Of a stretch of DNA of 64,000 nt, positions 1 through 64,000 are shown in pieces. The stretch is from Diabrotica undecimpunctata. Taxonomy: Eukaryota > Arthropoda > Insecta > Coleoptera > Chrysomelidae. A program made the translations under genes and the position numbers. Location of the stretch: positions 111,335,231 through 111,399,230 of the forward strand of contig NC_092806.1 in the NCBI RefSeq assembly GCF_040954645.1, written 5' to 3'. The notes beneath the pieces were generated by a model. The model was not told the origin of the DNA. It ran no database searches and saw nothing but the letters and a program-made list of their open reading frames with translations. Every line of letters starts with the position of its first letter. Position 1 is the stretch's first letter.

Positions 1-39
1 AAGATGTTTTAAATAGTTGGAATAGGATGAAGTACTTTA

Positions 40-42
<3 letters not shown>

Positions 43-108
<66 letters not shown>
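43..108. repeat. (TA)n microsatellite
   Basis: An uninterrupted TA dinucleotide run of about 65 bp. Similar runs recur through the window, several touching LINE ends. Confidence 0.95.
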
Positions 109-110
<2 letters not shown>

Positions 111-169
111 GGGATTCTACAGTATTTACTGCCTTCCCTCGCTCAACCGTTACCATCTCTCTCTGTTTT

Positions 170-955
170 CCCATTCTCCATCGTTTAGACCTCTCTTACT
201 TTTGAGCGTCGTCTACTTTTGGCGGATTTTCGGGGTCGTCCTATTTTCCTCCTTCCTATGGGTCTCCATTCGGTTATTCTCTTTATCCATCTGCTGTCGC
301 TAGTTCTTCTTACATGTCCATACCACTTTAGTCTTTTTTGTTCTATATATGTTAGTATGTCTGTTTCTATTGATGTTCTTTGCTTTATTTCGTCATTACT
401 TCTCCTACCCATTCTTGTTACTCTGCAGCATCGTCGCAGGCATTATATCTCTGTTGCTACTATCTTACTGCTGGCTACTCTCTTACTATTTTTAGCCTTA
501 TATGTCATAATACTTCGTACTAATGTTTTATAAATCTGTTTTTGTCTTCATATTTAGGTGTCTATTTCACCATACTGAGTTAAGTTATCGGATTGCTAGT
601 TTGTCCTTATCTTTGTGTAATTTCTTCCTCTGTTGTTGCCTTTGTCGTGATTATAAACCCCAAGTATTTAAATTTATCTTTTCCTTTGATTATTACGTTG
701 TCATCAATCTCTAGATCTTCTATGTCTTCTTCACTTGTAGATAGGTACTCGGTTTTCGTGAGGTTGATATCTAGGCCAGCCTTGGTATATTCTTCTTGTA
801 GTTTCTTCATCATGTAGCTGATGTCGTTTTGGTCTTGTGCAATCACTACTTGATCGTTTGCAAAGATTAACGTATATAGGTATTCGTTCCGTACCGGTAG
901 TCCCATGCCTTCGCATTTACTTTTCCATGTAGTCAAGGCTTTCTCTAAGTGTATT
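170..955 (-). pseudogene. LINE family E reverse transcriptase, C-terminal half, degenerate
   Basis: Reading from 936 down to 607 gives the palm region of a non-LTR reverse transcriptase: an MGLPV segment, then LIFANDQVVIAQD where functional enzymes have FADD, then KFKYLGFI. Reading 412 to 185 gives the C-terminal tail typical of insect APE-type LINEs (RLKWYGHVRR, then GRRKIGRPRK). The stretch between is shifted and stopped. The second catalytic aspartate of the A-D-D box is replaced by Asn (FAND), so the copy is dead. The same family occurs at 2590-3440 and 40640-41100. Assignment to LINE RT is secure; the RTE/BovB-like clade label is inference. Confidence 0.82.
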
Positions 956-2270
956 TTGAATGGAGTACTTTAACCAGGTACTTAATATAGAGGAAGAAGA
1001 CTAAAACTTAAAAGACGAAAGATATGAGGTGAGAGGAACAGACGAGAGAGAAGAGGAACCACCGACGATTCTTGAAGTTAAAGATGCAGTTAAAAAGCTA
1101 GCCAGAAACAAATCCCGGAATAGATAATCTCCCAGTTAAACTGTATAAAGAAGGCGGCCATGCTACCACAATATCATTACAGCAGCTTATAACAGAAATA
1201 TGGATACAGAAATCCCCCCCTCCACAATGATTGGAATATTGAAAAACTTTGCACCATACACAAAAACGGAGATATCTTTCAATGCTCCAATTACAGAGGA
1301 AATATGATTTTAAATGCAGCGTATAAAATATTTTTCACAGTACTATATCACCGTATGGCACCATATGCAGAAAGGATAGTAGAAAATACCAGGCTGGTTT
1401 CAGAGGTGGTAAATCGACAATTCATCAGATTGCAACCCTAAAATAAATTTTGAAAAATCACATATTTGTTTAACCCCTGACTACAACCAGCCAGGGAGAC
1501 CCTCTCTCCTGTATACTGTTTATTCTGGCTCTGGAAAGAGTAATCACGTATGTCACAAATCACAACCACTGGTTCAATATAATAAATCAGTGCCAATCCT
1601 GGCCTATGAGATAATATCAATATTGTTGGGAGAAAGAAAAACGCTTTACGAGAAGCAATAAAATAATTAACATTAAAAGAATTGTTATAGAAAACGACGT
1701 CATCGAAGTAGTGAACGAATTTGTTTACCTGCGAGCGCTCCTTACCATTGAAAATAATACTACCGCAGACATAAACCGCAGAATTTGCACGGCCAACAGA
1801 TTTTATGTTGGGCTTAATCTCCTTCTTAAATCCACAATTATATCGACAAATACAAAAATTAAACTCTACAAAAAAATAATACGCCCAGTCCTAACATATA
1901 GTTCAGAGACCTGTACTCTAACAAAAAATAATAATGTTTCGAAAGAAAAGTACTTAGGCGAATCTATGGAGTAGAAAATGACAATGGAGTGTGGCGAAGA
2001 CGATACAACTTCGAACTTTATAGAATATACCAGGAACCTGATATCGTAAAACATATTAAGATAGGCCGTCTGAGGTGGATACGGCATGTAAAGCGGATGG
2101 AACAAACTGACCCAGCTAGAAAAACGCTCCTTGATAGATCCATTGATCAGAAAAGAAGAGGAAGACCCAGAACAAGGTTTCTTGATAACATCAAAAGCAT
2201 TTTACAAATTTTTGAGGAGGCTAGGACCTACGCAGGGTTGTATAGCCAGAATGATCATGATTACTAGTCT
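955..2270 (+). pseudogene. LINE family F reverse transcriptase, degenerate
   Basis: Starts abruptly with a WEYFNQVLN-like segment, the usual linker before the RT domain, then NPGIDNLPVKLYKEGG at 1110-1155 (RT box 0, here in a shifted frame). QGDPLSCILF-like codons near 1490-1525 are the box preceding the catalytic loop; the FADD loop itself is not readable. Frame 1711-1974 gives the thumb and connection region (NEFVYLRALLTIE, then RPVLTYSSETCTLT), and 1989-2267 gives the tail with GRLRWIRHVKRMEQ and RRGRPRTRFLDNI. Many shifts and stops show an old, inactive copy. It meets the family E copy head to head near 955. A second copy of this tail is at 8545-8828. Confidence 0.78.
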
Positions 2271-2589
2271 TGATAAACTAACACACAGTTGTTATCTGTA
2301 ATTTATTTTAAACTAAATTAGGTACTTATTCAAGTAATTCTAATTAGCATCCCATAGTTATTTCTGGAAGAAGAACTTCATAAACTGGCGTTTCGAGTTT
2401 CTGTATTTAATTTTCACTAACAATATTGCACTAGAACTACACCATTGCACTGGGTCAAATGGCTTCCTTCCTTTAAGTCTTCTGTTGGTTGACACATTGT
2501 TAGGAAGCTTCAGCAAGTCGTTAAAGTGGAGGCTAAATCTCTTTTCTTTCTTCTTTGCAAACGTCTTGACTTCTTCTTTGACTATAATA

Positions 2590-3440
2590 TAGATCAGGCT
2601 TTGAAAAGATGGTATAAAAAATGCGGAACAATGGGCATTCCATTACGAGAGAATATATTACATGCACTACTTTTTGCGGACAATTAAGTCATTTTTGCAC
2701 AAGACATGGAGAACATGAAATATTTTATTATTTAAAGAGATTAAAGGAAGAATAGAGCGATGGGGACTCAAGATAAATATGTGTAAGACCGCTTACTTAT
2801 GTATTGGATCTGAGGTTGCAGATTTAAACTTAAGTTTAGAAAAATAGATTATTAAGAGTTGTTGAGACTTTTATGTATTTAAGGTCAATAATAAGCAGAG
2901 ATGTTACCTGCATGAAAGATATAGAAATGAAAATAGCACGCACAAAACAGGCTACAAAATCGATCTATAGAGTGATATGGAACAACACTCTAACCAAAAA
3001 AAAAAGGATCATTCAAAGCATAGCGATGAATATTACCCTATATGGAGCGGAAGTGTGGCCAATGACAGCATCAATACGAAATAAGATAAGAACAGGAGTA
3101 AGAACTGGACTTTATGAGAAAAAGTTTACAAATTACCAGTCGGATAGAATAAAAATAGAGGAAATATGGAGTAGAAAGAAAGTAGAATTGTTAATTACAA
3201 AAAAGTTAAAAGTGGTATGGGCATGTGTAAAGAATTTTAGAGTACAGGTGACTGAAAAGAATATTGGACTAGAACCTGCCGGGAAAAAGACAAAGAGGAA
3301 GAATTGCTACAAGATGGAAAACATACATAGTAAATGCTATGATAGATAGAGATATCAGAGAAGATGAATGGTATAAACTGATGAAAAGGACGAAAATAGA
3401 CAGAAGAAGAATATGTGTTTGGTTGTTTATGCAACGTAGA
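2590..3440 (+). pseudogene. LINE family E reverse transcriptase, C-terminal part
   Basis: From about 2600 the frame reads GTMGIPLRENILHALLFADN followed by a stop and VIFAQD. This is the palm motif, with the second catalytic Asp changed to Asn. 2873-3349 continues with a YLRSIISRD block, WNNTLTKKKR and LYGAEVWPMT, the connection region shared with the minus-strand copy at 40640-41100. The C-terminus is frameshifted. The copy is 5' truncated, lacking endonuclease and the first RT boxes. Confidence 0.78.
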
Positions 3441-3449
3441 GTGTTTACA

Positions 3450-4368
3450 TACAAAAATATATATAAAATATAGATAGTTATGGAATCTTATCGTTGAAGG
3501 ATATGACGAATGGAGTATTTAAATAAAATTAAAGAGTATCATCGAAAGAACAGATCTATTATTTATTAAAATTTCATTATTTAAATGATAAATAAATTTA
3601 TTAATTAACGTGGTTCTACACTCACGATCTAAAGGTTGGGTAAATATTGGTCAATCTTGCACAACAAAGGTGCCTTCTTATACAAGAAAAATAATAATAT
3701 TTTATACTAGATAAGTAGACGCAAGGATTTCAAATGTCTTATCTCCTTCAGCTAATAACATTAGTAATTCATAATATATCTCGATTACCATGACAACATA
3801 ACTTCCGATATATTTGAAGACTGGTTTAAAAATAAGTTAATACCCAACATCCTCTTAATAGTTAAGTAGTTATCGATAATATTTATGCTATCATAGCAGG
3901 CAATTAAATCAAGTTCCCAGTTCAAGCGATAAGAAAATTACAATACAAAAATAAGTACTTATATAAGAATTTTATTTATTTTAATATAGCTAATACGAGG
4001 AACGATTTATTGGAGATTTTAAGACGTTTCGTATTGAAGGAAGAATTACGCTGCAAATACGGTCAAACGGTTTTAATAATTTCGCCATCATACTGTTTAG
4101 TTATCCTAATCCCAATCCCAACTTTGAATAGTTTTTCCTTAGTAATTTTCCTATACATCGTATAGAAAATATCATCGTCAGTTTAAAAGACGACAGTGAT
4201 AGTGACACAGATTTGATATAATACCTATGTGATGTGATATTTACAATTAAAATTATTTTCTAATTTTTTAATATAAAATTTTAATAAATAAAAATTGATA
4301 GTGAAAATCCCTATACAGCATAGTTTAAAAAAAAATCTTACAATACAGTAAAAACTAATTTAAAATTA
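3450..4368. other. No gene seen
   Basis: AT-rich sequence with no reading frame resembling a known protein and no obvious repeat partner in the window. Confidence 0.6.
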
Positions 4369-4771
4369 TCAGGAATAAAATAGTCTAGTCGTCAGAGAGT
4401 TGACCCCTAAAAATCCTACAAACAAGCTGAATTTTGCCGAGAATATTAGTTTTGGGACCCCAAAAAGATGCAAAAAGTTTACAATTTTTACTCTTAGGCT
4501 TTCAGCTAAAAACCTAGAGGGGTAAAAATGCAAAAAAATCGATTTACTAAGAATCTGTACATTGTAGAACAAAATATTTTAAACAAAAAATGTAGCCGAG
4601 ATAATTTTAAACAAAAATGTGTATAAGCACTTTTTGTGTAGAATAAATCGTTCTCTCAGAAACAACGCTTGAAGCGACCGTCGATTTTGATTATCAGTTA
4701 CGTGGGCGAAATCAATGTTCAATATAATTTGTATCAGCCCGATGCGCGACGGTAAAAATTCGATATCTTTT
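4369..4771 (+). repeat. Dispersed non-coding repeat R1, copy 1
   Basis: This stretch aligns in the same orientation with 24841-25235. Shared landmarks include ACTAAGAATCTGT, ATGTAGC(C/T)GAGA, CACTTTTTGTGTA, CGCTTGAAGCGAC and GACGGTAAAAATTCGATAT. The copies differ by many substitutions and small indels. I see no coding capacity or clear terminal repeats; the right end of this copy is cut by a LINE D fragment. The class is unknown; it could be the non-coding part of a larger element. Confidence 0.8.
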
Positions 4772-5310
4772 GATCCAAGTGTCCTAACCATTTTCTTCTA
4801 ATGTTTGCACTTCTCTTTCGATCTCTCAGCGTATTTCCTGTATTTCTTCTCAGTACTCCCATCTCTACCGTTTCCAGTAGCCTTTGCGTTGTGGCTGTGT
4901 CGGGTCTTGTTTCTGAGGCATAATATGTCATTATTGGTCTTACACTGGCTTTATAAATTTTTCACTTCATCTCAGTGTTAATCCAGTCTATTTGCAGTCA
5001 GTAAGACACCCTGACAGTCTATTTGCTTTTTTTAATTGATCTCTCACTTCTTGGTCCAAGTCTCCACAGCTGGACAGTGTATTCCCAGGTATTTTATTTC
5101 CATTACTTGTTCAATACTAATGCCATCAATTTCTATTTTACATCTGGTTGGTTCTTTATTGACTACTTTTGTTTTAGTTTTCTGAGATGGGATTGTCATA
5201 TTAAATTCTTTTGCTCTGATGTAAAATCTGTGGACCAGTTTTTGCAGACTATCTTCATCTTGGGCTATCAATATTGCGTCGTCTGCGAAAGAGAGTATTT
5301 TTATTTTTTT
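4772..5310 (-). pseudogene. LINE family D reverse transcriptase fragment
   Basis: On the minus strand, 5310-5255 reads ILSFADDAILIAQDEDS with an intact FADD catalytic loop. It continues through 5044 with a CKIEIDGISIEQVMEIKYLG segment. 4931-4734 gives the downstream connection region YASETRPDTATTQRLLE and a GNTLRDRKR motif, degenerate at its end. Both ends are truncated. The same family appears at 16860-18700, 34045-34300 and 53590-54100, all also on the minus strand. Confidence 0.8.
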
Positions 5311-6040
5311 TCAACATCTAATTAATAGGACTACCACAACTTGTGATGAATATGGCCTTAAGCTAAACACTGCAAAGACAAAGGTGATGGTCGTCAGTAA
5401 AACGCCAATACAACCGGAAGTGGTAACAGCTTATGGTGAATAACAGTATCACTTACCTTGGTTGTAATCTAAATGAGAACTAGGAGATGAGCAAAGAAAT
5501 AAGAATACGGATAGAGAAGGCCAGAGCTGCATTCTTTAAGATGAAGAAACTGTTATGTGGAAACAATATTACTTTAAGTCTGAAAATTAGATAAGTGAGA
5601 TCTTATGTGTTCTCTACTCTTTTATATGGTGTCGAAGGTTGGACTTTGACGGATACACTTCTCAAGAAACTGGAAGCCTTTGAAATCTGGGTGTATCGGA
5701 GAATCCTGCGAATAAGTTGGGTGGATAGAGTTCGTAACGAAGCTGTTTTGCATCGGATGGGAAAAGTTACGGAAGTCGTCAAAACAGTTAAAAATCGCAA
5801 ACTTGGATATTTTGGAAATATTATGCGCCACTCAAAGAGATACAATATACTCCATTTAATAATACAAGGCAATGTAGACGAAAGAAGTGGGCTAGGTCGA
5901 AGAAGAACGTCATGGCTTAGAAACCTGAGAGATTGGTTTAACAGATCCTCTGCATCCCTTTTCCGAGCTGCTGTCAACAAAATTACTATCGCCAATTTGA
6001 TAGCCAACGCTCGATAATCGAGCTCGGCACATGAAGAAGA
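5311..6040 (+). pseudogene. LINE family A reverse transcriptase, C-terminal third
   Basis: Begins just after the RT catalytic loop with CDEYGLKLNTAKTKVMVVSK near 5335-5400. After a damaged stretch, 5595-6017 reads the connection and tail: TLLYGVEGWTLT, LEAFEIWVYRRILRISWV, RKLGYFGNIMRHSKRY and GRRRTSWLRNLRDW, ending FRAAVNKITIANLIANAR. A GAAGAAG-rich 3' end near 6030-6040 matches the 3' ends of the other family A copies. 5' truncated. It joins a Ty3-type integrase immediately at its 3' side. Confidence 0.82.
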
Positions 6041-6041
6041 T

Positions 6042-7101
6042 CATGATGATCCTACAGCTGTTCATTTAGGTGTCTTTAAAACCCTTTCTAGAATTTCAGA
6101 ATTGTATTACTGTCCTAAAATGAGATCTTTTGTTGTGAACTATATTCATAAATGTAAAGTTTGTAGTAACTTACCTCCAGCTGGTCTTATGGGGGCAATA
6201 TCGTGATATTAATTTTCCTTTTCAGTTTTTATCTGCTGATTTGCTTGGTCTATATCCTGGATATAAAAATGGAAACCGTTATCTTCTAGTTGTTGTTGAC
6301 TGGTTTACAAAGTTCATGTTTGTACATCCTTTGGCTAATGCTACTTCTAAAGCTATTGTCAAATTTATTGAAAATCAAGTTTATCTTATTTTTGGTGTAC
6401 CACAGATCTTTGCAGTTGATAATGGAAAACAATTTGTTTCCAAAGATTGTAAAACTTTGATGGAAAAGTACAAGGTAAAAAAAATTTGGTACACTGCTAA
6501 ATACTTTCCTCAGATTAATCCTACTGAACGAGTTAATAAGATGATTGTTACTGCAATTAGGTCTTTTATTCAGGACAATAATAAAGATTGGGACAAGGAA
6601 ATTTTTAAAATAGCCCAAGCGATTCGTCTAGCTAAACATAAAGTGACAAAATTTTCTCCTTCATTTTTAACGTTTGCTGGAAATGTTCCTGTTGATGGTT
6701 CATTCTTTGGTGATATTAAAGAAACATCTAATAATCTTGTTAATATTAACAATAAATTGTTTGATCCCAAGCCCTTACAGAATATTTCTCCCATCTTTAA
6801 TGAAGTTCAGAAGAGAATACGTCACTCTTACAATACCAACACTAAACGCTACAATTTACGTAGACGTGATGTAAAATTTCATGTAGGTGACAAAGTCTGG
6901 AAGAAAAATAACATCCTTTCAAAAGCTGTGGATGTTTTTTCTGCTAAATTAGCTCCCAAATTTATTCCGTATATTATACATAAAGTTTTAACTCCATTTG
7001 TATATAACCTTAAGGATCTAGATGGTAAAGACCTTGGTAATTTTCATGTGCAAGATATTAAGTTAGATGTCACTGATTCTAGTGATGATGAGTCTCAATA
7101 A
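6042..7101 (+). pseudogene. Ty3/gypsy-type integrase, 5' truncated, one frameshift
   Basis: A retroelement integrase, which would join element cDNA to host DNA. From 6042 the frame reads HDDPTAVHLG, then KCKVCSN, giving the H-H-C-C zinc-binding module. A frameshift near 6195-6205 moves into the long frame, where SADLLG carries the first catalytic Asp (about 6236), AVDNGKQF the second Asp and NPTERVNK the catalytic Glu. The C-terminus (GDKVWKKNN, then FHVQDIKL) resembles the chromatin-proximal tail of gypsy integrases. The protease, RT and RNase H that should precede it are absent; the upstream sequence is a LINE 3' end. The catalytic core looks intact apart from the shift. Confidence 0.85.
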
Positions 7102-7969
7102 TGTCGTATAATATGGTAAAGCATTATCTTTTTTTATTTTATCTCTTTATATTTTGATATTTGTCTAGTTGTGATAAACATGTTAATCTTATTTATTTGA
7201 CAATACCCTAACTGTTTACATATTTCTATTATTTTACTTTGGGTACTTGTTTTTAATTATAATACAATTAAAAGCCTCATCCAGGACTTTGTGTATGACA
7301 ACACGGTTTGTTGCATACATACATAGTGTTTTAGTTTTTCTATAATAGGATGCATAAGGAGTTTTTATGCCAGATTATATGAATCTGTGTTCTATTTTGG
7401 TCTTCTAGAGACAATTAATATACCGTAGGTAGGTATATATATTTTTTGGATGATGTGTTTTTTCTTATTTCTGTTGGAGTAAAAATAATTCTATGCAATC
7501 TACTTTTAGAAATCTGGTGTAAAATTATGGCGCTTTGAAGTTTAATTGTAGTATACCTACTTTTACTTGTTTTCTTTTATCTTTTGTAAACTATATTTAT
7601 GCAGTAATTTATTCTTTTGTGTAGATCCCTGGTTTATATTTAGTGAGAATAACATTTCTTATGTATCATTATCTTATTTTCATTAGTAACTTACTCTTAG
7701 TCCTCTTAGACTGGCTTTATGCAGTTACTATATCTCTTTTGTGTAGAACCTTGTATTATTTGACATATGAAGTAAAGTTTATATGTATTTTAGGCATTTT
7801 GAACGTCCGACTCTCCATCTTTCAAAATTCTGTGAAAATTTTTGAGCACTCCGGTAGTGTAACAATCTCAAAATATCTTCTCTGAATTTCCCGCCATTTC
7901 TCCCTGTAGGTTTTATAGGTTTCTCCATGATTTCGAAACTTCTGATTCCTAATCTGATCATTAAAACCC
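7102..7969. other. Possible 3' non-coding/LTR region of the Ty3 element
   Basis: AT-rich sequence after the integrase stop. The 3' LTR should lie here, but no second copy exists in the window to define its ends. Two loosely similar segments occur (about 7595-7630 and 7715-7750, both with TTATGCAGT and CTTTTGTGTAGA). Nothing else is recognised. Confidence 0.35.
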
Positions 7970-8113
7970 TTCTTGCGCTTTCGTCCTTTCTTTCTTGTTG
8001 TGGGAATCGATCATCGTTCTTGCGCTTGCATTCTCTTTCTTCCTGTTTTTGAGATCAATTACTCTTTTGCGTTTTCGTCCATTTCTTTTTTATTCCTGAG
8101 ATCCATCCTGCAC
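7970..8113. repeat. Tandem repeat, three imperfect units of about 48 bp
   Basis: Units at 7970-8016, 8017-8064 and 8065-8113 each start TTCTTGCGCTT or TTTTGCGTTTT, carry a pyrimidine-rich middle (TCTTTCTTCCTG-like) and end with GAGATC or GAATCGATC. Units differ by several substitutions. No coding frame is conserved. Confidence 0.65.
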
Positions 8114-8544
8114 CAAACAATATTTTCCACTATAATGTAAAACACGGAATTTGCACCAGATACAATTAGTCAATCACATATAGATCATGTGATGTAAAAT
8201 ATGTTATCTGGAGCAGTTACCACTTTTTACTTTAGATAAACTCATGACATGTACTTAAATTGTTGTTATGTTACTCACCTCAGTGTCACTACTATTTGCG
8301 CTGGGATTATAATCCGTCTCCTCATTGGTTGAGTTGGGACCATGTTGTAATGAAATTTCGTCACATTGTGGACACCACAATCTTCAAAAAAATTGTTGTC
8401 TGAACCGGTAATGGCAGCCATTTTTTTACACATGCCATATTTTGCATACTTACAAGCGTAAATACCATCTTTTAGACAATTAAAATAATGCCATATTTTA
8501 GTGATTTTTGGTAAAACGTCAAATACCAGGTTTTACTTAATTAT
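8114..8544. other. No gene seen
   Basis: AT-rich, no convincing frame and no repeat partner found in the window. Confidence 0.55.
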
Positions 8545-8828
8545 AATCATGGCGTCTTCAACATTGACATGCTAGGTGTCTGATGTGGATAAGGCATGTA
8601 ATGCGGATAGAACAAAATGACCCAGCTAGAAAAACGCTTCTTGATAGATCCATTGGCCAGAGAAAAAGAGAAGGATCCAGAATAAAGTTTCTTAATAACA
8701 TCGATAAAGACATGAGAAATATAGGAATACGTGATTGGCAAAGGAAAGCGATAGATAGGAACGACTGAAGAGAAATTATTGAGAGGCTAGGACCCATGCA
8801 GGGTTGTTAAGCCAGAATGATGATGATG
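8545..8828 (+). pseudogene. LINE family F 3' tail
   Basis: 8583-8768 reads MWIRHVMRIEQNDPARKTLL and SIGQRKREGSRIKFLNNI, collinear with the tail at 1989-2267 (WIRHVKRMEQ and DPARKTLLDRSI). It then runs into a short GATGATGATGATT end, the typical 3' terminus of this LINE group. About 280 bp, strongly 5' truncated. Further evidence of inactivity is an early stop upstream of 8583. Confidence 0.8.
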
Positions 8829-9398
8829 ATTAACTTCTTCTTAAGTGTCAATCCTTTTGTCATCCTCTTTACATTTTGAAATCGTGTTTGCTATCTCTTT
8901 TAAATCTCCTACCATTATTGCGGTTAGTTTCATTTTATTTGCAGGGTCATCTCAAATATTCCATTTTTGTAGTAATGTTTGTTTTAATTAGTTTTGGTAA
9001 TGTTCCACACCTTTACATCGTATTATGAACTGTACCCTTATATAATATAATTGTATTGTCTTTGTTTTCCGCAATACGGAAAATTAAGAAAGATTTCAAA
9101 CACAAGCTAATGAAGTAGCAGACTACCCAAACCACTGAAGATGAGAAATATACATTTCTAAATAAAGTTGAAAACTAAGTGTATGAGACAACAATACGAT
9201 CCGTTATAGAGTACACTTTACAGGAATAAAACTACCCAGATGAACAACAGAGATAAAAGTAGTGAAAGGAAAAAACAGCAAAACTTTATATGATAGATAA
9301 AAAAGTGGAAATATTAGAATTTAGTGCAAGATACAATAAAATAAATTGAATACAATGGAATAAACGTATTTATACAATATCGCAAACAAAATAATAAG
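8829..9398. other. Unassigned AT-rich stretch
   Basis: Contains only short scraps of open frame. It is the left flank of the LINE A insertion at 9410-9832, and the same sequence resumes after 9843. Confidence 0.5.
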
Positions 9399-9843
9399 AA
9401 TATCAAGTCTTCTTCTTCTTAAAGTTCCATCTCCTATCGGAGGTTGGATATCATAACGGCTATGGTCACTTTATTGACTTCTGCTCTGAAAAGTTGTAAT
9501 GAACTACAGTTAAACCATTCTCTAAGGTTCCTCAGCCAGGAGATGTGTATTCTTTCTATGCTTCTTCTTCCTTGGATCCTTCCTTGCATAATAATTCTCA
9601 GCAGCTCATATTTTTCTCCTCTGGTTACGTGACCCAAATACTCTAGTTTTCTTCTTTTTATGCTGTTTATAATTTCTAACTCCTTATTTAGACGTCGTAG
9701 TACCTCAGCATTGGTAATCCTTTGAACCCACTGAATTTTTAATATTCTTCTGTAACACCACATTTCGAACGCTTCTATTTTTCTTATGTGTTGTTTCTTC
9801 AATATCCAAGCTTCCATTCTGTATAGTAAGATAATATCAAGTC
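9399..9843 (-). mobile_element. LINE family A, 5'-truncated insertion with 11-bp target duplication
   Basis: The insertion proper is 9410-9832. On the minus strand 9817-9434 reads IRKIEAFEMWCYRRILKIQW, RKLEYLGHVTRGEKYELL and HISWLRNLREW, the same tail as at 5595-6017, 16492-16785 and 33089-33670. It ends with a 3' region whose plus strand starts TCTTCTTCTTCTT. The flanks carry AATATCAAGTC at 9399-9409 and again at 9833-9843, an exact 11-bp target-site duplication. Only the last part of RT is present, as expected from incomplete reverse transcription. Confidence 0.85.
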
Positions 9844-9969
9844 AGTTCGTCAATAACATAAAGAAGCATTAGGTGACCTAAAAACACTGCTTTGGCCGTC
9901 TAGAAAATACAGAAGCTTAAACAGGCACTTTGCCTAATAATAAGAATGAAGAAGAGGGTAAGAGCTCAT

Positions 9970-10115
9970 CATCATTGGCTCTACAATAAATAGTAAGCTT
10001 TGGCCTGTTTTAGGATTAGCTTCCATTTCTTCCTATCCTTATTAACGGCTCCATCTTCTTCATTAAGTGGCCTAGACACCACAGCCTAATTATTTTGATA
10101 GATGTACCAATACTA
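9970..10115 (-). pseudogene. LINE 3' end scrap (family F-like)
   Basis: The minus strand reads EEDGAVNKDRKKWKLILKQA then a KAYYLL segment and a CCAATGATGATGAGC end. This matches the C-terminal tail and GATGATG terminus of the F-type LINEs (ARTYAGLYSQNDHDY at 2221-2267). Only about 145 bp remains. Confidence 0.55.
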
Positions 10116-10218
10116 GGTTTACTAGGTATAATGGCAAAAAAGCTCAAAATTATAGCGCCTACGCCATAAGCCGTTTTTTACAGCTAAACTTTCTTTATCG
10201 TTTTTTGTCATCACTTGT

Positions 10219-10243
10219 TATTCATTCATTCATTCATTCATTC
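10219..10243. repeat. (ATTC)n microsatellite
   Basis: About six units of TATTC/CATTC tetranucleotide repeat. Confidence 0.85.
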
Positions 10244-10362
10244 GTTATCAATTGTTATTCATTCACGTTTCTGAAGGGCTTGATAAGTTTTGAATATCAA
10301 TATTTTCGTTCTTTTTTTAACTATGTTTGATGTTAAATATTTCTTTAATCCATAGCATACTT

Positions 10363-10363
<1 letters not shown>

Positions 10364-10413
<50 letters not shown>

Positions 10414-10419
10414 AATATA

Positions 10420-10461
<42 letters not shown>
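10364..10461. repeat. (TA)n microsatellite, interrupted
   Basis: TA run with two TTTATA interruptions near 10401-10430. Confidence 0.9.
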
Positions 10462-10465
<4 letters not shown>

Positions 10466-11754
10466 TATAAATACATATATTTCTTTTTTGTTACAAACCA
10501 AACATAAAATATAAAATGAAGACAGAGTCTGTGTAAACTGAGTGTACCCCTTTGTTGACGCCACTGTCTGAGCATTGTACTTTCGAAAGCACTATTTACA
10601 GTTTAAGACAACTGAATAATAATGGTCTCTTAAGAAACTTAATGAAGGAATTTGTTAAACAAAAGAACACTTTGACAGATTTATTTTGTTTATTATGTCT
10701 TTTCGGTGCTTGACAATACAATGAATTGTCAGGTGCTACGCAGGAGGGAATTGTTTGGAAAAAGTAGCTCGAACTCAAGTGTGTGTAAGATATATCAACG
10801 AGTCAAATGCTTTTTTTTCTCTCTGCTAAATCATATGAGGCTTATGACCTTTCATATACTAAAAAAATTTTGAATACTTAACGTTCTAGTTTTTAGAACT
10901 TCTCATTTAAATTACAGTGTTTTGTCATTGTCTTTAGTTTCAAGACAAATAGGAATTGACATACTACTGGAAGAACTGTTCAAACGCAAATTATGAAACT
11001 TATAACAGAGAAAGTATTAACATAATCTCCAAATCTAATTAGCCATCAAATAAACGAAAATAAAAGTAGAACAGAAATAAAATGTATGTTGAAATACTAA
11101 ATATCAGAAATTTTCGTACAAAATACATATTTTAACAAATTTTCAGTAAAATTCTTTAAAAATTTTTAATAATAAAAATTATTCCAACTAAACTGTTGTT
11201 AAATAATGAAAATGCTAATCATTTTCATAAGGTGGTTTCAAAACAATATCAACTGAATAATTATAACCTATAACTAATAGTTCACAAGTTCACAATACTT
11301 ATCAAAAACGATAAGAATTGATATAATACTAAAATAAATAGACAAAAAATATATTTTCATACCTTCATTGGTCATTTACGTATGATCACTAAAAAAAAAA
11401 CCTACAGATTATTTAGACTCCACAAACGTGCTGTTAAAACATGCACTATTAAACAAAAAACATAAAAAAACATTAGCAATATTTATAACATAGAACTATT
11501 AAAGTGGGTAACTGGTAGATACTCATTTGCGATCCCTGTAGAAGACAAATCTACTTTAGGAATAGCAAACCTGCCCTCGCGAACTGATGGTTTTATTCCT
11601 AAATACCTTTTTCCCCAGGAAACCATGTCTCAGCCCATATAATTTCTGTCTATAGTGTTCTTTTCCTCCCCTTCCTATCCAACAAGAATATGGAGAAAAG
11701 CAAATGCAAAAAAAATCCGTAAATTAAGGTGGAAGCTATCGTTCTAAATTCTGA
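10462..11754. other. No gene seen
   Basis: AT-rich sequence without a recognisable protein or RNA. A modestly GC-richer patch at 11560-11700 leads into the LINE B copy and may be its leader. Confidence 0.5.
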
Positions 11755-14272
11755 ATGGGCCCACATCACGCGGTCGCCATCGACACTATTGGGACACTGG
11801 GGGAAATTCCATTGAATATCAGCCGTGTTTCTATATACGGGGCTCTACAGGTATCGACCAACGGCCTTCGGCTACTCGTGGAAATAAATATGAATACTCA
11901 CCGACATGCAAGGCAAGCACGATGCTTAAATACTAAAATCCCGACCACTCTAAACCAGCCCTACTTAAAGTGCGTCAAAAAGATGAACCTCAACATCGCC
12001 ATATAATGCTCGGTCACTCTCTACCAAGGAAAGATTCGAAAAAACGGAGGAAGAACTCTTAAAAGTAAATGGGGATATTGTGGATAGCGGTAGAGTAGGA
12101 AAAATGGAGAGAGTCTTATCACACTCCCATTAAGCCACTTACGGTACTACAATGGAGAAGAATAATCGACAGTCCAAGGCGTCGGTTTCTTTATTTACAA
12201 AAAATGTGTTATTCGCCAAAACAGAATTGTGTCAATAAACCAAATCTCAACGAGGGTGGTCTACTTAACCATTAAAATAAGTGTAAGATATATTATAAAG
12301 CTTATTCAAGTATACGCCCCTACTACAGGACATCCAGGCGAAAAAGTTTAAATATTCTACGATCAAATATCCTGTGCAATCAAGAAAAATCAAATCCTGG
12401 CCACTTCTTAATAATAGGTGGCGATTTAAACGCCAAAATAGGCACTAAGAAAGGTCCCTCTGAAATAATATTACGAAATTTTGACGGGCAGAATTAGAGG
12501 CAAACAACTGTTAACTTACCTTTTTGGAAAACAATCTCTATCAAACAAACAGCTTTTTTAAATAGAAAACCCACAGAAGATGGACATGGGAAAGCTGTGA
12601 TGGAAACACAGGAAACGAAATCGACTATTTTTTAACAAACAAAAAAGAATTATTTAAAGACGTAAATGTGTTAACTTAGTTTGGTACCAGCAGTGATCAT
12701 AGGTTATTAAGAGCGAAAATAACGATATCATTCGAAAAGGAGAGATTCAAAATGATAAATACGAAACAATCAAAGGAACGGATGAAACAAACTAATATTC
12801 AGGAGTTCAAAAAATATATTGATAATTCATTGAAAGACTAAATAACAACAAACATCACAATATATTGAACAAACAAATAGTCAACACAATACAACAGGCT
12901 CAAACTAAATATTGTCCAACAAACAAAAAGGATGTAACTAACACTAACCCAACGAAAACCCTTATAGACCAAAAGCGACAGATAAAAAGGATAATAGCAT
13001 AAGTAAACAAAAGCAAGAAATAAAATAAATAAGATGATCACAAAGGCTATGAAAGAAAATACTTGAAAAACTACAAAGTGAAAAAAAACAAGCTATAGAG
13101 CAAAACAAGGATATGAAAGTTTCGAGACGGAGAAATTACGGAACTAATGATCATCTACAAATTATAGAAACCTAATAGAGAAAGTAGTGGAATACAATAA
13201 ACCTATAGTGCTAATATTTGCCTATTTTTATAAAGCTTTTAACACAGTTGAGCTAAGCAAAATACTACAGGCGCTTAAAAGATGCAAGCTAGAATGTAGG
13301 TAAACAAAACTATTATACAATATATACCAGGCAACAACTACTGTCAAATTACATACTAATGGTACTTGCATAAAATAAAGCATGGGATTAGACAAAGAGA
13401 TCCAATGTTACCTAAACTTTTTAATACGGTGCTGGAACATGCTTTTAAGAATTTGAATTGGCTGACAAAAGAAATAAATATAGACGAAGAATCTCCAAAC
13501 AACCTACGTTTCGCTGATGATATAATCCTGGTACCTGAGGATCTAGGAGTGACAAGAGAGCTGGTATAGGAAGTCGTTATGGCTACAGAAAATTTAGGTT
13601 TAAATGTAAACATCTCAAAAACAAAAATATTAAAAAAATTGGTCCCCAACCAGAATATCAGTATTTGTGAGCAAGAAGTAAAATTGGTAGATAAATATAA
13701 ATATCTTGGACATGAAATTATGATTGGCAGAGATAATCTGACCCACCAACTGATGGCCTTGGCTGGGCAGCATATGGAAAACTAAAAAAAACTTTTAAAA
13801 GTGAGCTGCCACATGCCTAAAGAGAAAAGTATTTGATCAATGCTTCCCCCAGTGTCGCCAAACGGAGCAGAAACACTTCCCTGAACAAAAGCCTTGACTA
13901 CCAAACTGGAAGTCGCACAAAGAAAAAAGGAACGATTCATGTTAGAAATAACACTGCGAGATAAAATAAACAACGAAGAAGTTAAGAGAAGGACCTAGCT
14001 AACTAACGTCATCGGTAGGGTAGCCAGAGTAAAATGGAGATGGGTGGCACACATAGCTAGAATGATGGATGGGCGATGAACAAATAGGTTATTGGAGTGA
14101 AGATTCAGGGAAGACAAGAGAAGCGTCGGTAGACCACCCGCACGATAGGCTGATGACGATTCAAAAAGACAAAATAAAAACTGGATGAGAGTGGCGAAAG
14201 ATAGACATAGACAGGGTTGAAAACACGAAGAAGAGGTCTATGTAGCAGTGGACTTTTGAGGCTGGATGATGA
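11755..14272 (+). pseudogene. LINE family B, near full-length but heavily degenerate
   Basis: Pieces of both enzymatic domains occur in the expected order across all three frames. Endonuclease: ARSLSTKERFEKTEEELLK near 12007; a YNGEEN-like block; IQVYAPT near 12308; IGGDLNAKIG near 12413-12445; WTWESCDGNTGNEIDYF near 12580-12630; and SDHRLLRAKI near 12693. RT: FAYFYKAFNTVE near 13217, where the first catalytic Asp is Tyr; then 13366-13569 with PKLFNTVLEHAF and an intact LRFADDIILV loop; then KYKYLGHEI. The tail near 14030-14265 gives WRWVAHIARMMDGR and SVGRPPAR. A GGATGATGA end closes it. It shares its RT signature with the better preserved copy at 50150-52065. Confidence 0.82.
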
Positions 14273-14654
14273 AAAGTATTAAAAACATACACTACAATCA
14301 AACTGCAAATATAAAAATAGATGACTAGTTGACAGTTCTCGTATCAATACAACGTGGATTACAACAGGTATACATATTCTCTCTTCTTCTCTTTGATACA
14401 TACTGGCGCACAAATTTGTAAAAGTGTCGTTTATGAAAGTAGACAAAACAAAATTATTTATGAACGAACACCAAATTATTCCAAGATTATTGTTTACTGA
14501 ACTAAAGAGTTGTCTTTAAACAAACGTGTAGGAGAAAATATTGAAAGAAATTTAATCAAATTATTTCTAATATTTATTAATAAATTCATAAATGTGTGAA
14601 ATGTATAAAATAATAAATTATAATAAGAAACCAAATAGATTACATAATAATAAA
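14273..14654. other. No gene seen
   Basis: AT-rich spacer between two LINE copies. Confidence 0.5.
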
Positions 14655-16800
14655 TTTAAAGATTCGGAAATGCCATAATATCGGCTAAAGCGTACCCAGG
14701 AGCAGGTATAACAAGTGACCACAATCTAGTTCTAGCAAATATGAAACTCAAGTTAAAAAAGTTAAAAACAACTGCCAAAACACCGAGAATCAATCTGGAA
14801 AAACTAAAATAAACTGATATATACCAATAAATCAAAGAACAAGTGCACAAAGAAGTTCAGTAAGTAGAAAGGCAAAAGCCATTGAAAAAAACAGATAAAT
14901 GGAAGAAAGTAGAGGAGATCTTAAAAAATATCACAAAACAAAAACTTCAAGAAGACACATCATCTAAAAATAAACAATGGATCACACAAGAGATAAAAGA
15001 ACTGATGACGGCAGGAAGGGCACACATGAATAAAAACGAACAACAGTACAAAAAAATTAATAAAACGATCAAACAAAAAATCAAAGAAGCTAAGGAACTG
15101 TAGCTATCAGAAAAATGTGGAGAACAAGAAAGGTTAGATAAACAACATGACAGTTTTAACATACACTGGAAAATCAAAGAGACAGCTGGCATATACAAGA
15201 AGAAGGGTATCGGAAATATCATGGATAAAAATAACAAGATAATAACGGAATGTACAGATAAAATAAACAGATGGAAAGAATACATAAAAGAGCTATTCGA
15301 AGACGGCGAGAAAATTAAGGTAATTGAACCTAGCGAAAGAAATGGGCCACCAATCACCAAAGACGAAATTGTGAATGCGCTAAAACATATAAAAATTGAG
15401 AAGGCCATGAAACCAGATGAAATACCTACAGAAATCTTAAGAATATTAACACAAATCATATGGGCACACTAATAGAATTATTTAATGACATTTATTATAC
15501 GGGAGAGATTTCGAAAGAATGGTTAATAGCAATATTTATTCCAATACCCAAAAAATCAAACGCAATGAAGTGTGAAGAGCACAGGAGAATTAGCTTGATG
15601 AACCATATTCTAAAAGTGTTCTTACGAGTGATACACGAACGTATCTATAAAAAGCTAGATGAGAGAATAGCTGAAAACAAATTGAGATTCAGAAAAGGCT
15701 TTGGCACCAGAGAAGTATTATTTACTGTACAAACACTAATCGAACGATGTCGAGATGTCGACGTACTCATATGTCTAGTCGACTTCGAAAAAGCTTTAGA
15801 CAAAGTACAACACCAAAGAATGGCAAAGAAGACGTGAGAATCAATGCCAATCGATACCGAGATCAGAAAGCCATAATACGAATAGACTAACAAAAATCGA
15901 AAGAAATACCTATAAATCGTCGATTAAGACAAGGATGTGTGCGTTCCCCTTTACTTTTTAATATGTATTTAAACTAATTGTTTAAAGAGGCATTAGAAGA
16001 CGTAAATTAAATGAAGGCATATTTGTTAACGGAGCACATCTGAATAATCTTAGATACGCAGATGACATAATACTCCTTGCGAACAGCAGATCTTGGTTGA
16101 TCGCAATACCCAATACTGCGAAAGGTATGGAATGGCACTGAATACAAATAAAACAAAAATCATGATGGTAAGCAAGAACAAGATTGAGGAAGACAGTGTT
16201 TATGCTAAAGAAAAACTTTTAGGCAGGGTGCATATATATCAGTACTTAGGTGGCGAACTAAATGAAGAATGGGATAGAAGTACGGAAATAAAACAGCGTA
16301 ATGAGATAGCTAGAAGAGCTTTTAATAAGCTAAAAGCAATATTATGAAATGGAAAACTCAACATAGAAATTAGAACTAGAATATTAAGATGCTACGTGTT
16401 CTTTGTCTTGTTGTATGAAGTTGAGACCTGTACAATTACAGAGGCGACAGTGAAAAAACTCATTAACTTTGAAATGTGGTGTTATTGAAGAATGTGGAAA
16501 ATATCTTCGACACAACACATAACAAATGCGAAAACGCTACGAAGAATGAAAAAAGATAAAGAAATACTCAACACTATAAAGAAAAGAAAAATGAGCTACT
16601 TTGGTCACATACTAAGAAACGCGAAATACGAATTAATGAGGCTGGTCATACAAGGAAAGGTGGAAGGCAAAAGAGGACCGGGGAGAAGACGCACGTCCTG
16701 GCTGAAAAATCTGAGACAATGGAGTGGATCTCAGAACGGCTGCAGATATAGTCAAATGGGCCATGATGATCGCCAATGTCCTTAGGAATGGGGCACGTTA
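14655..16800 (+). pseudogene. LINE family A, from endonuclease C-terminus to 3' end
   Basis: Begins at the last endonuclease motif, YPGAGITSDHNLVLANMK (about 14690-14745). A linker rich in Lys and Glu follows (14882-15103). RT boxes then appear in order: KDEIVNALKHIKIEKAMKPD (15360), FIPIPKKSNAMKCEEHRRIS (15536), RKGFGTREVLFTVQTLIER (15693), CLVDFEKALDKVQ (15770, first catalytic Asp kept), an RQGCVRSPLLFN-like box (15930), and NLRYADDIILLAN (16045, both Asp kept). The connection and tail are at 16093-16785 with GRRRTSWLKNLRQW. About six frameshifts or stops inactivate it. The 3' end is GAAGAAGAATT near 16800. Confidence 0.85.
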
Positions 16801-16859
16801 AGAAGAAGAATTAATTAATTACGAATCTTAGACAAGGCATTGTCTTAATTGTGGGCAAG

Positions 16860-18700
16860 GCAATGTCTTAATGCTTCTCCTTCTTCTTTATTCTTGTATG
16901 TAGGCTTTAAAGCCTGTTTCTTTTTCAATATTAGCCTGCTAAACTGTTTAAATTATCGCAACATGTTTTTATTAGTCTACCAATACTTATTCGTTCATTT
17001 GGTGACTTATCTCGTGCTATTTGTACGATCCTATCCTCTGCTGTTCTACTAATGTGTTCGTTCCACTCCTGTTTCCGTTTTGTCACCCATCCATTTATGT
17101 CTTCTATATTGTATGCTTTTGTTATGCTTTCGCTTCTCTCTATATCCAACAGACTTTTGACTGATATTCGTCTCTGTTTTTTCCAGTAGTCGTCTCATTT
17201 TAAATATATCCGGTCTTGTCTTTGCCGTGTATGTTAATATAGGTCTAATTGCTGCTTTATAGATTTTTATTTTTGTGTCTCGTCTTAGCTGTTTGTTCTT
17301 CTAGATTGTGTCATTAAGAGATCCCTCTGTTTTACTTGCTTTTAAGCTTTGTTGTCGTACTTCTTCTTCAACATCTCCGTAACTAGTTATATTTATTCCC
17401 ATATATCTAAACCTTGCTTCTTGCTTCATTATTTTTCCATCAATTTCGATTTTAGATCGTACTGGGTATTTAGATGTTATCATACATATTTTTCTGCTGA
17501 TATCATACTGTACTTCTTGGCTGTTGTATTAAAGATGTGTGTTAATCTTTGGAGCTCATCTTCTGTCTCGGCGATTAATGTGGCGTCGTCTGCATAAAAT
17601 AATATTTGATTTCTTTGTTCCCCATTCTGTAACCATGGTCTTTACGTACTGCTTGTATTATTTCGTCCATTAATATATTAAAGAGAAATGGGCTTAACGA
17701 GTCACCCTATCTCTCCGTTTTGTACTGGTATACACTGTGTTAGTTCTCCATTTATCTTGGCCAGTATTCGATTATGAAAGTAGATGTTTTCGATGGTTTG
17801 TATAATATTGATTGGTATGTTTCTTTTATACAGTAGGTGTAAGACGTCTTCGACTTAGATGCGATCGAAAGCCTTTGTCGTGTCTATAAAACATAGATAT
17901 GCTGGTTTATTGTACTCGATGGCCTTTTCTGTGGTTTGTCTTAGTACAAATACGGCGTCTACGCAGGATCTTCCGGATCTGAATCCTTGTTGTTCATCTG
18001 ATAAAGTTGTTTTTTTTAATGGTATAGACATTAGTCATTCAGCCAGTTGCAACAGATTCTCCAATCAGACAAATACACAACCCTATCCCTAATAAAAAAC
18101 TAACGGATAATTAATAGAAGAATATACGACAAGAAAACTTACAGGGTAACTTGCTTCTCGTCTAGGGGCCCATCAAGACATTCTTAGTAGACAAACAAAA
18201 CTGGACCACGGATAAGGTGTGATAACATTTAGGGTAAACAAAGGATACAAATCTAAATTTCCACACGATCATGAAAAATTCCATTATCGGGTACAGATTC
18301 TATAGAACTGTGCATGTGTCTGATAAGAAATCTATAATGAGATTATATATTTGTTGTAAGCCTGTAGCCAGTAGCGACAGTAAAGTTGTTAGTTTATTGC
18401 TTTTGTTGGTTTAGACTTTTGTGGTAAGCTTAAGTGCGGTGTTCAGTAGATTTATACATCTATAATTATTGTTGGGGTCTTCTTTATCTCCTTTGTATAT
18501 TTTTTGTCATCTCTAGGGTTATACTTTCTACTTCGTGTTTAAGAAGCTCGTTGGTTATTCCATCTGGTCCTGGTGACTTTCTATTTTTGAGTGAATGTAT
18601 GGCTATATCTACTTCCTAAAAACTGATTTCTATTTCGTGTCTTAATTCAGGTAAGTAATTGTTTTGATGATTATTTTCCTTTCCTTTAAACAGTTCCGTT
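16860..18700 (-). pseudogene. LINE family D reverse transcriptase, interrupted
   Basis: Read on the minus strand: ELFKGKENN and LKNRKSPGPDGITNELLKH near 18690-18530 (RT box 0), then an unrelated-looking interruption at about 18095-18410. DEQQGFRSGRS-like codons follow near 17990 in a damaged frame, with AYLCFIDTTKAFDRI near 17895-17850 (first catalytic Asp kept), an APFLFNILMDEIIQAV-like box near 17700 and QILFYADDATLIAE near 17610-17570 (both Asp kept). 17483-17301 gives KIMKQEARFRYMGIN and 17149-16931 the tail YNIEDINGWVTKRKQEWNEH with GRLIKTCCDNL. Catalytic residues survive but shifts and the interruption make it non-functional. Confidence 0.82.
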
Positions 18701-18704
18701 AAAC

Positions 18705-18889
18705 TCTACCTGGGGGTTATGAGCGCAAGGACGGGGTGGATTGAGTAGCTCAGAAGCCGCGTTCATACCCGCAGCCGGCCCCAAATCCAAATAAAAGAGT
18801 AGGGTTGATGGGCCAGGTTAGCCTCCGACCCAGTGTAAAGGAAAACAAGGCTCAAAGAATCGATATAAAGGCTCGGTCGTAATGCTATT
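18705..18889. other. GC-rich island, possible LINE 5' leader
   Basis: A patch clearly richer in G and C than its surroundings, with GCAGCCGGCCCC near 18770 and TGATGGGCCAGGTTAGCC near 18805. I know similar wording from 5' leaders of insect APE-type LINEs, but that is recollection, not a comparison I could run. It abuts the box-0 end of the minus-strand LINE D. Confidence 0.35.
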
Positions 18890-19744
18890 TTATTTAAAGA
18901 TGTATCCAGTTTTTGGCCAAGACCGTTTTTGCTACAGTTGAATGCTTTATCGTTAGCTGCAAATAATTAAAATCGTTAATATTGAACTGAAACATAATAT
19001 ATCCCAATAGAGACCGATATCATATAGTACCACCCAGAGAAGGATAAGAGATAAGCTATCGAATGAATCTTCGAAGAAATATGAAGTCAAAAATTATTAG
19101 TTTATTACAAAAAAGTTAAGTACAAAAGAAGACGATGTTAATATATTCAAAATACTTATTTGCTGTTTGGCTGCTACTAAAATATGTACTTAACAACTTT
19201 ATTATCGGCGCATCATTTTAATCCAGATAAAATTATTTAGTGCACGCACTAGGAATAAAATTAAAAATATTTAATTTAAGACTAATTATATCATTCAGAA
19301 ATAAACTCGCTCTATTAATTTACACTTTTTATCATAATTAGCAAACGACAGGACGTTAGCATTCCTTTAACCGGAATTTTTATACCAAACTGAAATTCAT
19401 ATATCAGAATGGCAACTATTAATTGAAGAGTTTTACAATGGTTGTTTTCTATTAAGAGAAGTTAATTAGAAACTAAATACCAGGCCTTCATTTCAATTAT
19501 AGGTACATATTTGTTATTACTAAGAATTTTTTTTCCGTTTTCTTGTTGTGAGGTATAATAACCCAGTATATAGCCATTATATACCATTTAAGTTATATAT
19601 AGCATAAAGTTTATAAAAAATTTAACGAAAAATTAAACAAAAAAAGCGGTACAGCAGGCGATATTGTAGACTAGCGTAGAGCTGTTTTCAGTATTTTTTT
19701 AGTTTAAATAACATGTGCGAAAAGTAATATTATTATTTATTTAT
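18890..19744. other. No gene seen
   Basis: AT-rich, no long frame, no partner repeat found. Confidence 0.5.
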
Positions 19745-20505
19745 TGATTTTTTCGTCGACCGTCCAATTATGATCAATTTTAACACCCTCAAAATCGTTG
19801 ATTAATGACCCCTATTAATGAATGATTTTCTATTAATGAACGATTTTATTATAGGCAACATACATTGCTTGCATAAATTAATTAAACGCTCTGTGATTGG
19901 CAGTGACCTGCGGTGTAGGCAACCAAACATATACCTATTTATATTCAAACTAAAAAATTAATTTATAATGAAGTAGCCGCTGTTAGTACTATCTGTCATT
20001 GTAAGTCATTATTTACTTTATTGTTTAAAATTCTGTGTAGTTGAAAAATCAAAGGATGGATATTGACGTAGAGTTTAATTTAACTCCACCAGAATTTAAC
20101 TTCTTCTATCACAGAATTTACAGAGGTCCAAGAAGACTTAAATATAAATTTGTCAAAATGCTATACAGCAGATAATCATTTATCAATAATATCTTCCTTT
20201 AATTTCAGTAATTGCACCATTTCGAATATTAATGTTTACTATAATAAAACTACCACTAAGGAAACTTTGAATAAAGTCAATGAAAGCTGAAAAAATTGTT
20301 GTTTATCGTTAAGTAAATAAATATTTAAACTAAGATATCTTTATTTCTAAAAAGTACGGTCGACGGAAAAGTTTTGTAACGAACTCGTGAATTAAAATGG
20401 CGATTAACAATCTCGAACATTAACGCGCTCGTTTCGCTCACGCGTTAAAATATCTCAATTGTTAATCGCCCTTATTAATACACTTGTTGGTTAAATAACT
20501 ATTAA
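19745..20505 (+). mobile_element. Internally deleted derivative of a Crypton-like element
   Basis: 20099-20505 is collinear with 43740-44139, differing by scattered substitutions and small indels. In that other copy the segment follows a tyrosine-recombinase C-terminus. Here the recombinase core is missing: instead an ATG at 20056 opens MDIDVEFNLTPPEF, which runs for 15 codons straight into the shared 3' part in a different frame. The simplest reading is a 5' leader plus first codons joined to the 3' end by internal deletion. The 3' part contains a 13-bp perfect inverted repeat (20399-20411 with 20458-20470) and a nested 8-bp one (20420-20427 with 20441-20448). The left limit is approximate; a CGTCGACCGT at 19754 is the inverse of 20356-20365. 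Confidence 0.6.
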
Positions 20506-22764
20506 CAAATGAAAATGTTTTCATGTTCTATAACGGTTACCCCTCGTCACATAAATGGACTCTTCCAATTTACTCTTTACTGTGACTACTATTTCGTAAA
20601 AAGCCATATTTAGTATGTGCTGATTTAGAAATCTGTTCTAAAGTATAAATATAAAAGTTCAACTTAAAATGTTTTACTAATAAGCCATTTTGTCACAGTT
20701 TATCACAATTTTTGAACTGATAATTGTAAAAATCCAACATTATATTTATATAAAATTATTTTAAAACGAGAAGTGTATAGTATACAATTAAAGCCCGATT
20801 TCATATTGACTGAAGCCTAATTATTAATGTTCGTTTTAGACGTAACGTTATAAATGTCACATCTTTATTAATTTATATTTAAATAATTATTTTATTTTAA
20901 TTTCTTTATTAATTTATTAATTCCTGTCTTCAGATTCGTTTTTACTATTTTTTCTTCAAAAAGTAGTTGGCGCTCTCTGTCTTTCTTTTCTTTCTCTTTC
21001 TGTCCCATAGAATAAAGATTCGCCCTCTCTCTTTCTGTCCGGTAGACTAGATATTCTGTTCCATGTTGACAGAAAAGCTATTTGTATTATAGGCTTACGT
21101 CCTATGTCATCAACTTCATTTCAATCTCCCACTTAGTTTCTGTCAATCAGCTTTTATGACATAGTGGGGTATAACCTTACTTCTTTCGAAACCACGTATC
21201 TTAATAATATGCATGTAGGATTTGTGAACAGAATTTAACTATGTATTTTTAACTATAATGTAGTAATAATTATATTTTATTTTATTCTTGCCATTCGCTA
21301 TTTGTTTACTTGTAATTTTGTAAAATGGCAAGGAAATTAAACCCTTTATGATGTGTCTCTAATACGAGCTGTTTCTTGTATTTTAGTTTATTGGCGGCTT
21401 TATTGACGATTCTATTCAAGATCATATTTTATTAACAATATCCACGTGTTTATTAACAATTTTTTTCAAGACCATTGGAGGACCTAACCTAAATTCAAAT
21501 CAAATCATGAAAATTTATTGACCTTTTGAGGACCTAACCACAGGAATTAAAAACTTAATCAGGAGGCTACATCCACATGTTCCGACTGCAGCTCTCCGGA
21601 GGACATAACATCTAATTAGGAGGACACACAAGCAGCCCATCGACGCCATAAGTATCATCCTCACTAATTAATTGTTAAGCATTTTCAGGGTTGATTGTTG
21701 TTTTTTATTTTTTTTAATAAATATGATTGGTTAAAATTTGTTTTATTTGCTATCATCTATGGGTTCAGGTTCAATTCCTAGTTTAAGACAAGACAAACTC
21801 ACACTTGAGATACTGAGCTAGGCAAGGCATAGACGATATAAGCTCCCATGGTTGATTGAGGTATTATTTTTATAATAGTACTTCAATTCTCTTTGGTAGT
21901 CTTATCGTTACAGACTAAAGTACACTTTAGTGTCGCACCCAGTTTCATAAAACCTACAGTTTTTTCCATTATTAAAAGTAAACTTAGGTGTTTAAATTAG
22001 TAGATAAGTAATTGTGTTTTATCAATTTTGCTTTATTTATGTCGAAATAACCTTATTTTCCTTGTTTTATGTTAATTTATGTATACAATTGTTAATGTTA
22101 TTAATTATGGTTGTAACAAAAAGATATAGTTCTTTCATTTTCACAAAAATGGGAACTTTTACTTATTGAGGAAGTATCCAAATATAAATCAATTAAACAG
22201 ACACTAAGGAAAAATATTAACAAACACTGGAAGTTTTAAATAAAGAGAGTGATCGATGAGAGGACAAAAAAGAGAGAGAAAAGCCAATCATGAAAGATAT
22301 AGTTACAATAGTTAAACAATAGTTAAAAATCAAAATATTAAAAATTGAGTGATAATTAAAACATAAATATGGCCAAGAAAATTTATCACAAGTAAAATTT
22401 ACAGAAAGTGTTGTCTTTTAATGTCACTTACATGAAATAAGTAAAATTAAGGCCTACACAAGTTTTTAGAACAAAGTACAGAAATTGTTTCACTAATATA
22501 TTTTTGGTTAATATACAATATGGTTAAATAAAACCGAAACAGAGCTACGACATTTTTTAAAAAGCCAGCGACAGGTCAATTTTTGATTAAAGTGGAACAC
22601 ATTTTTTTTGTATTGTCGATTACTTTACTTTCACTTCTAAGCCAAATCGTTTGAAAGGCCTGGCAATTCCCTGTAAACAAGTCTTAAAATTTTTAATTTT
22701 TGTCCAGTACTTTATTTGATTTATTAAAAAAAATAATACTTTTAAAAATTAATATTTTTATTAT
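20506..22764. other. No gene seen
   Basis: AT-rich intergenic sequence. A CT-rich patch (20960-21050, CTTTCTTTTC and CTCTCTTTCTGTCC) and a GAGGACCTAACC phrase repeated at 21474 and 21526 are the only textures noticed. No protein is recognised. Confidence 0.5.
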
Positions 22765-23130
22765 TTTTAACTGGTGACATATTTCGTAGTTGATCAAAAT
22801 GTTGAAAGTGACGACCTTCGGCTTCCATTATATAATGATAAACGTCTTGTTCGAAACATTCTCTTCCATTCCGAAGCAATTGTGGGGTGATTCGTCAGCA
22901 TTCGTTGACAATTCGTTAACGTAAACTTCCAAATAGGCGGGTGGTGGTCTAAAAATTTGACTTTTTAGATATTCCTACAAAAAAAAAACCTAGAGGAGGC
23001 AAATCTAGTAACCGAAGGGACCATTCGATGCTGCCTCTTGTTCCAATGCAATACCGTTAAAAATGTTTGTCCAAATATTGACGAACAAGGTGTAACGAAA
23101 TATTTTGCTTCCTCATAGGGTAATGCCATA
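22765..23130 (-). pseudogene. Mariner-like transposase C-terminus
   Basis: The minus strand from about 23060 reads RGSIEWSLRLLDLPPLGFFF, the degenerate form of the WPPRSPDLTPLDFF block that carries the third catalytic Asp in this mariner group. It continues with RIVNEC and ITPQLLRNGRECFEQDVYHY, then MEAEGRHFQHF. The same C-terminal signature (CIEENGGRFEHLL) ends the mariner-like transposase at 62520-63435. The third Asp context is SLRLLDL here, so Asp may remain but surrounding residues have changed. No intact frame. Confidence 0.72.
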
Positions 23131-23246
23131 AAAGGTTGAAAATTGGGGACAAAAGTTAGTGGGGTGGAGCTAGGGCAAGCAAAATAAACAATACTGTGCT
23201 AACGGCACTCAGAGCTTATTTGGAGAGCTGGGTCGTGGATAAGTGA

Positions 23247-23645
23247 ATGGCAAGGGGGTTGGATTGGGGCAACTACAAAAATATGAAACAAAGTGGTACT
23301 TACATAAATCTCCTGGAACAAGGAGACAAACAAAACACAAGAGTTTCCTCTAGCTATTTGAAATGGGACGCCGCTTCGAGAAAACTTCCTGCTGGAGGAA
23401 AGAAAAGTTCTTCCGTCCTAAAAAAACACAAAAAGAGGTTAGGAGACTTTTCTAAAATACTTAATAATCAAATTGGTTACAGAAATAAATTTATTTATTT
23501 AAACATTTATTGTTGTCTCACTACAAACAGTTACAAAAATATAGATGGCACAAAAAATACTATATTAATAGTTATAAAGATTTATACCAAAAATAACAAA
23601 GAAAACTTACATGTCATCCGTTTACAAACTCGGGAGATGTTATAA
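23247..23645 (+). other. 132-codon open frame of unknown nature
   Basis: An open frame with a basic, Ser/Lys-rich N-terminal half (about residues 38-70, including GGKKSSSVLKKHKKR) and an Asn/Ile/Lys-rich second half typical of chance AT-rich translation. It resembles no family I know and has no neighbouring gene to suggest a role. The region 23131-24840 as a whole shows no other recognisable feature. It could be a chance frame or the edge of an unclassified element. Confidence 0.2.
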
Positions 23646-24840
23646 AACTTACAATTGTTACTGGGCTAAAACTTACTGGATTATAAACATGTGGCAGAAA
23701 TAATTTATTACAAATTAAGAAATATGTTTAAAATGAACCTACATATTCATAAAGAAGTTAACCTTTTTTTAAAATACACAACAAGATTTACAATATTAAT
23801 TATCAAAATTTAAATTGTAATGAAAGCAATTATTATTTTAAACTGTTTATTTTTACTTCAAGAGTTCAAACAAAAAAGTTACCTGGATTGCACTAAAATT
23901 CTTTAGATGATTTCTGGGGTCGGAAACTGGACCTACTAAAATTTCTGGGGTAGAACTGAAGTTAAACTCTCTGCCACACGAACAAAAGGACTGCTTCTCT
24001 GGTCTGGAACGACGACCACTGACAAATAAAGTGAGGTTAAAATGGACGGCATTGGATACAGACTTCAGACTGGGCTGCTTAAAAACTCAACAATGGAACA
24101 TGTTGGTATCCTTCAAATTTGTTGTACTCGCCGTATTACAAATATCTCATATGAGAGACGGCTAGAAAAACAAACAAAACAGTGATTGCCCCTATCAGAG
24201 TTGACACATTATTTTGGGTGTACATCACTTATTCTTCGACAAATTTGTCGGTTTTTTGCAAAACTACATAACGACCGTTCCCTTTGACCAAATCTTTCTA
24301 CCTGCCTTAAATTCCTCTCGACCTTAATGTAATGCCGGCAAAGGCTACCGTTTCCCTTACCTCTTCACCGGTTCTTGTCATCAAAAAAACACCAAAATTC
24401 TTGTTTTAAAAGCGACCTTGAAACAAACTACGTTTTTGTAGAAATAACACGTGTTATACTGATAATTTTAACGTCCTAGTTATAACCGGAATTTGGAAAT
24501 CTTTTCTTTTACCTCACAATGTAAACAGAGCATTGGGGGATTTGAATGTAAATAAAGACAACAAGATTTATATATCTTCCAGGAGTTATTAGAAAATATT
24601 TATACTTCCATATCAATATTTTTTAAGTAATTTCAAGATGCTACAAAGTAAAACATATTGCGGTGGTGCGTCATTAAAAAGTCAAACGATCTTCATCATA
24701 TTGTTGATCACTTTCAATAATTTTAGTCAAGGCCGAAGTAGTCACTTGTCCCAGTAATTATAAATACACTTCGCCTTATTAGCAAATGCCGGGAATGCTT
24801 TAGTTTTGTTATAAATAAGTTAATTTATTTATACTCGTCA
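23646..24840. other. Unassigned sequence
   Basis: Somewhat less AT-rich around 23900-24370, including a 48-codon open frame from an ATG at about 24042. No homology is recognised. Confidence 0.4.
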
Positions 24841-25235
24841 TCAGAAATGAAAATTCTACTGATCCTCTAAAAATCATACGAACAAGCTAAATTTTTCTAA
24901 CAATGTTAATTTTAGTACCTGCAAAAATACACAAAAAAGTTTACTATTTCTAGCCTCCAGGTTCTCTTTAAAACTACCCCCACCCCTCCTCAAATGAGAA
25001 AACACGGAAAAAATCAATTAACTAAGAATCTGTGTACCGTAGAAAAAAATATTTTTAATATGAAATGTAGCTGAGAAAACTTTAGATTTAAATGTTTATA
25101 GTCACTTTTTGTGTAAAATTAACTATTTTCTTAAAAATATCGCTTGAAGCGACGCGGCTACGCGCGCGAAATCAATTTTAAATAATATTTGTATTAATTC
25201 GACGGTAAAAATTCGATATATTTTAAATAAAGTTT
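24841..25235 (+). repeat. Dispersed non-coding repeat R1, copy 2
   Basis: Second copy of the repeat at 4369-4771, same orientation, with matching landmarks ACTAAGAATCTGT, CACTTTTTGTGTA, CGCTTGAAGCGAC and GACGGTAAAAATTCGATAT. In this copy the sequence continues past the point where copy 1 is cut by a LINE. Confidence 0.8.
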
Positions 25236-25784
25236 TGCTACAAAAAGCAGTTTAAAGGTAAAGAGTACATCTTTTTCATACAATTTTTGTAGTTTTTATA
25301 AAGGTGATAAATAAATAAACGTTGTGCTATTTTATCCATTTTTTACGATTCTCATAAGATCATTAAAATTTATTACTTTTCCATTAAGCGTTCACTATAA
25401 AATTTCCATTGCTAAAGTCCAGTCTTTAAAACTTATGACAACGAATTTCGGTTTTGAAGTTTGGAAACAAATGTGAGGCATATGAAATATGCCTAAAACA
25501 CGGCGAATTTAAACTTTCACATTCCAAACGATCTTAAGCATTTAAAACTGTTTTTTTTTTTCGATTAAACAAGTATGTTTTTCTTTCAGCTACAAATTTC
25601 ACCAAATACCTTCGTGAAAGTATTTTGCGTGACATGCAATCCTTTGTAATGTAAAAGTTTAAATTCATCGTTTTTTAGGCATATTTGAAATGTCATATTG
25701 GAACAACGGAAATTCGATAGTGACCGGTTAATGGAAAACGGTTAATGAAACGACAACTTACTGGAGACACATTGACCGACATAC
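25236..25784. other. No gene seen
   Basis: AT-rich; may include the right end of R1. No frame is recognised. Confidence 0.5.
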
Positions 25785-26560
25785 TACATAAAAAGAAGAA
25801 GAAGAAGAATTTTTTTGTATTTATTGACATTTTTACCTTTCAATTTTATTCGCTCTTCCATCATCTGCAATATTTTATCTGTCATCCATTTTGCTTCTTT
25901 TCTAGTTTAGTTTTAAGATTTTTATGTGAAAGTATAGTAAGAGATGTTATCATTTCGATCCACTGTTCTTCTATGCCGCTAGTAGTGTTTTCAACTATTT
26001 TAGAAAAATTCTTATTAAGCTCTGTTTTTACTTTTTCTTGGATGTTGTTTTCTTTAAGCAGTTTTATTTTAATTTTAGGCATAATTTCTCTAAATTATTT
26101 TGAGTAGTATGTTAATATTTGCAACTAATGTACTATGATACGACAAGATATCTGCGCCTTGATATGTTTTTGTTGAGGTGATAGACTTTCAAAACCTTTT
26201 ATTTATGTTAATAAAATCAATTTGGGTTCCTATGATTCTCCCTGTAGTCTCAACGGGAGAATTTCAAGTATAAAGTCTTCTTAGATGTAATTTAAAAGTG
26301 TGTTCGTTACAACCATATCCGACTCTTTGCAAAATTGAATCAGCCTTTTCCCTCTTTCGTTTTTTGTGCCCGGACCATATTATGTCCCTACAACACACTA
26401 AACTGTACCTTGTCTTATTTTGGTATTAAAATGATAAGAGTTACTTCATGTTTTTTGGTCAGTTTTAGAGAGTCTTCCAGAGTCTGATAGAAATTTTCTT
26501 CTATTTATTCTTTAGTATATTCGGATGTCAAAGCGTAGACCTAAAATATTGTTGCGAAAG
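25785..26560 (-). pseudogene. LINE endonuclease C-terminal half plus linker, degenerate
   Basis: On the minus strand, 26510-26380 gives FLSDSGRLSKTDQK and a YGPGTKNERGKRLIQFCKES block (conserved in APE-type LINE endonucleases). 26290-26230 gives a damaged RNQIDF-like box and 26180-26100 a damaged TKTYQGAD block. 26082-25882 reads a linker of the type MPKIKIKLLKENN and TSGIEEQWIEM. The layout matches the endonuclease end of family A at 14655. RT is not present. Confidence 0.65.
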
Positions 26561-26669
26561 ATTTATCCCACATAGGAAAAGTCCATTGACGAAAAAGAAG
26601 AAGTAGTTCGGGAACATTCAAGATGACATCGAAAATTCTTAAAATGTCTAGTGAAGTTTGGAACGTCAG

Positions 26670-26672
<3 letters not shown>

Positions 26673-26737
<65 letters not shown>
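26673..26737. repeat. (TA)n microsatellite
   Basis: Pure TA run of about 65 bp ending 60 bp before the CR1-like RT frame; short ACAGATGTATAAC repeats follow it. Confidence 0.92.
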
Positions 26738-26738
<1 letters not shown>

Positions 26739-26800
26739 CAGATGTATAACATGTATAACAATGTATAACAGATATATAACAGATTATTTTCTCGTTTAAA

Positions 26801-28342
26801 ATGGCCACTATTGATGAAATTAAATCACTTATATTAGGGTTAAAATCGGAAGCTGTTGGATGTGATAATATTTCTGCAAAGATGCTACAACTCTCCCTTT
26901 CTATTACTGCTCCTTATATTACGCACATTATAAATTGTTGTTTGGAGGTAGGTTATTTTCCGGACACTTGGAAATACGCTTTGGTAAAACCACTACCCAA
27001 ATCAAATAAACCTGAATCACTTAATGATCTTCGCCCAATAAGCATCCTACCGGGACTGTCAAAAATTTTAGAAAAGGTTATCTATAAACAGATATACGAT
27101 TATATTTTCAGAAATAATGTAGTTACGTGTATACAATCAGGCTTTAGAAAAGAGTTTAGTACAACGACCCTGCTTCTTGACTTAACCGATAATATACTTC
27201 GATCATTTGATGAAGGAAAAGCAACCTCAGTCATCTTGCTTGATTTTTCTAAAGCCTTCGACACTATTGATCACGCTCTTCTGTGTGCTAAATTGAAATA
27301 TTTTGGATTTGATGATACCTCCTTACAGTTTTTCAAATTTTATTTGGTAAATCGTTATCAAAAGGTCATAATCGATAATAGTTTATCAGAATTTGCATCT
27401 GTCAATTCAGGGGTGCCTCAAGGTTCGGTTCTTGGTCCTCTTCTTTTTTCAATATATATATACGACCTGTATAAATCTTTAAATAATCTGAAATTGCACT
27501 CTTTTGCAGATGACACACAACTGTATTTCTCTTTTGAACCTAACTCTGTAAATCAAGCGTCACAAAAAATAAATCAGGATTTGGAATCTATTTGTACTTA
27601 CTCCACTAGACATAATCTTAAACTTAATGCTAAAAAATGTAATTCTTTATTATATTGTTCAAAAAATTATAAAGCCACTGTTCAGGATAACTAAAAACTA
27701 ATTATAAAAAATGAACCTCTAAAAAATGTTAATAGTTGCAGAAACTTAGGAGTCATATATGACTGTACGCTACGTTTTCAAGAGCATGTCACCCTTTTAG
27801 TAAAAAAGTGCTATTTAGTTATGCGTCAACTGTATAGAAGCAAAGGCATTTTAAACTTTAAATTGCGTAAGTTACTTTGTGAAACTATGGTTATGTCAAT
27901 TCTTAATTATGGGCTCTTGGTATTTTACCCTTGCTTAGATCAAGTTACGAAATTGAGGTTGCAAAAAATTCAAAATAATTGTTGCAGATTTGTTTTTGGC
28001 ATAAGAAAATATGATCGTGTATCAGGCAAAATTAAAGAACTTCAATGGCTAACAATAGATAATTTATACAAATATCACCTCGTCTCATTGATATATAGAA
28101 TTATTTCGTCGTCAAATCCTATTTATTTAAGGAACAAATTAGTATTTCGTGGAGACGCTCATAATCTGGATCTGAGATATCCTCATAGTCTTATGCTGCC
28201 AAGATATAGACTAGCTATTTTCCAGCGATCATTTACTTACAATGCTGTTTTAGTGTTTAATAGTTTAACAAAAAATTTAAGAGGTAAATCTCTTGATTTT
28301 ATGAAGAGGCATTATAAGAAATTTTTACTACAATCGCAGTAA
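26801..28342 (+). pseudogene. CR1/L2/Daphne-like LINE reverse transcriptase, one in-frame stop
   Basis: A single frame runs from 26801 to the stop at 28340-28342, broken only by TAA at 27692-27694. Domains in order: box 0 SEAVGCDNISAKML (about residues 16-29), LNDLRPISILPGLSKILEKV (78-97), QSGFRKEFSTTTLL, VILLDFSKAFDTIDHALL with the first catalytic Asp, SGVPQGSVLGPLLF, and HSFADDTQLYF with both loop Asp. A long C-terminal connection follows, with KIKELQWLTIDNLYKYHL. All RT catalytic residues are present. The endonuclease is missing, so the copy is 5' truncated, starting near the TA run. The style is Jockey superfamily (CR1/L2/Daphne) rather than RTE; the exact clade is inferred. Confidence 0.88.
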
Positions 28343-28682
28343 CGTTATTATTATTATATAGTATATTGTTGTCGTAATTGTTACCATTAGAATTTTTGTT
28401 TTTGTTTTTATTTATCATTAATATCATTTATCACATAACATCACAAATTATTTTCTTTATCTTATTTTTCTAGTAGCCACATGACTATTTCTACCATTTC
28501 AATATTATATTATTATTTATGTCAATTTATAAATAATTTTTTTTTCATGTTCTACTTATTTCAAACTGATTTTGTAAACTTGAGGTTAAGTGGAGTAGCT
28601 CTAGCTAGACTTCGCCTCATGTATCTCTTGTTTGTAAATTTTTACAGACTAAATAAAGGCAATTTATTATTATTATTTATGT
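28343..28682 (+). other. 3' untranslated tail of the CR1-like LINE
   Basis: Follows the RT stop. It ends ACTAAATAAAGGCAATTTAT at about 28639-28658, with an AATAAA signal, and then TTATTATTATT. Short trinucleotide repeats at the 3' terminus are typical of this LINE group. The gypsy LTR remnant begins immediately after. Confidence 0.65.
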
Positions 28683-28689
28683 TTTTGAC

Positions 28690-28806
28690 AGTTGGGGGAC
28701 AGTTGTATTTTTAATTTGGAATGTTGAAGATATAGTTGTCAGTTAGTTAAAAAGTATTCTCATATTGTTGGTGTTGAATAAAGTTAATTTTCAAGAAGTG
28801 TAACAT
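28690..28806 (+). repeat. 5' LTR remnant of Ty3/gypsy element and primer-binding region
   Basis: Sequence ending AAGTGTAACA at about 28806 is followed by TTGGTGACAGCGATGGGA (28807-28824), which has the look of the tRNA primer-binding site and leader of insect gypsy elements. The left part of the LTR is absent, replaced by the LINE 3' tail. No second LTR is found. Confidence 0.5.
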
Positions 28807-28841
28807 TGGTGACAGCGATGGGATAAAGAAATATTTAGCAG

Positions 28842-30030
28842 TTGTTAATGGTAAATACAAGATTCACTGAGTTTGACAAAGAAATGGATACGTCCGGACC
28901 CCCTGCATGGTTTTTAAAAATGAAAGAAGATGAAGAGAAGCGTAGACAAGAAGAGAAAGCGGAAAATGAGAAGCGTTGGCAAGAAGAGAAAGCGGAAAAT
29001 GAGAAGCGTAGGCAAGAAGAGGAAGAGGAAAAGGAGAGGCGTAAAAAATAGAGTTAGAAATCATAGATGGTTTATCTCAAATTTACAAAAGTTTTCAGTT
29101 AGAGATAAGTCAAATCATTAGTAGAATAGATAAATTAATAATAGAAGAAAAACAAAACAATTTTGAAAATAAAATAGAACTACAACAAGATGATTTGAAA
29201 TTTAATTTACAAATACAAATAGTTGAGTTAGAAAAAAAAATTAATACCCAAGCTTCTTTATCTAATCTTTCAGTAACTAACGTCGAATCTAAACAAACAG
29301 CTTCATCACCTTCCATAATTGAACTAGGTACAATTAGAACTAGTAAATTTTTAAAACCACCCACATTCGATGGTCAGACAGCATGGGAAACTTAGCATTT
29401 TTAATTTGAAGCTGCAGCTAGAGCAAATGGCTGAAATGAAAAAGAAATGGCAGCTTCTTTGGTGGTGTCGCTTCGAGGACAGGCAGCAACCATTTTGCAA
29501 TTCCTTTCCCAAGATGCCTCCAGTTATACCTCTCTCGTTGAAGCTTTAGAGACAAGATATGGCCAGCAACATCTAAAGCAGGTTTTCCAAAGTCAGCTAA
29601 AAATTCGATATCAAAAACATAACGAAAGCCTGCAATAATTTGAAGCCGACATTAAAAGACTATTGCACTTGGCATACCCTCAGGCACCTAAAGATTTTCT
29701 GGAACAAATTGTAATACAGGCATTCATAGATGGACTACGGGATGTTGAAATGCAACAAACTCTCAGATTACAACATCACAAATCGCTAAATGGAGCACTA
29801 GTCTCAGGCCAGGAGTATGAAGCGGCAAAAAGCATTTTCAGATCTCGCCCAACATTAAGAGAAATAAAATTTCAAGAAAATGAAGAAATCACAACCGCAG
29901 ATAACCAACAACCTATTTTATCCCAAATTTTAAACATACTGCAAAATCTTTAACAAAAACTTTGAAATGAAAACAGAAGATGTTTTAATTGCGGGAGAAT
30001 AGGACATTTTCAAAACAATTGCAGAAGCCG
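28842..30030 (+). pseudogene. Ty3/gypsy gag, frameshifted
   Basis: Starts MLMVNTRFTEFDKEMDTSGP, then a charged coiled-coil block of three 11-residue repeats (28950-29048). A frameshift in an A-run at about 29043-29049 moves translation into the frame of 29049-30020. There, FLKPPTFDGQTAWET, MAASLVVSLRGQAATILQFL and HLAYPQAPKDFLEQIVIQAF resemble the capsid of gypsy-type gag. CFNCGRIGHFQNNC at 29981-30022 is a complete CCHC zinc knuckle. Stops at about 29393, 29636 and 29951 and others break the frame. Gag would package element RNA. Confidence 0.82.
28950..29048 (+). repeat. Three 33-bp tandem repeats in gag
   Basis: Units at 28950-28982, 28983-29015 and 29016-29048. The first two differ at one position; the third is diverged. 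Each encodes EEKAENEKRRQ-like residues, extending a coiled coil by exactly 11 residues. Confidence 0.85.
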
Positions 30031-30099
30031 ATCCCAAACAAGCAGAGAACATTCAAAGAATGAGGCTAAAAGGTCGCCTAGATTGACATCCAGAAGCCC

Positions 30100-31095
30100 C
30101 CAAATTCGCACTTATACTTTACATAAAAATGAACAGAATTTATTACTTAAGGGCTACGTTGAGAATCAAAAATGCACCTTTTTATTGATACCGGTGCAAC
30201 CAGATCCTTTATTCGAGCCGGATTTCTGAATGAGAAACTACAACCCACTACAACAAACTTAGTTCTTGAAACAGCTTCAGGCCACACTATTCCAATTCAT
30301 GGAGGGATAACGGCAACTATACAGATTGGTAACACCTTGATAAAACACATTTTCCTTGTAGCGGATATTAAAGACGATTGCGTTCTTGGGATGGATATTA
30401 TGCAGAACAAATTTATCATAGATCTTCAAAATAAAATTTTGTTAATTGAAAATGAAGAAATTGTCCTAAATTTGAAAGAATCGGTACCTCAAGTAAGAGT
30501 TATAGTGAGCGAGGATACCGAAATTCCTCAAAATTCTGAAAGTACCATCCTGGCGAGACTGAGTCAAAAATCTGAAGGTCTACATTTCGGCGTTGTGGAA
30601 AGCGATGAACTAGTTAGTGATGGAATTTTGATAGCCAGATGCCTCATTAATGTAGATGAGATTATTCCAGTAAGGTTTGCTAATTTGTCTAAAAAGCCTT
30701 TTAAATTGAAGAAAGAACAACAAATACCATTCTGTAAACCAATAGAAAAAATAAGCAAGTGCGAAAAATATTTAAAAAAGAATACAGCTTCCCGTAACCC
30801 AGTTGACGCTAGCCTAGTGAAACAACTAATCAAAAATGTTGACCACTTACCAACTAAACAATTAAACAAAATTAACGAATTTTTTAATGAAAACTACGAC
30901 ATTTTTGACTCCGAGAAATCTACAGTGCGTACTAGTTTAGTTCAACATGGAATTTATACTGGAGATGCAAGACCAATTCGTCAAGCGCCACGGAGATTGC
31001 CATTTGTTAGACAAAAAGAAGTTGAAAACATAATACAGGACATGATAAATGCTGATATTATCGAAGAAGCTTCGGCCCCTGCTGTTCACCAGTAG
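30100..31095 (+). pseudogene. Ty3/gypsy pol: aspartic protease and start of RT
   Basis: The frame opens upstream of 30172. LFIDTGATRSFI at about 30178-30213 is the aspartic protease active-site loop and CVLGMDIM (30379-30402) the C-terminal flap/ALGxD-like motif. A long spacer follows. From about 30945 the frame gives HGIYTGDARPIRQAPRRLPF and [17 protein letters not shown], the classic entry to gypsy RT. It ends at 31095 because of a one-base frameshift near 31083-31090; RT continues in the next frame. Confidence 0.87.
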
Positions 31096-31512
31096 TCTTA
31101 GTAACTAAGAAAGATGGATCTACTCGCTTTTGTGTAGACTACAGAAGATTAAACCAGGTTACACAAAAAGACAGTTACTTGTTGCCACGAATAGACGATA
31201 CACTAAACACTCTATCAGGTGCTAAATGGTTTTCTACCCTAGATTTAAAAAGTGGCTACTGGCAAGTAGAAGTACATCCTGATGATCGAGACAAAACAGC
31301 TGTTTCAACTGGTCGTGGTTTCTACAGGTTTCAGGTTCTACCATTTGGTCTGTGTAATGCTCCAGCTGCGTTTGAACGTCTAATGGAGATGGTTTTAAGA
31401 GGACTTACCTGAAAAATGTGTCTAGTATATCTTGATGATATAATGATTATGTCCAAAACGTTTGATGAACATCTGAAAAACTTAAGCGAGGTATTTGACA
31501 GATTGGAAAATT
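31083..31512 (+). pseudogene. Ty3/gypsy pol: reverse transcriptase core, truncated
   Basis: [20 protein letters not shown] starts the frame at 31083. It continues with [19 protein letters not shown] carrying the first catalytic Asp, [20 protein letters not shown], a TGA at about 31410, and CLVYLDDIMIM (31420-31452) with both loop Asp. The frame fades after about 31512 into unrelated AT-rich sequence. RNase H and integrase are absent. Except for the stop and frameshift, the RT motifs are well preserved. Confidence 0.88.
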
Positions 31513-31539
31513 TAAAAAATATTTTAATATCAACTAATT

Positions 31540-31895
31540 AATAATGTAACCTAACGTCAAATTAAAATTTTACTGATAATACATTGTTGGAAGTGCATCT
31601 CATGATCTTTCTAGTTCTTTACACATCAATTTTTAATGTTTTTTACTTAAGTTTTTATAACAAATTTTTAATATGCATGTATTATTATCACATGTTCTTT
31701 TGCTGTGCTAAGTTTGTTAATTTGTAAACTGTATCTAGTTTCAATTAATTGTTTATACAACTTTATCTCTGAATGTTCCATTATCGGAAGCTTTTTTACA
31801 AATTTAATATCGTTGACTGCTACATGTCTTTTTGAGGTAACACACATGTTTTAACTTCTCTTTGGATGTTTGGTTTTTCACATTGTTCTTTTTAG
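31540..31895. other. Non-coding stretch, possibly Penelope-like element end
   Basis: AT-rich with no frame. It leads directly into the hammerhead-like motif, which is usually found in the terminal repeats of Penelope-like elements, so it may be part of one. No GIY-YIG or Penelope RT coding is visible. Confidence 0.3.
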
Positions 31896-31936
31896 ATGAA
31901 CTGATGATGCTTTCTAAATAGAAAGTGAAACGTCTT
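31896..31936 (+). ncRNA. Hammerhead-ribozyme-like motif
   Basis: CTGATGA at 31901-31907 is the first half of the hammerhead core. A stem II hairpin follows, GCTTTC (31909-31914) with loop TAAATA and GAAAGT (31921-31926), then GAAA (31927-31930) and CGTC (31931-31934). The order CUGAUGA, helix II, GAAA matches the core of minimal type I hammerheads known from Penelope-like elements and retrozymes. One extra U lies before helix II. Helices I and III and the cleavage site are not convincingly visible, so activity is doubtful; it could be a decayed copy. Confidence 0.5.
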
Positions 31937-32030
31937 CAATAAATAGATGAAGTAGCCACCTTCTTTTTCTTTTATTTCTCCACTTTGACCGAAAAACCCA
32001 CCACTCTTCGAGTGTACCTTAGCTTATATA

Positions 32031-32034
32031 TAGA

Positions 32035-32089
<55 letters not shown>
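32031..32089. repeat. (TA)n microsatellite
   Basis: TA run of about 55 bp. Confidence 0.9.
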
Positions 32090-32092
<3 letters not shown>

Positions 32093-32879
32093 ATTGATCT
32101 TCTGCATAAATAGATTTTGTTTATTAAGCGAATACATTATATATTTTAACGAAATTAAGTTCGTGGTTACTTCTTAAAATAAATTGAGTCTACCGCATAA
32201 TCTGTTTTCTGTGTACTTCGACTTTTACGATGGATTGTTAAATGCTATTCACACATTTGGTAAGATTCTCATCAAACTCGGTATTTTAACTAACTAATAA
32301 AAATACACAAACGACTAACAAAACTTTTCCAGAAGGACTATGCGGATGATCTTTATACCCATAATAGTGAGCTTTTATTACCCATATATTTTAATTCCGA
32401 CTTTTATCTGATTCTCATTAGAAGGAACTGCTTGTAAAAAGTATCTGATAGTGCATTCGTATTGATTTCTGTTGTAAGGAAATGCTTTTTCTAATTGCCT
32501 TTATTTTATTCAGGTTTAAATCTTTTAAACATGCTATGACACTTAAGATTTTGCCTCTGTCCATATTTTAGTAGAATAAATGCAAGTTATTACAGATGAC
32601 AGAGAACATGTGGTTTACTTTTAACCCATAAAATATATGGCCTCGAAGCTATTTTCTTGTAGTATTTTACATTTTCAATTAGCATATAAAGAAACTTCAT
32701 ATTTTCAAAATGGTTTTAATCTTTGTATACAAGGTGTTTCGATCTACAATATTCTACTACTGTTCTACTTCAAAATTGAAAATGTTTAATTTAATTTTAC
32801 TTACATCGTCGGGGGCGCTGTGGCACGGAATGCCTTAAATTTAACAGCTATTCAGCGTCGATAACAACGTCGGAATCAC
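32090..32879. other. No gene seen
   Basis: AT-rich spacer without a recognisable frame. Confidence 0.5.
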
Positions 32880-33695
32880 ATTAAATATGCAGACGATACA
32901 GTGTTACTGGTAGATAGTGCGCAGGGGCTCTAAAGGATGATGGATAACGCTGTAGAAGCATCTAAGAAATACGGCCTAAGACTAAATTGCAAGAAGACAA
33001 AAATAATGATCATTAGTAAGAACGCCAACATAAAGGCTAAAATTACAATTAACGATACACCAATTACAATTAACGATAACGATAAAGAGTGGAAAAAATA
33101 TGCTATTTGGGCTGCAATATTAAGGATACTTGGGATCACAGCTACAAAATAAAAACTCGTATTGAAAAAGCCAGAAGCTCTTTCAACAACCTTAGGAAGA
33201 TTTTCTGCAACTTATCTTTAAGTATCAATATACGCATAAGAATTCTTAGATGTTACGTCTTTAGTGTCCTCCTGTATCGAAAAGAAAGCTGGAGCCTTAC
33301 AGAAAAGGCTATAAAACGATTGGAGGCATTTGAAATGTGGAGCTACCGACGTATGTTAAGGGTGTCATATATACACCACACGAGTAACATAACTATTCTC
33401 CAGAGGCTAAGCAAAGACAAAGAAATTATTAACACCATAAAAAACAGAAAATTGGCTTACTTTGGTCACATCATGCGTAATGATAAATACCGACTTCTAC
33501 AGTTGATTCTACGGAGCAAGATTGAGGGTAAGAGAGGCCCTAGACGTAGACGTGTATCCTGGCCGGCCAATCTTAGGAAATGGACTGGTCTAACGTCAAC
33601 TGTTCTATTTCGAGCTGCTGTGAATAGAATAAGATGGGTCAATGTGGTCGCCAACATCTCTACAAGATAGGCACATTTAAAAAGAGATTCAGCGT
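32880..33695 (+). pseudogene. LINE family A reverse transcriptase, 5'-truncated at the catalytic loop
   Basis: Starts at KYADDTVLLVDSAQGL (32880-32930), with both loop Asp, one stop, then MDNAVEASKKYGLRLNCKKT and KIMIISKNA. A frameshift near 33089 leads to 33089-33670: RILRCYVFSVLLYRKESWSL, RLEAFEMWSYRRMLRVSY, RKLAYFGHIMRNDKYRLLQL and RRRRVSWPANLRKW, ending LFRAAVNRIRWVNVVAN. It is one of the less decayed family A copies, with only two lesions visible. Confidence 0.83.
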
Positions 33696-34044
33696 CTCCT
33701 GACACCTAAATAAATCACATACTGACGGGGTATGTGCGTTGTTAGTGGCCTAATATAGTCATTTGAGAATAGCGGGACGGACAAGCGGATATACCTAAGA
33801 ATATTTTACGGAATCTTAAAATTAGTAAAAACGCGCCAACAGGATCAATAGCGCGGCCGCCGTAGTTTTAAAATCCTAATTCTTAGTCAATTATGTAGAC
33901 TTTTTTTTATTAAAGATCAAGATCATACACAAGATAATTTAAAGATATAAAATATAACAAGTACAATGAACTTCTTGAGTATCCAGTAAACTTGTGAGGA
34001 CAATTTAAGAGTTTAAGAAAATAGATTATTTCTAAAATTTACTT
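33696..34044. other. No gene seen
   Basis: Short spacer with a GCGCGGCCGCCG patch near 33850. No frame is recognised. Confidence 0.5.
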
Positions 34045-34300
34045 TACTTCAAACTCACCCTTTCACTTGCTCCATTCTTTTGCTGCACCTCGTTCGAGGA
34101 GTCACGTTGCAAAGTCCCTCTCATATTATTTTTCTTTAATACCCAGTAATAAATATCTTTAAACTTGCACGTATGTCTTATACTTCTCTCTATGAGTATA
34201 TTTGCAAGTATTCTAAGAGCTATTTTGATCTCTGTTATTTCTAGTTTTTGCAATACATGTCATCAAAGGTCTTGTAGCTATCTAAGAGATTAATAATTTC
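34045..34300 (-). pseudogene. LINE family D tail fragment
   Basis: The minus strand reads MQKLEITEIKIALRILANIL, ERSIRHTCKFKDIYYWVLKK, then degenerates. It aligns with the family D tail at 16931-17149 (YNIEDINGWVTKRK) and with 53590-54100. About 250 bp. Confidence 0.6.
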
Positions 34301-37300
34301 GACTCAATATAATGTTTTTGTTTTCCATTTGGTATTGTTTAGATCTCCCGCCATTTTTGCTGATATTATTTTTTGTCTTGTATTTACTTTTTAACCTCAC
34401 CAAAATGTAAATATTTATTTACATATTATATTTTTTAATTATCCTCTTCAAATAATTTTACATTCTTTTCAGAGTAATATAACAAGAATTTTTGTTATTA
34501 CAAGAGTATGGAACGCACCACCAAGCACAGCAATCATCTTGCACTTGTGCTAGTTTCGAGCGCATACGCCATGAAAGTAACCAGGACGCCCAATAGCGTT
34601 TCTTTTTTTTTACTTGAAAAATCAGTCAACCTTCGCGGTCATCCAGAGGTTCCGCTGTAAATTCAATCCAAGGTAACTCACACTCTTATTCCTCACAACC
34701 TGTACATCCTTTATACAGATTTCTCTCTTAGTCTCTTAGTTTTACTCAGCCCCTTTCTCAATTTTTCTTTTTTTTTTTATTCACGACCACCAGATCATAA
34801 ACTGTTCTTTATAGTAGGTATGTTCCACAAAATGGATCCTGGTTAACTTTCTATTTCTTTATTTTCAGGCGGTGCAAGAATATCTCTAATCTGCTGAAGT
34901 TCCTGCCATTACTCGTCATTTTATTGTGGAAATAAACTCTTAATCTTCTCTCGCTTTCAGTTTCGATCTATCAGAGGAGATATTTTTATGACTTTTCATG
35001 ACAGTCAACACCCGGTCGGCACTATCCACACTGCTTCATTCACCTTTTCACATAGCCTTGTTCATCTTCTTTCTTTGGTACTTTTAATTTCTATTTTTTA
35101 TTATATTTATGGTCAGTATATACTCTCATTTAGCTTTTTTCATTCTATCCACATCACCTCTCCCATTCGCACGTACCATATTACGCATAAGCATTGAGCG
35201 ATTTGTCATGCCTTTTTCTTAACAACGAAATAGCTCGCCATATGTTCCTTACTCTTTTTATCTTTTATTTGTCCCTTCCTCTTCCCTTCCTCCTAACAAA
35301 GAAGTTAGTTTTTATTGTCGAGCTACCCAGCCTACTTTGTAAGAAAAGCGGAGATGTTGGTTTTCTATGAAATAATCTTTCCTGTTGAAAGAAAGTAGTA
35401 AGGATAGAAATAAGACCACACCAGGCTTGTCAATTAAGTATCAAATTTCGCGTGGCACTCTTCGGCCAATACTTCCACTCTTTTTTATCCCTAACTTGTC
35501 TATATATCAGAAATTGAGTTCATTTCCATCGTGGTTCCTGTGGCATTCGGTTGTCTTCATCAAACGGCGGTAAGTGTATTTTCAATTCATTATTATCCAT
35601 CTATCTTCAAACAGTGCTTCCTACATTAACTATTTTCTCTTTTGTAATACAGCGTCTTCCAATTCGAGGACACTAAGTCAATTCTGTTTGTCGTCTCTTT
35701 TTTCTTCCTGCATCCATTCAGTTCAATCTAGTCTAGTGTGAGAATTGACTGATATGTTACCTGTGCCTACATTAATTTGAGATTGATTGCTGATTGAAGC
35801 CACCGTAATTCGTTACCTTACCTAAATCATCTACGCCGCTTGAGAAGTCCAAATATACCTTTGGCGAGTGTAACGTGTCAAGTGCCTTTATCGTCGACCG
35901 TTCTATGAAAGAACGTCGTTACCTGTGCCTACCTGCAGCCGACTAAGTACAATACCGATCATTCAATTATAAGTACCGATATTTTTACCCAAATCGTTAG
36001 GAATTGATTTATGACTCCAGTTCAGTGTGCCTTTTACTTATTTATGGTTTTTTTATGTTGAATCCAACCGAACGAACTATTATTAGTATAAAACTACGGT
36101 ATATATACATACGAGTATGAACAGATTTATTTTATATGTAGGTTATATTTATGATAGATTTTATACACATATTGGAGGTGATCAAAATCAAACATTTTAG
36201 TAACTTCATGTTGAAGTATTCTCAAGATGAAAAAATCACTTATTTGTTTTATTTCAAGTAATCAAATATTGACGTAGATACAATTATAATATTCATCGGC
36301 TTTTCTTATTCATGAGGATACTAAATTATTCATAATTATTTTTCAAAAAGATATTATTTGTTGTATTTAATAATAAATTGTGCAATAACTTATCTCGTGC
36401 CATTTAACTGTTCAGTAAAAATTGTTATAGCGCATTTACTTTAACCATACCTCAATATAACCTTGTTGATGAACTATTTGCCTTTTATATTTTTATTATG
36501 TATATATATTTATTTCATGTGCATGGTGTATCTCTTTCAGATATTGTTATTGATTTATATTACTATTTGATTTATCATATAAACAATGTATATGTGGCAA
36601 CATATTCAGTGTGTACCGGGCAATCATAATAATTTTTCTTTCTCGATTTATTTTATTCTTGCGTGATTATCTTAATCGTATCTTACCTTTCTCGTTATCT
36701 TATTTTATATGTCGTAGGTTTCCCTGTTCTTCTAAAAATAGGGTGATACCCAATTATTTCCCTTCTCTTTATCTTCTAACTTCTCTTGTCTTTATCTTCA
36801 GTACTCCACTAATTATTTGTATTTGAGCTGTAATAAGAGCCCCGGCCAAGATACCTCTACTAGACTGAAGCCCGAGCCTAGTACCGTTCCCTGGGTAACC
36901 TTTACTCTGTCATTAAAGAGGGTACAATACTTCATAACTGTCCATTTTTGAAAAGTTGTTGCCAAACAGAAAATGGTTATTCTAACATTTTTGACCGAAC
37001 CTAAGCCACCTCAAAAGTATTTATACTACACTCATCCAAGATAATCCAAAATTTGTGCTTAACAGACTTACTCAGGCATCTGCTTCAGTCAGCCATCCCA
37101 GAGCCTTGTAAGTTGGTATTCATATTGAAATGGACCAATCATTTCCTAAATCTGCTCATCTACAGCCGTACACATATTGACATATTTCCGTTGATAAATG
37201 TGGCACATACACTCAACACTCACTATTTTATTTGATAAATTTAAAAAATATATAATTTATTTTTCTTTTACCTATACAAAAAATGTGTAGTGCTTTAACT

Positions 37301-37675
37301 TAAATTATTTATTCAAATCTCTTAAGAAAAAAAATATAAGTTTTAAAAATAATCTGCAACCGCATGTAAATTATGTTGGTTCGTTTCGTTTAATGGAGTT
37401 TTAAAATTATTTTTAGAAATAAAACCTACTACAATTGTATTCTTTTGTTTCCATTTAAATTAAATTAGGCGTAAGTTTCAACTTAAGTCACGACTTGCAC
37501 TAAAACAAAAGTAATCGATTTTGTTTTATTAAGCGCAATGTAGCAATGGTACACTACATTCAGTAACTTTGTGGTAGCTTATGATGAAAAATATATTTAC
37601 CTTAATGCAATATTTAAAAAAAAAGAAGATATATAAAATAGCCAAAGATATAGCAAAGCAAGCAGAATATTTTAT
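34301..37675. other. Long stretch without recognisable genes
   Basis: AT-rich. 34500-34980 minus strand has short frame pieces (for example DPFCGTYLL near 34830) that look like decayed coding sequence but match nothing I can name. GTTACCTGTGCCTAC occurs twice (about 35758 and 35921). A less AT-rich patch at 36838-36910 (GAGCCCCGGCCAAG start) stands out without explanation. Confidence 0.4.
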
Positions 37676-38460
37676 TTAGGTTAGATACATCAAAGACAAA
37701 AATAATGCACGAACAAAATGGCAAAAGGCACTATAAGACGTTGATAGTTTATTAGGCAAAGAATTAAAAAAAAACAGTAGAACCATCGAAGAAAGTAAAA
37801 CCAATGGTAACCAAAATAAAGCAAGAAAATAAAAAAATACAAAAAATGAACCAGATGGAATCGATATAGAAATATGAACATCATTTGGAGACGTATGAAG
37901 AAACTTTGCTGTATTAGAATTATAGAAGTAACTAATTTCAGTTGAATGATTAGAGCATTGAAGCAAAAGGAGCAACTGTTTACATTAAAGTATGTGTTTA
38001 TTAATTTACAAACAATTGGACTGAAAAACTACTCAATGAGACCACGAAAATATGAAAAAGATGATAAATTGACAGACAAAGGATACTCTAAGAAACCCAA
38101 CTATCCGATGATTAGTCTCGATTTATGCAATCCACATTAACACCGAATGTAATATTCATTATATATGTTAACTAATATAAAAATACAGAATTAAAATAAA
38201 CAAAGAAAAGCTCACATGGTATACATTGATCTTGAGAAAAGTTTTATTCTTTTTACGGATCAACATATCTATCTATATTTTACCACCAAGGAGTAAAACA
38301 ATTTTCTCAGATTTTGAAACCAAGAGAATCTTGTTCTCCCTAGTTATCTTTTTCAACACACCTGTCCCAGAAAAACGAGTTGCAACAGCTTTTCTTAATT
38401 CTCGTAATATGGTTACATCATTTTAAGTTTCTGGAATTTATTTTACATATGGTGATCTTT
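37676..38460. other. Unassigned, possibly decayed LINE sequence
   Basis: Plus-strand scraps such as NARTKWQKAL (about 37705) and VYIDLEKSF (about 38218, reminiscent of an RT box A) suggest an old element. The evidence is too thin to assign a family. Confidence 0.25.
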
Positions 38461-38472
38461 GTTAATAACGTA

Positions 38473-38500
38473 TGGTTCTAAAGTTTTGGGAAAAATTTCA
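38473..38500 (+). repeat. 5' terminal inverted repeat of DD37E element
   Basis: 28 bp, preceded by TA. Matches the reverse complement of 39738-39765 at 26 of 28 positions. Confidence 0.9.
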
Positions 38501-38615
38501 CCTGGTCTGATTGAGAAGCAAAATGCATTTAACAAAGAAGGCCATGGAATTGAAATGTCATCAGTTATTGACATTTAATAAACAAAGCAGAATATTTTGG
38601 TTTGTGCTCTGCAAA

Positions 38616-39649
38616 ATGTCTTATAAAATTGATATTCGTCGAGGTGTTTATAATATGGTTGGGCAAATGTCGAAACGAGATATTGTTAATATTTATCGAG
38701 ATCAAAACATAAGCAAATCGACAATTTATCGCACAATCAGAGAATGTAAAGAAGGGATACCATGTGTTAACTTGCGTAAAAGTGGCCGACCGCTACTATT
38801 TCATATTTTGAACCATATAAGAGAGGCAAGACTGATTGAAGCAGCTAAGAACAAAATTGGGGTCTCACAGCGAAAACTGGCCAGAAGATTTCATGTTGGA
38901 AAGACTACAGTATACAGGACCCTATCGAGTAACAATATTATCTACCGGAAAAAAAGGAAAACTCCAAAATACACAGAGGATCAATTAGAGAGAATTCCGA
39001 GATGTTGCCACGCGTTAAGGCGATTGCATTTCGTCAACAAATTGATCGTGATGGACGATGAAAAATATTTTACTTTGTCCAACTCTGAGATAAAGGGTAA
39101 CGATGGGTTTTACACAACCGATTACGAAAATGTACCTGATGAAATACAATTCAAAAGTAAGAAAAAATTTGAGGACAAAATTTTGGTATGGTGTGCAATT
39201 TCTGAGGCTGGATTTATCTCACAGCCCTACATTGGTGTTGTTCGAGGCGAAGCCTTAAACGCAAATATTTATATTCAAAGATGTCTCTCTTCATAGCTTC
39301 AGTGAACACACATCATGCAAATGATCAAATAGTCTTTTGGCTAGATCTTGCTTCATGTCATTACGCGAGGATCACAAGGGACTGGTACGAAACTAACAAC
39401 ATTACCTTTGAACCGAAAGCAGACAATCCCCCCAACCTACCTCAGGCTCGTCTAATTGAAGAGTTCTGGGCAATATTAAGTCGGAAAGTCTATAATAACT
39501 GATGGGAAGCACAAAATCAGGAACAGTTAAGACGCCGCATATATACAAAAATTAGAGAAATTGACGCCGAGGTCGTCCAAAGGATGATGCAACGTGTCAG
39601 GGGAATTATTAGGCAAATCGAAAATAATGGTCCCTTGTCTTTGATTTGA
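38616..39649 (+). pseudogene. DD37E transposase, one frameshift and one stop
   Basis: The start is taken at the ATG of MSYKIDIRRGVYNMVGQMS, because upstream codons lie in the terminal region. Two helix-turn-helix modules follow (KSTIYRTIRECKEG, then VSQRKLARRFHVGKTTVYRT). IVMDDEKYFTL carries the first catalytic Asp, FWLDLASCHYA (about 39340) the second and QARLIEEFW (39450-39476) the Glu; 37 residues separate the last two. A frameshift occurs at about 39285-39295, and TGA at 39500-39502 replaces an expected Trp before the frame ends at 39647-39649. The protein would bind the inverted repeats and cut and paste the element in the nucleus. Confidence 0.88.
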
Positions 39650-39737
39650 ATTTTGATTTACAATAAGGATAGTTAAGTTAAATTGTTGAATAATTTAATA
39701 AAAATATAAGATTATTGTGGTAAGACTTATATACTTT

Positions 39738-39765
39738 TGAAATTTTTTCCAAAACTTTAGGACCA
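39738..39765 (-). repeat. 3' terminal inverted repeat of DD37E element
   Basis: 28 bp, followed by TA. Partner of 38473-38500. Confidence 0.9.
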
Positions 39766-39849
39766 TATGTTATGAATGATTCTTTTATATTAACAAGTCA
39801 TATTATATATTTCACTCTAGAAAATATATTCTTTTTAGAACAATGAGCT

Positions 39850-40615
39850 AAAAGAAATATATTCTTCTACTTCAAATGCATGTAGAAGTAGAATGTGATA
39901 CAGAATATGCTTATGATAAAGAAGAATCTGAGGATGAAGAAAATAATATGTAGAAGAATTTGTCGGATTCAGACACTGAACAAGAAGGGGATAGCTATGA
40001 TCACGAAGTGGAATTAACGCCAACCAAAATTCTACAAATTTCTTGTTTTATAGGGAAAGATAAAATAGTTTGGGAAAAATACTACCACTGCAAACAGTGA
40101 AAACACGAAAATTTAATTAAGTTTTTTTTTACTTACCGGAGGCAAAAGCAAGAATTGAATTCCAAATGAATACTAATTGGTTGCTAGAATCGATTCTTTT
40201 TCGAGGAAATTTTGAACTTGATCGTGAAAAATATGAACAAAATCTGTAAATAAAAAAAGAGTCTACTGGGAAATTTTCTGCGAAAAACACTGATGTTACC
40301 AAAACGAAATCTTTAATTGGTTTACTTTATTTAGCTGGATGTTTGAAAAGTAATCGGTTAGACACATACGACTAATGGAATCGAAATGGTAGTGGGATTG
40401 AGCAGTTCTGATAAAATATGTTACAGCAACGCTTCTTATGTTTTTTTAAGTATTTTAGGTTTGATAAACTAGATACTCAAGACAAGAAGAAAGTTCCTGA
40501 TAAGCTAGCACTCATAAGATATCTGTTTATAGGTTTTGTAAAAAACTGTACAAAATTGTATTAACTTAGCGAATATGACACTATTTACTAACATTTTAAA
40601 GTATTTCACGAAAGA
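39850..40615 (+). pseudogene. piggyBac-like transposase, N-terminal half, degenerate
   Basis: Acidic start (VECDTEYAYDKEESEDEENN, then SDSDTEQEGDSYDHEVEL) as in piggyBac N-termini. The conserved core entry follows: KSLIGLLYLAGCLKSNRLDT (about 40308), QQRFLCFFKYFRFDKLD and KKVPDKLALIRYLFIGFVKN (about 40488-40545), then LSEYDTI. It stops just before the first catalytic Asp. Many stops. The piggyBac at 60622 is a different, better preserved copy. TTAA termini were not located. Confidence 0.75.
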
Positions 40616-40639
40616 TGCGTTTTTTTCTTATTCTTCTTG

Positions 40640-41100
40640 TGCTTTTTCCATTATGAGTTCGCCGTTTTCATCCTACACAGCATTCTATTTTCACAGTCAT
40701 CTTCTCTAAGGTCTCTATATATCATAGCGTTTCCTATGTATCTTTTTATCCTGTAGTAGGACTTCCTCTCCATCTTCTTCTCCCAGTCCAATATTCTTTT
40801 CGGCCACTTGTGCTCTGGTATTCTTTGTACATGCTTATACCAGTGCAGGGCCCTGTTTTCCATTTTTTTTTTGTAATTGAGCAGTCTACTTCCATTCTAA
40901 TCCATATTTCCTCTATTGTTATTCTATCCGCTCTAGTAATTTGTAAACATCTTGCCATAAAGTCCAGTTCAACTGTTTTTATTTTATTTGGTATTGATGT
41001 TGACATTGGCCATACTTCCGCTCCATATGAGATAATATTCATCACTATTCTCTGAAAAATCCTTTTTTGTTTTCTTTCATTAGACGAGGTCAAAAACACT
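40640..41100 (-). pseudogene. LINE family E C-terminal fragment
   Basis: The minus strand from 41099 reads KQKRIFQRIVMNIISYGAEV, WPMSTSIPNKIKTVELDFMA and ITRADRITIEEIWIRM. After a shift, 40863-40651 gives MENRALHWYKHVQRIPEHKW and KRYIGNAMIYRDLREDDCEN. It is collinear with 2873-3349 (LYGAEVWPMT, KIEEIWSRKK). No catalytic region is retained. Confidence 0.8.
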
Positions 41101-42539
41101 TTGCCTTGTCACCTCTCTTGTTTACCTTTGTTATTTGTATTTTTATATAGATATTTATATTTAGATATATAGATCTTTATGTTTTTCTATATACCTATAG
41201 CTTATTGTTTATTCTTATAAAAAAGTAATTTCTTTTAAAGCCTGCTAAAGGACTGTTAGTTACATTTAAATAGCATAACTCAGAAATACTGAGTCATAGC
41301 AATCAAATCATAATAAGTAAGAGTAATTGTTTTGTAATTATCATCTTGAAAAAAATCTGCCAATATCATGGATATTTATTATTTAGTATTTCATAAATAA
41401 GGCTTTTTTAAAAAATTTTCTTCATTCTAATAAAATATAGAGTCAACAACTTTACAAGTATACAGCCAATCAATGTATTCTTAGAAAAAAAGAAGAGTTG
41501 TCTTCCTAACCTAACTTTTTTGACATATAAAATACCTCCACTTTTAATTATTCTTACATAAAAAGTGGTACATTTATAGTTGCCAGTATACCTATCTCTC
41601 TTCCTCTCTTAAAAGAGCATCCAATTTGTCTTTTATGTAGGGGTTAGATCAATCTACAATTTTGTATTTGTGTATTGGCTTGTGTGTGAAATGTTTTTTG
41701 TATTTGCTTTATGTTCCTGTGTTCTTTTTAATTTTATAATTTAATAATTTGTTTTACATGAGAGTTTACACTTATGAACTCACAAGTCTAATTTTAATTT
41801 ACAAATAATTTGGTACAAATAATGCTCTCATGTGTTCGTACACTAATTTTTTCAAGAAACAAATTTTTCACTAAAACATTTCTCATATCATTTAGAATTA
41901 GGTTATCAACTCATCCTAAAATTAAATGAATAAATAAATAACACATATCTTCATAACAATATATCTCTAGAATAAAGATAAACAATTTCTTTAATACAAA
42001 ATCACTGACACAGTTACAAACAATAACGTCCTTTCTGTTTTCTTTTTTCTGTCTACAATCAATCACAACACAAAGTAGGTTCTAGACTAGTTCCTCAAGA
42101 AGCATCCCCTTTTCAGATCGACGTATATGTTGAAAACCCAAAGACGACACGTTTTCAAGAATGAGCATTTGAAACACGCTATTTTAACAATATACCTTAT
42201 ACTAGAATGTAAGGATTGCTTATATTATCTATATAATAATTTTACCCTTACATTTAATAAAAAACCACCCCCACCTAATTTTAACTAGCATGAGTAATAC
42301 AGTGCTGGCAAAAAATCTTTACATTACCAAATAAATCACTAGATTCGAAGAAAAATTGCATGCATTCTGTCTGCGCTTATTTAGCATTTGAGTGGAGAGG
42401 GGATAACATACTTGCGACGACGCTATCTTAGTTTACTGACAGCTTAGTTTCTTTAGTTTATTCTGCCTGTTTGTACTGTACACAGTTGGCTTTAAACTAG
42501 TCAGTGTTAAACTTCTTTTTATTTACTTAGCACACTGGC
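41101..42539. other. No gene seen
   Basis: AT-rich. 42301 onward (CAGTGCTGGCAAAAAATC) could be the left end of the hAT remnant that follows, but no matching right end or target duplication supports this. Confidence 0.4.
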
Positions 42540-42647
42540 TCACTGATACAAAGAGCATTATGGATGAAACATTGACTAAATTGCAAGGAGACTACAATAA
42601 CATTGTAACGAAAATGATGAGTATTGTGTTTTCACTGGAGCAAAAGC

Positions 42648-42721
<74 letters not shown>

Positions 42722-43325
42722 ATATATATTGAAGAATTGTTAAATAAAAATTATTCCAGCTTTCCTTCCGTTAAAGCACTCTTTCATGAAAGTCAAGAGA
42801 TTTTTGACCTACTGAAGCTGTTAGCAGACCTAAAGGATGAAATGTCTGTGAGGTTTAGTGACTTTAGGAAGTTGCTAAAGAACCATTTCGCTTAGTAAAA
42901 AATCCATGGGCAATAACAGCAGCAAATCTAGCTCATCTTTCTATTTTTGGATACGAAGCTAGGGATTTGAAAAATGAGTTAATTGATCTTCAGAATGATA
43001 AAGAGCTCAAAAGTATTTTTGAAAAAAAAAGAAGGAAAAAGCTCACTATAAGTTTTGGGAAGCAGTTGAAAATGACAAATTTCCTAACTTAATTGACTGT
43101 GCTCAGAAAATTTTGTGTATTTTTGCATCTATGGATGTATGTCTGTGAATCTACATTCAGTAAGCTGAAGTTCATAAAATACAAGTACAGACCTAGGCTA
43201 ACTAGTGTGGACGTTGAAAACATTTTGAGAATTTCAGTTTCTTCCCAACCTGCTAACTTAGATGCCATTCTAGAGAGCTGTGAAAGATTTCACCCGTCGA
43301 CTTCAAAGAATTAACAAATTCAGGA
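42540..43325 (+). pseudogene. hAT transposase remnant (ZBED5/GTF2IRD2-like), C-terminal
   Basis: An ATG at 42560 opens MDETLTKLQGDYNNIVTKMM and runs through an in-frame TA microsatellite to SSFPSVKALFHESQEIFDLL and VRFSDFRKLL. After a stop at 42893-42895, the next frame gives WAITAANLAHLSIF and KNELIDLQNDKELKSIFEKK. Then FWEAVENDKFPNLIDCAQ and, after a shift near 43125, CESTFSKLKFIKYKYRPRL. FW, CES.FS and the K-K-RLT pattern are the hAT dimerisation-domain signature. The DDE core is not visible. A GCGGCCCTG at 43482-43490 might be the right terminus. Confidence 0.72.
42651..42730. repeat. (TA)n microsatellite inside hAT frame
   Basis: About 80 bp of TA with one ATTA interruption, translated as alternating Tyr and Ile within an otherwise open frame. 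Confidence 0.92.
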
Positions 43326-43534
43326 CTTGACATTCCTGTAGTCAAGTAAAAGACATTTTCCTACTTTTTACATGCAAAACAGTCCATATAATTTATAATT
43401 ATATTGTTTTTACGTAACTTGTAATAAACTTATGTTATAGTCATATAGTTCTAAAGTTATTTCATACCACCACTTGTACTTGCGGCCCTGAGGAAAATTT
43501 CATTCAAACTATTAGGCTCTCAAAGAAATCCTAG

Positions 43535-44139
43535 TGAGGATCCCTGCTTTAGACGTTTCTCTGCATCAATACTGTGTGACAGTGGTGCAGACTTTTCAGC
43601 TACTAAAAGACTAGGTGGCTGGAAATCGACTGCTGTAGCAGGTTATATAGATAATTTCTATGCAGAATAAACTTGAGACGGCTGAAAAACTCTTGGGACA
43701 AAATACCAATAAACCTTGTCAAAGTACTTCCTTCAGCACCACCGCTTCTTCTTTTATCACAGAATTTACAGAGGTCCAAGAAGACTTAAATTTAAATTTG
43801 TCAAAATGCTATACAGCAGATAATCATTTATCAATATCTTCCTTTAATTTCAGTAATTGTACTATTTCGAATATTAGTGTTTACAATAATAAAACTACCA
43901 CTAAGGAAAATTAAACTTTGAATAAAATTAATGAAAGCTGAAAAAATTGTTGTTTATGGTTGAGTAAATAAAAATTTAAACTAAGATATTTTTATTTCTG
44001 AAAAGTACGGTAGACGGAAAAGTTTTGTAACGAACTCGTGAATTAAAATGGCGATTAACAATCTCGAACATTAACTCAATAATATATCTCAATTGTTAAT
44101 CGCCCTTATTAATACACTTGTTGGTTAAATAACTATTAA
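43535..44139 (+). pseudogene. Crypton-like tyrosine recombinase C-terminus and 3' end
   Basis: 43543-43668 reads PCFRRFSASILCDSGADFSA, then KRLGGWKSTAVAGYIDNFYA. This is the end of a tyrosine recombinase: the Arg of the HxxR box (with the His position read as Pro), Trp in GGWKS, and the nucleophilic Tyr in GYID. The spacing matches Crypton-type and DIRS-related recombinases. 43660-43914 continues as a low-complexity C-terminal extension in a neighbouring frame. 43740-44139 is shared with 19745-20505 and includes a 13-bp inverted repeat (44050-44062 with 44092-44104). Crypton is preferred over DIRS because no RT or split repeats are seen, but this is inference. Confidence 0.65.
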
Positions 44140-45269
44140 TATATGGATCGCTTTATTTTTAATCAGACCTAGCTGACAAATATGAGACGTTAATACTTTG
44201 AATAATCACCTTAAATTTTTAAAATATCGTGATTTATAGACAACAATTTTACGAATTGAATGGTATGTATTTAGAAAAAAAGTGTGTAGAACAGAAGATT
44301 TTTTTTGAAGGAAGAAAAATGATAGTCACAATGTGTCTATTTACGAAATAAACAAAAATAAACGTAGTTGATATAGTTAACGCTGATCAAAGAAATCTAC
44401 AACATGCACTAGAAAACGAAACAACCTACAGTGGGTGATCAACGTACGAACCGCGGCGGCTATAAGCTCGCCTAGATAATTAAATGTTGTATGTAAAGCT
44501 CATCCAGTACGTGATAATGTCCGCTGCTCATGTTGCGCAAGCGATTGTCTATTAAATCATATGAACAAAATGGAAATAAAATGCCCATATGATGACCGAT
44601 GGTGGGAAAAACTGGTATGTTGTATTCTCAGTCTACTCTAAGACAAGCCACAGCGGTAGAGAGTACGCAGTATGTTAATGATTTGAAAAAAATGTGATGC
44701 GCGTTTATTTCACGTCAAATTTACTTATGGGCTAATTGATTTATGTTGTTAAGTTAGCATTACCTACCTACAGGAAGATTAAAAATTTTAACACGACCTG
44801 TCTCTATCTACTTAACGTTCATAACAAAACAATTCGAACTGATTGAATTTTACCAATAGTAAGCAAGAAAAAAAATTACGTTAAAAGTATTTTCATTAAA
44901 TTAGACGGAGCTGTATTAATAAGCAGTTTGGTAATTATTAGCTAAGCTAAAATGAAATAAAAGAGACCTATTGGTAAAAAAAATTGTTAATATGATATGA
45001 AAAATATTAAGCCATTATTCACAACCTTTGTCAATTTAAATATTTAAATGTTGCCTATTTATTTATCGTGCAAAAAAGTTTCCATTCTTTCTTCTTTCTT
45101 CATAAGAGAGAAAAAAGTAGTATTAATAACGCATGTCGCTAAAGTTAAAAAAAAATAATAAATATGTATTTTCTAATTGTAAATTAAGTTTATATTATTA
45201 ACTAAATATAGAAAATTATGTCTACATATTTAGGGTTTATAACGTATTTTTATAGAACAGAAGGAGGTT
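44140..45269. other. No gene seen
   Basis: AT-rich; a small GC-rich spot at 44447-44475 (GAACCGCGGCGGC). Nothing recognised. Confidence 0.5.
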
Positions 45270-46130
45270 CGTGATTTTTGATGGCATGTATTTCTGCAAA
45301 ATTCTTCGCCTCAGCTGATCTTCATTTTGGGCTTCCCAGCCATTATTATACACCATTCGACTCAAAAAAACAACACTCTTCTATAGGCCTCGCTTGAGGC
45401 ACATTTGAAGGGTTATTGCGCTTGGGAAAAAAATTTATATTGTGAGCAGTTAACCAATCTGTCGTTCTCCTGGCGTAATGGCATGACGCTAGGTCGGGCC
45501 AAAATAATATTTTGTCATTGGGGTGATGAGTATTTTTAAATTAAACAAGCTTTGTAAGACAGCTGTCAACGTAATTGTCAGTATTGAGATCTTCACGGCG
45601 ATCACGTCCAACAAACGGCTGTAAAACACCAGCTTCTGAGATGGCACCATACCAAAATTTTATCGGCAAATTTCACTTTTCCCTTAAAGCTAACTTCGTC
45701 CGGTGCACGGTGCATCTTGTACATTGTTTGTATAAAATCCGTCGTTGCCGTTCATTTCAAAATTGGATAAAGTAAAATACTTTTCAGCATCGATAATGAG
45801 AATTTTACCAGGAAAATAAATACGTCTCAATACACGGCAACATCTGGGAATTTTTTCTTACTGAGCTGGTGTGTACTTAGGAGCTATTCTCTTAGTTTTA
45901 CTTACAGTCATTCGTGAAACATTACATCTTCGGTCAACATTTCGCAAAAACTTTCCTAATTGGTTCTCCATACTCTGAATTAATCTCTGTTCCCGAGCAG
46001 TAGTTAAAACTCTTGGTCTTACACTTTTGGGTAAATTAAGGCATAATATACCATTTTCGCACTCTTTAATTGTCTGGTAAATCGTTGACACAGAAATATT
46101 TTGAGAAACGATAAATACTTTGACAAATAT
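45270..46130 (-). pseudogene. DD37E transposase, second, degenerate copy
   Basis: Minus strand: 46091-45858 gives MSTIYQTIKECENGILCLNL and RCNVSRMTVSKTKR, collinear with the DNA-binding part of 38616-39649. About 45795-45740 gives KILIIDAEKYFTLSNFEMNG with the first catalytic Asp, about 45630-45575 YGAISEAGVLQPFVGRD-like codons, about 45510 FWPDLASCHYARRT with the second Asp, and about 45400 NVPQARPIEE with the Glu. Several shifts. Terminal repeats matching copy 1 were not found. Confidence 0.78.
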
Positions 46131-46131
46131 T

Positions 46132-46190
46132 AAGTTAACCCTTAACCCTTTCCATCTTAACCCTTCTTAACCCCCATCTTAACCCTTTAT
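46132..46190. repeat. CTTAACCC-rich short repeats
   Basis: TTAACCC or CTTAACCCTT occurs five times in about 60 bp, separated by CATC or TTTC. A simple degenerate repeat. Confidence 0.7.
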
Positions 46191-46619
46191 CGGACATATT
46201 CAAAAATATTTCAATAACATTTACTGAATAATGCAACCATATGGTTACGATGAATTCAAATGTATATTTTACTCAAACTATCCTTTACAATGCTTGCTGA
46301 TCAGTGTAGGCATATGGTATCGGTTATTTGCAGTGGGAGAACGTCAACCAATGGTTAATGTTGCCAGCCATTTTTTACATGTTTGTAGATTTCACACGTT
46401 CCTCCCTCATTTGTTAGGTTAGCTGTGTACGTGCCTACTAATAAGAATTTTTTTGGTAAGTAAAAATATATTTCTATTTAAAACGAATTCAACGATGGTT
46501 TCTTAAACCTATATATAATGATTTGTGTTACATGATATTATATAAAATGTGATAATTGATAATATAACTTTATCCAAAAACATTGGTAACCATATGGTAA
46601 CAATTATCAATAAAAGTTT

Positions 46620-47290
<671 letters not shown>

Positions 47291-47334
47291 TATAAACAAA
47301 AAAAAAACAAAAAAAAAACAATATAAACTTAAGG

Positions 47335-47530
47335 CAATGAGTGTTCCACATATACTATGCTTCAATAATAACGCTAAACAAACTGCATATTATTCTCAAA
47401 AAGAAACATAGCAGAACTACAATTATCATCAATATTTCTATACAACCAGAAACTTAACTATAATTCACATATAAATTTTCTGGGTATGATATTCGACGAT
47501 CGATTATTATGGAAAAATCATATCAAAAGA
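47335..47530 (+). pseudogene. Jockey-like LINE RT fragment, left part
   Basis: Reads KRNIAELQLSSIFLYNQKL-like codons and then NYNSHINFLGMIFDDRLLWK at about 47459-47518, the post-catalytic block of Jockey-type RT (FLGMIFD, W..HI). The frame is cut at 47530 by a hAT insertion and resumes at 49456 after the duplicated target. Confidence 0.78.
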
Positions 47531-49447
47531 CAGGGCCGCCGCTAAGGTATTGGCCGCCCGTGTGCAACTTAATATTTGCGCCCCCCTTCCAAACACTTTA
47601 GACATACATACTATTATCTAAAGAAATGTGCAGAAGATGCATAATATAACAATAATAATTTGTAAATAGATAAATACTTGCTTGAACATCTAATCTCCAT
47701 GATCCAACGTCCATATATTATCCTAATGTATATCCTAATATCCTAATATCCCATCCTAATATCCCAATTTAAACGTCCATTATCCTAATTTAATAACCAT
47801 GATCCAACGTCCAGAATATGTATATCCTAATATCCTAATTTAAACGTCCATTTATTTAAAATAAACCGTGAATAGAAACATAAACTCATAAAAAACTAAA
47901 AACGCACTTTTCGGGCTTTCGTCTCGGAAAACTTTTTGACAATATCTTTAATGTAAAATGTCACACACACTTCATGTTCTATAGATAACATTGCAGAAAG
48001 CAGAAACACATCTTACTACAATTGTTATTTGTTCTACGTGCGCCCCAATGTTTTTTCTCCATTTTATATAATTTTTGATGAGCAGAGTCAACTCTTAATC
48101 CTTTTTTTAATGCTGTAGATAGTTCAAACAGTTCTTGAGAATATTTTATATGAGCTGCACCGGATTCATGTCTTTTTAAAATAATAGCTAAATGTTGCCA
48201 GTCACTTACCCCATTAATTCCACTAAGTAATTGTCGGCTGCTTTCATCACAACAAAACAGTTTACAAGGTGCACAAAAAACACTATTTAGTGATAATGAG
48301 TAAAGTAACCATGTTCGATGAATTTGGTCTTGATTAGGTAATGTGCGATAATAAAAAGTTTCTGAAAATTTCCTATTATTTGTATCTCTGGGAAAGTTAA
48401 TTTAATTTTTGTAATTTGCTGAGGAAAATTTTCAACAACAAATTGAACTTCACTTAGATTCATATTTGCAGGCCATTTTCCGGGACATCACATCATCTGA
48501 AACCAAGTATATTCTGGAGCTTCCTACACTGCAATCCGGATTAACTGGAACATTAATTGTTCTGTCTTGGTTGGTGGTTTCAGGTTCAGGCGTTTCAGCA
48601 TCAGCACTCGCACTATCGCTATTATTGTCATCAAATCCTCCGTCTTCATCCGCAGGAATATTCAATTAGTTGGTACTTTTTTCTATGGTTTGGACTTCGC
48701 TTGAAGTTGAAGGTCCTAAATTTATATCCGAGTCTTCTAAATTTTCATGTATGTTTTTTATCAAAAATGATTCCAGTGCACCGCTAAGTTTTTTTTCTCC
48801 TCAGTTTTTGCCTCTTTTATTTTTCTATATTAAAAGCCTGAAATTCATTTTCTTTTTCTTTCGGACATTTTGAAATCATCACTTAAGAACGAAGCCGGGA
48901 AAATTTAACAAAATAAATCCAAAAACACTTAAAATAAGTTGTCCAAATAATGTTGCTCCAAATATTATGTAGCCGTAACGCGTATACGAATAAAATTGCT
49001 CTGATCTCGACGTTACTTCGAAATACAGTACCTACTTTGCAAAAGAAATGGGTACACTACTATATTTTACAAACAAAATCGTTTATCAAAAGCGTGTCTA
49101 AATTTATTGAATTCTCAACTAAGACTGAACATAAGACATAATAACCTATCTATAAACATAACCATAGGAACAATATTATAACAGAAACTTTACAACCACT
49201 TGCTTAAATTCTTGTAAAGTATCTACGTGTGAAATCCCAAATAACTGAAGTCCGAAAGCCGTCAGTCGCTTTGAATTAAAAAGTATTCCTGAAACTGCTT
49301 TATGACTGTACCTGCAAAAGGGCGGCATCATACAATACATAATATTTTTTTAGATTAGGATGAAAGTATTATCACGTACTGAATAATTATTATTGTTGGC
49401 CGCCCGTGTGAGATGCACACTTGACACACATGGTAGCGGCGGCCCTG
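47531..49447 (-). mobile_element. hAT transposon with perfect ends and 8-bp target duplication
   Basis: The 1917-bp element starts CAGGGCCGCCGCTA (47531-47544) and ends TAGCGGCGGCCCTG (49434-49447), a perfect 14-bp inverted repeat. TCAAAAGA occurs at 47523-47530 and again at 49448-49455, an exact 8-bp duplication, the hAT hallmark. GGCCGCCCGTGTG occurs just inside both ends (47552 and 49398) in the same orientation. It carries only an N-terminal transposase remnant and is non-autonomous. It sits in a Jockey-like LINE, whose frame is restored when it is removed. Confidence 0.95.
48020..48868 (-). pseudogene. hAT transposase N-terminal part (TTF/ZMYM-type zinc finger)
   Basis: A start at 48868-48866 gives MSERKKK, then an acidic Ser/Thr-rich region (GPSTSSEVQTIEK; DDNNSDSASADAETPEPETT at about 48630-48570) and SRKMACK. 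After a shift, about 48405-48060 reads FPRDTNNRKFSETFYYRTLP, HRTWLLYSLSLNSVFCAPCK, LFCCDESSRQLLSGINGVSD, WQHLAIILKRHESGAAHIKY, then KGLRVDSAHQKLY. R-F, WL-YS, C..CKLF and W..L..HE..H form the TTF-type zinc finger of hAT transposases related to ZMYM proteins. The DDE catalytic core and dimerisation domain are missing, consistent with internal deletion. Confidence 0.82.
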
Positions 49448-49990
49448 TCAAAAGACTAACTGTTTCACGTTAAATTTTTTAAGATGCTTAACAAAGAAGG
49501 CCTGGAGATCTGATGGTCTGATACTACTAAAAATAAACAGAATTCTTATTCGTTCGAAAATATGTAATTATGGATGTGTTGAATATACATAATTATGCTC
49601 GCCCTTCAAAATTAAAATAAACAGATACTATACACAGCATCACATTATAATTTTGTGAGCTTAGAGAACAACGCCTGTAGGAAGCCTATACTGAGAACTA
49701 GAGGAGGCATTAATATCTTTTGGACGACAAATTCTCAGTTTATCATAATATGACATATTATGTCTTAACAGTAGGATCCCTTCCATCAATTCCTGCTCAC
49801 AAAACACTTTTTGCAATTGTTTCAAATCAACTTTTCAAAATAGTACCTCCCCATTAACTTTTTATATAAAAGTCACCGCTACATATCAACGTTATATCTT
49901 CAAAATTTTCCCACAACATGGTTAATGAATGGACACAGCAGTTCTATACAGATTATCAAAACCTCACATGTAAAAGCCCAATTAACGCAA
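49448..49990 (+). pseudogene. Jockey-like LINE RT fragment, right part
   Basis: Continues the frame interrupted at 47530: CFTLNFLRCLTKKAWRSDGL and KINRILIRSKICNYGCVEYT (about 49466-49587), then a REQRL..AYTESG-like region (about 49662-49700) and a damaged RRQILSLSY block (49725-49750). This is the C-terminal connection of Jockey RT. It ends at or just before the TA run at 50021. Confidence 0.72.
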
Positions 49991-50015
49991 TATGATAAAT
50001 ATGATACCAATCCAT

Positions 50016-50146
<131 letters not shown>

Positions 50147-50205
50147 TGACTGTTGCAAAGAAAACGAAAAATAAAGAAGACCGAATAAGTGAAGGAACAA
50201 AACGG

Positions 50206-51879
50206 TTGATGGAAAAGAGACGCACATTTCTAAGCGAAGGAAAGCGAAACACTCATGGTTTCAAAGAATTTAATAAACAAATAAAGAAGGAAGTAAAGGA
50301 GGATTTAAGGATCTATAATGAACACAAGGTAGAAAAAATAATAGAAAAGAACCGAGACCTGAAATGCTTAAGATCAACCTTAGGAAAGCCTATAATATTC
50401 TCATTGAAGGATAAAGATGGAAAAGAAATAAGAGAAAAAAACGAAATCCTAAAAGTTACTCAGACATTTTACCGTGATTTATATTCCTCAAACAAGAACC
50501 CAGATAACACTGCAAAGGAAGACCTTAAGAGAAAGATAAAGAATGTCAACTCAAAAATACTCCCTAACATAGAATCCTTCGAAATAAAACAAGCTATAGG
50601 ACAACTAAAGAACAATAAGGCTCCGGGTCCAGATGGAATACTTGTAGAAATGTTGACGGAGGGGAAAGAAATTATTCCCGAAGAATTGAAAAAACTTTTC
50701 AACGAATGTCTTCACAGAGGAGAAGTCCCAGATGATTGGAAGGAAAATTTGACAATACTTCTTTTCAAAAAGGGTGACAGGGGAGATCTCAAGAACTGTA
50801 GGCCAATCTCCCTGCTGTTCCAAATGTACAAACTGTTTATGAGAGTAATAACTAACAGGTTAACGTCGAAGCTCGATAGCTATCAACCGGTAGAGCAGGC
50901 AGGATTCCGAGAAGGTTACAGTACAGCGGATCATCTTCTTACAGCCAGAACTCTAATAGAGATAGCCAATGAATATCACTTGAACTTATATATTGGCTTC
51001 GTTGATTATGAAAAGGCATTCGACTCCATAGAACTTTGGGCAATAGAGAGAGCTATGAACAGCTGCAGGATAGACTCCCGATACAGAATGCTCATACACA
51101 ATATTTACAAGAAAGCTACAATGAAAATACAAATTGATGCGAAAACCAAAGCTATACCAATCAACAGAGGAGTTCGCCAGGGAGATGTTATCTCACCAAA
51201 ACTATTCACACTTGGACTTGAAGACGTGTTCAAGGACATTAACTGGGCAGATAAGGGAGTAAATGTTAATGGAAGAAAACTGAGTCATTTAAGATACGCT
51301 GATGAGATTGTAATATTCGCTACAAGTTTTGAAGAACTACAGACCATGATAACGCAACTATTTCAAGCTTCGGAAAAAGTAGGTCTTAAGATGAACTTGG
51401 AAAAAACAAAAATAATGACAAATACACCGAACATTCCAGAAATAGCATTAAACGACATAAATTTAAAAACACTAAGCGAATATATCTACCTGGGACAGAT
51501 AATGAAAATTAACAAGAAAAATCAAACTGCCGAAATTACCAGAACAGTAAGGTTAGCGTGGGCAGGATTTGGAAAACTGAGTTGGATCTTGAAAAGCAAT
51601 AAAATAGAACAGTATTTAAAAACCAGAATTTACGATCAGTGTATTCTCCCTATACTCACGTATGGTTCACAGACGTGGAGACTCACCAAGTCCAATATGG
51701 ATAAAATAGTAAAAGCACAAAGAGCGATGGAAAGATCAATGCTCGGGGTGAGACTTATAAAGAAAAAAACAAACAAATGGATTAAAAGCAAAACCAAAGT
51801 AAAAGACGCAGGAGAACATACTGCCAAATTAAAATGGAGCTTCGCAGGACACAATGCCCGACTGAAGGATAAGAGATAA
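50206..51879 (+). CDS. LINE family B reverse transcriptase, 557-codon open frame
   Basis: Open frame covering the linker, whole RT and connection of an APE-type LINE. In order: linker with WREN-type charged helices (1-110); [20 protein letters not shown] (box 0, about 126-145); [20 protein letters not shown] and [45 protein letters not shown] with the first catalytic Asp; [27 protein letters not shown], where the usual YADD is YADE; and [24 protein letters not shown] and [16 protein letters not shown] lead to the tail, broken by a stop at 51877-51879 and continued in another frame to about 52045 (RSRGRPQMRWADDIKKIGGH). The endonuclease is absent, so it is 5' truncated. Only the Asp to Glu change and the C-terminal shift speak against activity of the RT itself. 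Confidence 0.88.
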
Positions 51880-52065
51880 TACAACAGTGGAGGCCATGGT
51901 AAAGAAAGAGAAGCAGAGGAAGACCACAAATGAGATGGGCTGATGACATTAAGAAGATCGGAGGACACAACTGGAAACAAGTGGCGCAAAATAGAAGACA
52001 CTGGATTGATTTGGGGGAGGCCTATGTCCAAAGTTGGATTACTTAAGGCTGAAGAAGAAATATAT
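51880..52065 (+). pseudogene. LINE family B C-terminal tail and 3' end
   Basis: In a shifted frame: RKRSRGRPQMRWADDIKKIG, HNWKQVAQNRRHWIDLGEAY and VQSWIT, then GGCTGAAGAAGAAATATATA. It matches the tail of the B copy at 14030-14272 and completes the element that starts near 50150. Confidence 0.8.
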
Positions 52066-53589
52066 ATCACAATTATAAACCAATAGTCTCGAATTTCAAA
52101 AATTACAACCACATCTTCAGTGAATCATCTAAGTGTTCCCAAGACGTATGAGAGCCGGATAAGAACTAGTACAAGTACACATTTCAAGAACAAGTACTAA
52201 AAAAAGAAAATAACTCAAAAAGTATATTGACCAACATACAAGAACTTATTAGTCACCCCGAAGACAGAGGTAGTAATTAGTAACAAAGCAATAATAAAGT
52301 TAATTATAATGCACGGTACATACCGCTGTTAACGATATTATTTTATAGTTTTTAAAACACTAATAAAGTGTTTTTATTTAATAGTTCATTATGTGTGGTA
52401 AAAAGATTTCCGAGTGTAATCTATTCTTTTGAAAACACATATTCACAAATAACGTAATCTTTCTAAGTTTATTTTGCATATTAAAAATTCAAAACCATTT
52501 CAGCCCGTAACTAATTCGCAAAATACCTTCCCGTTTCACAAAAATTAATCTTGAGGGAAGTTATTGTCTCTTATAAAATACAACCCAGTCTTTTGAATTA
52601 ATAGTTGTCGAGATTCCGCGAACTTTACGGCCTGGCACATCAGATTAGAGGCACATTAACGGGAAGGGGCCAGGCATTAATTTAACTGTTTATGGAGATC
52701 TGGGGACACTTGTTAACGGCTGAATACCTTCACGATAAAAGGCAAAAGAAGAATCAAATTCTTTTGTACTTAATGCCGGACATCAATTTTTGAGCTGACC
52801 GTCTACCGCACACATACATGCATATAATTAAAAATATGCTTGGGCTTCTTATAAGATGTTTTCTTATTAGTTTATGGATATATTTTGTCTGCAAAGAATG
52901 TCGCAAATTTGTCGGTAGCATTTGAGACAAGCTGAATGATAAATATGAATTAAAATTATAAAAAACGAACTTAATCTTATTAAGATATAAATATGTCTTA
53001 ATAAATGACTTTGTTTAGTTCCTTTAGGTATTCTCTATGTAATTTTTACTCGTGATAAGGCATTTGCTGCGAGGTTTTCTATTTATTTCTCATATTTAAT
53101 CGTAATGTTGTATTCTGTTAACTTCAATCTAGGTAAAGGTAAACCAAAGGGCAATGATGCGTCCAGATAGTAAAGTGGTAGTGCTATATTTTATTGACTT
53201 GGTGGGTTTATTGACTTACTGGTTCCTCTTTGTGTTGACTGTTTCTGTAGAATGTTTTTTAATATTGACACTGTTGTCTCTCGTTTCCATCTGTATTTCG
53301 ATTATTATTGGTTCTTCGTTCTTCTCTTTTTCTATTTAGTTATTCATGTATCCTGTATATATTTTAAAAATTTTTTAATACTCTCATCCTTCAGACCCTT
53401 TTGTATACACGCTGACCGCAATATTTTTGCTATACTTACTTAACCAATTTATTTTTAGCTGGCTTGTCTTCATCTGCCAGTCTAATTGTCAATTTAGGCA
53501 TAAGGTCTTGCATCGTCCTTCCGAATTTTTTTATCGACAAAGTAATCTACTTTGTCCTGTTAATCTTAGATAATAAAATATAAATTGAT
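52066..53589. other. No gene seen
   Basis: AT-rich. Minus-strand scraps near 53360-53530 are open for short stretches but match nothing I can name. Confidence 0.45.
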
Positions 53590-54100
53590 TGCTTCATTAG
53601 AAACGTATTCTTTACCTTCTACTTCTTTTTATGTAAACACGAATCTCTCTATTTTTCAATGTGCCTTAAGTAAGTTATCGTTCCATCATTTTCGTGGTCT
53701 TCCTACTGATCGTCCTTCTATTGGAACCGTCTCTAGCCGTCTTTATTACTCTATTTGTTGTCATATATGATCGTTCAATTCTATTCTTCTATTTTTTATT
53801 AAGTCCTTCATGTTTTCCACCTTGCATCTACGTCGTATATATGAATATATTATGTATAAGTGTTTTTATCTCTGCTGGTCCCACCATCATTTTTGTCCTC
53901 TTTGTGTCAGGTCGTGTTTCTGCCACTTATGTCATAATTGGTATGATGACTGTTTTGTAAATTTTGCCTTATATTTCTTTCCCGATATTTCTATTTCTTC
54001 ATATTGTTTCATTTAGGCAACCTGCAGCTCTACTTGCTCTATTTACTTGATCTTTCAATTCTGTTTCGAGCTTTTCGTAGCTAGATAATGTGTTGCTTAA
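53590..54100 (-). pseudogene. LINE family D C-terminal fragment
   Basis: The minus strand reads LSSYEKLETELKDQVNRASR, AAGCLNETI, KIYKTVIIPIMT, VAETRPDTKRTKMM and a damaged MTTNRVIKTARDGS with RRTISRKTTKMM. It is collinear with 4734-4931 (ASETRPDTATTQRL) and 16931-17149. Numerous stops. It includes the step from YLG-block to tail but no catalytic residues. Confidence 0.75.
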
Positions 54101-54143
54101 GAAGCAACGACGTTGCAATTTCTGAAGTGGAAATTGCAACGTC
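54092..54143. repeat. Paired hairpins
   Basis: A 7-bp stem (GTTGCTT/AAGCAAC, loop AAG; 54092-54108) is immediately followed by a perfect 14-bp stem, GACGTTGCAATTTC (54109-54122) with loop TGAAGTG and GAAATTGCAACGTC (54130-54143). AATAAAC follows. Its end resembles GAAAGTGAAACGTCTTCAAT beside the hammerhead-like motif at 31921, but no CTGATGA is present. Confidence 0.75.
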
Positions 54144-55269
54144 AATAAACTTATTTTAAACTTTTTTAAACTTGTTGAGTCATCCTGTAAGCTTTTGATT
54201 TCGACCTATGTGGTATATTCTGATCTTTTCTTGTCATTAATCGCACTAATAATACAATAGTGTCGTAACTCAAAAAAGATGATTTTTCAGAATCAACGAA
54301 AAACTCATTAATCATTTCCTATTGTAGGTAAAAAAAAATTAATGCATAATGTGTTTCTAATTAATATTAAAGGAAGTTTCTTTGTACTCTTAGTTAAATA
54401 AAAATACTGACAGTAAAGTTAAAAAAAAAAGAAGAAAAAAAAAGAAGAAAAATTTTGAGTTAACACTGTATTGCTCTAAGCAAAATGTTCGCAAAAAAAT
54501 ATTATTTTTAGTTATGACATTATTTATGAAATATTTTGCGTTACTACAATTTGATTTACTATTTTTTTCTGCGGTTTACGTTAATTTTTGGACTTACAAC
54601 AATTTTGGGAACTAATTCTTGGTATTAATTACCATTGGATTTAAAGAGATTGTATTACACGTTAACAATTACCGAGAATTGTTATTTTTGATATGAATAA
54701 ATAAGTTTTTTATTTACGTTTATATTATAACCAAACAAATTCAGATACAGATAACAAAATACAGTATTCTTGAACATTTTGTACTTAATCTATATATTTA
54801 ACAAAATAAATCTTCTAAAAAAAGAACGCAAAATCTAGTCATATTTAAGTAATTGGTAATCAATTAAAAGGTCATACTTAAAAAAAAAAACAAATTATTT
54901 AAACTTAGTTTGAATGAGTCTAAAAATCAATTATTACTGATTACAATTTTAATTTTTAATCGGTCAAATCCTTATAGTAAGTTTCACGATAACTCCTTGG
55001 GATTACATTTTTGTCAAGTAATATAAGAAATACGTTTGTTGTTTCGGCTGTAATTAAACCGATTTATCGAGAGTTACAACGAGAAATAAACAATCAAAAT
55101 TAGTTAGAGTGCAAAACATAGTTAAAAACTAATCAGCAGTATAAAAAGTGGACTTCTAAAAGGTGAGTCAGTGAAATAATTATAAGCAATTAACCAAAAT
55201 ACACCGAAGAGGTTAACTGATAAGGGCGATAAAAAGCAAAGCATTCACTGAAGTCTTCACCAATTTTTA
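54144..55269. other. No gene seen
   Basis: AT-rich spacer. The last 150 bp may be the 5' leader of the LINE C copy that follows. Confidence 0.45.
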
Positions 55270-55393
55270 TGCGACGTTGCCACTGTGAGCAAAATATCCC
55301 AGGCGACAATATTTTAGCTGGTTGTTATAAATAAACGGTAGACACTGTTTTCTCTGAACCGTTGAGGTGGAAGATAGTGCCTGGCGCCGAATA

Positions 55394-56187
55394 ATGAAAA
55401 AGTTTTTGGAGAAAGGAAAAGATTGGGAGAGCGATAGCTCAGTAACGGCCGACGGAATAAAAAGAAAAATGAAGGAGGATGACATCGAAGATGAAGAAAG
55501 AGGAGAGCATACGAAGAATAGAAAGCTCTCAACAAACTCACCACGGAATAAGCATGAATCAAAACTAGATACCATAATTGAAATGATGAACAAGTTAGCA
55601 AAAGAGTCACAGAGATAAAGAACGACCAAAAGAGCAGTAAAGAAGCAATAAAACAGCTCATCGAAGATAATAAAAAGTTAAAGAAGGAAAACAAAGACCT
55701 AAAACAAGAAAACAAAGAAATCAAAGAGGGATTGAAAGAAATCAAGGAGAATATGGAATTTATGGAAAAACAAAGGAGGAAAAACAATGTAGTGTTGAAT
55801 GGTATATTAATAGATACCTATGATCAAAGAGTAATAAAAGAGGCGATGCTGAATATATTCAAAACATATATGGGAATTGAGGTCAAAATTAAAGATGCAT
55901 ACAAGTTGGGAACAAAAACCTGTCTGATCGAACTAGAAGATCAGGAAGAAAAAATCCAAGTTATGAAGAACAAGTACAAGCTAAAAAACCACAAGGAAGA
56001 AAAAATATATATCAACAACGACACCACAATGAAAGAAAGAGAAATAAAAAAAACTATAAGAATGATTGCACGAGAAGAGAGAGATAAAGGCAACGACGTA
56101 AAGATTGGCACAAATAAATTGTGCGTAAATAAGGAAGAATGGAAATTGAATAATAAAGAAAATAAGATAGACAAACCAAAAAACTAA
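55394..56187 (+). pseudogene. LINE family C ORF1, coiled-coil RNA-binding protein, one frameshift
   Basis: The ATG at 55394 gives MKKFLEKGKDWESDSSVTAD and a charged, Glu/Lys-rich region to 55618. A frameshift near 55600-55618 leads to the frame ending at 56187. That frame has a long coiled coil (KKLKKENKDLKQENKEIKEG at about 55672-55731), then RRKNNVVLNGI and LIELEDQEEKIQVMKNKYKL, the layout of L1-type ORF1 proteins (coiled coil, then an RRM-like domain). Such proteins coat element RNA. It lies 24 bp upstream of ORF2, as expected in a two-ORF LINE. The family link to L1 ORF1p is by layout and motif, not alignment. Confidence 0.7.
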
Positions 56188-56210
56188 TAAAAAACGGCAA
56201 TGGAAAAACG

Positions 56211-56852
56211 ATGACGAAACAGGCAATGAACAACGACATGAGTAGTAGTAAAGCACTATACAAAGACCAGTATAGAAACTTAAAAAAGAAGGAAGATAAG
56301 AAACGCTTACAAATACACACAGCAACTGCAATCAATGAGATTAAAAGTGTAAAAACAACGGCAACTCAAAAAACCAGAATACCTGAAGGATGGAAAATAG
56401 GAACATGGAACGTAAGAGGTCTCAACGGCAAGGAGGCTGAACTTGTAGAAGAATTTAATAAGGCTAAAATAGACATACTAGGAATCACAGAGACCAAAAG
56501 AAAAGGTAACAGCACACAGTTTCTGGAAAATGGCCATTTTTTAATACTCAGTGGAGTACCCCCGTCAGAAAGAGCACGTGAAGGAGTTGGTTGTCTCATC
56601 AATAGAAACTTGACTAGTAGCATTAAAGATTGGGAATGTATTACTGAAAGGATCCTAAAAAGTAGAATGACAACCGAAGAGAAGAAACCAGTCAACATCT
56701 TTGTTATATATGGACCAAACGATACCCAAAGAGCGAACACCAAGGACATTTTTTGGGAAAAGGCGACGAAGAAGTTAGCGTGGAAGAAATATCTAGGGAA
56801 CCAGAATGCAGAAAGCTATCTCAAAAATATAAGCAACAGAGGGCAAAAGTAA
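56211..56852 (+). CDS. LINE family C ORF2, endonuclease N-terminal half
   Basis: Open frame of 213 codons. WKIGTWNVRGLNGKEAELVE at about residues 61-80 holds the conserved Asn, and DILGITETKRKG the catalytic Glu of an APE-type endonuclease; GVGCLINRNL and FVIYGPND follow. After KDIFWEKAT the sequence jumps to a linker-like segment (KKLAWKKYLGNQNAESYLKN). The second half of the nuclease (GDFN, DY and SDH motifs) is missing and the frame ends at 56850-56852. The nuclease would nick target DNA for reverse transcription; this copy cannot. Confidence 0.8.
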   Translation: MTKQAMNNDMSSSKALYKDQYRNLKKKEDKKRLQIHTATAINEIKSVKTTATQKTRIPEGWKIGTWNVRGLNGKEAELVEEFNKAKIDILGITETKRKGNSTQFLENGHFLILSGVPPSERAREGVGCLINRNLTSSIKDWECITERILKSRMTTEEKKPVNIFVIYGPNDTQRANTKDIFWEKATKKLAWKKYLGNQNAESYLKNISNRGQK

Positions 56853-57230
56853 AAGACATGGTGATTAAAGCAAAAAAGAAAAACTGGGAGGATTTTGGGA
56901 ATAAGCTTTAGAAGGATTACCACACTAACCAAAAACTATTTTACAAAACTCTGAAAAGCCTAAGAACAGAGAACAGACAACAAACACCAAAACAAATTAA
57001 AAACCAAGATGGCCACATCCTCTGCGAGGAACAGGTGGAGAGAATATTTCGAAGACCTTCTGACTCAAAAAGACTATAATAATGAAATACACAACACTGA
57101 AGAAAACCCATATAAGAACCAAAACGAAATAACAATAGAAGAAATAAGAGAAATAATACTCAGGCTCAAAAGAGGAAAGGCAGCTGGCTATGATAAGATA
57201 ACTGCGGAAATGCTAAAAAATAAGGGATAA
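56853..57230 (+). pseudogene. LINE family C ORF2, linker and RT entry
   Basis: Shifted continuation: VKDMVIKAKKKNWEDFGNKL and FYKTLKSLRTENRQQTPKQI; then, in frame with the rest of RT from 57009, NRWREYFEDLL and IILRLKRGKAAGYDKITAEM (RT box 0). The stop at 57228-57230 is in the same frame as the RT that follows, so only one codon separates them. Confidence 0.8.
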
Positions 57231-58637
57231 AATGGAAATGAAATGCTTAGAAAAGTTTGCAATAAAGCATGGAAAGAGAACAAGATCCCGAAAGACTGGG
57301 AAGTGGGCGTTATTCTACCCATTTTCAAAAAAGATGACAGACGAGAATGCAGCAACTACAGAGGTATAACTCTCCTGAGTATCCCTTCCAAAGTTTACGA
57401 ACGAGTACTGGAGAAAATACTACTACAAGAAGTAGACCATAAGCTGGAGCAGTCACAGAGCGGTTTCAGGAAGGGAAGAAGCATCCATGACCATGTTTTT
57501 ACACTCAAGCATCTAATACAAAATGCACGAAATACAAGCACGGAACTATACCAAGCCTTCATAGACCTCGAAAAAGCATTTGATAGAATCCCGCGAACCG
57601 AAATAGACAAAAGCCTAAAAAACAGAGAAGTAGACAGCAAACTCAGAAAAGCTATTATGAGCCTATACAAGAACACAAGAAACAGAGTAAGAACAGATAA
57701 TATGGAATCAGAAGAGTTTAGAGTCAATGATGGCTTACGACAAGGAGGTGTACTAGGCCCCATCCTGTTTAATATTGTACTAGATGATGTAATGAAGGAA
57801 ACTACAAAAGAAACATCGAGAATATTTGTTGGACATAGAAACCTGGAAATGATACAGATAGCGGAGTGCGCATTTGCAGATGACCTCGCCATATTTGGAA
57901 GAAACGAGGACGCACTTAAGAGAAACCTCCAGATATGGAGAGATAAACTTGAAAAACGTAACCTGAGAATTAATGAAAGTAAAACCAAGGTCATGGTATG
58001 TGGGAAAACAGACCAACATACAAACATTAAAATCAATAACTATACTTTAGAACAAGTCGAAACCTTTAAATACCTGGGAGTGCAACTAGAGAGTAGGGGT
58101 ACACAAGAAGCAGAGATAAACAATCGAATAGCAAACGCTTCCCGGATATACCACGCAATTAAGAGCACATTCCTATCGAAAAAAGAAGTATCCCAAAAAG
58201 CAAAGATAGCTATCTACAACACAGTTTTTGTACCTATCTTAAAATTTGGATGTGAAAGCTGGACGCTCACCACCAGACTAAAAAATAAACTGCAAAGTAT
58301 TTTAATGAAGTATCTAAGAAGAGTACTAGGGGTGACCAGAATGGACAGAATACGGAACGATGAAATAAGAGAACGCCTTAAAGTCCAATCAATAGAGAAG
58401 AAAATCGAAGAAGCCCAATTGAGATGGTACGGCCACATGGTAAGGATGGATAAAAAAAGCCAAGTGAAACAAATGTGGGAAGCGAGAAGAACCTTGAAAA
58501 GACCGAGGGGCAGACCCATGAAGACCTGGGACGATGAAATTGCCGCCATCCTAGACAGGAGAGAAGTCACCAAGGAGCAAGCGAAGAAATTGGCAAGCAA
58601 CAAGAAGAATTGGAGGAAGTTTGTATATGAAACCTAA
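57231..58637 (+). CDS. LINE family C ORF2, reverse transcriptase and C-terminal tail
   Basis: 464-codon open frame (first Met 57243), in frame with the RT entry upstream across the TAA at 57228. RT boxes: [20 protein letters not shown] then [49 protein letters not shown] with the first catalytic Asp; [35 protein letters not shown] with both loop Asp; [14 protein letters not shown]. Connection and tail: [51 protein letters not shown] and [18 protein letters not shown], ending NWRKFVYET. All catalytic residues are present and the length is complete. Apart from the upstream stop it looks like a young copy. Confidence 0.9.
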
Positions 58638-58794
<157 letters not shown>

Positions 58795-59959
58795 TCTCCA
58801 GGACTCACCACCCGCTATATAAAAAACTAATAATAAATAATGTTATAAAGTCTTATATACATTTTGTTAAAAACCTAAAAATATATTTGCTCACAAATTA
58901 ATATTTTTTTGTATTGATTTCTAATAAAACGGAAGCTGACTTTATTGTTCAAAACCAATGTTTCCTCCTTGTATGTTCGATAGCAACCACAGTCAGTCCT
59001 TCTCTCGTTTTTATTGGATCAAATGATATACTACCTACAGTTATATTAAATGATGACTACGTAAATGATCCATGCGTACACCCGGAGATGTTAATATGCG
59101 TTATTTTGTGCCATTAATAAATTTGATATTGGTGTCCGTAATAAACCGAAACGTTTTGTGGTTGTGCATTGTTTCGGCACCGAAATTTAGAGGTGCTTTA
59201 TCATCCGGCGTGTCAAGGTAGATTTAGTGTACCGTAATTACAGACATTCGGAAAATTATATCATTATTTTGGAAACATAAATTTTGGAACGTTGTTTAAT
59301 GGAATGGTTTGCTATACTGTATTATACGGGGTACCAAAATAAAGTAATGAGACCAATGTTTTGAACATATTGTATTAAGTTTCTTTTAATTTTTTATATA
59401 TTAGGACATAGATCTAATGATCCATCGATGGTTGACTAGGACACGTAGTTTTTCTTTAGATAACTAATTAGCAATCGAGAGCTTCTCGTAGTACGTCAAA
59501 CTTAGCTAAAAGTTTCCTAGTTGAGATTTAAGTCTGCCCCACATTAGGATATGGTTTTAAAACCGTAAAACGGTTTAAAAAGGTCAATATGATCAAATGT
59601 CATTGGACCGTCCATAAGTATAAGTTTTATTTTACAGATTTCACGACTATATTAGTACCTATCGGAGTTGTAGATATTGTAAATCAGTTTTTTAAACCTT
59701 TAGCTCAATATTAGAAAGGAAGCACGCTAACACCTTCTCTTAGTTCTCTGTTGGTGTTTCCGAATTGCTATTTTGGTTTTTCTATTTACATATATCACTT
59801 TTGACATTAGTTTTACTAACCGCCTTAGTTTAACACGAATTTGTAAGTCTTGCATTACTTCATATATATTATTGCCTATTATACGCTAATTTAAAATCTA
59901 CTAACAATCTACTATCGATATTAAATTGCCTGGTTTGTTAAGCGATCTGTCTTAATTCA
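58795..59959. other. No protein gene seen; hammerhead-like hairpin at 59171-59206
   Basis: AT-rich. On the minus strand 59206-59171 reads GGATGATAAAGCACC, a loop, then GGTGCCGAAAC, resembling the helix II part of the motif at 31901 but with the CU of the CUGAUGA core replaced by GG. Nothing else is recognised. Confidence 0.4.
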
Positions 59960-60600
59960 ATGTCTGGTCTATTAATGACTGACCAGGCATGAATTACCTT
60001 TCATGAAGTGCAAATTGTGTAAGAATGTATTTTATATATTCAAGTGGGTTATGTCTCTGTAATTGATATATTCAAGCTGATTGCATTTTTTATGTAATAG
60101 ACACGGTGAACCAATATTCCATTCTTCAAACATTTGCTTTTTTTTTCCGTCTTTTTCTGTCGGTGCCAAATTGGGTCCTCCTAAAGTTAGCAGTTATAGT
60201 GGCAAGGTGTTTTTGTTTTTCAGCTAGTCGAAATAGCTATTCGGGATTGCGTATAACTGTAGAATTACGAATATTACTTAGCCTTTATATTTACTGGTTT
60301 TCGTAAGTGATTTCATGTTTAGAAACTTTTAGGAAATTCTTCAATTGTGCACCTGATCTCTTTATTCGTAGCTACATCTCTTCTGCGATGTAAGTTTTTC
60401 AATATTATGTCGTTTTATCTGTAGAGAAGCAGTATAGTGCGATTATAATATCATAAATTTTATCTTAGCGATATTTATTTTCAGACCAATTTATTTTTCT
60501 TTCGAGTTAACGTAAAAGGTAATATAAAACAAGATGACAGTGTCCTTAGTGTATCGAATAGTATTAATTAGTTCACCATTGATTTTTATTCCAAAATCTT
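59960..60600 (-). pseudogene. LINE RT scraps, two pieces
   Basis: The minus strand 60120-60020 reads EEWNIGSPCLLHKKCNQLEY and INYRDITHLN, a decayed RT box 1 (usual form W..G..CP.YKKGD, NYRGI.LLN). 60600-60440 reads KINGELINTIRYTKDTVILF then GLKINIAKIKFMI, a decayed catalytic-loop block with YTKD in place of YADD. The order on the strand is inverted relative to a single RT, so these are remnants of two copies. Confidence 0.5.
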
Positions 60601-60802
60601 TATCTTGTAAATCCTGCTTAACCACTGGTGACGTGTCGTCAAAATGACGTATCGCAACTGCTCGTTAATTCGGGATCCCCACTTACTCCACATTTGTACG
60701 GTCGGCACTCTCAGTACCTCTCAATTTAGTCATCGAAAGTACATAGCAGAAATTTGTTGCATTTTTGAGCAATATATTTTAAATTACCACGTGTAGAAAA
60801 TC

Positions 60803-60829
60803 ACAATACGTCAAATTGACGACACATCA
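60803..60829 (-). repeat. Internal inverted repeat of the piggyBac 5' end
   Basis: Pairs with 60627-60652 as an imperfect inverted repeat of about 25 bp around GTCGTCAA and TTGACGAC; probably the transposase-binding arrangement typical of piggyBac ends. Confidence 0.7.
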
Positions 60830-60869
60830 CAATTCACGTAACTATTTCAATAAATTGTGCAATATAAAA

Positions 60870-61799
60870 ATGGCCAGTTCACGCAAGAAAATAAAAGTGA
60901 GTGATGCAGATTTTAGTAATATTGCATTACAATGGTATAACGAATGTGACAGTGACCTTGATAATTCTGACGACGGCATATTGAATGAAACTTTTATACC
61001 TAGTGAGCACGAAACAGATAGTGAGCAAAAAGGCGATAACAGTGATAATAATAGATAGCAGTGAAGTTTTGTTACCTTCTGAAGAAACAAGTACTACACC
61101 TGAAAGCGAGGATGAAGGTAATAACGATAAAAAATATTTTTCTGCTAAAAATAGATAAGAGGTCAAGCGTTCCTCCAGCAAAAAATGTGCGGACTGCTGT
61201 ACATAACATAATCAAGATTCCCACTGCAATTCATTTACCCGAAAATAATCGTAAGTACATATTAGAAAGATTATTATCTGAAAATATAGCTACTATAATA
61301 CTAGAGTGGACCAATCAGAAATTATCTACTCTAAGGAGCAAGTATGCAAATGATAATAGGTCAGAATTAGCTGATGTAGACACAGTTAAGTTTAGAGCTC
61401 TCTTAGGATTGCTATTACATTCATCAATATTTAAATCGAGTCACGAAGATGTCGACTCATTCTTTGCTACAGACGGAACTGGCAGAGATATCTTCCGTTC
61501 CGTAATGTCGAAGAAAAGATTCTTGACTATTTTAAGCGCTCTGAGATTTGACAATCCTTTTACACGCGATGAAAGAAAGAAGATCCATGTGCTGCTATTT
61601 CTGATTTTTTTTTACATGTTTATACAGAACTTTCAGAAGCTATACTCTATTGGTACCACTGGATGCATCGATGAAATGCTTATTGGATTTAGAGGGAGAT
61701 GCAAATTCAAGATCTACATGCTACAAAAGCCTGCAAAATATGGAATTAAAGTAATGTGTCTAAGTGATACCCGAACCAGTTATTTGTTAAATGCCTATA
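60870..61799 (+). pseudogene. piggyBac-like transposase, N-terminal part, interrupted
   Basis: MASSRKKIKVSDADFSNIAL at 60870 opens an acidic N-terminus (NSDDGILNETFIPSEHETDS) broken by frameshifts near 61045 and 61150. From about 61160 one frame runs to 61799: PPAKNVRTAVHNIIKIPTAI, FRALLGLLLHSSIFKSSHED, RDIFRSVMSKKRFLTILSAL, RFDNPFTRDERKK, GCIDEMLIGFRGRCKFKIYM with the first catalytic Asp, and GIKVMCLSDTRTSYLLNAY with the probable second Asp. The mariner insertion follows, and the gene resumes at about 63961. Catalysis is TTAA-specific cut and paste; this copy is dead through shifts and insertion. Confidence 0.86.
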
Positions 61800-62400
61800 C
61801 AGGCTGTTTTAATAAGGTATGTCATAAATTAAATCACGCATTCCAGGGACAATAATAAATTGATTGAATCCAACTTACCTTAGTACAAAAGTGTACACAA
61901 AAAAAGTTACAGTCCTTTGAAGTTCTTCTTCTTTAAGTGCCGTCTCTCGATCGGAGGTTGGATATCAACATCACTATCTTTACTCTATCTACTGCTGCTC
62001 TGAAGAGTTCTATCGAACTGCATTTAATCCAGCCACGAAAATTCTTCAACTATGACATTCTCCTTCTTTCTATACTCCTTCCTCCTCTTATCCTTTAAAG
62101 TTACAAAATAAAAATTGTTTTTTGCATTATCTTCTAAACAACTTGATATTTTGTAATAAAAATGGACACGTTACTTCCTTGTTCTGAAATCATTTTTCAT
62201 ACAAAAGAAACAACATATCTAAGCGCACAGAAAAATTTTAAGGGGGGTGTGCAACTGTGCAGCCCTAAATCCCCCCAAAAATCTGAGTTCATTCAAATCA
62301 AATGAATTTTGTGGCATCATTAGTTTAATACATTAGTTTTAAAATTTTTTGCCCCCTATCACTTTTTCGAAAAACTAGTTTTTTCCTAGTGTGTCATAAA
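61800..62400 (+). repeat. Left long terminal inverted repeat
   Basis: About 425 bp of element sequence plus the 166-bp LINE insertion and one 12-bp target copy. Partner of 63530-63958. Confidence 0.88.
61913..62102 (-). mobile_element. LINE family A 3' fragment with 12-bp target duplication
   Basis: Insert 61925-62090. The minus strand gives LKNFRGWIKCSSIELFRAAV and DRVKIVMLI, the family A C-terminus, with a CTTCTTCTTT end on the plus strand. Flanking copies TCCTTTGAAGTT (61913-61924) and TCCTTTAAAGTT (62091-62102) differ at one base. The uninterrupted right repeat of the host transposon reads CCTTTGAAGTTAC in the matching place, proving the insertion. Confidence 0.88.
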
Positions 62401-62519
62401 ATTACAGTTAGTTTCTACGGATACAATAATTACAAACAGTTCTATCACTAATAGTCAATAATTTGAAGCTATCATTTATTGTGGGAATAAGATTAATATT
62501 AAACATTTTGAATATTACA

Positions 62520-63435
62520 ATGGCCTACACATTTCAGGAAATGGTAGATATGCATTTAACTTTGGGTAAGTTGGATCAGATTAAATTATGATTTCAATAA
62601 ACTATCGGGAATATCGTAGGTTAATGTCAAGGAAATAGTGCAGCAGCCGCAAGGCTTTAGGCAGTAAAAAAAACCCCAATCGAAATAGACGATAGACGAT
62701 TATTTCTGACCATTGATCGTCGTTTACGGGAAACGGGTACATTCCAACCGCAAGTTGCTGGCAATAGTGGCCGTTCAATAAAGGATACAACTGATGAAGA
62801 CATTTTAGAAATCATTGAAGAAGTCCTTGGAACAAGTACAAGGGTAATAGCTGCTCAACTAAACGTTCCTCACGTAAGGGTTTGGAGGATCAGCTGCTTA
62901 AACTCTATCACTTAACAACGGTTCAAGAGTTATTGGTTTAAGATTATCCTAAAAGGATTGGATTTTGCGATTGATTGTTAATGGAAAACACTCGAAATGT
63001 TAATTTTATTAAAAATATTTTGTTTACCGACGAGGCTACCTTCAGTAGAAATGGAATAACAAACCATCATAACGAGCACATTTGGGCCGACGAAAATCCT
63101 CACGCCAAAAACACGAGTAATCACCAAAGGACTTTCAAAGTTTGGGCAGGAATTGTGGATAACAATTTAATAGGCCCAGTGTTTCTTCCCAACAATTTAA
63201 ATGGTGATAATTATTTGCAGTTCCTGGCAAACGATTTACAAGAGTATTTGGAAAAAATGAATATTGCAATAAGGCAAAATATGTGGTTTCTACAAGATGG
63301 CGTTTCACCGCATTACAATAATGAAATCAATTTCGTCGGAAAAATATGATTTTTCAGCGCATTCGGTTTTCCTTGTTAAAACGATACCGAATGTGTATTG
63401 AAGAAAATGGGGGTCGTTTTGAACATTTATTGTAA
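62520..63435 (+). pseudogene. Mariner-like transposase, third catalytic block deleted
   Basis: The ATG at 62520 gives MAYTFQEMVDMHLTLG; after stops and shifts, IDRRLRETGTFQPQVAGNSG and EDILEIIEEVLGTSTRVIAA QLNVPH form the paired DNA-binding region. 62975-63349 reads ILFTDEATFSRNGITN with the first catalytic Asp, HIWADENPHA, FKVWAGIVDNNLIGPVFLPN, and MWFLQDGVSPHY with the second Asp. Soon after FVGKI the frame ends. The expected WPPRSPDLTP block with the third Asp is absent, and the sequence picks up at YRMCIEENGGRFEHLL ending at 63433-63435. About 60 residues appear to have been deleted. Confidence 0.85.
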
Positions 63436-63529
63436 TAGCATATTTATAGAGGTTATATACATTTTTTGTGTTTGTTAATTCATTTAAGCCATTTATTTAG
63501 TTGCACGTAATTTTTTAAAGGATAATGAA

Positions 63530-63958
63530 AAGGGCCGTAACTCAATAAAAACTGAAAACTGAAAAAATTTTTTTTGAAAAAAATGATAAGAGGCAAAAAC
63601 ATTTTAAAAATTATGTGTTAAACTACTGATGCCACAAAATTCATTTGATTTGAACATACTCAAAAATTTGGGGGGATTTAGAGCTTCAAACCCACCTTAA
63701 AATTTTTCTGTGCACTTAGATTTTATTGTTTCCTTTTTATGAAAAATTCTTTCAGAACAAGAAAGTAACGTGTCCATTTTTATTACAAAATGCCAAGTAG
63801 TTTAGATGAGAATGCAAAAAAACTATTTTTATTTTGTAACTTCAAAGGGCTGTAACTTTTTTTGTGTACACTTTTGTACTAAGGTAAGTTGGATTCAATC
63901 TATTTTTGTCATCGGAATGCGTGATTTAATTTATGACATACCATTTTAAAACACCCTG
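63530..63958 (-). repeat. Right long terminal inverted repeat
   Basis: Uninterrupted partner of 61800-62400, about 428 bp; its reverse complement follows the left repeat with scattered substitutions and small indels. Confidence 0.88.
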
Positions 63959-64000
63959 TATATAAGGAGGAAAAAATACCGATGGAGTAGGCCTAGATGA
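63959..64000 (+). pseudogene. piggyBac-like transposase, continuation
   Basis: After the TA duplication, the frame joined to 61799 reads a TAA codon, then GGKNTDGVGLD to the window edge. It matches the position after the LLNAYIY-type block of piggyBac transposases, so it is the other side of the interrupted gene. Confidence 0.8.

What the first reader, a model, noticed from the sequence alone, without database searches (positions are those of the whole stretch)
60618..64000. Three-deep nest: LINE inside mariner inside piggyBac, each with readable target duplications
TTAA plus an inverted-repeat arrangement marks the piggyBac start. A mariner-like element with TA duplications sits in its transposase frame, and the frame continues beyond it. 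A 166-bp LINE A fragment with a 12-bp duplication sits in the left mariner repeat. The insertion order is therefore unambiguous: piggyBac, then mariner, then LINE A.
Basis: seen in the sequence. Interest (0 to 1): 0.75.

Follow-up and report, generated by a model that had tools for sequence, protein, structure and literature searches.

The report
Transposons nested inside transposons, four deep
In a large, probably beetle, genome a jumping gene sits inside a second, which sits inside a third, which itself lies inside an old fourth one; all are broken relics of ordinary kinds, and the stack records the likely order in which they landed.

Summary
A piggyBac element runs from TTAA 60618-60621 to a second TTAA about 1.2 kb right of the window (65192-65195 on the extended scale). 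A long-TIR mariner-like element (61800-63958, TA duplication) interrupts its transposase frame. A 166-bp LINE 3' end (61925-62090, 12-bp duplication, 11 of 12 identical) sits in the mariner's left repeat. Of 29 other piggyBac loci examined, 24 show the uninterrupted site and 5 do not show that stretch. Of 20 other mariner loci, 0 hold the LINE; 18 keep the empty site in the left repeat, 1 has a deletion there, 1 lacks that repeat. The piggyBac and mariner copies are broken, the LINE pieces fragments. Ordinary nested-transposon biology: well supported, low surprise.

The parts
60308..60621 (-). outermost layer: fragment of an old LINE (reverse-transcriptase region, minus strand) that hosts the piggyBac; its homology resumes right of the window after the second TTAA (65196 onward, L001:1196 onward)
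   Evidence: Seven relatives fetched by left-flank similarity (of 39 other loci scored): 5 align well across the joined flanks, L067 goes 13 bases past the join and resumes, L065 stops at the join and resumes. Right flank alone beats the best of 200 shuffles in 7 of 7, narrowly in L062 (24 v 20) and L064 (34 v 29). RVT_1 in relative L064
60618..60621 (.). left TTAA target duplication of the piggyBac; the right copy is outside the window at L001:1192-1195
60622..64000 (+). piggyBac element (continues to 65191 outside the window); 2409 bp without the mariner and one TA; transposase broken by a frame change, stops and the mariner
60628..60652 (+). subterminal inverted-repeat arm of the piggyBac left end (partner 60806-60830)
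   Evidence: 25 nt, 88% complementary
61055..61799 (+). piggyBac transposase, left part (PF13843 profile positions 4-172; IDEM motif at 61667)
61798..61799 (.). left TA duplication of the mariner
61800..63958 (+). mariner-like element (IS630-Tc1-mariner group, long TIRs) with the LINE inside its left TIR and about 196 bp of the transposase missing near 63328
61800..62385 (+). left TIR of the mariner (about 400 nt without the LINE and one duplication copy)
61913..61924 (.). left 12-bp target duplication of the LINE (TCCTTTGAAGTT)
61925..62090 (-). 5'-truncated 3' end of a LINE: C-terminal codons, stop, GAA-type tail
62091..62102 (.). right 12-bp target duplication of the LINE (TCCTTTAAAGTT, 1 mismatch)
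62520..63420 (+). decayed mariner transposase reading (ends approximate), with a candidate 54-nt intron at 62566-62619
   Evidence: homologue P0045 is uninterrupted there
63561..63958 (-). right TIR of the mariner
63959..63960 (.). right TA duplication of the mariner
63961..64000 (+). piggyBac transposase resumes after one sense codon and a stop (GGKNTDGVGLD); continues in L001

Best explanation
Four successive insertions by ordinary transposition. An old LINE fragment (minus strand) was there first. A piggyBac element inserted by cut-and-paste at a TTAA within that LINE's reverse-transcriptase region. A long-TIR mariner-like element then inserted at a TA in a TA-repeat inside the piggyBac transposase gene. 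A LINE transcript was finally copied in by target-primed reverse transcription, leaving only its last 166 bp and a 12-bp duplication in the mariner's left TIR. Shown: the layers, their boundaries and the empty sites. Inferred: the enzymatic mechanisms (from established knowledge of the families) and that each layer landed at this very locus rather than travelling as a composite. The piggyBac and mariner copies are broken: the piggyBac transposase carries a frame change and stops and, by eye, lacks Asp at its third catalytic position; the mariner copy lacks about 196 bp that hold its third catalytic Asp region.
For: Uninterrupted site in 24 of 29 other piggyBac loci (most reading close to AATGCCTATATATATGGAGG; L029, L031, L045, L023 and L033 differ by small indels); the other 5 do not span it. 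Zero-gap joins on the locus map in several. PF13843 positions 4-172 and 188-285 on the two sides; homologues matched on both sides. LINE in 0 of 20 mariner loci; its empty site intact in the left TIR of 18 of 20. Second TTAA and right TIR end found. Outer LINE aligned well across the join in 5 of 7 relatives.
Against: Divergence from the majority of sister copies does not fall from outer to inner: piggyBac 90 of 2356 sites, mariner 82 of 1826, LINE 11 of 166, with no significant difference (p 0.31, 0.24, 0.10); this mariner copy and this LINE copy are the most diverged of the sets used (ranks 20 of 20, 17 of 17, 8 of 8), though those sets hold the best-matching copies. Left piggyBac end 4 bases short; LINE duplication 1 mismatch in 12.
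Confidence: 0.93

Rival explanations
1. The LINE entered a mariner copy elsewhere, and that LINE-bearing mariner later jumped into the piggyBac; the outermost 125 bp of its left TIR lie outside the LINE, so it could have been mobilised in trans.
For: The nest alone cannot separate the two histories; the LINE piece is not less diverged than the mariner.
Against: No sister mariner with the LINE: 0 of 20 loci examined; among the rows printed (40 loci scored of 3517 candidates, further rows not printed) only the window's own copy covers the LINE stretch.
Confidence: 0.06
2. Assembly chimera or collapsed repeats produced an artificial nest.
For: All layers are multi-copy families, which can mislead assemblers; no reads were available to me.
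Against: The junctions fall at terminal repeats or ends with the duplication expected for each family, and the interrupted frame and Pfam profile resume in register.
Confidence: 0.01

Closest known systems
piggyBac superfamily in beetles (PMC12732532: passages found by search terms)
   Same: TTAA duplication, CCCT TIR start in sister copies (the paper calls CCCT the commonest start), DDE_Tnp_1_7 transposase, 2409 bp without the insert (the paper gives 2074-3465 bp for intact elements); best named homologue Callosobruchus chinensis, 52% over 81%
   Different: decayed copy, shortened left end, mariner in its gene
LTIR / Lsra-like DD40-41D elements of aphids (PMC5490172: passages); DD41D/VS in bees (PMC8472432: passages)
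   Same: long TIRs (about 400 nt here, about 460 nt in the aphid elements), total about 2.2 kb in a sister copy (L003; 2.3-2.4 kb in aphids), D as third catalytic residue, TA duplication
   Different: 43 residues between second and third D in 11 of 12 readable sister copies, 40 in the other, where the papers give 40-41; candidate 54-nt intron. No tree against the published families was built
LINE (non-LTR retrotransposon) with RVT_1 and GAA-type tail
   Same: 5'-truncated 3' end, target duplication, RVT_1 in a longer relative
Nested transposon insertions in general (PMC2517846, PMC3903597: search listing and start of abstract only)
   Same: TEs interrupting TEs, usable for relative dating
   Different: nothing in kind; this is one locus

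Membership tests
piggyBac | TTAA target duplication at both ends | tested here: met
   60618-60621 and 65192-65195
piggyBac | matching terminal inverted repeats | tested here: met
   ACTGGTGACGTG near both ends; left end 4 bases shorter than in sister copies
piggyBac | DDE_Tnp_1_7 transposase | tested here: met
piggyBac | catalytic Asp triad in this copy (activity, not membership) | tested here: not met
   IDEM and ADNW motifs present, third position not Asp where relatives P0002 and P0018 have GVD (aligned by eye, triad recalled)
IS630-Tc1-mariner, long-TIR DD41D type | TA target duplication | tested here: met
IS630-Tc1-mariner, long-TIR DD41D type | long TIRs (about 460 nt in aphid LTIR elements) | tested here: met
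   about 400 nt
IS630-Tc1-mariner, long-TIR DD41D type | DDE_3 transposase | tested here: met
   window piece below the cut-off (15.1 against 28.6 bits); homologues P0043-P0045 above it
IS630-Tc1-mariner, long-TIR DD41D type | 40-41 residues between second and third catalytic residue | tested here: not met
   43 in 11 and 40 in 1 of 12 readable sister copies, of 20 (both residues D in 7 of the 11). Homologues: 41 in 21, 43 in 15, 44 in 1, one mis-anchored 63, of 38 readable among 120 tested
IS630-Tc1-mariner, long-TIR DD41D type | groups with LTIR/Visitor in a transposase tree | not tested
   no published reference sequences were fetched
LINE (innermost piece) | reverse transcriptase in longer copies | tested here: met
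   RVT_1 43.3 bits in L053; L054, the other fetched locus with a long RT-like reading, was not tested in Pfam
LINE (innermost piece) | 5' truncation with target duplication | tested here: met
   the 5' edge is uncertain by a few bases because matches to other copies run on to 62095

The most novel reading that the evidence does not exclude
The mariner belongs to a distinct beetle sub-lineage of the long-TIR DD40-41D elements, marked by a 43-residue D-D spacing and a small spliced intron in its transposase gene, and this locus gives a four-layer record of LINE, piggyBac, mariner and LINE activity.
Probability: 0.35. Interest if true: 0.3.

Novelty: new member of a known kind. Interest (0 to 1): 0.18.

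Why it matters
It is a clean stratigraphic record: with orthologous loci in relatives it could order bursts of four TE families in this insect lineage. It also points to a long-TIR mariner family with a 43-residue spacing. By itself it changes no view of how these elements work.

Tried and rejected
Scans of viral contigs with the piggyBac and mariner proteins found no relatives. The Rfam and tRNA scans of the window gave nothing. Dating the layers by divergence gave no resolved order. In note 1 I read the right piggyBac edge as frameshifted by 2 bases; the sister copies show that it is in frame with a stop codon, so that reading was dropped. Notes 1 and 2 give the mariner deletion as about 191 bp and the LINE empty site as 20 of 20; the recount gives about 196 bp, and 18 of 20 for the left TIR. 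Preferred insertion of mariner into piggyBac: 1 of 29 other piggyBac loci (L051) holds a short piece of the same mariner family at another place; no test was run. L024 has a LINE-like sequence starting near 61792; not pursued. Genome searches with the right outer flank and with the right piggyBac half did not complete, so the outer layer rests on the left-flank search plus alignment of the 7 fetched loci. Paper searches: DD43D listed 10 of 15 hits, none about transposons by title; nested TE with piggyBac and mariner (3 hits), nested TEs and beetle (2 hits), Diabrotica with piggyBac and mariner (3 hits), nested insertions (8 of 138 listed). No listed title reports this nest, and the held library is only part of the literature.

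Full report
Where it lies. The window is G000:C4:111335231-111399230 of a 1.74-Gb assembly in 2867 contigs, several over 100 Mb. The named relatives of the mariner protein listed are all beetles (Hypothenemus, Diabrotica balteata, Euwallacea), and the best named relative of the piggyBac protein is the beetle Callosobruchus chinensis, although the other named piggyBac hits are mixed (butterfly, cockroach, frog, stick insect, beetles and others). A beetle host is therefore likely (inference).

Layer 2, piggyBac. TTAA stands at 60618-60621, with ACTGGTGACGTG just inside and a subterminal inverted pair. Extending the assembly by 10 kb (L001) shows the other end, with TTAA at 65192-65195. Most sister left ends printed are 4 bases longer than this one. 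Without the mariner and one TA the element is 2409 bp. The transposase is DDE_Tnp_1_7 left of the mariner (105.5 bits, profile positions 4-172) and resumes right of it at profile position 188 (47.8 bits); many homologues match on both sides. T. ni piggyBac matches at E 1.8e-22. The copy is broken: its N-terminal reading is in another frame and ends at a stop, a stop follows the mariner, and further stops come later.

Layer 3, mariner. The element is 61800-63958 with TA on each side. One search scored 40 of 408 candidate loci for the piggyBac left part and gave 30 loci, one of them the window's own. Of the 29 others, 24 span the site without the insert, some with small indels, and 5 (L024, L044, L046, L049, L051) do not span it. 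The TIRs are about 400 nt. I took 20 mariner loci by hand from the listing (40 scored of 3517 candidates). Against them this copy lacks a stretch near 63328: 161-204 bp in 16 of 20, exactly 196 in 9; the other 4 are not simple there. In sister copies that stretch encodes WPPRSPGLNPMD with the third catalytic Asp. Second and third residue are 43 apart in 11 and 40 apart in 1 of 12 readable copies. The homologue search gave 492 proteins, 120 listed; of these 120 my pattern could read 38: 41 residues in 21, 43 in 15, one 44, one mis-anchored 63. Published long-TIR elements with DD40D/DD41D and about 460-nt TIRs in aphids are the closest described group that I found (PMC5490172, passages); a paper on bees treats DD41D/VS as one family and reports DD40D in bumblebees (PMC8472432, passages). 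A 54-nt stretch at 62566-62619 with intron-like ends and in-frame stops looks like an intron: of 20 loci, 17 were found by the start pattern, 15 keep GTAAGT and 16 keep TATCGTAG; homologue P0045 runs through without it (by eye). Splicing is not shown.

Layer 4, LINE. 61925-62090 is 166 bp, minus strand, with the C-terminal codons RSRDGT, a stop and a GAA-type tail, between TCCTTTGAAGTT and TCCTTTAAAGTT. Its other listed genomic matches are 92-94% identical (40 scored of 1443 candidates), and a longer relative, L053, carries RVT_1. Of 20 mariner loci, 0 hold the LINE. The empty site is intact in the left TIR of 18 of 20; L014 has a deletion over it and L021 does not show a left TIR there. A right TIR spans the site in 19 of 20.

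Left of the piggyBac the minus strand reads DKDFGIKINGELINTIRYTKDTVI, which I read as a reverse-transcriptase motif. In the genome search with this flank, 34 of the 41 rows other than the window's own end at query positions 607-618, at or near the TTAA edge (40 scored of 129 candidates). Of seven fetched relatives, five align well across the joined flanks (E 1.5e-43 to 4e-49); L067 goes 13 bases past the join and resumes later; L065 stops at the join and resumes. The right flank alone beats the best of 200 single-base shuffles in 7 of 7, narrowly in L062 (24 v 20) and L064 (34 v 29). Relatives are about 63-71% identical over the longer alignments, so this LINE is old. Right of the piggyBac the homology breaks off near 65413-65463 and resumes near 66656-66674, with another LINE's C-terminal-like stretch between: probably a further insertion beside the piggyBac, not resolved.

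Order and age. Topology gives old LINE, piggyBac, mariner, LINE. Divergence from the majority of sister copies is 90 of 2356, 82 of 1826 and 11 of 166 sites for layers 2-4. After a coverage filter these used 19 and 11 of 29 piggyBac loci (left, right part), 19 and 16 of 20 mariner loci (core, right part) and 7 of 7 LINE loci. No difference is significant, so the clock neither supports nor contradicts the order. The loci were the best-matching ones, and this mariner and LINE copy are the most diverged of their sets. Nesting orders events in the lineage of the carrying copy; a composite jump is the one serious rival, and no sister composite was seen among the loci examined.

Judgement. The finding is correct and somewhat understated in depth, but ordinary: nested transposons are a well-known kind of thing (established knowledge; PMC2517846 and PMC3903597 seen as listings), and the layers belong to known kinds.

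Noticed in passing
window 62566-62619: Candidate 54-nt intron in the mariner transposase gene, conserved in sister copies.
   Followed up: partly
L001:1414-2673 (about 65414-66673 on the extended scale): Apparent further LINE-like insert, minus strand, interrupting the outer LINE to the right of the piggyBac; boundaries not resolved.
   Followed up: partly
L051:2138-2561: A short piece of the same mariner family inside another piggyBac copy at a different place.
   Followed up: partly
L024 after base 2676: A LINE-like 3' end begins in another piggyBac copy near the position equivalent to 61792, close to the mariner's target site.
   Followed up: no
L035 and L041: Two other piggyBac copies carry inserts of about 1.3 and 1.0 kb near 61703-61719 with 13- and 9-base overlaps that may be target duplications.
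   Followed up: no
window 9410-9581: A second piece 73% identical to the innermost LINE 3' end lies in the same window.
   Followed up: no
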